NCBI GenBank assembly: GCA_000697355.1
Contig: JNEN01001277.1
Coordinates: forward strand, 62,001-126,000
Source of the DNA: Syncephalastrum monosporum B8922
Lineage: Eukaryota > Mucoromycota > Mucoromycetes > Mucorales > Syncephalastraceae
Direction of reading: 5' to 3'
DNA: 64,000 bases
The notes beneath the pieces were generated by a model. The model made no database searches. It saw only the letters and a list, made by a program, of their open reading frames with translations, and was not told the DNA's origin. The translations under genes were made by a program, and so were the position numbers. The number at the start of each line of letters is the position of its first letter. The stretch's first letter is position 1. Below are positions 1-64,000 of the stretch, piece by piece.

Positions 1-3000
1 ACGTTAGTCTTACTGATTGTCATTATTCGTAGCCGCAGGTGTCTTCAGAGAGTGACTCTGGACATTAATCGGGACGGCTTCCATCAAGATCGCGTGACGG
101 CTCGGCGGGATCAAAGAAGAGGAGGCGTTTGGACCATTACCGCCGCTATTCCGCGGGGCCTATGGTTCAAGAACGATAACAAGAGGCCTGGATCGAGATT
201 CTGGGGAAGCAGACAGAGCAGACAGGGCACAGGTGGAACCGGCTCTCTACAGAGGATGGTGGGACTGAGTCGCGTCTCCCACTCACTCCTAGACAGCAAG
301 GCTGGGTCCCTGGACGGTGCCCCGAGGCATAACGACGCTGGCAAGACAATCCAACCCACCTTTCATGGTGTGCAGGATCCATGGGCTTCGGTTTGGACGG
401 GCAGGCAAGGTCACATCGGTCGACGGGGGCGCCTCCCCAAACAGACAAAGGAATGACATGGGAACGGAAAAGAGGAGGTGGTGACAACGACGGTGAAGAG
501 GAAGAACAAGACGAGGAGGAGGAGCAAGACGAGGAGGAGGACGAGGACGAGGACGAGCAGGAGCGGAGGCGATTGGTGGAAGGAGCCATCGTGAGGGAAG
601 CGGAGGACAAGACGAGGAGAAGGAGTGGAAGGGGTGGTGCCGATACGCCACGCGTGCCGACATACAGCACCTGGTATTCCCACTATGTCCAAAGGGCGGA
701 CGTGCGCGAGCTGGACTTGTCGCCTTTTTTCCCCTCTGATTGGCCAGTGCTCCGAGCTGATGCCAGTGTTGACAGGCGTGTCTGTGTGTTTTCGCACCAT
801 TGTGTTGGATCGTGTAGGCAGCGCTTTTGGCAGTGCGCTTCCGCTTGTGGGAAATCATGCGTCGTTTGTCATTGGATCGTCATGGATTGTCGTCTCCCAT
901 TGGGTAGGTGCTTGAATAATGGTTCTTTTTTCGTGTTGCACGATGGTCCAGACCTGAGAGCAAGTGAGAGCGAGAGTGAGTGGATCAGTCAGACTTCCAT
1001 TTGGGTCAAGATTGCAACAGTACTTACTGTTGGTCTCTGCAGAAGCACGCAAACACCAAAGTATCGCATTTTGCCATGGCGGCAAGGAGTGAGGCAGTGC
1101 TATTTTTTCAGCAGCAGCCGTATGTTTGATGCTAGAAATAAGGTACATGTCAATAAAACACATGTCTGTGTGCAGCTGTGAAGCATGTCATACCATGCAG
1201 AATAACAATAAAAAACTTACCACATTTTTTGAATAGTTATGTGCGAGAGGCTTCAGACCAGGATGGTCACCTCGAGTCAGCTTGGCTTACTCGCCGGGTG
1301 CTGTTATTTTTTGTGTATATTGTGCTTGTTTCGTGCGATAAAGGACAATGACTTCCTTGGTTTTGGTGCTTTGGCAGCTGTCAGAGATTCACAGAGACTT
1401 GTGCGACGTGTGCTTGGGACGTTCGCGTGGACGAGATCAAAGTCATGGCGTCGTCTGATTGCAGAACAATGAGATTCATGACCAGAGTTTCGTCAATGAA
1501 GACACTTACTTTTGTGAGAGACGCGTTGAAAGAGAGGTGTTGGGTTTTGAGTATTTTTTTTTTTTTTTTTTGCTGCGGTTTATGTGTTGTTGCCAGTCGA
1601 GTGGTCTCCATGCGCTGGGTCTGGTGATCAGGTGCTTGCCTTTTCCGACCTGTTGCCACTCTACACGATGGCAAATTTTTGTCCTTGCTTCCAGCCATAA
1701 AAACGATGCTATCGTATAGTAACCTATAAATAAATATATAGATAGATATACGTCTCTGCTGCTTTTTGCAAGAACACAACAGTTTCTTGCTCTTTGTTAC
1801 TTCCTTTTCAGTGGCAGGATGAACCTCTTTGTTTCCGCTTCCCAAATCAGTACATTCCAGAAAAGGCAAATCCTTGGTCGTGTCTGTTGCCTTGAATTTT
1901 ATCGCTTCGAATTCAAAAGACCAATGATCCGCAGACTGCTTCTCTGAGGTCTCTGTACAAATTTCAACCAACTCTCTACGACGTCATTATCGTGTTCCCG
2001 TTTGTCGTAAATCATACAGAGGTGGAAGAAGTTCCATCCCAGCCAAAAATTGACCGCATGAATTCGAATGCAAAAATAGCCACTGTACACATACGAGCAG
2101 GACGGCAACTGTCATAGCTTTGCATTGCTGCTATGTTGAGAAATAGCATGCTCATTAAGCATCAAGAGCTACTACTTTATATACATATGTGTGTTCTTTT
2201 GATTTCAACATAATGGTATTAAATAGAACGACTATATGTGTATTCAAAATGGCAAGATGTATATGCGCTGTACATACAGTGTATAGTGGAGAGCACGTTG
2301 TACGTGTGCATCGGCGAGCCTTGCGTAACTTTGTGAGAATAGAAGAGTCTTGTCTAATAATACTGAAGGATAGCCCTGGTCAATCGCGCGACACCGTCCT
2401 TTCAGGATCTCGTCTGTTATACACATACAGTACGTACAGTGCTTTTTCAAATCGCAAAACTGTAAGAGCCTTTTAAGACTCAAAAAAGCTAACGCTTGCC
2501 TTTTGGCGCCCCATGTGCTATATATATTTGAAGCAGGAAGTCACATTTTGTAACTGTAGCTGAAACCCAGGTACGCGCTGTCTTTGTTTCCAAGCTGACG
2601 AGGAGCGTGTATGCGCGAAACAGCTAAAGATCTCTATATGTATCGCATTATAGCTCCACGAGATAGGGTGACGCCCAGACTCCGCCACAAGTATGGACGC
2701 GAGCTCTGGTGCACATTATTATGTGCCGTATTGACATTATCTCAGATAGAAAGGGCGGGCGGTCAAAAGAATCTAGACTGAGGAATTGGTGCTGGGTGTC
2801 CATATGTTCCTAAATACTACTCCGTTAGTCCATGGGTGTTTGCTCTGAGCCATTCGTCTTCAACCACTTTTCTATGTGGTATATACGAGGATGATATGAT
2901 ATGCTACTTTTATCATCATTGTATATGGCAGAACAAGCAAAGAAGAAAGAAGACGAAAAGAATAAAGTCCGCAGCTCATGCGTTGCCCCTTCTCCGTATT

Positions 3001-3078
3001 TACTGAAGTGCCGCCTATTCTGTCTCTCTTTTTTTTCTTCATTTCATAGTAGAGCCTTCCCATTGTTTACGTCTGCCG
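1..3078. other. Gene-poor stretch with acidic-codon GA repeat
   Basis: I see no gene I can defend here. Plus-strand 480-640 is a GAG/GAC/GAA-type triplet tract that makes one frame look like an acidic protein, but the frame before and after it has no recognisable domain and unremarkable composition. A minus-strand frame at 1381-1971 is open for 196 codons but contains a poly-lysine run that is simply the poly-T tract near 1556-1571. Composition is AT-rich beyond 1.1 kb. The last ~150 nt before 3079 are pyrimidine-rich and presumably hold the leader of the following gene. Confidence 0.5.
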
Positions 3079-5281
3079 ATGGGAACACGATGCATTCAAT
3101 CTCCAGTCCCAAAAACCAACGCTGCTTCAGTCGTAAAGTCGCACGCTGCCACCGAACTCGCCGCCAAAGGTGATCTCGCCTTGCTGCAGCAGCAGCTCAT
3201 TAACAACAACCACGATTCCGATGCACCGCAAGTCACCACCGGTCTGCGCCCGCTACACTATGCTGCCTCACGCGGCCATTTACCAGTCGTCGTCTATCTC
3301 GTCGAGAAAGCGGGTGCTACCGTCGATGCAACCGATAGAGAAGGCGAGGTATAATATCCGTCACTGAAGCCGTTTGTGCATGATAGTAACAATGATAATT
3401 ATGTCCTCCTTGCGATGACTGTTCTCTATTTTTTAGACTGCGCTGTTGAAAGCCGCCTATGCAGGCCACTTTGAGGTCGTGCAATACCTCATCCAGGCCA
3501 GGGCAAATCTTTTCCACCAGGACCGGGACGGCTGGACCGTCCTTCACAATGCATGCTCGCGCGGTCACCTCGATATGGTGAAATATCTTATCGAGCAAGG
3601 CGCCCATGTGAACGCAACCAGTCGACAGGGTCATACTCCACTCAGTAAGTCAGACCGTCTCTGCTTGTACCTGTACTCAGATCAGCCGTAGTCAATGCCG
3701 CCTCACGTGGCGATCCGACGCTTGTGCGCTATCTCCTCGACGAAGCCTGCGCCGATCCGACGATCCGCAATGCCTTCGGTGAGACAGCCTACGACGCCGC
3801 CGCCGCCGCAGGTGCTGCCTATACCTGCGAAATCCTCGAGCAGACCGAGCAGGCCTTTGCTGCCGTACAAGGACGCCCTGACATTGAGCATGTGACGGTG
3901 CCTGTCCTCGTCTACGAGCATGAGCGCGCCGTCCCTTCCGCTTCATCCTCCTCCTCCTCCTCCTTGCTCCTCGGATTCGCCCAACCTACACCACGAAAAC
4001 CCACCATGCCCTTTTCTGCGCATACCCTCGGCAAGGATGCATGGACACGCGTACCGACGGGTGAACCGATCTCCAAGCGTCACGCACGGTTGCCGGATCC
4101 AACCGCGTGGTTCTGGCTCACGGACTGGGCCATCGATTATTCCCACCCTAATGTGGATCGTGACGGCTGGCAGTATGCAAAAGACGGGAGTGAAGACTGG
4201 ACAGGGTCTCTTACGAGTACACATGACCTGAACTCCTATACCCGGCGCCGGAGGCGATGGATGCGCATCATGAAACGCAGGAACCAAGGTATGGATGGAC
4301 AAGGAGAAAACAGCATGCTACCATGCCGACGGAAGAAACACGCAGACTCAACTACGAGTAGACATGCAGGACGAGCAGCAACAAGAGGAATACCAAGATA
4401 CCGTGAGTGTGAGTGGACGACCTTCGTTTGCATCCTCGCGAAGTGGGTCGTTCAGCCGACCGGCCTACACTTGGGAGAGCAACGAGCAGGCACCCAACTG
4501 CCGACGCTGCGGGCGATGGTTTAATCTGCTCGTTCGCAGACATCACTGCAGGTACAAAAAAAAATGGATATACGCAAAAGACAGGGCTTTGGGGTGATGC
4601 GGTCTGTGCAGTGTTTGCTAAATACACATCTACTGTAGGCGGTGTGGTCTGATTATCTGTGACAAGTGTTCGACGCACCGCGTCATGCTGCCCTTCTCAC
4701 ATATCGTGCAAGACCCGACTGTACCCATGGAACAACATTATCTCATGTCGCTTCAGCCACAACGGACCTGCAGTGCCTGCTTTGACGAGCTCTCGCGCCC
4801 AACCATGAACATGCAGCGGAGCCCGAGCGTCCAGTCTGTTATGATGGACTGTCCCGTCTGCGGCGTCCACCTTGGGGACTTTGGTGAGATGGAGGCGCAA
4901 GAACAGCATGTCCAGTCATGTTTGAGCGCCAACACCTCAACCGCCATGACAGGCGTCCGCTATGTGGGTAAGCAGTGTATATGAAAAAAAAAAAATCCAA
5001 AAAGATCATTGTTCATTCATGCCTTGTTCTATTCCTTTTTTAGTTTACATGCTCGGGCCGAATTCTGCTATACTGGGACACGAGTGCGTTATCTGCTTGG
5101 AAGAGTTTATGGAAGGTAAACACGCATAAAACACATTCGACTCGGTTCTTTTCTCTCGTGTCTCACCCGTCCGAAAACAGGTGATACGCTGGCACGACTT
5201 AATTGCTTGTGCACATTTCACCGCCAATGCATCCACGGTTGGTTCAGCAAAGGCAAAGAGTGCCCGGTTCACTCTCAGTAA
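3079..5281 (+). CDS. Ankyrin / DysF-like / FYVE / RING E3 ubiquitin ligase
   Basis: Predicted 588-aa protein in seven exons: 3079-3348, 3437-3644, 3692-4288, 4362-4551, 4639-4967, 5044-5115, 5181-5281. All joins keep frame and have GT..AG ends. In order: about four ankyrin repeats (residues ~50-190, e.g. 'GHTPLINAASRGD' across an exon join); a tryptophan-rich segment like DysF/Pex23-type domains (~298-350, 'WFWLTDWAIDY' then an Arg-rich 'RRRRRW'); a FYVE-type zinc finger (~404-430, 'CRRCGRWFN..RRHHCRRCG..CDKC'); a C2HC finger ('CPVCGVHLGDF..HVQSC'); and a C-terminal RING of the Pib1 kind (~546-588, 'CVICLEEF..CTFHRQCIHGWF..CPVH'). By family knowledge FYVE binds phosphatidylinositol 3-phosphate and RING recruits an E2, so an endosomal or vacuolar ubiquitin ligase is likely. 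The combination with ankyrin and DysF-like modules is unusual. The fourth join (4289-4361) is my choice among alternatives. A decayed copy lies 1 kb downstream. Confidence 0.88.
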
Positions 5282-6339
5282 AGAAAAGAACATGATACCA
5301 TTAAACCTATTCATCGGCAAGCACAAGTTGCATGCAACTAGTGTCACGCTCCATCCTTATACCGCATGAATAAAGTGGGCACGCGAGAAGTAGTATTATA
5401 TTGTATGTACGGTAGTGAATGGCAATCTATTTTAAAGTGCTTCACGTGGCTGTTCGTACTGGCGCCTTATTTTCCATTGATACAGACAAGCCTTCAGATA
5501 CACTATACGGTTTTAGTAATCCGCACTTGGGCCTTGTATACGGCTGTGGAGTGCATTTTTTACCCGTTGGTTGTCTTGATGCATCGGGTTCCATTTCAGT
5601 TGCTGCTAGTTACATCCAGTTTCCCGTGCACTTTGTGATGGGAAGAATGAGGCGCGCCCTGCGACAGGTTAATGTACTTGATAACATTTTGTGACGCGCG
5701 AAGCACCACACTCAAGCTATGAGCAAAGTACTATATCCGTATACACATACACACATGTATACATTTATCGCTGTAGCCTTCCTCTATAGGTTTATTCACA
5801 AGCATAGCCGTCTCTGTCCGCAAACTGACATTCACCCCATAAGTCATTACTTTCCGCTTAAGCGCTAGCTTGTGCTTGACTGAAGCTAATAACTTGATGT
5901 CTCCATAAAGTCTTGCTAAAGGCCAGGCGACGAGGTTCAAAAGCCTATATCCTAATGCACCAGGGAATGCATTGAGTGCAGACTTTTATGCGTTCGTAGC
6001 AAAAAAAAAAAAAGATTGCGCCGCTTAGGTTACGGCTTTACAGCCATGTACTTGCTGCCAACTCCATCTAAAGGTTTATTCAGGCATTGTGTGTGTGTAA
6101 AATAAAACCAATCAAGCCGCATAATAACGCCAAGATTGATTTTCATTCATCACGGTAATCGTGGTTATCGTGGTTAGTCTCACACAGGCTTCCTTCGGTT
6201 AGGTTTCCTCGGTGAGATGCACGGATAAGCTGATATAACACATCAGCAGCGGCTGAGAGTGGCTATTGCGGTCAACACATATGAAACATAATTGACAGCA
6301 TACGACGCCTATCTGTATGAAGCCTCACAGTAGACAGAT
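5282..6339. other. Intergenic, no gene seen
   Basis: Lies between the intact E3 ligase gene and its decayed copy. Short open frames on both strands show no domain. The region is AT-rich, with a poly-A run near 6000 and a short GT-type tract near 6090. Confidence 0.5.
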
Positions 6340-7735
6340 TAGGGGTTTGTAACCCTGCAAAGGGCGCCCTTATATTGAACATGTGACGGTGCCTGTCCTC
6401 ATCCGTGAGCATGGCAGCGCCCACCGTCACGCACCTCCGCGGAGCAATGGCGCCTTGGCGGATGGGCATGCACTTTTTCACGGCAACGAACAGCCCAGTC
6501 ATGCCCGCTTTTTCAGCCATTCCATCGAGCAAGGCCGCATATGGCGCATAGCGAGTGGTGAATAGGTTCGCCAAGCAAGCGGTCACGCATGGTTGCGTGG
6601 ATACCATTGTATGGTTGTTGGAAGTTTTCCTGTGCTGACTGACGGACTGAGCCGTCCATGGCTTTTATCGAGTCGTTGATCGGATTGGGAGGACTGGGTA
6701 TGTGAAGGACAGAAAGAAGCGGCGATTGGACGGGGTCCCTCACGAGGGCACGCGACCTGGTCTCCTACCCGACACTGGGATTGGTGGGATGCACATCATG
6801 AAACGTAGAAATTAAGATATTGAATATACAAAAGAAGCAATGTGCTACCATGCCGACGAAAGAATGTGCATATCAAAGACTTGCGGATGTCCAGAAGGAC
6901 CAGCAGAAGGACGGCGTTCGAACAGCGTGAGCAGACGACCCTCTTTCGCATCCTCACGGAGGAGCCCGATTATGCAGACGACCAATTAACCTAAGAGAGC
7001 AGCGAGCAGGTACCAAACGATTGACACTATCCTCAGACATCACTGCAGTTTTAAACCTTGTTTTTGTTTTTCTCGTAACGAAATCTGTGCAGTGCTTATC
7101 GAAATGCACGTCTTGGGCAGTGCACTCTGATTCTAACTGTGACAAAATGCTCTACACACCGTGTCCTCCTGCAAGCGCCCATCTCCCCCCCCCCCGTTAT
7201 CCATGGAACAACATGACCTCATGTCGCTTCAGTCATACCGGACCTGCAGCCCTGGGTGGAGGGGCGCCCGTGGCCGGCGATCACCGGCAACGAAGTATAG
7301 CTTTATGACAGGTTGTATCTGCTGTTTGTAATGCTCACCAGGACGGCATTTTCCCAGTTAAAGCATCTCACCCTTGGACTGCCCCGCTACATAGTGGAAC
7401 TTTGTAGCTGATGTGGAAACGTGAGTCATTTCGGTCCTTCGCTTTTTCCCTTCAGTCAACATGACTGGGGCGAATTCTGCTATTTGAGACAAACGTGCGT
7501 TATCTGCCTAGAAAATTTTGTGGAAGGTAACACGACACACGCAAAATGGAAGCATCATCGTATATTTTTTTTTGTTCTGTGCGCGTGTCTCACCCAACGC
7601 CGTCATGTCCTACATAAAAAAACGACGACATGCCGACCACAATCGAATTGATTGTATACATCTATCAACATGGTTGCATCCACGGCTGGCTCAGCTAAGG
7701 CAAAGAATGTTTGGTCATTCATTCTTCGCAAATTA
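6340..7735 (+). pseudogene. Decayed duplicate of the ankyrin/FYVE/RING ligase gene
   Basis: Patches of this stretch match the 3' two thirds of the gene at 3079-5281 in the same order. 'YIEHVTVPVL' near 6372 matches 'DIEHVTVPVL' near 3880. 'DWTGSLT' near 6727 repeats near 4197. The linker before the FYVE finger is recognisable near 6830-7030. 'CVICLENFVEG' near 7496 matches the RING start near 5090, and 7665-7735 matches the RING end. Frames are broken by several stops and indels, FYVE cysteines are lost and no ankyrin part is present, so it cannot make the ligase. It is a partial tandem duplication that has since decayed. Confidence 0.82.
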
Positions 7736-10149
7736 CGGTTGTTTTCAACATAATCCCTCCTTTGCGTGATGTTCCGAGAAACAAAAACGACGTCTTCAAA
7801 CAGGTCACGACAACGCAATCAATAATGAGCAACACGGCAAGGCAGATAGTTTCATAATCATCACGATAAAGTATGTACACTAAAAAATCACCCTCCGTGC
7901 AACATGCATGGCAACTGGTTTATCTTTAGCCTTTGTCATGCAGCTAATAGTGGTGTTGGTGTATTGTTTTAAATTGGAACGACACAACTTTAACCAATAT
8001 AGTAATTCTAAAATGCATTACGACGACCATCGAGAACATGTCATTTCTTAGCTTTCATTATCTTGATGATCCAGGTCAGTTCCTGATTTCGCTCGACGGG
8101 CTCGACTGTTCGTCCACCTACGTAATGGAAGACTTCCTCTGACTTTTGGGGTGGGAGCGGAGACCCGAAAAATCATCACGTTCCTGGGAATGAAGAGAAG
8201 ACATGTATGCTGTGCGACCACCCATGCGGCGCGCCTCAACTGGTTACTCTTGTAGAAGGAAACACTACATACGTTTGATATATACACATATACCCATATA
8301 TATCCGCCATGGAACAAAGAACAAGTAGTTTTGTTTGTTCTCATGCACCGGGAAAAAAAAAAAAAGAGGTGATCTTCTCTGGATGAGAGGTTTTTGCCAT
8401 ACCAAGAAGGGAAAGGCGTGCATAAGAAAAACAAGCAAGGAAGAACGAAACAAGTTCATTTTCAAGGAAGACGATGCCCGTCACATATCATCTGCTGCTA
8501 TTTCACAACTACTTTTGACTGCCCAGGTGACAATTTGTATCGACGTCAGGTGGTCAGGACGGATTATAATTGACCCGAGTGACATCTTGCCAACGATAAT
8601 TATAGCTAAATAAAGGCTCCAAAGAGGTTCGAGAACGAAGTATGACCTGGATCTTCTTCTCCCCCCAAGGACAATATCATCGTCCATCATTTCAGGTGTG
8701 CTGTGTCATGTCAGAAACGTTGGCAAGAAACGTGCGCGGACTTTCTTTTGGCGACAAGACAACCACAGCTGCCCGAAGGACCTTGCACCACCCCCGCGTA
8801 TCCCGCGTGATTTTCTTCCTCTTCCCCCCCCCCCCCTTCAAACCCCTTCTGTTTCTCACACAAATCTCTAATCGTTCCGCGGCCATACCCCCATCCCGAA
8901 TATAACGCTGCCGCACTAAAATTTATCAGATGCAAGCAAACAGTATGAGGTGGTCTGTCGTGCGAAAAGTAAAAATGGCGCCGAGAGACATTATTAGGAC
9001 AGGAGGTGTAAAGGGGGGGGGGAGAGAAACTCAGCCTACGACCTGCAGATCCATCTAAGGTTGATAAGAGCAGAGAGGGTATCGACGGGGCGAAAGGGTT
9101 CATATGATTGAAATGCTTCATCATTGGCGGCAAGGGGCTGAATGTGAAGGTCTCCTTACGAGATGAATGGCATGGATATGAGGTGGATGAGAGGGGAGTG
9201 AGTGAGCGAGCGAGTGAGTGAGAGTGTGTGCGTGTGTGAAAAGATGGCATGTGTAAAGGCGCCAAACCTTATGCCTAATGAGGCAAGTGAAGGGTGATGC
9301 TGTGCGTGTCACCTTCCGCCCAATGCAACCTCTCATTGCATACACGACGGGCCTTATAACAGCCAGTCATTTAGCTTACACCAACTCATACAGTACGTAA
9401 ACTTACCATTAAAGAGAGAGGATGATTATTTTTGGGGGGAGCAGTGGGGGGTTGTGCCAGTGAGGGGAGAGGTGCTTATCCTCTCGTAATTTTTTCTTCC
9501 TGGCTCTACGTGGTTCTTTTCCGGCCGCTTTTCCCTCTTGTCTTCTGTCTCTTTTCTTTTTCTCTCTCTTTCTCTTTCTCTTTCTCCTCAGGCTTCCTTC
9601 CTTTGCTTGCGATACCCCTCCCCCACCCCTTTATTATTATTTTTTCTTTTTAACTCTTTATTCTTGTACAATACTCTTTTTCTCTTTTTTTGAGCCCTCC
9701 TCTTTCACCATCTCGCCATCATGCTTTGCTAAGATTGCAACTTGCCACACTCTTCTTATCTCTTGCCCAATCTCGCCATCCTTCAAAACAAAACTCATAC
9801 CTTATCTTACCTCTATGCATCACCTCGTATATATCCCTACAACTCTTGCTCATACCATGTCTGTATACTACTGAGACCTCCAAAATATTCAACGACGACC
9901 AGACGCTCCCATTCTCTGCAACCGGAAACCAAAACAACCGAAAAGGAAGAACCCACGCAACGCACATACACACACAATCCAATCCAACGACCCCACGACA
10001 ACAATCATCCGCTTTTCAACCGAACCCACCGACGGCCTGCCCCGCGCCCCTTTCAAGCCAAATCAAACCAAGCTAGCTTCGCTTACCTGACCTCGATCTG
10101 ATCTGCACAAACAACACTTTAACAACCACAAAGTACAAGACCTTCTCGA
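7736..10149. other. Intergenic and kinase promoter/leader
   Basis: No supported gene. There is a C10 run near 8826, a G-rich run near 9016, and GAGT/GTGA-type simple repeats at 9200-9240. From about 9490 to 9720 the plus strand is strongly CT-rich, followed by an A/C-rich leader up to the kinase start at 10150. This is typical of a fungal core promoter and 5' untranslated region. Confidence 0.5.
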
Positions 10150-11337
10150 ATGGACATTATGCAATCCGAGGACTACTGGACCCATGTGTCACAGCTGATG
10201 GTGGACAAGGTGATCCAAGCCAGCGACGACACCGAATACCAACTCCTGGAAGAGCTCGGCCGGGGCTCGTACGGCTGTCTGTTTCTCGGACAGAGCCTGG
10301 CAGACACGACCACCTATGTGGCCATCAAGGTGCTGAGCAAGGCCGGCCTGGATCCCCAGCAGCAGGACCTGCAGCAGCTGGAAATCGACATCCAGTCCTC
10401 CGTGAAACACGACAACGTGCTGACCCTGCACGGCACTGCCCAGGACCACGAGTTCACGTACATGGTCATGGAACTCTGCGACGGCGGCGACCTCTTTGAC
10501 TTTTGCGCAGCCCGCCCTGCCGACGAATCCACCGCCCGCGTCCTCTTCACACAGATTCTCGACGCCGTCGACCACCTCCACGCCCAGTCCGTCTACCACC
10601 GCGATCTCAAGCTTGAGAACGTCCTGCTCACCAACGACACCAAGCTCGACTGCCGCGTCGCCGACTTTGGTCTCGCCACCCGCGAGCGCTACAACATGGA
10701 GTTCGGCTGTGGCTCAACCGCCTACCTCGCACCCGAACACTTTGATGACGATGATGATTATGGCGGTGACGACGGCGCTGAAGGAAAAGCGCTCGCGTAC
10801 TACGACGCGGCCGCCTCAGATGTGTGGAGTCTCGGCATCCTGCTCCTCGCGCTCCTCGTCGGGCGCAACCCCTGGCAAGAGGCCACCTCGCTTGACAACG
10901 CCTACCGCGCCTACCGCGACGACCCCGGCGTGCTCAAGCACACCCTCTTCCCGTCCCTCTCCTCGCCATGTTTCCACTTCCTGACCCGTGTTCTCGCGCC
11001 GAATCCGGCCCTGCGCCCCTCCGTCACCGAAATGAAACACCAGTTTGCTGCGCTCGACCGTCTTCTGCTCGAGGAGGGCCAAGAAGAAGAAGACGAAGAC
11101 ACTTACTGCTGCTGGCCTGTCGATATCGCTCCTGTCACTGCACGTGCCTCGGACAAGGCCAGCTTCGACTCGGCTGTCTTTAGCATGGGCAATTCCTGGT
11201 CGGACATGGTCGAGGAAGATGAGCAACTGCAGCAACACCAGGCTGACTCGCTTGCATCCTCCGTCCATGAATCCTTTGATGATGATGACGACGAAATGTT
11301 TATTCATAGCCAAGAGAAATCGTCCTGGTGGCTCTAG
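10150..11337 (+). CDS. Ser/Thr protein kinase, Sks1/Ran1/Ksp1-like
   Basis: Single-exon gene for 395 aa. Visible landmarks: glycine loop 'LGRGSYG' (36-42), catalytic lysine in 'VAIKVL' (K60), 'HRDLKLENVL' (150-159), 'DFGLAT' (172-177) and a 'FGCGSTAYLAPE' activation segment (185-196). The FGCGS..Y..PE signature is that of the fungal Ran1/Pat1-Ksp1-Sks1 group, which acts in nutrient, meiotic or pseudohyphal signalling; that role is inferred. Straight after APE sits an acidic insert of about 20 residues ('DDDDDYGGDDG'). The C-terminal ~80 residues are acidic and low-complexity. The start is the first ATG after a long A/C-rich leader, shortly before the conserved domain. All catalytic residues are intact. 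Confidence 0.9.
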   Translation: MDIMQSEDYWTHVSQLMVDKVIQASDDTEYQLLEELGRGSYGCLFLGQSLADTTTYVAIKVLSKAGLDPQQQDLQQLEIDIQSSVKHDNVLTLHGTAQDHEFTYMVMELCDGGDLFDFCAARPADESTARVLFTQILDAVDHLHAQSVYHRDLKLENVLLTNDTKLDCRVADFGLATRERYNMEFGCGSTAYLAPEHFDDDDDYGGDDGAEGKALAYYDAAASDVWSLGILLLALLVGRNPWQEATSLDNAYRAYRDDPGVLKHTLFPSLSSPCFHFLTRVLAPNPALRPSVTEMKHQFAALDRLLLEEGQEEEDEDTYCCWPVDIAPVTARASDKASFDSAVFSMGNSWSDMVEEDEQLQQHQADSLASSVHESFDDDDDEMFIHSQEKSSWWL

Positions 11338-11709
11338 GTTTATCTTTCTCCCCACTTCTTCTATCTTTGCCTAAAATACAGTGTTTTCATTTCCAATTGT
11401 CGTTTGTGGAACATTGATTTTATTGTTATTTACACATTGTATGAAGAGGACATCAAGATGGAATAATACGAGAGTGAAATAGAATGCAGGTTAGACAACA
11501 AGAGAGCAATATCACCTGGACCACTGAATGAAACCTAGTACCGAATTCGAAGCTTTAACCTTTCGATGAGCTGATACTTGAAGTTGAAGCTTCTTTTTCC
11601 CGTGCAGCCATACGTATCGATCAATTGATTCAGTGTGAGAATCGTGATCGATCGTCAGGACCTTCACCATCTTGCATGCGCTATGCGTTGGGAATAAATT
11701 GTCCTGTTT
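11338..11709. other. Kinase 3' flank, no gene seen
   Basis: AT-rich 3' flank with AATAAA-like motifs. No coding signal was noticed. Confidence 0.4.
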
Positions 11710-12560
11710 CTATTTCTTATTCTTTCTTACCGCATGAAACAACAAAATCGTCTGGTCAATTTGATAGACCAGCATATGATATGATGCACAGTTGGACATC
11801 TTTCGCCGTGTGGAAGTAATGAACTGGAGCATCTGCTGCGCATAGCCGTCACAGCCAGGCATACCTTCGATGATGCTGCTGTTTGCTAATATCGAAGTCC
11901 CTTTCCATGATCGGCTTTGATGCCGGACTTCTCGGGGAGGCAAAGACAAGGGAACAAAAACAACGATTTTGCAACTTTGTGATCATAAGTTGTTATAAAC
12001 GTCGAGTCGTTTCGTCTGTCTCTTTTGTGATCGACTTTCGGACATATTCGGCTGATACCCAGTTTGGACCACAGTTGTTGAGCTCTTGGCGAAATGCTCG
12101 TGTTGTCTCGTTCAGGACGCCGGTTGCGCTTTCCTTGATCTTGTAAAGCATACGGCCTTTGGCGGGCTTCCCGTTGACACGCGCCGATGTTCTTGGTCCA
12201 AAGTCACTGTCTGTGACCATCTTGCTGAAAGCTCCAAAGGTAAACGAAATCGTGCAACCGAAGCAAGTGAGTTGTGAGGTCATCGTAAATTTGTCGTGTC
12301 GTGTAAAACCCATAATCGAAAACAGAATAAATTCTTCATCTGCGCCTCCTCGAAGTACAGAGATCTGATTGTGGACACAGTCGAAGTTCGACTATAGTTC
12401 CCGCTGGTTTCCACACTGAAAAAGCTAGAGAAATTGTAAATAACTCTACCGTTTCCAAAGACTTCCGAAGGGTCTACGGACTTTAGTTGGCCGCGTGTAA
12501 AGCGCGGAGCATCTCGCTGGTGACTACCGATTGTCGCTGTAGATAGAATCAAAAACTGTG
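11710..12560 (-). pseudogene. Unidentified coding-like relic
   Basis: Minus-strand frames here are protein-like but broken. 12313-11993 encodes a stretch with 'RVNGKPAKGRMLYKIKES' and 'RAFRQELNNCG'. 12552-12280 and 11949-11710 are neighbouring pieces in other frames. Composition and length suggest a former gene or transposon ORF, possibly part of the same element as the adjacent Helitron piece. I do not recognise the family, and stops separate the pieces. Confidence 0.3.
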
Positions 12561-12798
12561 AGGTTCGGGTTATATGATTAGTACCTGTAATGTGAGTGCG
12601 GTGACGATGCAGTCAGCCAGCTGCTCATATGCCTTCGGGAGATCTGGGGAGGCAGGTACAGTGATGCTCTGCTTTTTGTAGTGCAGGATCACTGATTCAG
12701 TATCCGATGGCGACCAAACTGTTTCATCAACATCAATTGGTGCATGTACGTCCTGCTGGGCGTTAGACACAGCCTCCAAAACCGTTGCTCTATCCTCT

Positions 12799-13535
12799 TC
12801 ACTGAACCTGGGTGCCGTCCTCGACTCGCACATTCGCTCGATCGTGGCCCTTGTATACGTACTTGTACACGTACTCGACGCTCCTCGCCGAGGTGCAGAT
12901 CTCCACATTTATATGGGCCTGGTACTTGTGCAGCAAGTACGGGTGATAGGGAACCACCCAAGTGTTGTTTTGATGAAAGCGAGCCGTAGTCCCAGGAGGG
13001 TAAAAGCGTCCGTTGGCCCGACGCCGGTAAACGACATAACCGGTTTCCTGATTGACCGTGATCTGGTCTGTGAAAGGGCGCGGATAGCGTTTGGAGCCCG
13101 CGGTTTCGTCGGGCCTGGTCCTGCCGGTAATCATGCACGCCGCATTTTGGTTGTGGATGCCACAGGGACGCTGCACCATATGACGCCTGACCGACTCGTA
13201 TAATTCGGGCTGGGAGACAAGGTTGGGTCTCTCGGCGCTGACGATGCGATCAAAGTCATCAGGTGTGTGTGGCCCGTCGCGCCTGTCCAGAATTACGAGA
13301 ATGTGGGCGTGCGGAAGGCTTCTCTTCTGGAACTCGACCACATGGACATCGCCATTCACCCTTCCGAAAACCTTGCCTTGTCCGACGTCGTGCATCAAAG
13401 CCTTGAGCTTGAGCAAAACACATGGCAGACGAGATCGACACGCTCAGCAGCAGTTTGCGGTGGAGTCAGCTCAACGGACTTGACGCTCTCAATAACCGAC
13501 TGTTCCTGAGCAACAGGGCATTCCTACTCTTCACT
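12799..13535 (-). mobile_element. Helitron relic (HUH Rep domain, frameshifted)
   Basis: The minus-strand frame 13416-12799 reads as the Helitron helicase-like N-terminal region: 'VVEFQKRSLPHAHILVIL' carries the HUH motif (HAH), followed by 'DFDRIVSAE', a Cys-containing 'RPCGIHNQNAACM', 'YVVYRRR' and the Tyr motif 'YVYKYVYKG'. This order is that of eukaryotic rolling-circle Helitrons. Just upstream 'ERVDLVCHVF' is in another frame from 'LLKLKALMHDV', although these are contiguous in Helitron proteins, so a frameshift near 13405 has broken the ORF. No SF1 helicase part was found and the sequence diverges below 12800. This is a dead, truncated copy. Confidence 0.85.
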
Positions 13536-14588
13536 ACGCCTGTTCATACTCCTTGGCTGAACCTTCCCAGTCCATATGCGTCTGAAGCAGAGTAACGTTT
13601 TCTGATGGCCAGCTTATGGGGGGAAAGAATGAAGTAAACAGTAACGGAAAGTCGGCTCAATTCCGCTTATGCTGCATTTTCAACAAAGCCCACCCACTGT
13701 CCACACTCAGCTTTGCTGGCCTGCATTAATTTTGGTTGTGTGTGGTTGTTCGCTATGGCATACGTTTCAAACAAGAGACCAAAGCACTTTTGACTAACAT
13801 GCACTCCTCGTTTATACTTCTCGTAAATAAAAACGACCGCTTGCTCCGGAGAAGACCCAACCAACCGAATGGGAAATACGCGCGGTCGAGGCTGCACTTT
13901 ACGGTCCTAGCCCAAGAAAATGAATGCCGTTTTAGCTATCAAAACAAACTATAAAGCAACACAGAAGATAAACCGGTTTCTGAGTTTAGACTCGTTCTTT
14001 ACCTGTCCGACGTCTGTGTTTTGCTTATCAAGGGGCGAGACGCATGTAAAGAGAAACAGAAACACTCCCATGGCAGCCAAGTAAGTAACAGCCGTTGGCC
14101 CACGCACGATAATGGCACTGATAGTGGAGCTCACCTGGGCGTCCAGTCCCAATCTGTTATAGGACATGCAATCTGTGTCACTTTGCTCTTATAATTATTT
14201 TCATGATAGTCGCCCCAAAAACCATGCGATTTTAGCCTTTTATCACACCGCTGCCTAGAGACTATGTATGCAAGGTGTATTTTCCTGTCATAAAGGTCCA
14301 GTTCAAGTCCGGCTTGTTTTGCCTTATTCCAATGGTGACCCCAGGTAGCTCACCTGTCAAAAGGATTATGAATCAGTCCGCGGGTACGTGCGCGCATATA
14401 CACCCAGGGATTACAGCCTCCCATACTGATTGAGCACATTGTCTTTGTCTCTCTATGGACACCATGGCATGTGTTTCTTCGTTAGTGTGCTGGGTGTATA
14501 TAGTGAATTAGGGAAAAAATGCATATTGATACAATGAAGATAGCGTTTTTCTACATAGAGATCGTTGAATACTCAAGCGTTTCAATGA
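13536..14588. other. Intergenic, no gene seen
   Basis: Between the Helitron relic and the first P450 gene. Short frames without domains; AT-rich towards the P450 3' end. Confidence 0.45.
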
Positions 14589-16546
14589 TTAGACCTGAAT
14601 ACGCTCAAAGGTGATCTCGAGGTCCTCGGGCATGAGGAGAAGAGCACCCTTGAGTTCGAGCTTTTCACGGTAGGGAGAATGATCCGGCAAGCGCCATGTG
14701 TATCGCTGCAAGAGAAGCGGCAGCATGATGCGCTGTTCCGCCATGGAGAAATTCATGCCGATACACCTATACAGAAAGAAAGGCATGTGCTTGAGTTCAC
14801 TGATTTTACCTTTTAATTCCATTTCTGATACGTACTGTCTGGGACCACTGCTGAATGGCAACCAGCCCTCAGTCTCCTCACGGTCCGGATTGAAAACTTC
14901 GGGATCCTTGAATACGGTCGGGTTGCGGTGCATTTCATAGATATCCAACTTGACACTCGTGCCTTTGGGGATCGGCAAACCGCCGACTTCGGTGTCGCGT
15001 GCTGCGAAACGCGGCAGCGTGCCCGTCGCGGGTGGGTTGATTCGTAGCGTTTCTCGGATGATGCGGTTCAAATATGGCATGGCGTGAAGCTGCTCTTGTG
15101 TCGGCGTGTCTGTGCTATTGCCGAGCACGCTGAGGACCTCTTCTCGGGCTTTAGCTTGAATTTCCTGACATTTCTAAAGTTTGAGTTCTTCCATTCTCTA
15201 TGATGGTATGAAGGTCGTGTGTTCGTACCGGATAGCGGGCAAGCCAGTAAATGGCGTAGGAAAGAGCGTTAGCAGTCGTGTCATGGCCTGCCACAAAGAA
15301 CAGGCACAGATTGCTCTAAGAATGCAAAATGAGCCGACGTGACCGAATCCAATACAGCCGCAACGTACCATGAGTTCTTCATCGGACAGAGCCGCCCCCG
15401 CCTCGTTTTCGGCCTCGAGCATCAGCGTCAAAAGATCCTTTTCGCTTTCCTTGAGGCCCTTGTCTTGACCGAGTTCCTTGCGCTTGATGGTAATGATGTT
15501 CTCAATCATGCCGAGCAAATCAAACAAGTCCTGGCGCGCGCGTGCGCGCTTAGGGATCAGCCAGTAAAGGTAACGGTCGGTAAACGGGAAAGCGGCGGGA
15601 AACGGATTAAACAAAGCGTCGTTGATGGCATGATACTTGCGCACCCAGTCGTTGTTCTTGTCATCCAGCGCGTGAAAATCGAAGCCAAAACTAGAAATGG
15701 GTTAATGGATGAGAAAAGAAACAGTAAGACAAGATGGATGTGCTTTACCCAGCACGTCCAATGGCATCCAATGTGAAACGAGCCATCAGATCATGGAAAT
15801 CTAGAGTACCGCCTTCACGGTCGATAATATCGAATGATTTCTGTGAAAGCTCTACAAAGAGGTCGAGCGGCATGGATCGATGGAAGGCTGGGTTGGCAAT
15901 CTTTTGGCAAAACGGATGAGACCCAGCACGTCCTTCACTTATTTTCTGAGACTGCAATTACCTTGCGTTGTTTCTTCCAGTCATGTTCCTGGACAATGGC
16001 CATATTAGGCCCGCCCAAAAACATGCCGACCATGGTACCTTTCATGCGGGTTTGGAATCTTGGGTTCTTGGTGATGTCATCTTCATGGATGTGGATGAAT
16101 ATTTCTATTTTTATGGTCATCCCATATAGACTTACTGTTGCGGAGGAATTGCTTGGCCGCCTGAGGATGCGCAATATGCACGGTCCATCCGATCAAGTCG
16201 AGGCACTAGGGACGCTTCGTCAGTTTGAATGCACAAAAAATAGCCCTTTCTCTCAATCACTTCCTACCGCAAAGATACCGAGCGGGTGTTTTTGGGCGGC
16301 AGGAATGGTTAGTGTGTGGGCCGTTTTCTCCACACCGCGGGTCAAGAGGGAGGGGACAAAGTTGTACACACGCGGCAAGCCGCGCAAGGCCGGCGGCGGA
16401 CGCACCACACGATCAATGGTTCGCACGAGCCACACCGCACTGAGCGCGGCGGTGATGGTGACGATGCGTTGACGCGGGGTCGTGTCGGCGAGTTTTTCAA
16501 GATATGGTTGGGCAAAGTCCACTACCTTGTCGTAATAGGTGTCCAT
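14589..16546 (-). CDS. Cytochrome P450 (CYP509-like), copy 1
   Basis: 514-aa P450 in eight exons on the minus strand: 16546-16268, 16205-16136, 16080-15962, 15900-15749, 15690-15369, 15315-15229, 15173-14836, 14766-14589. All junctions are GT..AG and keep frame. Visible motifs: N-terminal hydrophobic anchor ('RIVTITAALSAVWLV', ~27-41), I-helix 'AGHDTT', K-helix 'ETLR', 'PERF'-region 'FNPDREE', and heme loop 'PFSSGPRQ|CIGMNF', whose axial Cys is rebuilt across the last intron. It should be an ER-bound haem monooxygenase. The CYP509 label rests on resemblance to zygomycete P450s recalled from memory, so the family is tentative and the substrate unknown. It is a tandem paralogue of 17304-19185 and has one extra intron (15228-15174) after the AGHDTT exon. 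Confidence 0.9.
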
Positions 16547-17303
16547 AGTATGGAAGGTGAGAAAAAGAGCTGGGAAGAGAAAAAGAAATAAACATGTGCG
16601 TCTGATTTACTTGGGGTCTCGTTTTGCAGCCGGATGGTTTGCTTGTACAACCCACAAAAGTGGCGGGTGATACCGACGACGGAGAACCCTGGACGAACCA
16701 TAATATGAGTCAAAATCCCTATTTGCGCTCCCTCACTTTCATCTCGGAACGCTCGCTTTATTTTTGCATCGTATCGACAAGATGACGCTATATACATCCG
16801 CTCCCATGACAATCTGCTCTTGACTTAAATTCTGGTTGCTTCCGGCTGTCTTCCAATTTAGGTGGGCGGGAAACCGGAACACAAGTGCGCGCGGCACTTC
16901 ATATGGACGCCAACTATTTGATCTGCCCTGAACAAGTCATAGCCCGTCTACCAATGCACTAGCATATAGGATCTATCTTCCAGATTCTCTGAAGAGAAGT
17001 TACCTATAGATCCGTAGGAAACAACGTCCCTCCAATTGTGGTGACCTACAGCAAGTAAGACCAGACAACGAGGTACACATTAGTCATCCAACACTGGATT
17101 AATAATAATACAGGTACACTGATATGCCTGACCCACTGACAAGCCACCTTACATGGGTTGTGTGGTATATGATGAATATGTTCCCATAAGATTACATGTG
17201 TATTGATTTGAGGTTCGATAATAATGACATAGTTAGCAAATAGGCCAGCAATTGCGACGGTGCGGCCGAGTTATCAATAATAGAGCATACAGTTCACCAT
17301 AGC
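16547..17303. other. Spacer between the P450 paralogues
   Basis: Promoter side of P450 copy 1 and 3' side of copy 2. No coding signal seen. Confidence 0.45.
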
Positions 17304-19185
17304 CTAATTCACGCGCTCAAACACGACGCCGAGCTGGTCGGGTTTGAGAAGGAAGGATCCCTTGAGCTGGAGACCATCCCGGTGAATAGAGTTCTCGGGC
17401 AAGTGCCATCGATAGCGTTGGAGCAAGAGGGGTAGAAAGACGCGCTGCTCCTGCAAGGAGAAATTCATACCGAGACATCTGTATCACAAAGTGAGACCTG
17501 GATCAAGCCTATAATTATGCAGGGTCACGTACTGTCTTGGGCCACCGCTGAAAGGCAGCCAGCCTTCGGTTTCCTCGCGATCCGGATTGAACACCTCGGG
17601 ATCCTTCCATAAGTCTGGGTTACGGTGCATCTCAAAGATATCGACGCGTACACACGTGCCCTTGGGGATCAGGATGCCGCCAAGCTCCGTGTCGCGCGCG
17701 GCGAACCGCGGCAGGGTGAAGGTGGCAGGCGGATTGATACGGAGGGACTCATGGATGATGCGGTTGATGTAGGGCATGGCCTTGATCTGCTCGGGTGTGG
17801 GGGTCTTGTCCGTGGCTGTACCCAGGACGCGCTGGGCCTCCTCGCGTGCTCGGGTCTGAATATCGGGATGACAGGCGAGCCAGTAGATGGCATAAGTGAG
17901 TGCGGTGGCGGTCGTGTCATGGCCCGCCACAAAAAAGAAACACAGATTGGCCTAGCGAAAGTCAGCAAGACCTCTATCAGGCACCCTAAAAAGACGGTAT
18001 TTTACCAAGAGTTCGTCGTCAGACATGGCCGACCGTGCTTCGGTTTCGGCCTCGAGCATGAGCGTGAGGAGATCCTTTTCTCTTTCCTTGATACCAGACT
18101 GTTTACCCAACTGCTTACGCTTGGCGTCAATCACGCCTTGCATCATGGTCAGCAAGTCTGTCAGGTCGCGTCGGGCACGCGCACGGCTAGGAATAAGCCA
18201 GTAAAAGTTTCGGTCCACAAAGGGAATGGTTCCAAGGGTCATGTCGCTCAGCGCCTCGTTGACCGTGTGATACTTGCGCACCCAATCATTGGTCTCGTCA
18301 CCAAGCGCATTGAAGTCGAAACCAAATCTACCAGGATATCAGGTCAGATTTAAGGTTTGGAGAGAGACCACAGAATGCCTTTACCCCGCACGTCCAATGA
18401 CATCCAGTGTAAAGCGGCTCATAAGGCTGTCAAAGTCCAGCGTACGATTCTCGGCCTGTTCAATGAGCTCAAAGGACTTGAAAGACAGCTCGGCAAAAAG
18501 ATCCAGTGGCATGGACCGATGGAAGGCTGGATTGGCAATCTAGTCATTGTAACGTTGTCAATGAGACATTATTTTGAAAACAGTTTGGGTTTTACCATGC
18601 GTTGCTTTTTCCAAACCTCGTCATTGACGATGCCGATATTGGGACCACCTAGGAATATGCCTACGATGGTACCATGCGTCAAATCCTGGAATAGCGTTCC
18701 CTTGGTGATATCAGCTGCATGAACAAAAGTGAGTTACGTCTTTCATGTATCGATGGATGTTTCGCTTACTGTTTCTGAGGAACTGCTTTGCGACCTCGGG
18801 TTTTGCGATATGCACACTCCAACCAGTAATATCGAGGCACTACCATAGATCCCGTCATCAATATGTACGAGGAGACTTGTCGCACACGAAGACGGTAACG
18901 TACCACGTACATGCCCAGTTTATGCTTCTGCGCTGCCGGAAGGTTCAGGCGATACGCCGTCTTCTCGATGCCGCCTGTCAACAAGGACACAATGTTAATT
19001 GCACCCACGCGTGGGAGGCCGCGCAGGGCCGGTGGCGGCCGCACCAGGCGGTCCAACACTCGCAGGAGCCACACTGCGCTCAGAGCGGCTGAGATGGTCA
19101 CGATGCGCTGGCGCGGCGTCGTATGAGCCAATCGCTGCAGATAAGGCATGGCTATGTCGGTCGCACGAGCGAGGTAGCTCTCCAT
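17304..19185 (-). CDS. Cytochrome P450 (CYP509-like), copy 2
   Basis: Close paralogue of the gene at 14589-16546, about 515 aa in seven exons. Approximate exons: 19185-18905, 18840-18772, 18720-18598, 18541-18387, 18328-18006, 17952-17535, 17479-17304. It shares the N-terminal 'TTPRQRIVTI' block, 'RPPPALRGLPRV', 'FHRSMPLDLF', I-helix 'FVAGHDTTATALTYAIYWLA', K-helix 'ESLRINPPAT', and heme loop 'PFSGGPRQ|CLGMNFSL' with the Cys restored over the last intron. The AGHDTT region and the following helix are in one exon, whereas copy 1 has an intron there. Both genes face the same way with about 0.76 kb between them, which points to tandem duplication. It ends 'VFERVN', against 'TFERIQV' in copy 1. 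Substrate unknown. Confidence 0.9.
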
Positions 19186-19559
19186 TGTTTGGTTATTATT
19201 TTTGGTGTGAAGGGAAGACGAAGAAGTAAAAAGAGATCACGGTGGACTGAGAGTAGATGATCCGCTTTTGTTTGTTTGTGCGACCTGCCATTCCCGGGGA
19301 GCGCCGCTTCCGCATGAGTCAAATTTTACGCGCTTGCCATTGCCGGATCACACACACACAATGCCTCTTCCGAAGTGTATCCGATTTTGACTTGCCGCAT
19401 CTCTTTTGGTACGATTTTTCTCTCGTGGGACTCCCATGCCCTTAATCTCTTCAGCTATAGATAATGAGAGCGTATACTGTAGTCTTTTGCGTTTGAAAAT
19501 TCACAAAAGGGTGGGTTACATTTTTTTAATTCGGCCAATAGGCAACACAGGAGATCGAC

Positions 19560-19682
19560 CCATCCACTTGGCTGACCGGTACAGTTTTTGGCTGAATGGT
19601 GCAGCTTTAGCTGACCAGGGCAATTATTTCATGTGAGTTTTGAATGATCAGTGCGGCTTTTGGCTGGTCAGTACAGGTTGTG
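19560..19682 (+). repeat. Degenerate ~20-nt tandem repeat upstream of the Fanzor relic
   Basis: The motif 'TTTTGGCTGACCAGTACAG' recurs four to five times with substitutions (near 19568, 19587, 19607 and 19656), with one longer spacer. It ends where the Fanzor-like frame opens. Units vary in spacing and sequence, unlike a CRISPR array. Confidence 0.55.
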
Positions 19683-19697
19683 GATATACAAATGTAA

Positions 19698-20629
19698 TGG
19701 TCAAGACTTCATCCCAAAACAAAGACGGGTATTGAAGGAAGTACGTACAATGCGGCTGAATATTATACCACGGCCGGATTCCGTAAGACAAATGCTCAGA
19801 TCAAGGAGCGCAAGCAAGCCAGCAACATTAGCGAAGTCGAGAGCCATATCGGATCACCAAAGACAGCATCGCAGAAAAGACTATTGGCCTACATGCAACG
19901 AACAATGGCTGGATTGGACCCACTCCTTGCAATCTATGGTCGTGCTTTCCAGCGTCTCAAGTTTCTAAATCACCGTGGGCATCAAAAAGCTGAACATGAA
20001 ATGATCAAAATATATCTCGATGGCGGCAAAAAAGATGGACCTCATCCCAACCACGGCCTGAGCCACGAGGTCTACCTATGACGCCAAAGACAAGATGGAT
20101 CGCTGTGCTGGCGAAGACGGCGACCCAGGGAACAGCCGGGTCATGGACCAGAACCGTAAGTCTATTAGAAAGGGAGACAAAGGAAAGAAGAAGTAATACA
20201 GTACCACATAATTCACATGTATAGACGCCCAAAACCCGGCACCGAGTGGCGACAAGTTCAATCGAACAGTCGCGCGAAATACCGTTGTTCTGTATCGGCA
20301 ACGGAAGTTTTGACCGAAAGACATGTCGAAACAAACCACATGGTTTAGCAAAGAGATTTAAGAACGCTGTACGTCAGGCGCAGCGCCAACATGCCCTGCT
20401 CGTTATCAATGTTCACGAGGCCTGGACTTCCCAGGTTTGCTCCTCCTGCGATACAAGGTCTCTTCAAAACCTTCAGCTCGACGAAAACGACGCGAAATCA
20501 AAGTTGCATACTGTCCTATACTACATTGTCTGCGACAACTTATGGCAACGGGATGTGAATGCATCCCGCAACATACGTTTCGTGGTGCTGTTCTCCGTTA
20601 TCGGCAATGTGTCACGCGTTTTCACGTAA
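19698..20629 (+). pseudogene. Fanzor (eukaryotic TnpB-like RNA-guided nuclease) relic
   Basis: Two protein-like blocks in the order of a Fanzor C-terminal half. The first, open from 19698 to the TGA at 20079-20081, has 'GSTYNAAEYYTTAGF', 'LLAYMQRTMAGLDPLLAIYG', 'AFQRLKFLNHRGHQKAEHEM' and 'LDGGKK'. The second, 20246-20629, has 'PLFCIGNGSFDRKT', 'VINVHEAWTSQVCSSCD' and the RuvC-III/zinc-ribbon end 'VCDNLWQRDVNASRNI'. The TSQ.CS.C plus C..QRDVNA.RN pattern is diagnostic of the TnpB/IS605-OrfB/Fanzor superfamily. A plausible intron (about 20154-20225) lies between the blocks, but the TGA lies before it. The N-terminal domain and a start are missing, and one zinc-ribbon Cys appears replaced by Tyr ('LYYIVCD'). 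The nuclease is probably inactive. Confidence 0.8.
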
Positions 20630-20644
20630 GAGTACGATGCCGTC

Positions 20645-22221
20645 GAACGTCAAGGAGCTCCATATAATCCGGATATTAAAAAACCGTAAGACGCATGAAA
20701 GTAAGGCAAGTATCCTTCCTTTGTCTATTTTATTTACTTAGGCTTATATAGCATATGACTTTTTGTCGGGTTTATAAATAGATCATGATCATAAAAATAC
20801 ATGTGGAGCCTTGAGGGCGAAGTTACCCCTTAAGTAAAAAGATCGGACGAAAATTTGCTTGTTACCAGGTAACAGGAAGTGTCGCTTGAACGGCTGGCAA
20901 AGCCAAAAAAAAAGTTCAAATGATGTATTGATTTACTCCATTGCCTGCCTTTTTTCCGAACCGTTGGATTGTGTGTCTTGAATCCATTTTTAGTGAAATT
21001 TTTGTGCTGCAATATGGGTTACAGGTAGGACACGCACGCACAAGCTGAGACAGAACCCCGGAAATCTGCAGATCTCGTGGATAGATATTGACATTTATTG
21101 GCTGGATATGTTTTTGAAACGAATGAACCCTCGGTTCTCTCCCCCACCCCTCAACGCACCCTTTTTTCATGTACGCCACTGCCTATTGTACCGAGGGGTG
21201 GAAAAGGGTGGCGCGGAATGAGGTAGGAGACGGGAAACGTGATACCCGACTCGAAGCCACTTCCAGAAAAAAAAAAAAAGAAAAGGGTAAGAAATCAGAC
21301 CGACAACGACGGAATGATTCGGCCGAACACAAAAAAATTAAAAAGCAAGGAGCCGATGCCATTAGGTAATGTTCTTTGTGGGTTTTACTGATTAGGATGA
21401 TGGTTACATCTATGTTTATCAATAGTCATGTAAAATATTTATTACTTGTCTTCCGCATGCCTTTGTTGACGGATCCACGATACACAAGCAGTACACATAT
21501 ACGCATCTAGAATACACAATGCGCGATTGTATGAATAGATTTTTGGCCATTATATGATAAGGGTCCTCTACTGTTCTTTCAAAAAGATTGTTTCAAATCG
21601 AACCACAGCCAAACCATTTGTTTCAGCTCTTCGGAGTTCCTGATAATTGACAGGGCTTCTTGAGATATAGTACATGGTAAAAGAGAAAAAAAAAAAAAAA
21701 GGGCCTGGGGTCTCTTTTGGGGGCGTCGATCTTTACGGCGCGGGCGAGGAAGCTCCGCGAACTCCGAGATTTGCACCCAATCACCTGTGCAATCATCGCC
21801 CACCATCTCTTTTCTGGGACACACAGCTGTTTTACTTTTTACTGCTGTCTGCGGTCTCTCTCTCTCTCTGTCTCTCTCTCACTTGCTTTGTCTTTCTTAG
21901 TGTCCTCCTATCTCCTTTCCTTCTTTTTCTTTTACTTTCTTTTTTTCCTTTTCGCTGCCGCCTGTGACTGATCTGACGAGGTTTCTCTCTTGAGCAGTGA
22001 AAAAAGTAATAAGAACCTATTTCTTTCTCTGCACCGCACACCTAGAATCGCACTCTGCACTTTTTTTAACTTGTGCTCCGCCCCCGTCTACTTTCCATCC
22101 TCCCCCCTCTCCCTCTCGCACTCGTCTGTCTCTCTCCTCATCCACCCTCTCCCCTCTTTTTAGCCTTCCTCTTCCTTCGCTCTTCTTTCTTCCTTCCGCG
22201 CTTGCTTTTGCTCCCAACAGA
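20645..22221. other. Intergenic and transporter promoter/leader
   Basis: No supported gene. There is an A-rich purine tract near 21266-21290 and a long CT-rich region from about 21840 to 22200, which ends at the transporter start and is probably its promoter and 5' leader. Confidence 0.5.
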
Positions 22222-23487
22222 ATGGCATCTGATTCCTTTTCGCTGCTGCAGTCAAGAAATGGCGGAAAGAGCCTGCTCGACTCTTCCATGGTCTGGCTGG
22301 CCCTGTACTTTTTCTTCAATCTTGCCTTGACCCTGTACAACAAAATCATCTTGTCGATCTTCCAATTCCCGTTTCCTTGGACTCTGACTGCCATCCACAC
22401 GCTCTGCGGTGCGTTGGGATCGTACTGTTTCTGGCATATGGACGTCTTCACGCCCGCCAAGCTCGGTGAGCGGGAGAACATGATTATGCTCATGTTTTCT
22501 GTCCTGTACACCATCAATATTGCTGTCAGCAATGTGTCTCTGTAAGTCTGTGGTTATATGGGAGTTGTCCTTTTTTTTTCTGACGACATCTTTTATTTTC
22601 GTATAGCAATCTCGTCACTGTGCCGGTAAGCGTTGCAAAAAATAGAAATTTTAGTTCAATGTGCTGTCTGTATTGGGGGACATGTTTAACTCACTTTTTC
22701 TTTTTAGTTCCATCAAGTGGTTCGCGCCATGACGCCTGTGTTCACCATCATGCTGTCGGTGATGTTTTTGAGCAAGAGCTACTCGAGCATGACTTACATC
22801 TCGCTTCTGCCCGTCGTGGCTGGTGTTGCGTTTGCCACCTTTGGCGAGTACAACTACTCTGCCATGGGCTTCTTTCTTACCGTCCTGGGCACCGTCCTCG
22901 CTGCCATCAAAACTGTCGTCACGAACCGCGTCCAAGTCGGTCGCACCAAGCTCCATCCGCTGGATCTTCTCCTCCGCATGTCGCCGCTCGCCTTTGTGCA
23001 GACCATGATCTATTCGTATGTCACAGGTGAAATGGCCCAGGTCCGTGAGTTCTACCACACCAGTTTCTCGTGGGGCCTTTGCTTTGCGCTCCTGATGAAC
23101 GGTATCATCGCCTTCTTCCTCAACGTCGTCAGCTTCACCGCCAACAAAAAGACGTCCGCCCTCACCATGACTGTCGCTGGCAACGTGAAGCAGGTCCTTT
23201 CCATCGTTTTGGCCGTTATCATCTTCAAATTGCATATCACATGGATGAACGCTCTGGGTATCCTCTTGACCCTCGCTGGTGGCGCGTGGTACACGTAAGT
23301 TTTTTCTCTTTAGCTGGGGCTCCCTATATTCATTATATCTTTCCTTGGTGATATCCAACTCTTTCTTTTTTGATACAGGCAAGTCGAAATGGCAGAGAAG
23401 AGCAAGAGCAAAAAGCTCTCGTCTAATGAGACCCTGCTTGGGTCCAACGTCGACGCAGAACTGGCTGGCATCAAGACTCAGCGATAA
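22222..23487 (+). CDS. Triose-phosphate-type (TPT/DMT) sugar-phosphate or nucleotide-sugar transporter
   Basis: 344-aa protein in four exons: 22222-22541, 22607-22625 (a 19-nt microexon coding only 'NLVTVP'), 22708-23294, 23379-23487; frame is kept throughout. About ten hydrophobic segments; family signatures include 'LYFFFNLALTLYNK' near the N-terminus, 'VPFHQVVRAMTPVFTI' and the Lys-bearing 'FTANKKTSALTMTVAGNVKQ', typical of fungal TPT-family carriers of the Golgi or ER. These exchange a sugar phosphate or nucleotide sugar for phosphate or nucleotide monophosphate; the exact substrate cannot be read from sequence. The hydrophilic C-tail contains 'KSKSKK'. The start follows a long CT-rich leader and is the first in-frame ATG before the conserved region. 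Confidence 0.93.
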
Positions 23488-25044
23488 TTTTTTTCTATTA
23501 TTCACCTTTTACCCAACCACTTTTCTCTTTTTTTCCTCATCACATCCAATCCTCTATTAATCCACCTCTTACACAAAACAACACGCAATCACAATATCAC
23601 ACTTACACACTCAATCCTCACACTCGCACGTTTCATTACGCACTCATCTTTTATTTCTTGTTCTTTTTCTTTTTCCCTCTCTTTCTATACACCGTAGATC
23701 CATCTTGCATTCGAAATACACATAAAGAAAAAGACATGACTCATTCGTTGTCTGCAAGTGTATGCTTTGGCACTCCCTAAATGTGTTGGTGTTTCAAAAA
23801 GAGTATGTGCCTGTGATAAGCGCATGCGGACACAATCCAAAGCCATTGGCCGGGAAGCAACCGTGTATGCATACATGTTTCTTTTTAGGTTTGCATGGCG
23901 CATTCAGCCCGCCCTTCATGCGAATCAAGGCAAATTATGAGGTGACGCCACAAACATCCGTATCAACCGCGTCAAAACAAATAGGTCCGTAAGCCACAGA
24001 TGCGTACGACATTACTGCCAGTCTCTCTCATCATCCGACTTTCGAACCGTATTATCCAGTACATATATAGCCACTATGTACTTATTTAACTAGCTCTTTA
24101 TTTTCGCAGGAAAGACCCGTATCTTGTAACACGTTATTGTAACACGCTTTACCATCGCGCATGAAGGGGCCGTTTATTTGTCATGCTGTAATAAAGGTGA
24201 CTTATGAAGATAGGTTACAAGACTCTTTCAAATCGTAACACGGGTGCGACTATGATGAAGTGGCGTATAAACAATTCATGCAGATTTCGGCTTGAGTGTG
24301 ATCTACAAGCAGATCGCTGCCCTTGCCTTCACCTGAGAACGGTCGATAAAGATGATGAGATAGATTCTAGACCGGGTTCGGTTTCTGTATCCTGGAGACA
24401 CATGGACGTGTCCACCTTCCTCTTTTGTTTTTCTCGGTATCTAGATCGTGCTATCCTTTGTGCAAAGATAAGTAATGTCGAAAAGCTCCAAAGCTGTCTA
24501 GAATGTCATGAGAAGACCTATATGCTGCTTGGGATATCAAACTACACTTTAACTGCATGCTCAGTATGAACGTAGCCAACGGCTAGCATGTCATGGTTCA
24601 ATTGTCCTATGCATGCGCAGACATTTGTCATATGGCTGTTCCCATTTCCATGCGTGAGCCACCTACGCGAGGTGTCCGAATCACGATTAGAGTGTATATA
24701 CGGTAAAGCATGCATGCTGGTATAAATATCAGTTTGCCTTATCCCCAGATGATGGAGCTGCACCTACTCTTCAGGATATATATATAGCGGCAAATGTGAA
24801 TACAACTCCTCAAGGAGTTTCGTCTATTGTATGAGGCCCAGAGAACAAAAAAGAACAGAGAGATAAACGCGATTCATGAAACCAATGGATTCCGGGCAGT
24901 AGCATTAACGAAGACTTGCATTAAGATGAGCATATCAAGTGTCACTATATTTCTAGGTCACTACTCTCGAGTACATCATCGATGGTCGATCCTTTCTATG
25001 GCATTACGTGTTCGTATGTACAATGTGTATGATAATAATTTACG
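23488..25044. other. Intergenic, no gene seen
   Basis: 3' flanks of the convergent transporter genes. The CT/CA-rich part up to 23700 looks like the 3' untranslated region of the first. Short frames such as 24204-24569 have no domain. Confidence 0.5.
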
Positions 25045-26681
25045 CTAAGCAATGGAGTATATTTTTTTGGGCATAGTCAAGCGAACTGCGAGAGCAATTA
25101 GTCCTGCTACCACCCCACTGGCACCAACGAATTGAATGGCAGCAGTCCATCCAAACGTTGACTGAAGTATGCTCGCGATAGAGAATGAAGTCGAGTTGGT
25201 GAAAATGGTTAAAAATAAGCAAACACCTGTGCCACGCTGAATATTTTTCATCCCTGCTACCTCGGCAGTAGCTATGGGTATGAGTGAATTGTAAGTACCC
25301 GTTGTCAAGCCAAAAAGGACAGCAAAGGCAATATAAGTGCCTATACGATGTGATAACTGCCAAATAAGCATAATAAAAATGCCTGAAAATAATGTAAGGT
25401 GTATGCAGTGATATTGCGTACTTTTTTTGTTTGTCCTTACCAGATAGAAAGGTAGTAGCCGCTAAAGTCGTAACTCTACCTATACGATCTGCCACAAATC
25501 CGTTTAATACACGACAAATTGCGTTCATGCCTGAATCAAATGCATTAAAAATTGTGAGTCAGACATAGCGCATATCACAAAATTATACTTTACCGCATAT
25601 TAGAGAGACCACAAAAGACGCCGTTTCTTTTGATTCACCAAGGTACGCCGTATATGAAGGAGATAAAACGGCTCCCGGAAAGAAGCCGACAGGTGCCAAG
25701 AAAGAAAAAATCATGAGCAGGGCAAAGGAGATGGTCTGCATGTCAGGGTCCCAGAAGATGCCAATGACTCCCGGTAGGGTAGGCGCCGAAGGCGGTGGTC
25801 TATACCGTGATCGAGCGAAGCCAGCGCCCAGCAAGAAAAGGCTGAAAGAAAAGCAACCGAGCACGCGTAGAGCCACACGAAAACCAAAATGCGAAATGAG
25901 ATGTTGCGTCAGGGGTGATAAACAGAGTCCACCAATGCCTCCGCCGGAAGTACCCAGCCCGACAGCCAGGGCACGTTGCTTGTTGAACCATTGACTTGGT
26001 AGTGGAATGGCGGCTGAGTAAGTTATCCCTGCGCCAATACCTATCAAGATGCCTTGCGTCAGGAAAAGCTGCCAGACGTGCGCCATAAAGCTGGCCAAAA
26101 TATATCCCGCGCAATTGAAAACGGCGCCGATGAAGATTGTTTTGCGGAAACCCAGGCATCGAATGACAGGTGCAATAACCAGGCCAGGTATGGCGAAGAA
26201 ACAAAATTGAATGGAACCGATCCAAGAAATGATGAATCCGGAAGCTTCATTCTTGAACACATTTGTCGTGTAACTTTTGTATATTACAGAGCGATGGAGG
26301 TAAGTTAATTGCTGTTGCTGCAATACAGAGATCGAATGTGCAGTGATAAATGACTTACTGCTCTTGGAATATGCCCCAGCAGAAGAAGTTGCCTGTTGTT
26401 GCAAAGCCAACGAGAAACGGGCACAGGATTACGTACCAACCGGGATTACGCCAGCCTTCAGTTTGTATAGGCTGATCCCAAGGTGCGACGGTCTCGGCGT
26501 CTTCAGGCTGATCACCGGCTCCCACATCCTCACTGTGCTCCATGTCTGCTGTTGGTATAGTTAAACCGGAGCCTTTGCTCTGAATGTAGTTAAATACACC
26601 GTCATCTTTGGCGCCAGGTGGGTATTGCGATAATGGATGCTGATTTGACGACGCTTCTTTTCCTTCGGGTGAGTATTCCAT
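25045..26681 (-). CDS. MFS transporter, monocarboxylate-porter type
   Basis: 476-aa protein in four minus-strand exons: 26681-26359, 26273-25594, 25530-25441, 25382-25045, all in frame. The N-terminal ~75 residues are hydrophilic and acidic. Then come about twelve membrane segments beginning 'GWYVILCPFLVGFATTGNFF'. The first loop reads 'WGIFQEH' across the first intron, as in the MCT family 'WGVFQEYY'. Other marks: 'ASGFIISWIGSIQ', 'GTSGGGIGGL', and the MFS loop-like 'NGFVADRIGR' in exon 3. The family (SLC16-like, with yeast Mch members) moves monocarboxylates or riboflavin-like substrates with protons across the plasma membrane; the substrate here is unknown. I chose the ATG at 26681; an apparent extra residue upstream would need a GTG start. 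Confidence 0.9.
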
Positions 26682-27928
26682 CACTGCTGCATGAACTTAT
26701 ATTTATCAGTTTGTGAAGATAAAATGGAAACAAAAACATCGCCGCAAATGGGGTAACGGGTTTTATAGACTTTCAAGGAAGCCTAATGCGCACATCATTA
26801 CAGAAGATCATAAACAAACCTGCACCAGGCAGGATGGGCGTCTCAGTAAGGCAGGGATGCGATGTACCTTTACACACAAATCTGCATGCATTGGATCAAA
26901 ACTGGTTCATATCTTACGTTCAGCGGTACATACAATCTATCTACTGTGTATTCATATCGGCAGTACTACAGTGGAGGACATCAGCCAGGAAAAATTGACC
27001 ACAAAGTACAGTATCTACTATGTAGTAACTCAATTGCAGAGTGCTCTGTCTCGCTGTTAGCCTCAGCTCGTCGCAGGGCAAAGATGAATGTACGCCTATG
27101 GTAAAATAAGGGAGTACACAACAACCCCCCATATCCATACGCCTTGCATTTTTTGTTCGAACATGTACATATGTAGCACTACCAAAGCTGTAGGCACACA
27201 TGCCAGCTGCTTAGCACATAGACTGAAATGCCCAAGTCATCCTTGTTCTCCTCGGTTCAATGATCATACTATCTCGTTAGTTGGAATATGAGTGCTTTGA
27301 GTGAGAACATAAAGACAGCATACGTTTGGTATGTGGCGCTGCGTGTTGGTGTTTGAATACACGCTTGTGAAGGGCAGCACCAACTAAATACCCTTATTCG
27401 CTTGTACTGTCAGTATACGATCCTCTCGTCGAAAGAAAGCAGTAAAGCAGTACGTTGTGCAGCTTCTATTTTCATGTTAGCATGCTCAGTACTTCTTCGA
27501 ACATCTTTCGCCTGCAGCTTCCATCCAAAGCAAGAAGCTTTTCTTGCTCCACATTTAGTATCAGACTATCCTCTCATCATAAGTGCGACTTCGAAGCGAT
27601 AAAAAATACTTATTATATGCCAGCCGAGTAGCCGGCATTGATAAATGAGCTCCTCCACGAGATAGTCGTGGCGTGCACTCATTTGTACGAGTCGAAGTCT
27701 ATGAGATGGCTATCCATTACCAAGAGGGCAAAGCCTATAAGCCGACAGCTTAAAGCGCCTGGCAATTAGTCTGCTTGTAGATTCATACAGAGCAAGATTT
27801 AATTCCATGAAGATGTGTATTCCTCCCCGTACGCGAAACGTCCTTCACAGCAGTCTTTCACGCGAATCCATGAAACAATTTTAAATATTGGCCAAATGAA
27901 AAAAACATTTTATGCAACGAGACAAAGT
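26682..27928. other. Intergenic with a structured patch
   Basis: No supported gene. The part up to 27.6 kb is AT-rich with dispersed TACAGT-type motifs. Inverted-repeat structures at 27619-27684 are listed separately. Confidence 0.45.
27619..27684. other. Two adjacent stem-loops, possible structured RNA
   Basis: Hairpin 1 pairs GCCAGC (27619-27624) with GCCGGC (27631-27636), one mismatch. Hairpin 2 is nested: AAATGAG (27643-27649) pairs with CTCATTT (27678-27684) outside, and CCACGA (27655-27660) with TCGTGG (27666-27671) around a 5-nt loop. No snoRNA boxes or tRNA A/B boxes fit, so I give no family. It could also be a transposon end. Confidence 0.3.
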
Positions 27929-28495
27929 TTACTCGTAGATAAGGCCGTGGACAGAGATGTCACGCTTGTACTCGGGAACACCGCGGGGGAACCAGAGGGC
28001 AATCTCGCGCTCAGCGGACTCGACGGAGTCGGAGCCGTGGCAGATGTTGCGGCCGACCTAGTAGAGCAGAGATCAGTATCCTAGATAACTTCCATGGCAG
28101 CAATGATTCTTACATCGAGGGAGAAGTCACCACGGATGGTGCCGGGAGCGGAGGCCAAGGGGTTGGTGGCACCGAGCATGGCACGGCCAGTCTTGACGAC
28201 GTCCTTACCAGCCCAGACCATACCGACAACGGGGCCAGACTGCATGTACTTGATCAGGCCAGCGAAGAAGCCCTTGCCGGCGAGGTCCTTGTAGTGCTCC
28301 TCGAGGTGCTGCTGGGTGGGGTGCAGAAGCTCAAGAGCCATGAGCTGGTAGCCGCGCTGCTCGAAACGCTTGATGATTTCACCAACGAGTCCACGCTGGA
28401 CACCTGAGAGTCTATGAGTACCTCTATTCTATTTTCATACGCGTTGTTCCTCTTGTCTTACCGTCGGGCTTGACCATGATGTAAGTACGCTCCAT
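27929..28495 (-). CDS. Nucleoside diphosphate kinase
   Basis: 150-aa enzyme in three minus-strand exons: 28495-28462, 28403-28114, 28057-27929. It transfers phosphate from NTPs to NDPs through a phosphohistidine. All NDK landmarks are present: '[20 protein letters not shown]' at the N-terminus, '[14 protein letters not shown]', '[17 protein letters not shown]', and the active-site His in 'NICHGSDS' (H115). The C-terminus 'HGLIYE' is typical. Length matches the cytosolic group I enzyme, and no targeting peptide is seen. A short first exon of only 11 codons is followed by an intron inside the 'KPDG' motif. Confidence 0.97.
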
Positions 28496-29417
28496 TGTTA
28501 AAGATTGATGATTAAGGGCAAAGAAAGCAAGGAAAAGTTTTTTTTTTCAGGTGCGGCTTTTTTTTTTCTTTCAATTTGATCCGCGACATGTCCCACCGGT
28601 AATTGATCGCTGTATCCCGCTATTTGACACGTCCGCACGACCAAAATACACTACCCATGTCTTTACTTTATCATGTATCGACACAGACATGCCTTGGAGG
28701 CGGAGGTTTACGAGGACAAAGTTGGTCTAGACGGTGTATACGTATATCTCGTTCCTTGAGCTAAGGGACATAATAAAACACATGAATATGAGCAGTAAAT
28801 ATAGCAATGAGGCCCCTAGCGTACTTCAATAGTCGATGGAACATCTCATGCATAGGAATAAAACCCATATGATACATCCTCCATCGTTATACTGTGAACA
28901 TACGCCTGTGAAAGTCTCACCTTTGGAAGGTTCTTTCTACCCGTGTCCTTTAGCCGGGAAGGGGGCCGCTTGTGTCTTCTAAACACACGGGCTGGAAAGA
29001 GAATAGACCATACAATAACACTGAGCCCTGCGGATCTTTTGTCGCGATAATACTGCGGCTGGATACATATACCAGATATCCTGTCTCCCGTCAGCTTTGA
29101 GTTATGGAATCTTTTTCGAACGACTTCCATTGCCATCGGATCCTTTCAGCATCCTTGCTATAGGTTAGAGTAGGCACGAAAACCTGTGGTAGTTGCGTAG
29201 GTCGAAAGGAAAGCCTCCCTGAATATACTAAAATAGAGACTTACTATTACAAGAGATAAATTATCTGATTCCTACTTCAATCTGGAGACATTTATAACTT
29301 TATCCCTCGTGTTCCTGAGTTAGCTTCTGGGTTTTTCGTTCGAAACCGATAGCATTGGACTACAATTCATTTTCTCTACATACCTGAGCGGTTGAAGCCG
29401 CAATCGTCGATAAGCGC
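28496..29417. other. Intergenic, no gene seen
   Basis: NDK promoter side followed by unremarkable sequence. Poly-T runs lie near 28540-28570. Minus-strand frame 29136-28846 has no recognisable domain. Confidence 0.45.
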
Positions 29418-30140
29418 TCATGACGCGTCGGCACTGTCTCCTCTAGGTCTGAGTACATTTTTGAGTCACAACCTCGAAATCAAATACAACAGATCTTACC
29501 GGTGGGAGTGGGGCAGACATCTGGCGCGAGGTACATGTGTACGAGGGGGGGGGTTTCAGCGTAATCCTGGCCAACCTCCGACTAGGCTAGAAACACGCCA
29601 ATGGGGGGGGGGGGGGCGGAAGGTACGTAAACGGACAGTAGGAAGGAAGGCACAGACGGAGGACGAGACAGATGACGGCAAGCTATGTACACGTGGAGGA
29701 AAGTTAATGATATGCAAAGTGATGTACTCGTGAAAGCGACCGCTCAATCTTATGCGCACCGGTGCATTTGGGACCGGCAACTGGTGGCAGACAAGAGAAC
29801 TCATGTAGTCCATGCGCTTGTTAGGTGCTATACGTATTAGTCATAATCCTCTTGTGTGTACTTGCCAGGAAAAGACTTTGACCAGAGTAAAGAAAAGAAG
29901 AAAAGTAAACTTGGGAGGAAAAAGAGGCCCTGTAATGGGACAGACTCACATTGATGGCCTTCCATGCAATAAACAAACTGTGTGTAGTAATGGAGAAAAA
30001 ATACAGGAGAGAAAAACACTCTAACGAAGACTGACGGCAAGTACCCTCCGCGTTTCAAAGGACTCATTGGGTTATTTTGCTATCATGCGGTTCGCATTTA
30101 CCGATGAAGAGAAAGAACTGCCCGAAAGGGTGTCGATACC
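29418..30140 (+). repeat. Dispersed repeat, copy A
   Basis: Shares ordered patches with 54868-55360: 'TTTGAGTCACAA', 'TAGGCTAGAAAC', 'GACGGCAAGCTA' (copy B 'GACAGCAAGCTA'), a 'TCATAATC' patch, and 'TTTTGCTATCATGCG' followed by AGAAAGAA. Between patches the copies differ by substitutions and by insertions here of perhaps 200 nt. G-runs of 9 and 13 nt lie at 29545-29610. No protein is recognised, so this is probably a non-autonomous or decayed mobile element. Confidence 0.6.
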
Positions 30141-30892
30141 ATATGTCCCCCACTGAATGTCAAGAATTTCGTCTGCTTTCTCCATACTTGGTAGATGGAA
30201 CTTGCAAAAAACTTAACAATTTTACTTTTGTCAGGAGGAAAGGAATTACTGTCAAGCAATGTGTTCGCTGCGTATTGATTTCAAGAGAAGGAACAGAGGT
30301 AGTAAAGTACACGACCTCTAGCAGATAGACAAAGCCTTCGCCTAGGTATTGTGTGTAGGTTAAATTACTTTCAAGACATGATTATTTTATATACAGCGTT
30401 GGGACTCGCTCGCGTCGCCCAAGAGGACACTCTGATTGCGTTCGGGTCGTGAGTGAGCCACTTCGCCTTCGGCTTCGGACCATGACAGCCTCCACATAAT
30501 CTTCAATCACTCTAGTCTGTTTCCAATGCTTGACCGGGTGGGGGGTGGTTATAAAGGCTCCATGCCGCCGTTCACGCTTCGCGAGTATGAGACGCCGTCC
30601 TATTATTTATCAATCTTGCTGAGGGCTGACCTATCTACAACGCGCGATACTGAGGTATCTCCCGATAAGTACTTCTTTCTTTATAGTGGTAACAGAAAGG
30701 CTACAGTGACGATCAACAATTATCAGGATAAATATAAGTCTCAGCTGCCTTTCCCTCACACTATACAAGATTCGATTGAAGGGCAACAGGCCAAAGGTCC
30801 TTATGCTATATAGAGTCCAGCAGATAGAAAAATATATAAGGGTTGGAAGAAAACCCCCGATATGCAGCAGCAGACGATAAAGCAAAGTATCT
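30141..30892. other. Intergenic, no gene seen
   Basis: AT-rich spacer with a GC-richer, inverted-repeat-like patch at 30400-30480. Plus-strand frame 30526-30813 has no domain. Confidence 0.4.
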
Positions 30893-33064
30893 TTAATTTG
30901 TAAGACTAAGACTGATCATCACGTAGCAGTGCGCTATATCTTCAATTATCTCGGTAGACTCTTCAGTGAGGAGCACTTCTTCGTCAAACTGATCTACTCC
31001 ATACAGCTGCAGCTTCTTCACGTCTACAACAGGCGCTGCGGCCAAGCTCACATGCAGCTGTTGGATGGTTTCGTTGAAGAAGCGCGCTCCAGTAAGAGTG
31101 TGGCTGCTCACTCCATGTCCCCGAATAAACGTGAGATCGACAACTGTCGAGTGTCTATCCATGAAGGAAGGAACATCGACGGCCAGGTTATGCTCGCGCC
31201 TATAATCAAGCCTAAGACAAATTTGTTCAGTTATTTTAGAACGATAAATCTTTTTTTTTTTTTTGGCTTACATCTCGTCTGCGGGAATATGAAGACAGAT
31301 AATGTCACCATGGCGGATTCCCTGTTCTCTGTATGTCTTCGATTCATCCAGCTGCTGGGCACCGTGATACACTTCCTGTAACACACACGTAAGTAAGTCA
31401 CTGCTATCAACATATTTGTGGTTAGTTTATACTTTGTAGCACTTGCGACTTCCGTAAATTCTTTGATCACCAAGAAGGAGCACATGAGATTAATGTATCG
31501 TTTGGCTACTGTAAACGAACGTAGAGTCACGATTTCTGGTAGAGCCAGATTAGTCAAGATATTCACTTTCATTGATTCGCTTACATGAGATGATGTCCCG
31601 TATAAAAATGCTTAACGAAGACAAACAGCTGCTCATGACTATCTGCTGGTGCGCCATTGCCGATTTGCTCCATATATAGCCAGAGATCTGAAAAGCTTCC
31701 CTTGTAGGCTAAAAAGACTTGCTTAATTGCTAAAGCAGCGTTAGAAAAGAAAAAAGACGAAAAATGTGTAAGCTTACAGTAGTCGGTATATTTAGCCGTA
31801 GACAGTAGCATGTTTGCACGGCTGCTTCCCACTTTCTCGCCAGCCAGCGCCCACAGTCGCACATTTTCTGGAGGAGAAGCGACCTTGAGCATATTTTGAT
31901 AAATATCATCCTTTACGTATACTAGGAGTATGCGCTCGGATAGGTCAGGTCTCCCATAAGTGCATGTTTTGACATTGGCATCTTCTATCCTGTACCATTG
32001 CTTGCTCCTACCGGGCTTGATGAGGCCCAATAATGGCCTACGGCCACGGTCCCTTGATGCACCAAGACAGTACAGTTTACTGTCAATGTAACGGACCCGC
32101 TTTGCATCTGTCACCACCTGTGTAGGACATATCTGTTGTTTCTGTCCTTGTGCGTCACATAATTCTCCACGTCCAATAGCTCGGGAAACTCAAAGCGCCT
32201 ATTGATCAACATTAAAGAAATGTTTAATGTACATCCTGTTCATAAAACTTCCTTTTGCTTCCTTACCTTATATTGGTCATGTGCATCAAAAAGAGAGCGG
32301 TGAAGCTCAGATGCAGGACTTGAGGAAAGACTTGGATGCTTGTATATTGGTCAGCATCTTGCAAAAAAACCGTGGTGCTCAGTTCTGTACCGCGCGTCAC
32401 CGATAAGTGCTTTAGATCTGAAGTATTGCCGGAAGGATTTCTCGATGTTTCTAATTTCGCTCACAGAAAGGAGAAGCTCTAAAATTTCGTTACAGACGCA
32501 CATTGTCACGCTACGCTGGACCTTTTACCTTGAAAGGGTTCGCTGGTTACGCTGGGAGGAGTATCGAGATTTCTGCACACAATAGTTCGCGTGATTCTAC
32601 CCTCGAACATGTTCTTCAGCTCAAAGTCCTATTGATACACATTAAACATACTTTCGCTATATTTCATTATATCAAACATACAGGATTCTCGCTTATCAAA
32701 GCATCCCATAAGGTGCTTTAAAATTCCATGACGTCTTGCTGCTCGAATTGCGCGTGTTGATGCCAAATGAACGTCATGAGAGACTTTGGGCCTAAATATT
32801 ATGTCAAACGTCTAATACGACTTGCCAGGAGATGAACTTACTTGGCGGGGAACCACCACGCTGAAGGCTAGCAAAGAGCCTTATCATCTGAGTGGTTGTT
32901 TGTTTTGATTGTCCTTCGTTGGCACACAAGGTAAATAAAGCTTTGCGAAACGCAGCCGTTATGGTACAAAGACTGCAGGAACGAGTTAAGGTAGCAAGCA
33001 TCAATGCCGGGATTCTATATGCCGATAGGGGTGGTATCACTACAGAGGAGCCGCTTATGTACAT
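30893..33064 (-). pseudogene. Decayed USP7/UBP15-like deubiquitinase, copy 1
   Basis: Read on the minus strand, fragments follow the order of USP7-type enzymes: 'FRKALFTL..NEG' with 'RLFASLQRGG' near 32970-32850, 'QFEQQDVMEF' (the USP D-V-x-E-F motif), 'YRTEHHGF', 'VFPQVLHLSF', 'RRFEFPELLDVENY', then the His box 'GTVAVGHYW' and 'IKPGRSKQWYRIEDANV', followed by ubiquitin-like tail domains ('QLDESKTYREQGIRHGDIIC') and a C-terminus 'QFDEEVLLTEEST'. Introns with normal borders survive in the tail. The His box and the following 'KPGRSKQWY' are in different frames, as after a 1-nt loss near 32045, the catalytic Cys box is unrecognisable, and other blocks need frame changes. The catalytic enzyme is dead; the tail might still be transcribed. 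Boundaries are approximate. Confidence 0.75.
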
Positions 33065-34746
33065 TAAGTTATCTAAAATGTGCGTCTTGGCATACCTGGA
33101 AGACGGTAAAGGATGCGATTCCTCCTCGGTCCATCTATCAAAAAGACTGGGTGACTGTTCCCGGACTGACTTCTGCTTTTTTCGTTTTGCTAAAGCCTAG
33201 CGATAGCTTTTGAGTCCGTTTTGGAGCTCATTTGAATATGCACAAGATAATAAAAAGAAAGAGACTTTCGTCGCAGATGTTTAAGTAATAAAATCCTTAA
33301 ATAGAGGATCAACCTGCTCAACTCGTGTCCAACTACATGTTACACGTCACTGCTGAGTCAGCGCGCGGTTGTCATCCTGGTTTCAGTAGCATTCATCAGT
33401 CTTTTTCCACCATGACCACAATTAGAATAATCACATAATTCACAGACTGACATGATTTATTATTCATCAAGTTACTGCAAAATAAGTTTAAAGAGTTGTA
33501 TGCCGTTGAGGGAATCTATTCATCTATTATCAAGGGTCGTCAATTCTTTTTTTGGCGGCGGTTGCGGCGGCTGAGTCCCGTGTCATCAAGACCCACTCTG
33601 GAATGCAGATGATTTTTTAGTTCAGGTCGCCCCAACACTATGTTCTTCCGAAACTACTGATGTCGAGCTACTGTGTAGCTATCTCGAGTAGAATGCTTCA
33701 CCCTTTTCTTCCTTTTGGGCACTGTCAGCATTACTGACATGAATTACAAGGAATATTAAACGTATATTCAGATCTCGGAACATGAGCTCCTTGCAAACTA
33801 TATTCATGTGGCGTTGCTGTCATACGTTCAAAACTATCTTGGTCCTTACGCGAATGGTCGGGAGATCCTTTTTTATTTATTTTTCTTCTGCCGTCGTCAG
33901 ACTGCTGCACGGTTTTATTCCTAATTAAGCAGACTTGCTTTGGCTGCTGTATACGGGAAGCTTGGAGCGGACAAGCTTCTTGCATGTAGCCGCCTCTCGT
34001 GGTAGGTCTGGGGCCCCGGCTGCTTTCCTTGATGCAGATCTCGTACGATAGCTTTTCGGGGCGAGACCGAAAGAACAAAGAAATTGCATTTCATGTTACA
34101 CATGGCAAGACTGCTGCTTTTACTCGCGTCTGTCAGCTGTGCCTGGACAAGACGTACTGTCGCTCACAAGTAAACGCTGTGCATATAGCTGATTTCAAGT
34201 CATTTTAGTCTGAAGAGAATGTTGATAACGCTCAGGAAAAAAAGGAAAGCATTCTACTCACGTAAAATAGTTACAAAGTAGCTCGACATCAGTAGTTTCG
34301 GAAGGACGTAGCCATAATATTTGATGGCTGTGATACATACAAGCAAACACGCTTTGTACTGCAGAGCGAATAGTACTCTTGATTTGATCGTTATCCGCGA
34401 GTCCCAAACTGATCTTCCCTGTAACAGAATAGCATAACATTCACGAAGAACATCCATCATATTACTGCAGTATGTACTGTATGTACTGTACATTTAATGT
34501 TATTATGTACAGTATGTACTCCAATGCACATCGTAGGGCGATTGCATGCGACATAGAAATAGGAGACGAAAAGCAAACAAGAAGCAGGTATCTGTACTTG
34601 TATCACATAGTAAAAAAGCATCCAATCAATCGTGCAGGCTTCCTCCAACCTGCTCGCTGCACGTTAACGCGCTCGAATAAGGTTTTATTTTTTTATAAAA
34701 AACATATATATACTTGCCTTTGGGCATGTCATAGTTAAGTCATCCG
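33065..34746. other. Accessory spacer between the USP copies
   Basis: No recognisable gene. A minus-strand piece near 34440-34258 ('LADNDQIKSTIRSAVQSVFA') looks coding-like but I cannot name it. A perfect 10-bp inverted repeat lies at 34484-34514. A MATH domain expected upstream of USP7 catalytic domains was not found. Confidence 0.35.
34484..34514. repeat. 10-bp perfect inverted repeat (TACTGTACAT)
   Basis: TACTGTACAT (34484-34493) is the exact reverse complement of ATGTACAGTA (34505-34514), with an 11-nt loop. Flanking sequence repeats GTATGTACT. The same word forms a longer palindrome at 38171-38197. Confidence 0.7.
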
Positions 34747-36200
34747 ATGGACAAACTAAATGCGAGTGTCAGTGATTTCAGTATTGCTGAACAGCAACAA
34801 GAACAGCAACAGGAGTTAGATGAGATGCGTCGCTTGCACCAGCGACAACAGCAAATGCTTATTGAGCTATCTGAGCTCTTTTCCCGTATGGGACAGTCTC
34901 TGACGGCGCTGTATGGTGGCTCTCGCGGTGGCGCTCGTGGAGGGTCCCGTGGTGTTGGTGGCTCCTCCGATGTTGGTGTCTCTCGCCGCTGCTGCAGTGG
35001 TGGTGGCTCCCGCTGCTCTTCCGGTGGTGGTGGCTCTCGCTGCTCTTCCGGTGGTGGTGGCTCTCGCCGGTGCTACGGTGGTGGTGGCTCCCGCTGCTCT
35101 TGCGGTGGTGGTGGCTCTCGCCGGTGTTACGGTGCTGGTGGCTCCCGCTGCTTTTCCGGTGCTGGTGTCTCCCGTGGTGGTTGATATGGTTGTGGTCGTG
35201 GCGGTTTCTCCTCCTGAGGACGAGGAAACACGACAATTTTTTTTAAAATAAAACCTCTGACCCGATTTCCTCGCCCTCCTCGCTCACCCCCCGAAAATAT
35301 GACAAACGTATCTTTACTGCCCGCTGGCGTGGAATACCAATCCGTTGCAAGTACTGTAAGAAAGAGAGGCACAGGGTTCGTGAGCGTCCCAAGCTTAAAG
35401 CCCGACAGATGCGTTTAAATCGCGAATAAAAAGATGTTGCTCTTGTAACTCAGCCGAACATTTGGTGGCCCGTTGTCCAAGGTCAACACGCGCGAGTAGC
35501 ACAACATCATCAGCCATCGTGGCCTGTATTAGTCCTATAGTGTCCAACGACACTTCAGTGAATGCAAGCTCGGCACCATCCACTCCGACTGGTGGATCAA
35601 TGCCCATCCCAAACCGCCTCTCAATGATAGATGTCGGTATGAACTCACACAACCCTTCATCGCACGGGCTACAACAGCTATCCCGACGTTGCCCCTGAGG
35701 TGCCTGCTCCCCCGTCTACAAGTCCAATCTGGCTGCTACCATACCGAACGATTCTACCAGTGCATCGAGTTCATGCACACTGTTCTGGTGAGGTTGTCGG
35801 CATACGAGCCCGGTCCAAAGCCTCACTATGAAATACTTGCCGGTCTTAATCGGATGCCACATACGAGCAGCTCCGGTATGGACGGACTGCCATACCCTTT
35901 TTTTCGCCTTCTGTATGTACACCCCGTTACCAAACGTCATTTCAATCAAGTCCTTCGTGAAGCCCTCACCGATCAACAACATTTGGCAACTTGGCTGCGC
36001 TCCTCTATCACCTTGTTACCAATATCAGGCGATCGTGCACTCCTCCGCAATTGGAGACCGATTTCCCTGATCTGCTGCGGTGCCAAAGTCTTCATGCGTC
36101 TCCTCACTGGGCGTGTGGCTCAAATAATCACCGGGTTCATTCATTCTTTCCAGGCCAGATTCCTTTGTGAACGATTTTATCCATGAACATGGATTCCTGG
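34747..36200 (+). mobile_element. Non-LTR retrotransposon (LINE) fragment: gag-like ORF, zinc knuckles, RT
   Basis: 34747-35184 encodes a 145-aa gag-like protein with a Gln-rich coiled-coil start ('EQQQEQQQELDEMRRLHQRQ') and a Gly/Ser/Cys repeat tail. Downstream, in shifted frames, are a degenerate knuckle ('CKYCKKERHRVRER', last Cys lost) and a complete CCHC knuckle ('CCSCNSAEHLVARC', near 35440-35475). 35689-36186 is the reverse transcriptase N-terminal half: 'SSGMDGLPYPFFRLL', 'WLRSSITLLPISGD', 'LRNWRPISLICCGAKVFMRL'. The order gag-like, CCHC, RT without LTRs fits a LINE. The RT catalytic 'YADD' region and the endonuclease are missing, and frames are broken, so it cannot transpose. Confidence 0.85.
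34976..35172 (+). repeat. Gly-Ser-Arg/Cys coding minisatellite in the LINE gag-like ORF
   Basis: About six imperfect 30-33-nt units encode 'GGGGSRCS', 'GGGGSRRCY' and variants. The unit core is GGTGGTGGTGGCTC followed by CGCTGCTC or CGCCGGTG. Repeat number probably varies by slippage. Confidence 0.75.
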
Positions 36201-36379
36201 CACTAGAGAAAAAGGCAGCATGATGCTGTAGAGTTCAAGAACACATTATGCCAGGCCTTAATGAATGAGAACGAAGTATGTCCTTTATACCTATATGAAA
36301 AACGCAAGTCTAACGGTCTTGGCTATAGGATGATATTTTTTACTGAGGGGATTTTATAAACGCGCCTTTGTAATACAGA

Positions 36380-37422
36380 CTACCGAAACGGGAAGCAACC
36401 GGAGCCACGATGTCAATCGGCCTACTGGTAAGAAAATATCATGATCTCTTGGTGACATACCCTTACTGATAATTATCCAGAGCTCTAGCTTCCCGTAGGA
36501 GAGTTTGAGCGCGTACAAGGTTCCCTTGAAGACTACATTCTTGAAAAAGATGTGGAAGGCAGCCATCTCACAACACGGACAACGATTACAGCGCTTCCCC
36601 GAGTACTGAATTTCCAGCTTAATCGTCTTGTTACTGATAGAGATGCTGCTGGATTACCTACGGGTATACGGAAAGTAAGAAAATGAAGATCATTTGCTCG
36701 AACGTATGTTGAAAGATCTTCCTTTATGAAATAGGATCGTTAGCCGATCTGAATTTTCCAGAGCAGCTGGACTTGACAGAATATGTGGAACCACGCGGTG
36801 AGCATCACTATATTTTGCACAGGTAATATTGAATACATGACCGCTTGCAATTTATTTACCTTGTGCATGAGTGTAGTGTTATTATACACAAGGGCTCAAC
36901 CACCGCTGGCCACTATTACCTCTTTGTCAAGCCTGGAAGAAACGAAAGCTGGTACAAGATCGACGATGGGAGAGCCGGGCCCTGCTCCTTCGATCTAGTC
37001 CAGCGAGAAGGCTATCGCACCGGTGTAGCAGACGAGCCTAGCGCATGCCTGCTACTTTATACTAGAGCAGACTCGTACGACGAAGTGCTCGCTGACGTTG
37101 ACCTCAGCGGATATTCTTCACCGGGAACTTTAGGTATGTCGCTGCCATCGACCGGCGTGCTTTCAGTATTTGCCTATTTACAGTGCATGTGTATCTGTAG
37201 AGCAACGTCAGCCAGTATCTGCAAAAAAGCGCCTGTCTGTACCTCTACGGCCCAAGAAGCCTCCACTTAAATCAGTCAGTGGCGCTATAGACAGACGTAA
37301 AGAGGCTGCAGCTCCACGCAGTAAACCATTTTGATGAGGAAATGGTTCTCCCCGATGATTCCGTCGAGACGGTAGAAGACCTGGCTTGCCATATAAAGAA
37401 AATCAAAATCAGTGACAAATAA
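36380..37422 (+). pseudogene. Decayed USP7/UBP15-like deubiquitinase, copy 2
   Basis: Plus-strand fragments of the same family as copy 1: 'FPRVLNFQLNRL' style block near 36596-36640, 'FPEQLDLTEYVEPR' after an intron-like gap (36675-36735), the His box 'GSTTAGHYYLFVKPGRNESW' and 'YKIDDGRAGPCSF' at about 36895-37000, and a C-terminus 'NHFDEEMVLPDDSVETVEDL' that aligns with 'DQFDEEVLLTEESTEIIEDI' of copy 1. The catalytic Cys half is absent, an in-frame stop lies near 36497, and the ubiquitin-like tail domains present in copy 1 are missing between about 37135 and 37290. A truncated relic in divergent orientation to copy 1. Confidence 0.75.
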
Positions 37423-37858
37423 AACACGAGTTTTCCGGCCGTCTTTTGCTCATTCAACCCTTACTTTTATTCGACCTTGTTTATCTCTTGTTTATCTCTT
37501 GTTTGTGTGTTTCAAATGCCCTGTATAATGATAGCTTTCATTTAGCATCCTGGCATGCGTTGCGAAAAGCAAAGCAAAACATTGGAAGTGGGCTTGTAAC
37601 CGTTGCCATATCAGCTTGTCTAATGACATTCATTAACTTTTCTTCTTCTATTCTGGATTGCAGTTTTCAATCTCATAATTGTTGCAAAACTTAGCCAGTA
37701 CCCTTTAGTGACTTCTGCTGTTGCTGGTGTTGGCGTTGCTCCAACCGTAGTAAACGGGTCATGTCTATGGTAAAAAGATATTGGGAGGAAAGAGACGAGG
37801 TTTATTCATTTCGTGGCGCTTCACAAATCGTCCGTCCAAAATAGTGGTAAGACGAATA

Positions 37859-37939
37859 GTCATTCAGTATCCCAAGTAGTCGTTCAGTAATTTTTTGTAG
37901 TCATTCCGTATCCCGAGTACCATTCAGTAATTTTTCGGA
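37859..37939. repeat. Two-unit ~40-nt tandem repeat
   Basis: Unit 1 (37859-37899) and unit 2 (37900-37939) both run GTCATTC.GTATCCC.AGTA then TTCAGTAATTTTT, with about six differences. A partial third unit (TTCAGTATTTC) follows. Confidence 0.8.
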
Positions 37940-38170
37940 TTCAGTATTTCCTTTCCTACGATGAATTTGAGCAAAATGCATATAGATAATCGACCACTTC
38001 AGCCGTCAACGGCGGTGGGCCGTCGACACTTGCAGAAAGGTTTTGTGGAACGGTGAGACCAGCTTCGAGAAAGGCAAGAGGTCAGGTCGAATGCGCATTT
38101 GGCGTACTAAAGTACTAAAGGACGTAACCGACCTCAAAAAGTAGGATATGTTTTTTGGCCACTCATTCGC

Positions 38171-38197
38171 ATACTGTACATACAGTATGTACAGTAT
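38171..38197. repeat. 27-nt near-perfect palindrome
   Basis: ATACTGTACAT on the left and ATGTACAGTAT on the right flank a 5-nt centre, with only the centre imperfect. It shares its core with the inverted repeat at 34484-34514. Confidence 0.75.
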
Positions 38198-38298
38198 ATA
38201 GCGGCGGGGATTTGTGTCAGCTCGACTTTTTTTATTTGAGCGATTAATGCGCCGAGCCGAGTTTGCTGCAGAGACGTTTATCCATTTCCCTTCTCCTC

Positions 38299-39500
38299 AT
38301 GACCATGAGCCCCTCCTTGAAGCGTAAGCGCGACGAGCGTGAGCCTGTCCCAGAAGACTGGTGCACAATCGAGAACGAACCAGGTAGAAGCATGCGCCTT
38401 CATTTCGAGACATGCTGAAAAACTGACGCCCGCCGCAGCCGTTTTCCACGAGATTGCTCAAAACATTGGCGCTGACAAGACCACTGTCAATGAAATATTC
38501 GATCTCACGTCCATTAGCCAGTAAGCAAACCCACGTGGATGCTGCTGAATTGCTGACCCATCGAGCAGAAATGCGCTCGGCCTGATCTTCACTGTCAAAC
38601 TGGAGGAAGAGGAAGAGAATGAAGACGAAGACGAGGACGACGAGCAATCAAAGACAACAGAGCAAAACGGCACTTCTGCGTCGGCTGGCGTGTTTTTCGT
38701 ATCGCAGGTATACCTTTATAATATTCTTAGTAAGCGACTATCTCACATGGCATGGCATGGCTTGACACGACATGATCAGATTGTAAATAATGTGTGTGCA
38801 ACGCTCGCTTTGCTCTCTATTCTTTTCAATATCGATACCCAGTTCGATATTGGCGATCATTTGAAGAACTTTAAACAAAACAATATCGACGCGACGCCAG
38901 AGGTGAATGAAAGAAACGTTAGAAGACTTGTCCATGCTGAATTATCTGTGATTTCAGGAACGTGGCGTCGCTTTAGGGAAAGACATCCTCATACGAGATA
39001 CCCACAACAGTTTTGCTAGGTAAGCCTGACTCTGACGACATTACAGTATAATTCATCAAGCTTCCCTGGACAGCGCCCAAACACGCGCACAAGCACGAGC
39101 AGAAGAGCGTGAAAAAAGCACAAAGAAGAAGAAGCGCGGTCGCCCAAAGAAGGCAAAAGATGTCGAGGTCGAGGATGAGGCGGTATATCACTACATTTCG
39201 TACGTTTCTGTCGGTGGACACGCGTGGGAGATGAATGGCCTTAAAAAGGGGCCACGCGATCTGGGCCCACACCCGCCAGACGACTGGCTTTCGGTCGTAC
39301 GGCCCTATCTCATGGAGAAAATGGGCGACTGCTTCGAATCGACTTTGATGGAAGTCGTACCTCGCGATCGAGAGGACGTGCGTGAAAACGAAAAGGTGGA
39401 TGAGTGGCTGCTGGACAACACCCGGCGGAAGAATGATTATACGACTTTCTTTCAGACACTGATTCGCCATCTGCACGGTGCGAATGAAATCCGCTTGTAA
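38299..39500 (+). CDS. Ubiquitin C-terminal hydrolase (UCH, peptidase C12, UCH37/BAP1-like)
   Basis: 314-aa protein in six exons: 38299-38383, 38439-38520, 38569-38707, 38780-38902, 38958-39019, 39047-39500. It starts with a basic stretch ('KRKRDER') and then the UCH opening 'DWCTIENEPAVFHEI'. An acidic loop (~residues 65-75) precedes 'VFFVSQIVNNVCATLALL', holding the catalytic Cys (C108). After a Lys/Arg-rich AT-hook-like insert ('KKKKRGRPKKAKD', ~190-202) comes 'AVYHYISYV' with the catalytic His (~212). The usual 'ELDG' aspartate is Asn here ('WEMNG', ~226). The family removes ubiquitin from C-termini; UCH37-type members bind the proteasome or chromatin complexes, and the nuclear-looking insert favours chromatin. 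The Asn may weaken catalysis. Confidence 0.9.
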
Positions 39501-39972
39501 TTTACCCATGATACCACCCCAAGGCAAAAAGTAAACTGTAAATAAATGTGAATCTTCTTACTCTTCTTTTGTTGTGAGCAGCAGAGGCAGGGGGAGGGGG
39601 ATAAAACACCTGTGAACCATACGGATCTACATAGGACTGCATTCTAGGTGCAATCTACCTGCGTCGCGTCCAGATGGTAGGGAGCCTCCTACAACGTGCT
39701 ACCATCCCAAGCCGTCCTGCCATGTGTGCCCGTGACTAGTATGCATCTTGGTATATCTGTAGGCTCAATATCACAGTAAGACGTCTTGACACGATGTGTG
39801 AATATGATGTACATTATTGACACAAGATTTTCTTAAAGCTTGTGTCACGTAGTCTTTTTTCTTTTTGGGTTCATGGATATAATTAGTAGGGAAATGCGGA
39901 GGAGCCACAAAGGAAAGCGAAACGTTCCCTTTCTTCTTCCATTCGCTGACCTTACTTGGGGTCCACCACACA

Positions 39973-41626
39973 ATGTCGTCCATTCAGCCATTATCCCCTT
40001 CGAGTCCAGAGTACAAGGCTGTTTCCAACTACAACATCATTTACGAGGCTGGTAATTCCCATTCTTGCATTCATATATATATGAATGTTTCACAACCTAC
40101 CTACGCTCTTTGTGCTTAACTCGACTTCTGTGTTTTCATTGAAGGCCTCGATGGTGACAGCCGACCTATCCTTGTCCTGAGCGCGTGCCACTTGCCTGAC
40201 CCTGCGACGATCAACTATGACCTGATATTAGCGTACGTTTAAAACCCCAATATCCATGCAAATGAAACGCAGGTCTTCTTTTGGATCGCTGACTTTTTTT
40301 TTTATTTTCTTATTGTATTCAGATATATCCTCACTCGCCTGTGCGTGAAAGCCAAACAACCTCACTGTGAACCGCATAAGCAATATTAAATAGAGATATT
40401 CTTCTCTTTTAGGGACGAGTTTGTCGAGAACGACTATGTGCTGGTGTTCTTTTCAGCGCCTGCTCCTTTCCGCCCTCCCTGGCTGTGGCTCTTGAAGGCT
40501 TATCGTGCGCTGGATCGCAAGTAAGTCAGAACTACAGTGACAGACACTCTTTCTTAACAGCAACGCCTTGTCTAGGTATAAGAAAAATCTCAAGGCGCTC
40601 TACGTGGTTCATTTGGTCCGGTCTTATCGCATGATTTTTGATCTGGCAAACAAGATCACCAGGTACGCATCCGTTCATTTGCTGTCGGTATTTTTTTTTT
40701 CTGTTCTTTTTTTTGACATGAGTGTTTGGTCAACAGTCCCAAGTTCGCAAAGAAATTGCACTACTATTCCACACTGCAGGAGTTGTACGGCGCCATCCAG
40801 CTGTCGAGCCAGTTTATTCCAAAGCAAGTCGTTCAATATGATAACGAGCTTCCACCGGTCGCTCCGCCACGACGCACCTCGGCCCCGGCCACCCCCGCCC
40901 GACCCTTGCCCTCGCTTGCTTACGGTCTCTCGCTCGACGCTCTGGCCAAACAAGAAGACCGCGAAGGAGATGCCACGTACGTGCCATCACTCGTCTTGAG
41001 ACTGACGGAGCACTTGCGTGCGTATGGATTGGATAAGGAAGGTCTTTTCCGCAAGTCGCCCGCAAGCGACGAACTTCATTACGTCAAGGAGGCCCTGAAC
41101 CGAGGAGACCCTGTCGATCTGGCCAATTACAGTGTCGACGTGACAGCAAGTTTATTCAAGATTTTCTTCATGGACTTGCCCGAGCCGTTGATTCCAACCC
41201 AGCTCTGCACCAGTCTTGGCAAGTTGCCAGGTAAGCAATAAAAAAAAGAGAGAGAGAAAGAGACGTATGTCCTCATCTATTTTGCAAGATGCCTCCACGT
41301 GTTCACCCGAGGAAATGGACAGGATTCGTGGCAAGCTGCAGCAGGCATACGCGGACAAGCCATTGAGCCGTAACCTTCTGCGTCATCTCGTGTCGTTCCT
41401 GCGAGAGGTCGTGGAACATGTGGACCAGAACCGCATGAATGTACACAACCTGGCTGTTGTGTTCACGCCAAGCCTGGTGCGCGAAGCATCGGCAACCGCC
41501 GATGGTAAAGCGCCGCCCTCGCAAGAAGAGGCCATGGCCGCTGCCGCGATGTATTTAAAGCAGATGAACGAAGGCATGGCTTTGACTCAGTTTCTTTTTT
41601 CGGTGGGAGATCAGTTACTACTCTAA
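39973..41626 (+). CDS. CRAL-TRIO + RhoGAP protein (ARHGAP1/Ecm25-like)
   Basis: 403-aa protein in seven exons: 39973-40051, 40145-40232, 40323-40340 (18-nt microexon), 40413-40520, 40576-40662, 40737-41230, 41289-41626. The N-terminal half is a CRAL-TRIO/Sec14-like fold ('SRPILVLSACHLP', 'DYVLVFFSAPAPFRPPWLWL', 'LKALYVVHLVRSYRMIF'). A Pro-rich linker follows ('PPVAPPRRTSAPATP'). The C-terminal half is RhoGAP: 'YGLDKEGLFRKSPASDEL' contains the Arg finger, then 'FKIFFMDLPEPLIP', 'NLLRHLVSFLREV' and 'NRMNVHNLAVVFTPSL'. By family it stimulates GTP hydrolysis on Cdc42/Rho at membranes and so affects polarity. It could oppose the PAK kinase 2 kb downstream, a Cdc42 effector; that link is inference. 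Confidence 0.94.
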
Positions 41627-43420
41627 GTCGGTTGTGCTTGTCTTTCGCATACGATTGTACCCTTTGTGGTTTTATAAATAGCTTATATATATATATATAT
41701 ATATACACCCACGTCTATCTTGTATATCATGCAACCTGCATCTTTTTTTTTTTTTCCTTTTTATTCTTACATATACACATATGCGCGTATATGACGTTTA
41801 CCAAAGGCCAGACTTGATTTAGCAGTTTATCACGCAAGGGTGTGTTCTTGGCAAACAAAACAAATAAGAAATGCTAATGGGCCTGTATTTCGTGTGTTTG
41901 GGTATGTGTGTGTGTGTGTGCGTGAGTGTGTGTCTCGACTGACGGCAGGATGTATGCGCGCGGTGGATAATAAAATCGAAGAAGATGACCACCATAAGTC
42001 ATTTGGGTTGAGAAGCGAGTCATGGGGGTCAGTTGAGAAATATAAAGTATCCAGGGCCCAAAATGAATCCACTGGGCGGAGGTGGACCAAGCGCTAGCGC
42101 AAAAAACCGTAGGTTGGACCACGTGGACGGTCTGATCGGCTTACTGCGATTGGGTAATCCAATTCTACGGAATGAGCTGCGTAACGGCACCCGGAAGTCA
42201 AAAATAGGTGCCATTGCTTGGCACATTCAGGCAATGGAAGGTAAACCAACCGGACATAGAGCGGAAAACGGTTTATCTGATGAAATAACAACATGAAGAC
42301 AAGCGTTTTGTATTCTGTATCGCTTCTGATTTCTTTTTTCAATCCACTACCTTATCTGAGTAAGAAAGTGTATATTTTCCCTTGCCCCATATAAGCTTGT
42401 GTAACCAAAGAAAGGTACGGGAAAGATGGAAGAGATAAGTCAACCAACCAAAGGGCACGTCAGAAAAAGAAAACAACAAAAAGAGAGAGCGTCTATAAAA
42501 GCGCGTAATTTATCCATCCATTTCGAGCCAGAAGTCCGGGCACCAATAAAAGAGGTGTGTGGCGATTTATGTTAAAAAAAAAAAGAAAAGCACGGATTTC
42601 GTCCTGAAGGAAGGAAGGGGGTGGAAGTGGAGTTTGTGCGACGCTATGCTCGTGACTTTTTGATCCAAGACGACCCCAAGTTCTTCCCAAAAGATAAAGA
42701 CGAATTGCTCTCTATTCCCAGTGCGGTTTGGGGGAGTGGTGGCAATTGCCTTGGCAATGGATACCTCCATCGGACCTTTTTTTTCTTATTCTTTATGTTC
42801 TGCAAAAGGGAAATTCGCTTTCTGCCGAGGAATAGTCGTTGTTTGGGGGGAGAGAGGGAGAAAGAGAGGGGAAGATGCACAGTATTTCCGTTGACGAGCG
42901 GGCCGTGTATGCATACGATGCGAGGAAGGAAGGAAGAACAAAGGACAGGCATAGGTCGAGTACACTGTAGGTGGGATAGCGAACCACCAATGCGGATGAG
43001 CTTGGACATCACTTTTTTTTTCTTTGCCCTATTGCAACCCGCAAAAGAAACGAACCCCCGACTCGACGCACGCTTACACACACAGTCTCGCTCTCTTTTC
43101 CTTTCGGTTCTGCTTTATTTCAGTTCGTTGTCCTCATCGTAAAACCCTCCCCCCGCCTTTTTAACCTTTTCCTTCCCTCCTCTTTCTTTTTCCTCTGCCT
43201 TTAGTTCTTCTCTCGCCGACCGACTTGCATCCGAAGAGGCCAGTCCCATCTCTCCACTTGGTCCGCGCTCAGACATCCGCTGAAATAACAAGGCGTGTTC
43301 TTCCGTCTTTTCCACCAAAGAACAGCTCTCGCTCTCGCTCGCTTTCTTCCCGACTTTTGACCCGCACACGATCCTTCCTACAAAAGCAAAACGAGACAAG
43401 ACAACCATCCCGATCTAAAA
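41627..43420. other. Intergenic with microsatellites; PAK promoter
   Basis: No convincing gene. Includes an (AT)n run at 41682-41705, a (GT)n run near 41900-41935, T-runs, and a CT-rich block at 43080-43220 before the PAK leader. Plus-strand frame at 42033-42296 is short and domain-free. Confidence 0.5.
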
Positions 43421-44557
43421 ATGTCGTCACCTGCGAGCAGTAAATCTTCCTCAAGCCTGCATCGATCGCTGTCTGGCCATCTGCAACGGCTTCATATCCG
43501 GAACCATGACCAGACAGGCACCTCACCAGAAGAAGAGAAGCGTATAGGTATAGCAACTTGTATAGATACCATTGACACTGTTATTATGTCATTGTTGCCG
43601 ATATCTGACACCTTTCTGTAGGTCCCCGCAAGTTCTCTCTGTCGAAATCGCCTCCGCCTCCGCTCCCCAGCGATGCGTCGTCGAGTATCAAGCGCTCTAA
43701 ATCACACATGACCTCGTCTTCATCCGTGGCAAAGTTGTCGTCGTCCTTAAGAGCGCGTCACCTCTCGCCTCCTCCGCCAGCGTCGACGAGTTCGCCCATC
43801 GCCAAAACCTCTTCTCAGAATTCTGGCTCCATTTCTCCGAACAGCTCCAGTTCACCCGCCAGCATCCACAATAACAGCAACACGCATCCCGTTCTTTCCT
43901 CTTCTCCCGCCAATCAACCTCAGAGCCACAGCCCCTTGTCCGCCAGCCATGTCAGTGATCGTTCCGACGAGTCAGGTGAAGATTACAATAATAGCAGTAA
44001 TATCACCAGCAAAGACGGCAATGGCACCCTCAGCAAACCCCGGGATCGTACCACCTTCAAGGGTGTCTTTGGCAAGGTCGTCGACAGTTTTAACGGTAAT
44101 CTCTCTCTCTCTCTCTCAATTTTTCCCTCACATACATACATACATACACGCACACACATATATATACACATATGTTTCTTGCCCTTGTCCTGCATACTGA
44201 CTCGGCGTAGATCTGCTTAACAAGGACGGTGCTGCCGATGCCAAGGAAAAGGAAATGGAGATTTCAGGGCCGTACAACGCGAAGCACGTTACACACGTTG
44301 GATTTGATCCTGCCACGGGAGAATTCACGGGTCTGCCTTATGAATGGCACGTCTTGCTCAAGCAGAGTGGTATCTCCAAGAAGGAGCAATACCAGAACCC
44401 ACAGGTAAGTTTTAAAGGCGTAGGTTGGCAGAATTCCTCCTATTGACACACCCTGTGTCGTAAGGCTGTACTCGATGCCATAGGTTTCTACCAAGAAACG
44501 CGAGATCACGACGACTCGGTCTACCACAAGATGGAACGCGCGCACACACACAGCCTT

Positions 44558-44591
<34 letters not shown>

Positions 44592-46132
44592 CACGGCTGG
44601 AGGAACAACAGCAGCCACTCCACCCACCCCAGCAATCGCCTCCTTCTTCACCCATCTACACGCCCTCTGGATACACCACGCCTGGATACCCATCCCCGAG
44701 CGACTACAACACGAATGAACGCGCGACGCCACCCGGATCCCCCTATTTTGAAGATACAAAATCCCCCGAGCCTCCTTCCTTCTCTCCTCAAAAAAAGCAG
44801 CCATCGACGACCTCACCTCTCCCGCCTTCCTTGCCGCAAACCTCGCCCCACCCGGCTCGCGACTATGACATCAAACGGAAGCTGAGCACCAACAAACGCC
44901 GCGAACCCAAGGAGAAGCAGGCCTCCTCGCCCGCTTCGCCCGCCGCGCGGCAACGGCACAAGGAGCGCAAGAACGCAATGAAAGATGCTGAGGTCATTGC
45001 CAGGCTCCGTGCGATCTGTAATGAGGATAATCCGGAAAAGTATTACAGGAATATGACCAAGATTGGCCAAGGGTGAGTTCACACACATACAGAGAGAGAG
45101 AGAAAGAGAGACAGAGAGACAAAAAAAAAAGGGTAAAGGGAGAAGAAACTCATGCAAACTGTATGGTTAGTGCGTCCGGAGGTGTGTATACCGCCACGAC
45201 CGACGGCCGCGACCTGCCCGTGGCCATCAAGCAAATGAACCTCGAGCAGCAGCCCAAGAAAGAGCTGATTGTCAATGAGATCCTGGTCATGAAGGAGTCG
45301 CAGCACAAGAACATTGTCAACTTTATCGACTCGTACCTGTGGCGCGGCGACCTGTGGGTTATTATGGAGTACATGGAAGGTGGCAGTTTGACAGACGTCG
45401 TGACGAACAACATGATGGCCGAGCCGCAAATTGCCGCGGTGTGCAAGGAGGTCTTGGCCGGCTTGTGCCATCTCCATGAGAACGGTGTCATTCATCGCGA
45501 TATCAAGAGTGACAATGTGCTTTTGAGCATGAATGGCGATATCAAGCTGAGTAAGTGGTCCCTCTGTGTGTTGCATTTCTTAAGGTTGTGTATACTCAAT
45601 CCCTTTTTTTTTTTTTTCATTGCCTTAGCCGATTTCGGTTTCTGCGCCCAGCTCAACGATATGCAAGCCAAGCGCACGACTATGGTCGGCACACCTTACT
45701 GGGTAAGCAAACAAGACAAAATAAAAAGGCTTTCTCTTTTGCGTTTCACTGACATAATCCTCCTTCTTATTATAGATGGCGCCGGAGGTCGTGACCCGAA
45801 AGGAATATGGCCCCAAAGTAGACGTATGGAGTCTTGGTATCCTGACGATTGAAATGCTGGAGGGCGAGCCGCCGTATCTGAACGAAAACCCGCTGCGTGC
45901 GCTGTATCTGATTGCCAATAACGGCACCCCGGCGCTGCAGGAGCCTGACTTTGTCGAACCCGAGCTTAAGGAATTCCTCGACGAGTGCCTGGCCGTCGAT
46001 GTCGACCGACGACCGACCGCTGCCGAGCTTTCCAAGCATCATTTCCTGGACTGTGCTGCACCGCTGACCACGCTGACCCCGCTCATCCGTGCTGGCCAGC
46101 GTGTCGCTGCCATGAATAGACGCATGCAGTGA
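43421..46132 (+). CDS. p21-activated kinase, Ste20/Shk1 type
   Basis: 737-aa kinase in seven exons: 43421-43547, 43622-44095, 44211-44404, 44465-45072, 45171-45550, 45629-45702, 45776-46132, all in frame. A Ser/Pro-rich N-terminus precedes the CRIB/PBD ('[17 protein letters not shown]', ~205-222), which binds Cdc42-GTP. A Gln/Pro-rich linker (44543-44591 encodes a polyQ run) leads to the kinase domain: '[13 protein letters not shown]' across an intron, 'VAIKQMNL', '[11 protein letters not shown]', 'TDFGFCAQL', '[15 protein letters not shown]'. No PH domain is visible, so it is Ste20-like, not Cla4-like. Expected roles are polarity and MAPK activation. The start is the first ATG after a long untranslated leader. 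Confidence 0.95.
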
Positions 46133-46561
46133 TGTACTCTTCATTTTTTTATATATATTTTCTTTACACCCAGTCAACAAAAAAACGTTACCATTCTTAT
46201 CTTTTTTTTTTATCCATCCTCCCCCCGCTCTCCCATTCGCCCTTGTACGTAAGCTGAACCCGCTCGTCCTCGCCCTCTCCCTTGCAAAGATGCTCATCTG
46301 AATATGGATCCTCTCGATTGATAAACGCTTCCTATAGGTCTAATATATAGATTCTCCAACCAGGGAAAACCCTGCAATGATAACTTTTTTTTTGACATTA
46401 ATGCTGCCAATTTTGTATTTGAACTTTTTTTTCATTGTGCTACGCCCAATGAACAATGGACCGGCGACATGTTTTACCGGTAAAAAGAAAAGAAGGGTGG
46501 GGGGGGGAGAGCATAAGCGGACTTTTTGGTTCTGGGGCGACACCTTTTTGCATTTCTATTC

Positions 46562-47578
46562 ATGACACCTGCCGAGGACGATCTGAGCGGATCCTGCCAG
46601 AAAGAACTAGGCGATTTCTTTCAGCGCATCGGTCTCCTCGAAACACGCCAATGCTTTGATACGGAGCTCATCGTTCTGTCACGGCAGCATTATGCCAATC
46701 TACCAGCCGAAGTGGAGAAGTTATGCCACAGACTCTTGACATTGGTCACGAACACCACGGCCCGCATTACCCCGCAAGATCATACCACGACACCAACTAC
46801 TACTGTAACAGAAGAAGAAACAATGGACAAGGACATATCCACATCCGCAAACACCAGCACAGACACCAGCACAGACACCGATACAGCCAAGCGGAAACGA
46901 GACCCTGACGATCTAGCAGACGAGGGTGCGCAGAAGAGCAAACGGCAGGATCGCGAGCAAGTGCAAATCCGAGCGAGCAAGGCCGAGGTCGATCAACGAC
47001 TGGAAACGTTTGTGCAAGCCAAGAAGGAACGGATTGACGCGAGCAACCGGGCCGAGTTTCTGAGCCGGGCCGACCCCACCAGCACGGACGTGACCTGCGC
47101 GCGCGCCGATGCCCGCGAGATCAACCGCAACATGCAGATGAAGTTTGATATCGTCAACAACGAAGACGGGCCCCTCGCGCGGTCACGGACCCAAGTCCAG
47201 GCCGCGAAACCCAGCGAGACGGACGAGGACATGCACCGCGAGCGCGTGCACAACCTCGAGCAGCACCTCAACCTGGCCTTCGAGCCCCCCGGCGCGTTTG
47301 CCTTGGTCGACCGCATCCGCATCCTCGAGGACCGCCTGATGGACCTCGAGCGGGACCTGCCCGCCTGGGCCGCAGCCCACTTTAACCAGCCGCACCAGAT
47401 ACCGCAACCCAAGACCGTCATCCGTCGCCCCAGAGACGATTACGTCGTCGTGCCGCCTTCGAAAGCCAATCCGGGCAGCATCCAGGCAGCACTGGCGCGC
47501 AGTAACTCTTCTTTAACCCGAGCCGTGCTCGAGCAGTTCCGGAAACAACAAAAAGAGAAAGAAAAAGACAAGGACTAA
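46562..47578 (+). CDS. Conserved protein, MBIP-like C-terminus
   Basis: Single-exon, 338 aa. The N-terminus ('LSGSCQKELGDFFQRIGLLE') is followed by a Thr/Asp-rich stretch, a basic 'AKRKRDPDD' segment and a helical region rich in Arg/Glu ('EVDQRLETFVQAKKERID'). The C-terminal 'VDRIRILEDRLMDLERDLP' then 'WAAAHFNQP' resembles the conserved coiled-coil end of MAP3K12-binding inhibitory protein (an ATAC histone acetyltransferase subunit in animals). That assignment comes from memory of the motif and is tentative. An in-frame ATG at 46526 would add 12 residues, but 46562 gives a more polar start. It lies 430 nt downstream of the PAK gene in the same direction. Confidence 0.6.
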   Translation: MTPAEDDLSGSCQKELGDFFQRIGLLETRQCFDTELIVLSRQHYANLPAEVEKLCHRLLTLVTNTTARITPQDHTTTPTTTVTEEETMDKDISTSANTSTDTSTDTDTAKRKRDPDDLADEGAQKSKRQDREQVQIRASKAEVDQRLETFVQAKKERIDASNRAEFLSRADPTSTDVTCARADAREINRNMQMKFDIVNNEDGPLARSRTQVQAAKPSETDEDMHRERVHNLEQHLNLAFEPPGAFALVDRIRILEDRLMDLERDLPAWAAAHFNQPHQIPQPKTVIRRPRDDYVVVPPSKANPGSIQAALARSNSSLTRAVLEQFRKQQKEKEKDKD

Positions 47579-47870
47579 GACTAGAACTAGGACTATTGAG
47601 TAGGGCCACGACGAGGGCCAGGACTGCTTTGTACTGTATATGTAAAGTCATTGATTTATTTACGGACGGTTTATTATAACTTGCGGCATTTTTGTACACA
47701 CGATGGTTAAAAGTACAGACAAAAAAAAAAAAAAAAGAAGAAAGGGACAAGCAAACCCTAGGCTGAATGATCTACATCAGTTATGGATTGTGCATGCATA
47801 TATATAGATATGGATATAGGTATGTGTACAATGCATTCTCTAATATAAAGTGGACGTGCGGGGAGGAGGT

Positions 47871-48020
47871 CTAGGGCCCTTGACAGAAGGGCGAGCGGGC
47901 CGAGGAGACGTCGCCCGTGATGCAATTGGCTTCAGGGCGGAAAGGCTCGGGCACAGGCGCAGCTTGGACCGAGACGAGGGCCAGGAGAGCAATCATAACG
48001 AAGCGTGGGTTCAGCTGCAT
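47871..48020 (-). CDS. Small secreted peptide
   Basis: A 49-codon ORF. Residues 1-20 look like a signal peptide: 'MQLNPRFVMIALLALV' then 'SVQAAP' with an A-x-A-like cleavage site. The predicted mature part is about 28-30 residues, Pro-rich at its start ('PVPEPFRPEA') and with two Cys (in 'ANCITG' and 'SPFCQGP') that could pair. Codon use is GC-rich at third positions, like confirmed genes here, which argues against chance. Nothing similar is known to me; it could be a propeptide, pheromone-like or effector-like peptide. An upstream exon or a larger spliced gene cannot be excluded. Confidence 0.5.
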   Translation of the reverse strand: MQLNPRFVMIALLALVSVQAAPVPEPFRPEANCITGDVSSARSPFCQGP

Positions 48021-49018
48021 GTCGGTCAATGAGTCAAGTGGTGCGCGCGTGTTGGATGAAAATGAGGGTTTTCAAATAGATCAAGTCTAAAGAAAGAGGG
48101 AACGGGGGTTGGGAGGGCCCAAGGTGCCGTTCTTTTATAATCGTGATCCTGTTGGATGAAAGACGCTAAAAATACATGCAGTACGACCTACGTTACAAAA
48201 ATGATACATCCGTGTGCCTGGCAAGAAATAAAGCAAAAAAAAAAAAGAGAGAGAGAGGTGCCATTGCTATCCGGTCTGAGCATCCATGTTGCTGTATGCC
48301 TATATCTAGTAAGGATGAGCACCGGCCCGAACAAAAGAGAAAAGTGGGATTTTTTCCGGGGGGGGGGGAGGGCGGTGGGCACTATCAGGACTGCAAGGCG
48401 CTGTTATCTGTTCATTAACGCATTGTATGAATGAGGGCGATCTCCACTGGCTGTTCCTCACTTTCTCACACACAGACGTATGATGCGTGGGGCAGCCACG
48501 GATGGAAAAAGAAGGCGAGACACAAAAGGGGGGGGGTTTGTGTGAGGAGAGGGGAGATGGTGTCAGATTTTTGCAGTAACAGATGAAAATAATATCCGGA
48601 AGTAGTAGAGTAGACAATTTGTGTAGAAGGCAATGCAGCGCCCGGTGAGTGAGCCCGTCCTTTCACACGTGTAGATTGACAACCATGCGTAGTTGTATGT
48701 GCGCACACATACAAAAGGGCGGCGCGGGAAAAGGAACAAAAGAAAAAAAAAAAGACAATTTCAAGCGCGCTCGCGTGTCAATTATCGCATTCATACAAAG
48801 CAAATGCAACGTTAAACAACATTCTCATTTCTTGGTTCCTCTTTTTCTCGCTCTCGCGCTCTCTCTCTCGCTGACTTATTTTTTTTTGAACCCCTTAGTC
48901 TTGGCGCATACACATAAAAAAGTGATTACGTGGCTAAAAGCAATGATTTTTTGAGGGGTAAGGTTACACATCCATGCGACCTTGAGATATCACTCATTAT
49001 CGTGCCGTGATTGTGCTA
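48021..49018. other. Intergenic, homopolymer-rich, no gene seen
   Basis: Contains A-runs (48236, 48745), a G10 run near 48360, a G8 run near 48530 and CT-rich tracts near 48850. The part adjacent to 48020 would be the promoter of the small peptide gene. Confidence 0.45.
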
Positions 49019-52000
49019 TTAACCTAGCAACTCAAGTTTGGCTGCATAGCATTGGTTTCCTTGAAGATTGCGCACCCATACCACGTTCTTGATGCGGCGG
49101 TGATCCCTAGTGGGTCGCATGTGAATGTTGGGAGGAAGTCTCAATAGAAAGCGCATTTTTATTACCTTTGGTCGTAGGCTTGCATCCGTCGGATACCCGT
49201 AGCCGAACATGCGCCTAGGCCGAGACCATGACCGGCCGTGAGGGAAAAGCCCGCCGTGGTCAAGTACCCGATCCGATCCTCTTCAGTAGGAGGGAATGTC
49301 AGGGCTGGTTGCTATAGCAAGAAATAGGAAAAAGAATAGAGAGCCGCGTCAATAGGCCTGGCCACACACACACGACTTTCCCTTTTCTTTCGTTTTGTGC
49401 GTTTGTACCTCCGTATCATGTTTGGCACGCCGCTTGACCGTCAGGTCGTACTCGGCCCGATCAGAAATGAGATAGAGCATGGCATTCGGTTGCGGTTTGC
49501 CGCCGCCGAGCATGGACACACGCACCTGCAGCAGTGCCTGTTGCACCGACAACGTGGGGTGGACGGTCAGGTTGCGTTTCGCAAACGTCGCATGGTAATG
49601 CGCCGTCAATGCCTCGCTCGCCTCGGCGTCCGTGGTGGCCTTGAGCAATGCCGTGACCGGGCCGTCGCCGCGCACCACCGCCAACGGACCCTGTACTACG
49701 TCTTCAAAGCGTGGTTCAAACGGATGGGCAATGCCCAGTTTCGCATAGTTGACCCGCTTGGCAGGCGGGCGGCGGTGCCATTTAGAGGCGCGCGCTTCTT
49801 TTTGCTTGCCTTGCTCGACCGCATAGGCTGGGGTGCCGACGTGGTCGAGCGGATAGCTCGGCTGTCCGACCTCGTAATGGAGCGCCTGCATGTCTTGGTA
49901 GCCCATCGGGAGCGCACCCGCAAACACGAGCGAGATCCAGAAGGTGTTACCCCACCCGCGGGGCACAAGGAGGGTCCAGCCTTCCTGGAGCTCGGCATGG
50001 CTCGTCAAGGATTGGGTGGTCGTCGATTGGCGTGGGCCGTCGGCCATGCCGCGCTGGACGAGCAGAATGGGTACACGGTTGTCGTTGGGCTCCATCGAAA
50101 GCTTTGTGCCCGGTAAGAGGGTCTAGTAGGGCGCTATGTGTGAGTCAAGTGTGTTCTTTTCAACAAAGTAAAACCTCACCTCACTTCGGCGCTTCGCAAT
50201 GGCGCTCTGCGGCGTCCGTTGCGTGCGCACCTCTTCTCGCGTGGCAGCGTCCCACAATCCCGATTGGGCCAGGTTCAACGGCCATGCCATCAAGGCTTCC
50301 TCGAGCGCCTGTTGCTCTTGAGGCGCCATCCGCTGGGAGGGGCGTGCTTTCTGGGGGAATCTAGATCCAAATGGTAAGTCCAATCACGGTATGAGACAGC
50401 GCGTCTCTCTCTCTCTCTATCTCTCCATCTCTATCTTACTTCAAGCGGGGATCCTCGACCGTCAAGCCAAGGGTGGCACCGGGCGGTAAGGAGCTGGACG
50501 AGTCGACCTGGCGTGCGAGCTGCCAGATCCGCGCGCGTGGATCGTCTGCGCCGTCGACGGACTGTAAGACCGCGCTCAGGATCGAGGTCGACTTGCGGCC
50601 AGAGAGCTGGAATTGGCATATCTCGTCGCGGAGATCGTTCAGTTGCAGATCTATCCCATGCTTGTATGAGAATTTCTCTCTTTTCTTTTTGTCTTTTTTC
50701 GACCCTCTTCAGAGCCAGACCCTCTTTATTTTTAGCATTACCTGACGGGGAGGAAGAGAAGATTTCTTTGTGCGCCGTCTTCAAAGCCTCAAGACCTTGT
50801 TCGAACACAGACGGGTGGAGCCAGAGCCAAAGACGGCGCTGATCTTGCGTATCCGAGGGCTGCCAGATATATTGGATAGGTGCAATGGGTTGGGTGGGGC
50901 ATGCTAAGTAGCCGTAGAGGTAGGTGTGGCCCATGGCTTTGCCTTTGCAAAACCTATAACCGGTCATTGAGTCTCCTTGCTATCCCTGACTTCCTTTTTT
51001 TTTTCTCTCTCTCTTTCTCTCTATTACCGTGCGCTGCTGACGGAGGGGTATGCAATATCGGTGACGGCGCTCATCAACTGGGTTATCGCGTTAAAGGAAC
51101 CAGTGAGCTCAACGCAGCCCATATAGGAAGCGTCGTGAATGACGCAGCTGCGCTGGAAAGCTCGCCAATACACACGCGCCATCTTCATATTGTTGTGTTT
51201 GGCCAGTCGATAGCCCCAGATATCTTCCATCTTGAAGCGTTTCGTGTGCCAGATGTGTGTCTCGAGCCACTTGTTGTTTTCTATCGAGATTGAGATGAAG
51301 ATCAGATCGAGACTCGTGCTTTCCCATAGCCGTAGTGGACTTACTGCTGCGACGGAGGTATTCTTCGACCAAGGTATTGGACCGCATCGGCTTTCGCTTG
51401 CCCTTGATCTTTTTTGTGATTTTCGGTGGGTTCTTCTCGCGCTACCCCATGAAACACAAGAAATGAGTATGAAGGGTCGGATGAGAGCGCGCTGCCCTTG
51501 GGCGTATGCGTACCTCGTAAGCGCCTCTAGCTCGCAGACGGGCGGGTAAGCGATTCAACTTGAAACTGGCTGCACGACGACGCAAATGACGTGGTAAACA
51601 TTGGAAACTAAGCGAGTTGCTCGTCTTTCTACGTAGCACGTTCACGTTCAGTCCATAGCATTTCCTAAGCGCTGCTTTGCCTTGCTTTGTGAAGACTACT
51701 TTTCTTTTTATACGTACACGGAGTCGCGAATCGACTTTTGCATGGCTGCAATCTCACTGACACGCGCGGCTGCAAATTCGGGCACGCGGATAGCACCTCC
51801 AATCGCCATTTTGCTGGGTCCTATCCATGTGTTAGTCTACGGTGTTGTCGCATGTCGGAAAGCAGCACTTGCTCAGTTCGTTGGCCATGCGATCGACGTT
51901 GATGACGCGACGGGAGTCATTCTTGGCTGAAAAAAAAAAAAGTAAGCAACGCAACACGGAGGAGACGAGAGGCACAGCTGACTCACCACGGCGCTTGGCC

Positions 52001-52044
52001 TTGCCAGTCAAGTCGCCCTTGTCACTCGGTCGCTTTTCGCCCAT
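49019..52044 (-). CDS. POP1: RNase P/MRP protein subunit Pop1
   Basis: Minus-strand gene with many introns. Conserved Pop1 blocks in order: 'RVPEFAAARVSEIAAMQ' (51790-51740), 'LPRHLRRRAASFKLNRLPAR' (~51600-51550), 'KWLETHIWHTKRFKMEDIWG' (~51260-51190, across an intron), 'SCVIHDASYMGCVELTG' (~51150-51100), 'IQYIWQPSDTQDQRRLWLWL' (~50880-50820), the POPLD-like 'LQEGWTLLVPRGWGNTFWIS' (~49990-49930), and a C-terminal 'IGYLTTAGFSL' block ending at 49019. Pop1 is the large scaffold protein of RNase P and MRP, needed for tRNA 5' and rRNA processing in nucleus and nucleolus. The 5' exon is uncertain: an ATG at 52044 gives a basic NLS-like start ('MGEKRPSDKGDLTGKAKRR'), but its splice into the first conserved block was not settled. 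Confidence 0.88.
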
Positions 52045-53061
52045 GCTTTTATGAATGAGAACGGAGGGCAAAAAAAAGGGAAGTTACAGGGTGCCCGCTA
52101 GATAGCATAAATCTCCCAATTGTTGTGGCTTCGATTTCTGCCCTTCTCGTTCACTCTCGCTCACTCCTGCCTTATGCAATGAACGTATCACAAGGGAGGC
52201 AACAGCACCTTGAGTGCCATATCCTGCTAGAGTCATGGGTAGTTTAAGTACGCTTATATATGTGTCATTCTCCTATAACCAGCAACGGCGCTTGACTGGT
52301 GAGTAGGCAGCAATATCGCTGCTCGTTTGCAGCAGCACCTGACCTACTAAGTCTTTGTGGATCCCACACATTAATACGTCAATAAGAATTCGAGTATGTG
52401 CAGCTCGATACATCTTACGTATGGATTCGGTGTGCTGTACGTACCTTCAATAGCATGGACGAATCAGAGAAAGAAACATAGGGGGTTGGACATTTCATTG
52501 TTATCGTGCATACACATTTATGCCCACTTACACGTCTAGTGTTTAACACGATAGTAACGCAAACGCGCATGCTACCCATGAATACCAATTTCTCAATAGT
52601 TAAAGGGTCCACACGCACGAGATATTCTAGACCAGCGCGTTAATCTATAATGTTTTATATCAAACATTTAGGCTTTTGTATATATTTTTAGCCATTGTGT
52701 TTATATTTTAAATGATCTACGAGCACCGAATGGTCTCTATGCACCACAGCTTTTTTCTCCCTCTCTCTCTTGCTATAGAATGTACTCGTAAAAAAGAACC
52801 CCAGAATCTCGGTATGATAACAACACGTTCGTTAATCACAGTATCCTTTTTTCAAGAAACGCTTCTAAAAAAGTAGGTTTTCGTCTTTTCAGGGTTTATG
52901 ATAATTAAGTCTTTCGGCGAATCACGAGCAAGCGCGGTCCGCGAATCGTCCCGATTGCCCTTTTCAGAAAAAAAAAAAAAAAGAAAAAGTGAAGAAAGAC
53001 AGCCTTACCTCTTTAGCGAGACCAACAAAAAAACACTCCACCTTGTTTTAGACATACGAAA
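52045..53061. promoter_or_regulatory. Divergent promoter region between POP1 and the SPRY gene
   Basis: About 1 kb, AT-rich, between two divergently transcribed genes. Poly-T/A tracts near 52850-52990 adjoin the SPRY gene. No ORF with a domain. Confidence 0.45.
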
Positions 53062-54498
53062 ATGATCAACTATGAGGGCTTCTACGCCGTAGTCGTCATT
53101 TGTCTCGTTATTTTGGCAGCGATTGTGTGCTGTCTGGGTATCCGAATATTTCGACGAGCGGCTCTCAAGAATGCAGCCCACTTGCAGCAGCAGCAAAACG
53201 GTCATCGCGCAATGACAGATGAATGGCAGCCGCTCGATGCCGTCTCGGACACCATAACGGGGCCTATTGACGAGGAGTCTCGCCATGAACTCGAGCGCGT
53301 CCTTGGTACGTTGTCTATTGACGTTTCTGTTCAGCTTGAGACTCATAAAAAGAGACATCTTTTTTTCCTCTCTTTCTCTCGCTCTCTCTTTTCTCTTTTT
53401 TTTTGTCCTCCACCTCCTTTTTCCTTTTATATCCATGCTTTCTTTCTTCTATAATCGCTACCAGCGTGGCAGTCGAAATACCCACCACAGATCAACGACT
53501 ACATGGATGTGGCGAACGACCCGACCGTACGCGAGCGTGGTGCAGCAGCATGGACATTTGTGGAGAACGAGCGGATGGAAGACACCGACGAGGACTCGAA
53601 CGCGGCGGTGATGGACCGCACGACCCTCGTGTTCTGCCACGGCCAGGGCTGTGCGCTCGCCAACTTGCCTATCCCTATGCAGGAGTTTGCTTATTGGGAA
53701 GTCAAGGTCCTCCAGCTGCATGAGCAAGACAGGCTCGCTGTCGGCTTGGCAACCAAACCTTATCCCGCTTGGCGGTTGCCAGGTACATACACAAGACAAA
53801 AAAAGAAAAAAGGCCTGTCGCGTATTCACTTTTGTGCATCTCTTGCTTTGCTATTTATCTCTCACAGGTTGGCATCGGCATTCGGTTGCCTATCACTCCC
53901 AAACAGGCGCAGTCCATGCAAGCGATCCTTTCCTCGGACGCCCCTACGGCCCGCCCTTCAAAGAGGGCGACGTCATTGGCGTAGGTTACCTCGCCAATTC
54001 GAGCACCCTCTTCTTCACCCGGAACGGAAAGAACCTTGGCAAAGCATCCATCGGTTTCAAGTTCCCGGTGTACCCGGCCGTAGGTGCCAATGGGCCTTGT
54101 CAGATCTCTGTCAACTTTGGGCAACAGGATTTCCTCTTTGCACCAGGTAAGAAAGGCAAACAAAATACGCTATGTGTCAGTCGAGTAACTCAACCTACTT
54201 TCTTTTGTTTTCTTCTTTTCCGCCCAAAATAGCCAATCTGCGTGAAGCCGGTCTGGCACCGAAGCAAGGCACGCTCCCACCCCCACCTGCTTATGGCGAT
54301 GTGCGCAATACAGTGATGCTCTTTGGCAGCGCATCGGACGAAGCCAACAACAGCAGCCACCTTGATTATTCTCAGCAACACACTTCCATCAATATCCCGC
54401 CCCCATCTACCATGAGTACTACGACTACTACTACCGCGCCACAACAACAACAACAACAGCAGCAACACTCCGTGCCTCCTCCACCCGACTATACCTAA
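53062..54498 (+). CDS. SPRY-domain membrane adaptor, Ssh4/Ear1-like
   Basis: 368-aa protein in four exons: 53062-53305, 53465-53782, 53868-54146, 54233-54498. One N-terminal membrane segment ('AVVVICLVILAAIVCCLGI', ~9-27) is followed by a linker and a SPRY domain ('TTLVFCHGQGCALANL', 'YWEVKVLQL', 'AVGLATKPYP', 'GDVIGVGYLANSSTLFFTRN', 'YPAVGANGPCQISVNFG'). The tail holds two PPxY motifs ('PPPPAY', 'PPPPDY') and polyGln/polyThr. In yeast the Ssh4/Ear1 family uses PPxY to recruit the ubiquitin ligase Rsp5 to endosomal or vacuolar membrane cargo. Topology, SPRY and both PPxY motifs all fit, so function is likely conserved. Confidence 0.93.
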
Positions 54499-54867
54499 TC
54501 GATTCCCTCCATAAAACCACACACGCGCGCGCACCACAATCGAAAACCGTAATTCCCTCTCGACATCATGCATCCGCAGACTTACACTTATACACACGCA
54601 CACACACACACACCCCTACAGCCCACCTAGCAACAACACGTATGAATCCGTCCGTTTTATATATACACACGCGCTCCCGAACACACGCACACACCCATAC
54701 TTACACAACACGCTTGTCATTTTGCTTTCTTTCTCTCTTTTTTTTTTCACCTTTTGCTTTCTCTATTCATTATTATAACTCGCCTGTGGGATTTCGTTCC
54801 GAAATCACTTCTCGTGGACTACGCTTGACTCTATTTTTTTACTATACCCAAGTGGTCGAGGCCGAGG
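54499..54867. other. 3' flank with CA-rich simple sequence
   Basis: ACAC-type runs at 54520-54620 and 54660-54700 and a T-run near 54740. No gene. Confidence 0.5.
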
Positions 54868-55360
54868 TCGTGGCGCGCTGCCGCCGCCTCACCTGAAGCT
54901 GATGCACCTTTGAGTCACAATCACATTATGACCCAGTTACTGGTAATCGGGAAGCAGGTCATGGGCGCGTTGGCCCATGTCTATGGGCGGTGGTGGTTTC
55001 AAAGGGGGTTACCGGCCACCGACCGCCTAGGCTAGAAACGCAAACGGTGAAGAAGGAGAGAGGGAGATGACGCGGAGAGGAGGAAGAGGCGCCAACAGAG
55101 GAGAAGACAAAAGGAGAAGCGAGAATAAAAGACAGCAAGCTAAGTAAATATATGTACATCGGATGGAGCGTGATTGCTTCTCGAAGACCGTGCGCTCTTG
55201 ACGCGACAATTTACTTTCGTATACATCGCGCTTTACTAGTCTATTCTAAGAATCATAATCTTTTTGTATTTCTGCGTTTCACGGGATTCATTGACCTTTT
55301 TTGCTATCATGCGATCCACATATACTGACGGGAGAAAGAATTCTTATGAAAAGGATAAAT
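54868..55360 (+). repeat. Dispersed repeat, copy B
   Basis: Colinear with copy A at 29418-30140 through the shared words listed there (TTTGAGTCACAA, TAGGCTAGAAAC, AGCAAGCTA, TTTTTGCTATCATGCGATCC). It is shorter than A. Confidence 0.6.
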
Positions 55361-55639
55361 ATGTCATGTATGATTTTGCGGAAGTGGTGTTAGTTATCAG
55401 GAGTACTATTTGTATTTCCTATATATCGTTCGATGGCAACCCGCTTAATTAACAGAAAAAGCTTTAATCTTCTCGCTCATGTCAGTCGAGAACAGACGGC
55501 TCGCGAGTAAGACGCTGGTTGCCTATGGATCTTGAAAAGAAAGAGAGAGCGCAGTATAGGAACGGATCGCAGGATGACAGAAAACTTTGCTAGAGTGGCC
55601 AAATAAAGATTCGATATCACTTCTTTGTTATTATTGATA

Positions 55640-55918
55640 TTATAAAAGCGGGCTTTGGGCCCTTTCTATGATGGCCTGACTCCACGCAACCCGATCGTCC
55701 CAGACAGAATGCGGCACGTCGTACGGTTGCCAATCGACGGCCAGCGTCAGATGGAGCTCGGCCTCGAGCGTGCGCTGCACGTCGGGCGGGATCTTGTAGA
55801 GGCAGTAAACGAGCTGGTCGATCGCGTACTGGTAGAGCGAGTTGGCCCAGAGCAGCTGGACGAGGCACGCATGCCAGTCCGAACCAGCCAGCCCCAGCTG
55901 GGTCGGGTCTGCCGCAGG

Positions 55919-55957
<39 letters not shown>

Positions 55958-58744
55958 ACCATGGACCCGCACGGCCTCGCGCTCGACCTCGGTCAAGCGC
56001 CACGTGCAGTTGCGCACCTTGTCGTGGAGGAAAGCGAGCGGGGTGGCGCGCAGCACGCGGAACAGGGTCGTGCGCACCGCCATGACTTGCCGGACGAGCG
56101 CGTGCATGGCGTGGACATCCGCGGGCGAGGGCGGCGCGTACGGGATATTGGCGAGCTGCTTGCCAAACAGTCGGGTGCGGCCCTGCTGGTCGTACGAACA
56201 ATTCTCCTGGATCAGGAAGAGAAGCGTGCTCGAGTTGAGGAGGCCCAGGAAGAAATGCTCGCGCGCCTCTTTCGCCGCGGCGTCGTCCCTCCCCGCGTCG
56301 TCCTTGAGGGTAAAGTAGACGCACTGGTTGGTCACGCACCAGCGCTGGCGGTCGAGAAAGAAGCGTTGGCGCGGCTGCGACTTGGTGAGGTAGCCATTGT
56401 TGATAGGGTGCACGAATTTCACCGGCGCATCGACGCCGCACTTGTTGTACTGGCAGTACGCGAGCTTGCGATCGGTGTGGTGGCTCTGGAGCGCGTCGCG
56501 CGCGTCGCGCAGATAGCGATACAGCGGCGAGTCGACCGGGAGCGCGTCGGCACCGTCCTTGTCGACGAGGATCATGAGGTACTGCACGGCGGGTTCGACC
56601 GCGACGTAGGCCTCGGCGGGCGAGCCCTCCTTGCGCACGATCCGGAGCGGGTCGCGGGTCTGCCAGAACGCGCCCTCCTTGTGCTCGCATGCACCGGACT
56701 TGCCGTTCCAGTAAAACACCGGCCGCAGCCACTGCGCGCAGGTGTCTTGGCCCAGCACACGGAGCGCCCACTCGGCCCGCACGACGAGGGCATACACCGG
56801 GTGCGTGTTGGGCCCGCGGTGGAAGACGAGCGGCGCGTCGGTGGCAGTGCGGCCCGGGCGCGTGTCGGCGTCGCACAGACGCGGCAGGTTTTCGGTCAGG
56901 ACGCGGATGGCCTCGGACACGGACGACGAGGGCGACAAGAAGGCCATCGAGGCGCCCGGGACGCGCACGAGGAGGTCGGCCTGGTCTTCAAAGGGCGTGA
57001 TGCGGTACTCGGCTTTGGTGTCGCACGGGTGATCGCGGTTGAAAGCGGCATATTCGCGGAGGAGGTCCTCGAGGCGCAGCTTGCGATCGTGGTGGCGCAG
57101 GTAGAGCGTGCCGTCGGTGGTCGGTGTCTTGGACTTGAGCTCCAGACGGAAGATGAGCGAGTCGGTCTGGACCTTGGGCCATACCTTGTACGTGTCGAAC
57201 TGGTACATTTCCAGCATGCGGCAGTGCTTGGACAGCCAGAGCCTAGACGAGCCTATCATGAATACCCTATCCGTCCCCGGATATGCCCCGCTCTGAGGCC
57301 CCTCTTATCCTACCTCAGCTGTTCAGCGAATTCAAGAACGACCCATTGCGAGGGCGTGATGAGGCAGACCTGGCCGGTATGCGGGTCGCAGCGCTGGAGG
57401 CAGATCCACATAAAGTAAAGATAGCAGTGCATGCCGCGGCCGCCGAGGATGCGGTCGTCGTACATCTGAGGGTCGGGCGTGGTGACGAAGCCGGTCTTGC
57501 GGATCTGGTAGGGCGGATTGGTCACAATGAAATCAAACCGGAGCGAAGTGGGGTCGCGCAGACGGGCCAGTTGGGCCTGCTCCCACGCGTCGCCCGTGAG
57601 TGCGAGCTGCAGCGTATCGTTGCAGAACAGGCGGAGCCGACCGACCGAGCGCGGCGCGACAGGCTGGCCGAGCTGCAAGAGGCGCTTGTAGAAGGGGAAG
57701 AGATGGATCATGACGTTGAGCCTGCCGAGCTCGAGCGCAAACGGGTCAATGTCGACGCCCCAGACTTGCTCGGGGATGCGTTGGCTGAACAGGGCGAGGA
57801 GGGTATCGGCGGAGGAGGCTTCGTGGAGGGCAGCGAGTCGGATGAGGTATTCGCACAAAAAGGCGCCTGTGCCCATGCAGGGATCAAACACGCTGGAGGA
57901 TGCATGCGGGGGTGGACACATATCCCACATGTAATGCACGACCGATTGAGGCGTGTAGAACTGGCCGTGGTCCTTTTGGTGTTTCTGCGCTTCGATCTCG
58001 AGGAAGCAGGTCGTGTAAAACTGGGACAGGATCATGTCGACAAACTCGAGGGTGCTGAACTGGATCTTTGCATCGACGAGTCGCTGTCGAATGTCGACGG
58101 TGGGCCGCAGACCGCGCACGACTTCGCGATAATGCCAGGTAAACAAGGAGGGGCGGTCGCCGAAGACGGTGTCGTCGTTGGGATGGAAACGGGTGAGGTA
58201 GTGCTCGAGGGTGCAGTGCGGGTGCATATCGTGGAGGACGGTGTCGAGAAAGACGAGACAGGTTGTCATGCAGCTCGTCAACAGGCAGAACAGCTGCACC
58301 GCGTCTCCGTTGAGTGCACAGACAGCCGCGGCCGCTTCTTGTCCCTTGAACCGCTGCAGAAATAATTTAGCCGATGCACTCGCCTCGCCTGTAGTGGTCC
58401 TTTGTGTTCAGTATGGGATGGCCGCATTCGCACTTTCAAGTACTGTATGTAGTGTCTATATCCTAGTGTGTGTGTCTACCTGTCTCGAGTTCGGCCGACA
58501 GTTGCTGGCGGGTTTCGGACAAGGCACCGCCGAGAATGGCCACGGCCGACTTGGCACATTGCTCGGTCAGACGTCGGAAGCAGACTTCCAGAAAGCGCTG
58601 CTGCTTACGCGGAGGAGAAGGAGGAGGAGCAGAAGGGGATGGCACGTCTCGCTTGCGTTTGTCGCCCACACAAGGAATCGGGGATGGCGGGGACTCACCA
58701 ACGCCTAAAAGGCCGGGAATGTCGAGAATGGAGTTGGCGCTCAT
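55640..58744 (-). CDS. Bacterial-type N6-adenine DNA methyltransferase (Eco57I/type IIG-like), spliced
   Basis: 988-aa protein in three exons: 58744-58480, 58388-57314, 57266-55640; introns are 91 and 47 nt with GT..AG ends and exact frame. The N-terminus has a basic 'DKRKRD' (possible NLS). Catalytic motifs of gamma-class adenine MTases are all present: X-like 'DHGQFYTPQSVV' (~228-239), I 'VFDPCMGTGAF' (~255-265), II 'GVDIDP' (~299-304), III-like 'CNDTL', IV 'FIVTNPPY' (~375-382). The C-terminal ~550 residues form a type IIG-like target-recognition half, with 'NQCVYFTLKD', 'FFLGLLNSSTLLFLIQENC' and 'LFGKQLANIPYAPPSP', interrupted by an 11-Gln tract. No PD-(D/E)xK or other nuclease motif is visible. 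It differs from the MT-A70 enzymes usually linked to fungal 6mA. It should transfer methyl from SAM to adenine N6; origin by horizontal transfer is inference. Confidence 0.92.
55919..55954. repeat. CTG/CAG triplet repeat inside the methyltransferase
   Basis: About twelve uninterrupted CTG units on the plus strand, read as CAG (11 Gln after 'HGH') in the methyltransferase. An in-frame, probably length-variable insertion in the recognition half. Confidence 0.9.
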
Positions 58745-59739
58745 TTTCCTTTCATGTTTTGTTGTCTCCTCTGCTGTGTTGGCGCTCGTCTTGTCTGTTC
58801 TGAGAGGGGAGTCCAGGAAGGTGTGCGGAGAAGGTGAAAAGGAAAAGAAAGGAATGGAAGAAAGCGAAACAGAATACAAAGGAAAGGGGGGGTGGGGAGC
58901 ACAGCACCCAGGATATGGGATCGGCCGTCACAGTGCGTGATTCGTTCCATTGTCTCGCCGGAAAAGCACATCACAATCAGAAAACAAAGTGCAACCAGGG
59001 GGTGTCACCCACATACACAAACATACCAGCAGGGCCGTCAGCATACATTTGTAAGCATAATTTAATTAACTCCATCCATTGTAATATACTCTTGTACTGT
59101 GCATACCAGGTTGCCCTGGTTATACCCTGTCGCCTTGGCAGAACATAGACGAATTGGTTGTTGAGAAACCCGGCACAGGATCAATGCGAAGAAACAAGAA
59201 AGATACCATCATGCTTATCTTGAAACCGGCATGCATATCGATTGATGAAAGAGACATGGCAAACGTGTATCATGAGAAGGAGGCGGCGCGTTCAACGCCG
59301 CTACCGCTAAAAGTACGACAATTTCTTATCAGAACGTCATTGCTGAGCTTCTCATTAGCAGGAAAACAAGGTATTTGTTATGCAGGCGTTTCTGGTTTAG
59401 GGCTGTTAAGAATGTTTGTTTGTCACGCCTGCATCTGCGAACAAACCATGTGCTTTAAAAAATCGCGATAAATGGTCTGATTTACGCCCAACCATTCAGG
59501 GGGGGGGGACTTGCGCGTTATTGACACCGCTTTTTGTTTCCTTGGGCTGTTTGCGTGAATTCATTCTTCGTTGACTGCCACTACGCTATCTGATACGTAA
59601 ATGATACAAGCTCTTCACATCTAGCAGTCCATGTGGCTATACTGCACGTTTTCGAATGCTTGGTGAGAAGAATTCACTATCATGCTGCATAAATCACGCT
59701 ACGGACTCGTACGTAAATACACGGTCTTTCCGGTCCTCT
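58745..59739. other. Intergenic (methyltransferase promoter side)
   Basis: Purine-rich up to 58930, then unremarkable. A G9 run lies near 59501. No gene. Confidence 0.4.
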
Positions 59740-60190
59740 CTCTGGTCCTCTCGGAACCCTCAAATACGAGGTGGCTTTCAATCTCCAAGGTGCGTATTTG
59801 TGGTTCACTGATAAAGACTCATGGGAGCCTAAAAGAATACTTGGCATCAAAGAGCGCGATCTCATTGCATATTAGCGTCCTGTCAGAAAAGTGATTGCGG
59901 CGGACGACCTTTCCATTCCTGTTGCTTATTCTCGACATTCAACTCCTGGTATCTTCTACACGCGTTTTTGCGGCGTGCCCGAAAGTAAACTTTTTTTTTT
60001 CCTCTGCTATCCTGTAACTATTTTGGAGTTTCGAACAGGTACCTTAAGCATCAGTACGGAATCGGGCCGTATTGCTGCACGGTTGCCCAAATGCAGAGGT
60101 CATTTGAGTCTTCTGAAAGCAACAGGGCTCATTGAAACCGTGCAAGGTTTGGAACAGATGACTTTTTATAACTTTATGTATTGTAAAATA
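59740..60190 (+). pseudogene. Unidentified coding relic with one intron-like gap
   Basis: One plus-strand frame reads like real protein for about 80 codons with a single internal stop: 'YEVAFNLQGAYLWFTD', 'EPKRILGIKERDLIAY', stop at 59872, then 'VIAADDLSIPVAYSRHST' and 'TRFCGVPES'. An intron-like gap (GTAAAC ... AACAG, about 59984-60039) joins in frame to 'STLSISTESGRIAARLP' and 'LLKATGLIETVQGLE'. No start and no family recognised. Probably a decayed gene fragment. Confidence 0.4.
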
Positions 60191-60540
60191 TATATATATA
60201 GTGCACTGTCTGATCCTCAATGATATCGAAGGACAGTTCAGTACTGTATCTTAGGTGACCGTATCTCTGCTCGTAGCCCCAGCGGCCCATCATCTTTTTC
60301 TTGACTGATTCCGTATTTTTAGCAGGATTTCTCGACATTGAAAGTGTTCTTTTCTGTTCATCTGGGGCACGCTGCGCCATTTGCTGTGTCTATTTTTTTC
60401 TTGGATGCATCGACGCTGAACTGTATAAACACTTCTTTGATGAAACTGATTGGCCAATGGGTTCGTGGTTGGAATTGACAGTCACCAAAACAATAATTTG
60501 GGGGAACTTTTGACAAGCTTGTCTCTATTTTCCTGTAAGC

Positions 60541-61341
60541 ATGTCAAAGAGCATCAAGGCCCTCAGCCTGAAGGGCAAGCAAGACTGGGAGACCTCCATA
60601 TACTGCTTCTCGCGTGTGCAGCGCAACAAGCTTCTCTGGGAGAATGACGGTGCGGCCAAGGAAGCCCTGAAGCATTTCTTCCAGAAGCAGTTGACATCGA
60701 CGCCTCAGTTCAAGCACACACCTTCCCGCGTCACCATTCAAATGTTTTACTACGTCGACCCCAACTTTGGCAACCCGAGCGCACACACACTGAAGCCTCT
60801 CGAGAAGCTTGTGACTAGCTTGTATCCCAACAAGCAAGTCGATGTCAAGCTGATCCGTGTCCACTACCCTTACATGAATGCCGAGATTCTTGCCCAGTAC
60901 TTGACCATCAACGCCAACCGTCTCGGCTGGTCGATTGTCACCCGTCAGTTCATGCGCAACGCACCCATTGTCAAGCCACCGCTTCCGCATAGCATGCCGT
61001 TCGGCGTGCAGTGGAACAGTTTGTTGCCACAGGTTGCCAACGGTCGCCTGACCACCGGTATCCAGGGCATCAAGTACCAGGTGTCGGGTCGACTGGGTCG
61101 CAAGAAGGGTGCTGGCCGATCACAGGTACTGCGCAAGTCGCTCGGTACTTTCCAGTTCACCTCGCACAAGTCGCTTGTCGATGTCGGCCGCCACACGTTC
61201 TCCAACAAGAACGGCAGTATCACGGTCAAGGTCTGGATCTCGTCTGCCTTGTTCGGTGTCAATGCCATCAACGCCATGGCCAAGAACGCCCTCAAGAAGG
61301 CAGAGACAAAGGCTGTGCAGGCTGCTACGCCAAAGCTCTGA
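60541..61341 (+). CDS. Mitochondrial small-subunit ribosomal protein uS3m (Var1/Rps3 family), nuclear gene
   Basis: Single-exon, 266 aa. It follows the fungal mitochondrial Var1/uS3m pattern: 'WETSIYCFSRVQRNKLLW' near the N-terminus (yeast Var1 has W-N-T-Q-I-Y-N-Y), 'IQMFYYVDPN', 'LVTSLYPNKQVDVKLIRVHY' with 'PYMNAEILAQYLTIN', 'FMRNAPIVKPPLPHSMPFGV', 'GIKYQVSGRLGRKKGAGRS' and a C-terminal 'FSNKNGSITVKVWISS'. It is a core protein of the mitoribosome small-subunit head. Codon use is like the neighbouring nuclear genes and GC-rich, not mitochondrial. The N-terminus 'MSKSIKALSLKGK' is basic without acidic residues, suitable for mitochondrial import. In most fungi that keep this gene it is in mtDNA. 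The start is the first ATG; no upstream exon was seen. Confidence 0.82.
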   Translation: MSKSIKALSLKGKQDWETSIYCFSRVQRNKLLWENDGAAKEALKHFFQKQLTSTPQFKHTPSRVTIQMFYYVDPNFGNPSAHTLKPLEKLVTSLYPNKQVDVKLIRVHYPYMNAEILAQYLTINANRLGWSIVTRQFMRNAPIVKPPLPHSMPFGVQWNSLLPQVANGRLTTGIQGIKYQVSGRLGRKKGAGRSQVLRKSLGTFQFTSHKSLVDVGRHTFSNKNGSITVKVWISSALFGVNAINAMAKNALKKAETKAVQAATPKL

Positions 61342-61555
61342 TCAAGCTCTCATCCCCTTTTTCGTTTTCGCATTCTCCCCGTCCTCTAAACCACCGCCTA
61401 TCACTTTTTTCACCCAATGAAAAAAATAAAATGTATACATACATAGACATGCCAAAAAGAAAGAAAAAAAAAGAGACGGGAATGAAATCAAAACGAGTTG
61501 CATGGGATATTATACACTGTACATAAAAATAACACGAACGAGACCTTCATATTAA

Positions 61556-62250
61556 TCATGAGGACGTCTGTTGTGAATAGAGATGGCCAAACTGCGTGCT
61601 CAACCAGTCCAGCTGTTGAACAAGTGTCGTATGCCGTACTTCGTGCCATTCGTGCACTTCAAAGGCTTCCTCGATGCGCCTAGCAACACGGAAGAAATAA
61701 GCATATGATGATAACATCCGCAGGTAGCAGTCATCCTACCGTCGGGTATCAGCGTGGATGGTGGCATTTTGGATGTGAAGAGAGCACTGGACATCAGGGT
61801 ATTCGCTTGGGATGATTAAAAGCAGCTGTAGACTGTAAATGCCGTCTACAGGCTGAGGCAGGGTGAGGCTGACTTCGCCTCGCGTGGGGGCGTGTTCGTT
61901 ACCTAGACTATGTGTTGTCAATTTCAAAAAACGCGGTCCAAATGTGTTACTGCGTTGTACCTGGTGCGCAGGAACCGAGGTCGAAATTTTTTAATGAGCT
62001 GGTCCATTTCAAGATCACGGATGGCACTCTGGATAGAATGCGAGTCGCCTGCATTGAGTTCTTGGGGTGGTGGCTCGTCGAGCTCATGAAGTGCGTCATC
62101 AAAGAGAACGGCGTGCGAGGCGTTGATGGGTGGTCCCTTGATGGGCAGAATGTGGGCAAACAAACACTCGTCACCTGCACGACACTGGCCCTGGGCAAAG
62201 AACCGACACGCAGGAGGAAAGCGTTTGGTCGACTGCGGACTGGTGAACAT
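61556..62250 (-). CDS. CCCH zinc-finger protein with RWD-like middle
   Basis: About 193 aa in three minus-strand exons (approximately 62250-61961, 61908-61740, 61679-61556). One CCCH finger lies near the N-terminus: 'CRFFAQGQCRAGDECLFAH' fits C-x7-C-x5-C-x3-H, usually RNA binding. After a linker ('LDEPPPQELNAGD') comes a block like an RWD/UBC-type fold ('IYSLQLLLIIPSEYPDVQC') and a helical end ('EAFEVHEWHEV'). No exact orthologue recognised. The middle-exon border may be off by one base. The gene is convergent with uS3m, about 215 nt between stop codons. Confidence 0.72.
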
Positions 62251-63191
62251 AGGTGATATACAGTCTATGTATTCTATGTATTATGTAAGGTGTGTCCGGC
62301 AGGAGCGGGTGATGCCAAAGGATTGAAATGAGAAAGTGTACTGACCCGGTCACAGGGACAAATCCAATCAAAATTGGGACCAGTTCATTTTCATTTCATT
62401 TCATTTCGTTTCATTTCATTTCAATTTATATCACTTCATTTCAGAGTAGCGTGAACTTTAATAAAAAGAAGGAAGAAGTTACTGCCCGTATCGGATGCAT
62501 TCGAGACGAGGTCATCTTTGAGCGTCGCTTGTATCAAGCTATCGATGAACGGATATGTATTCTTACATAAAGTACATGCTGTATTTTGAGTCGGCGACCG
62601 ACAACCTCGATTGATTGAGGTGGCACATGATACCCGCTTTATTACCTCCTGCATGTGATTAGCCTTGCTGCCACGAACCAAAGAAAAAGTAACGACAGCC
62701 TGTACCTGTGCAGCCCTCCATGCATTCAAAGTACGCTGCTGAACTCTATGTCGTAGCATATCAGAGATGCCTGGGAAAAAAAGCTCGACACCTGGCATAT
62801 CAATGCACTTATCATTTGTAAGTAAAGTAGAACTACAGTGTATTTGACGGTAGAGGGAAGGAGAAAGACAGAGAGACTGGGATACGGGGAAATGCAGAAC
62901 CCACGGCAGAAAGAAATGACAGCATTAATAGAGCAGTAGGTGATCAAGGACATGTCTGTAAGAGCAGTAAAAAGTTTAGAAGCAAGGACGGAGTGTATAT
63001 TTGAAGGTAGTGCAAATGTTCGGCCCATCTGGTACTTGTCCTGGACTTGAGAGACGACATAATATTTCTCCCTTCTTTTCGTCCCTTCCTTGTCTGACCT
63101 TTCTCTCTCTCGCTCTCTCTCTTTTACACTCCCTCTTTTAGCTCATCGCCACTCTTTTTGTCTCCTTTTTCTTCTCGTCTTTTGCTTCATC
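62251..63191. other. Intergenic with TTTCA repeat
   Basis: Contains the pentanucleotide repeat at 62385-62443 and a CT-rich block (63070-63180) before the last gene. Minus-strand frame 62798-62436 has no domain. Confidence 0.5.
62385..62443. repeat. (TTTCA)n pentanucleotide microsatellite
   Basis: About ten TTTCA-type units with a few variants (TTTCG, ATATC). Confidence 0.85.
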
Positions 63192-64000
63192 ATGGAGACT
63201 GACCACATTCATTTCGAGCATCAGACCGCTCCAGAAAGCACCCGCGGACTCTTTGACCCGCCAGAGCCCCAACACGAGGTAACCGTTCAATATCAGTCAC
63301 TAGGCAACTTGATATACTTAGATACACAGAAGAACATGAGCGATAGGCGCCGCTCGATGGATCCGTTTCAAAAGACACCGCTGACGCCCAAACCTCAAAA
63401 AGAACAGCAAGAAAAGGCGTTTGTGCGTGGCCACCAGCGGTCTCGATCGGCTGTCATGCTAACGAATCAGTCCAAGCGAAATTTCGGGCTCCAGACACTC
63501 ACTGAAGAAATGAAGCAGCCCGAAAAAGAGGAGGATCAGTCCGTCACGGTCGACTCCCTCCAGGACATGATCAACACCCTCAAGAGTCTTCCGCCCGTGA
63601 CACTCAAGGAGTCAAACCGCAACTCACAGCGCAAGCTCTCGCTGTCCATGATGAAGCCTTTGGCCACCGCCGCCGGCGGCAGCTCCAGCACCAGCAGCAC
63701 CAGCGGCAGCAGCAGTGGCGCCGACACCATGCAGAACATGATCCAAAACACCGTCCAGGAGCTGCGCAACATTCCGCCGCAAGACAAAACCGTGCGTCGT
63801 CGCAGTCGCCGGGCGGCCTCGATGAACACAACCCTCGAGGCGTCGACGGCCATGCGCGACGCAGCCCTCGCCGAAGCCGAGGCAAAACTGCTCGGCCAGC
63901 AGGGCCGTATCATGGAAGAAGGACCGACCAATCCACGATTGGGTATGCCCCGTCGACATACGACCTCGCTCAAGGGACCACCCCCGTTGGCATCGTCGTC
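63192..64000 (+). CDS. Unrecognised basic/low-complexity protein, partial at window end
   Basis: Exon 1 is 63192-63278; exon 2 starts at 63330 and runs off the window. The visible ~250 residues begin 'METDHIHFEHQTAPESTRGL' and are Ser/Pro/Lys-rich, with 'RRRSMDPFQKTPLTPKP' (several SP/TP sites), 'SVTVDSLQDMINTLKSLPP', a Ser/Thr/Gly stretch, the similar 'MIQNTVQELRNIPPQD', then 'RRRSRRAASM'. The two 'xMIxxxxxxLxxxPP' stretches could be repeats. Many Ser in basic context suggest kinase regulation. I do not know the family; the structured part may lie beyond the end. Confidence 0.7.
   Translation, partial: METDHIHFEHQTAPESTRGLFDPPEPQHEVTVQYQSLGNLIYLDTQKNMSDRRRSMDPFQKTPLTPKPQKEQQEKAFVRGHQRSRSAVMLTNQSKRNFGLQTLTEEMKQPEKEEDQSVTVDSLQDMINTLKSLPPVTLKESNRNSQRKLSLSMMKPLATAAGGSSSTSSTSGSSSGADTMQNMIQNTVQELRNIPPQDKTVRRRSRRAASMNTTLEASTAMRDAALAEAEAKLLGQQGRIMEEGPTNPRLGMPRRHTTSLKGPPPLASS

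Follow-up and report, generated by a model that had tools for sequence, protein, structure and literature searches.

The closest described system to the gene analysed here is MetB of Mucor lusitanicus, the family member named by Lax et al. in 2024 (PMC11258239); the two have the domain family (PF02384), the fungal lineage and the architecture in common, though they come from different genera. As reported there, deletion of metB removes 70-75% of the 6mA together with the asymmetric AAA-6mA-CA motif, raises hydroxyurea sensitivity and lipid content, and lowers virulence in wax-moth larvae (PMC11258239). The same paper infers an ancient bacterial transfer for MetB, with a second transfer in Glomeromycota (PMC11258239); an endosymbiont donor has been suggested in the literature. 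The work has since been cited in a 2025 study (PMC12695648) and a 2026 review (PMC13297926). Its main text names neither Syncephalastrum nor CamA (PMC11258239), S. racemosum is in the species list of an MT-A70 comparison (PMC8298701), and the literature on Eco57I, fungi and horizontal gene transfer gave no fungal enzyme judging by titles. A second fungal route to 6mA beside MT-A70 matters, and it was already established in 2024.

Several other enzymes resemble MetB in part. Restriction enzymes of types IIG and IIL carry a nuclease within the same chain, and BREX methyltransferases act together with partner proteins. Like these enzymes (e.g. BpuSI, DrdV, MmeI and PglX/BrxX), fungal MetB carries a recognition domain after its methyltransferase core, both in a single chain; unlike the restriction types, it has no detected nuclease family in that chain. 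The MT-A70 writers (Mta1/Mta9, METTL4) are also adenine methyltransferases of early-diverging fungi, but they form another Pfam family (PF05063), for which the protein analysed here gives no match at E up to 1. In Clostridioides difficile, the orphan methyltransferase CamA has the target CAAAAA (PMC8187626).

The window, that is, the whole stretch of DNA analysed, comprises 64,000 nucleotides of Syncephalastrum monosporum. Its minus strand, on which all metB features below lie, holds a gene of three exons and 980 aa at 55640..58744 that we read as a metB orthologue. Exon 1 (58480..58744), as defined by the predicted splicing, has the start codon ATG (58744-58742) and an N-terminus predicted to be disordered from pLDDT. 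Intron 1 (58389..58479; 91 nt, GT-AG, GTAGAC...CTACAG) separates it from exon 2 (57314..58388), which encodes a helical domain together with the larger part of the methyltransferase core. Intron 2 (57243..57313; 71 nt, GT-AG, GTAGGATA...GTCTAG) is followed by exon 3 (55640..57242), with the end of the core, the target recognition domain, a helical C-terminus and the stop. A CAG/polyglutamine tract at 55920..55954 is not in P0001, the S. racemosum database protein.

With other GT-AG pairs the reading frame likewise stays open (92 combinations give more than 950 aa within the ranges examined), and a shorter intron 2 of 47 nt, with its end at 57267, is in frame too. We chose the 71 nt form, as its predicted sequence is the one found in P0001. 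In the protein comparison, the chosen intron pair reproduces P0001 over both junctions, and the coordinates of the original prediction, which had described a spliced complete gene with two short introns, are right. The open stretches of exons 2 and 3 span 357 and 533 codons; in base shuffles (300 per exon), the longest open stretch had a mean of 136 and 172 and a maximum of 289 and 361 codons, respectively. Across the 27.5 Mb Syncephalastrum assembly (198 contigs), the Eco57I and N6_Mtase profiles each find one locus, metB. Judged from its sequence, the gene is real and seems intact. Since Mucor MetB has already been described (PMC11258239), we read the Syncephalastrum gene as an orthologue of a known enzyme and as one more copy of MetB. 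The novelty once claimed for an Eco57I-like fungal writer therefore falls away, as a family member had its gene deleted and its function described in Mucor in 2024 (PMC11258239). The asymmetric motif once proposed as a thing to look for has in fact turned up in Mucor, as AAA-6mA-CA (PMC11258239). The accompanying view of fungal 6mA work as a matter of MT-A70 enzymes likewise finds no support, given that publication and its later citations (PMC13297926, PMC12695648).

A bacterial-type enzyme in a fungal contig could also be a recent bacterial transfer or assembly contamination, all the more because the domain type is mostly bacterial or archaeal elsewhere (N6_Mtase in 13 and Eco57I in 11 of 14 control genomes). 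Against this, removal of the two introns yields the protein of a related species, GC3 is host-like (0.82 in metB and 0.75 in each of two other window genes) and the MetB family is widespread in early-diverging fungi. The neighbours are eukaryotic: among eight open frames scanned we found VAR1, POP1, two protein kinases and an MFS transporter, with two frames lacking a match. Moreover, no relative was confirmed among 84,980 prokaryote species (one genome per species), where a scan requiring either of two peptide words of the fungal alignment, and hence blind to relatives that have neither, gave four matching stretches. We consider recent transfer or contamination extremely unlikely, and on introns, neighbours, family spread and prokaryote scan the earlier rejection of contamination holds.

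The VAR1/rps3-type gene in this neighbourhood encodes a mitochondrial ribosomal protein (60541-61341, plus strand; PF05316, 200.8 bits) and lies about 1.8 kb from metB on a nuclear contig. In most fungi, this gene belongs to the mitochondrial genome.

At the domain level, MetB scores 64.1 bits for Eco57I (cut-off 25.3) and 56.4 bits for N6_Mtase (PF02384; cut-off 20.4). Of the profiles proposed for checking the gene, these two are above their cut-offs; TaqI_C, at 15.3 bits, stays under its cut-off of 26.5. All four predicted methyltransferase motifs are present in the sequence: motif X, GQFYTP (57949..57966; aa 230-235), motif I for SAM binding, DPCMGTGAF (57859..57885; aa 257-265), the acidic motif VDIDPFA (57736..57756; aa 300-306) and the catalytic motif IV, NPPY (57508..57519; aa 379-382). 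In the usual nomenclature, VDIDPFA is motif II. The recognition half that had been proposed is likewise supported by profile-profile and fold matches, which place a target recognition domain at about aa 535-825 (56108..56980; the borders are ours). By sequence comparison, this domain is related to the TaqI_C specificity domains. In the gamma class, motif I stands ahead of motif IV and the recognition domain comes after both. MetB has this order (X at aa 230, I at aa 257, IV at aa 379, recognition domain at about 535-825), and it is motif order that sets the classes of adenine DNA methyltransferases (PMC8187626).

The predicted fold consists of a helical domain, the methyltransferase core and the recognition domain; in the P0001 model, residues 1-59 have a pLDDT below 50 and residues from about 60 to 230 are modelled as helices. 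Exon 1 also encodes KRKR (58649..58660), a possible nuclear localisation signal. The best solved fold match is CamA. For the recognition domain, the published comparison of Mucor MetB was with MmeI (PMC11258239), whereas CamA and M.BseCI rank higher here among the best 50 of 726 matches. The relation to CamA is distant: identity is about 16%, the MetB family profile does not match CamA by sequence at E up to 10, and the N-terminal helical domain of MetB has no CamA counterpart in the fold alignments, which start at model residues 204-238.

NPPY is also found in protein and RNA methyltransferases, and MetB has weak matches to PrmC (16.5 bits) and UPF0020 (19.7 bits), both below cut-off, which would fit an enzyme that methylates RNA or protein rather than DNA. 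The leading family and fold matches, on the other hand, are to DNA enzymes that carry a recognition domain. The best 50 of 726 fold matches and the 50 matches of a second fold comparison are all DNA adenine methyltransferases except 2f8l, a methyltransferase of unspecified kind. In Mucor, loss of the gene takes away DNA 6mA (PMC11258239). An RNA or protein substrate is thus very improbable. The original prediction had named placement among RNA or protein methyltransferases as grounds for refutation; the above-cut-off Pfam matches and leading fold matches instead point to DNA adenine methyltransferases (2f8l being unspecified).

With Pfam and NCBIfam profiles (E up to 1), no nuclease family was detected in MetB, although a diverged nuclease could escape them. 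A 37-residue match to the ribonuclease 2apq among the sequences of solved structures (E 0.035) was rejected as chance. This agrees with the description of an apparently stand-alone, bacterial-type adenine methyltransferase in a fungal chromosome. Its proposed use for DNA marking is probably right as well.

A first homologue search, in which scoring covered the 8000 candidates sharing most words, gave at least 88 homologues with E values of 0.001 or less, and a profile search from 37 of these 88 found 116; P0111-P0131 are distant and probably bacterial. The family ranges over Mucoromycota and Basidiobolus. The best homologue is P0001 of S. racemosum, with 94% identity over residues 180-700, as would fit a source that is a Syncephalastrum species or a divergent strain, and one Mucor circinelloides protein among the matches listed is a full-length homologue with 42% identity. 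Among 109 family rows, 101 have NPPY. One of the other eight lacks NPPY alone, and seven (542-731 aa), which are probably fragments, lack all three tested motifs.

Two variations within the family deserve mention. In 46 of the 109 rows (among them P0052, P0055, P0057 and P0066, from Mortierellaceae), motif I has the form DPCLGVSTF and lacks its second glycine, and cofactor binding may differ in these members; the four rows from Mortierellaceae in the tree described below all carry this form and retain NPPY. Among the 91 rows whose N-terminus is usable, 12 have an N-terminal WLxxVLN/VLD motif (P0002, P0024, P0030, P0032, P0037-P0039, P0042, P0044, P0045, P0047 and P0048), with EVDP after it in seven of the 12; they come from Glomeromycotina, Apophysomyces, Jimgerdemannia and Calcarisporiella. 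As this motif is missing from the window protein and P0001, we dropped it from the explanation of MetB.

Altered relatives, such as the DPCLGVSTF rows and a Spinellus protein of 580 aa with AQFYTP instead of GQFYTP, are a reason to ask whether the Syncephalastrum gene is a decaying or catalytically dead relic. Yet its own motifs are intact, and the comparison with P0001 (881 of 987 columns identical over the whole alignment) reveals 271 of 280 identical columns in the methyltransferase region against 14 of 46 in the polyglutamine region, a pattern as would be expected under purifying selection. A relic is improbable, and the earlier statement that the gene is no obvious pseudogene is borne out by the intact motifs, open exons and conserved methyltransferase region.

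Phylogeny, proposed as a check, places the window protein inside a fungal clade set apart from presumed bacterial rows. The 40-row tree comprises the window protein, 19 chosen rows of the 109 in the family and 20 of 22 presumed bacterial proteins, two below 700 aa being left out. Its 20 fungal rows form one clade (support 100/99), in which the window copy pairs with S. racemosum (99/95). Glomeromycotina and Mortierellaceae each cohere and several forks are unsettled. The gene tree tracks taxonomy only in part, since Gongronella groups with Umbelopsis, apart from the other Mucorales. Gongronella butleri has two diverged copies, P0049 and P0058, which have 36% and 33% identity to the query and pair with each other in the tree.

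The fungal clade has a stem of 1.82 changes per column, which attaches to a long branch, P0088 (4.3), at a join flagged as possibly false. A second prokaryote scan, with a distant-match profile, confirmed at least 512 stretches, from which 79 loci were kept. These come from Chloroflexota, Cyanobacteria, Poribacteria, Armatimonadetes and others, with no lineage prominent as donor and no fungal endosymbiont seen among their titles. Taken at face value, these sequences would point to no donor and speak neither for nor against an endosymbiont.

The distant bacterial relatives also allow the conservation of the two halves to be compared, as profile-profile matching finds the fungal and bacterial sets homologous across both. 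The fungal set comprised 47 of the first 48 proteins (one below 800 aa was dropped), with P0001 standing for the window protein; the bacterial set comprised the 66 of 79 loci with a stop-free stretch of 850-1500 aa (13 were dropped) plus P0111. At a core identity of 45-55%, the median recognition-domain identity is 0.51 in fungi (582 pairs) and 0.32 in bacteria (784 pairs; 10-90% range 0.16-0.43), where the pairs are non-independent and the domain borders set by us. For core identities of 45-65% and three domain definitions, the ratio of recognition to core identity is 0.99, 1.09 and 1.03 in fungi against 0.64, 0.66 and 0.57 in bacteria, whose loci were picked by two near-core peptide words that may inflate core conservation. 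Not all of fungal MetB is frozen: in fungi, conservation is low in the N-terminal helical region (ratio to the core 0.46), and it is higher in bacteria (0.87). These comparisons suggest that the specificity of fungal MetB is frozen, with the recognition half kept like the catalytic half, and far less so in distant bacteria. We read this as selection for one target word, which would fit a marking enzyme and not an arms-race restriction system. Because the recognition domain is conserved along with the catalytic core, the Mucor target word is predicted in Syncephalastrum and other Mucoromycota.

The Syncephalastrum genome also has two MT-A70 loci above cut-off and one weak match below. One locus matches the solved Methyltransferase-like protein 2 (7cv6, E 5.1e-19) and is presumably of METTL4 type. 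Locus L003 (G000 C36:148109-148330) has DPPL where the catalytic DPPW would be expected and is possibly inactive; it gave no match to solved structures, and we assume that it may be an Mta9-like partner subunit. An exon-by-exon six-frame genome scan, which says nothing on absence, recognised no Mta1-type MT-A70 with DPPW.

With high confidence, we regard the Syncephalastrum orthologue as an apparently vertical, single-copy, gamma-class adenine DNA methyltransferase of early fungi and of bacterial descent, acting by steps that we infer. It would enter the nucleus via its basic N-terminal stretch, and its recognition domain would read a short, asymmetric, A-rich site. The target adenine would then be flipped into the NPPY pocket and methylated at N6 from SAM, giving asymmetric 6mA. 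By analogy with Mucor, the target is probably AAA-6mA-CA. Judging from the Mucor deletion, the enzyme probably serves gene regulation and replication or repair, not restriction.

More tentatively, MetB may be a CamA-like orphan writer whose specificity was fixed at capture and which methylates one asymmetric A-rich word throughout Mucoromycota, an idea that we find possible but doubtful. The CamA-DNA structure offers a template for locating the target-reading residues in MetB. If specificity was indeed fixed at capture, MetB may descend from an orphan methyltransferase with a regulatory role rather than from one half of a restriction system, and its donor need not have been an endosymbiont.
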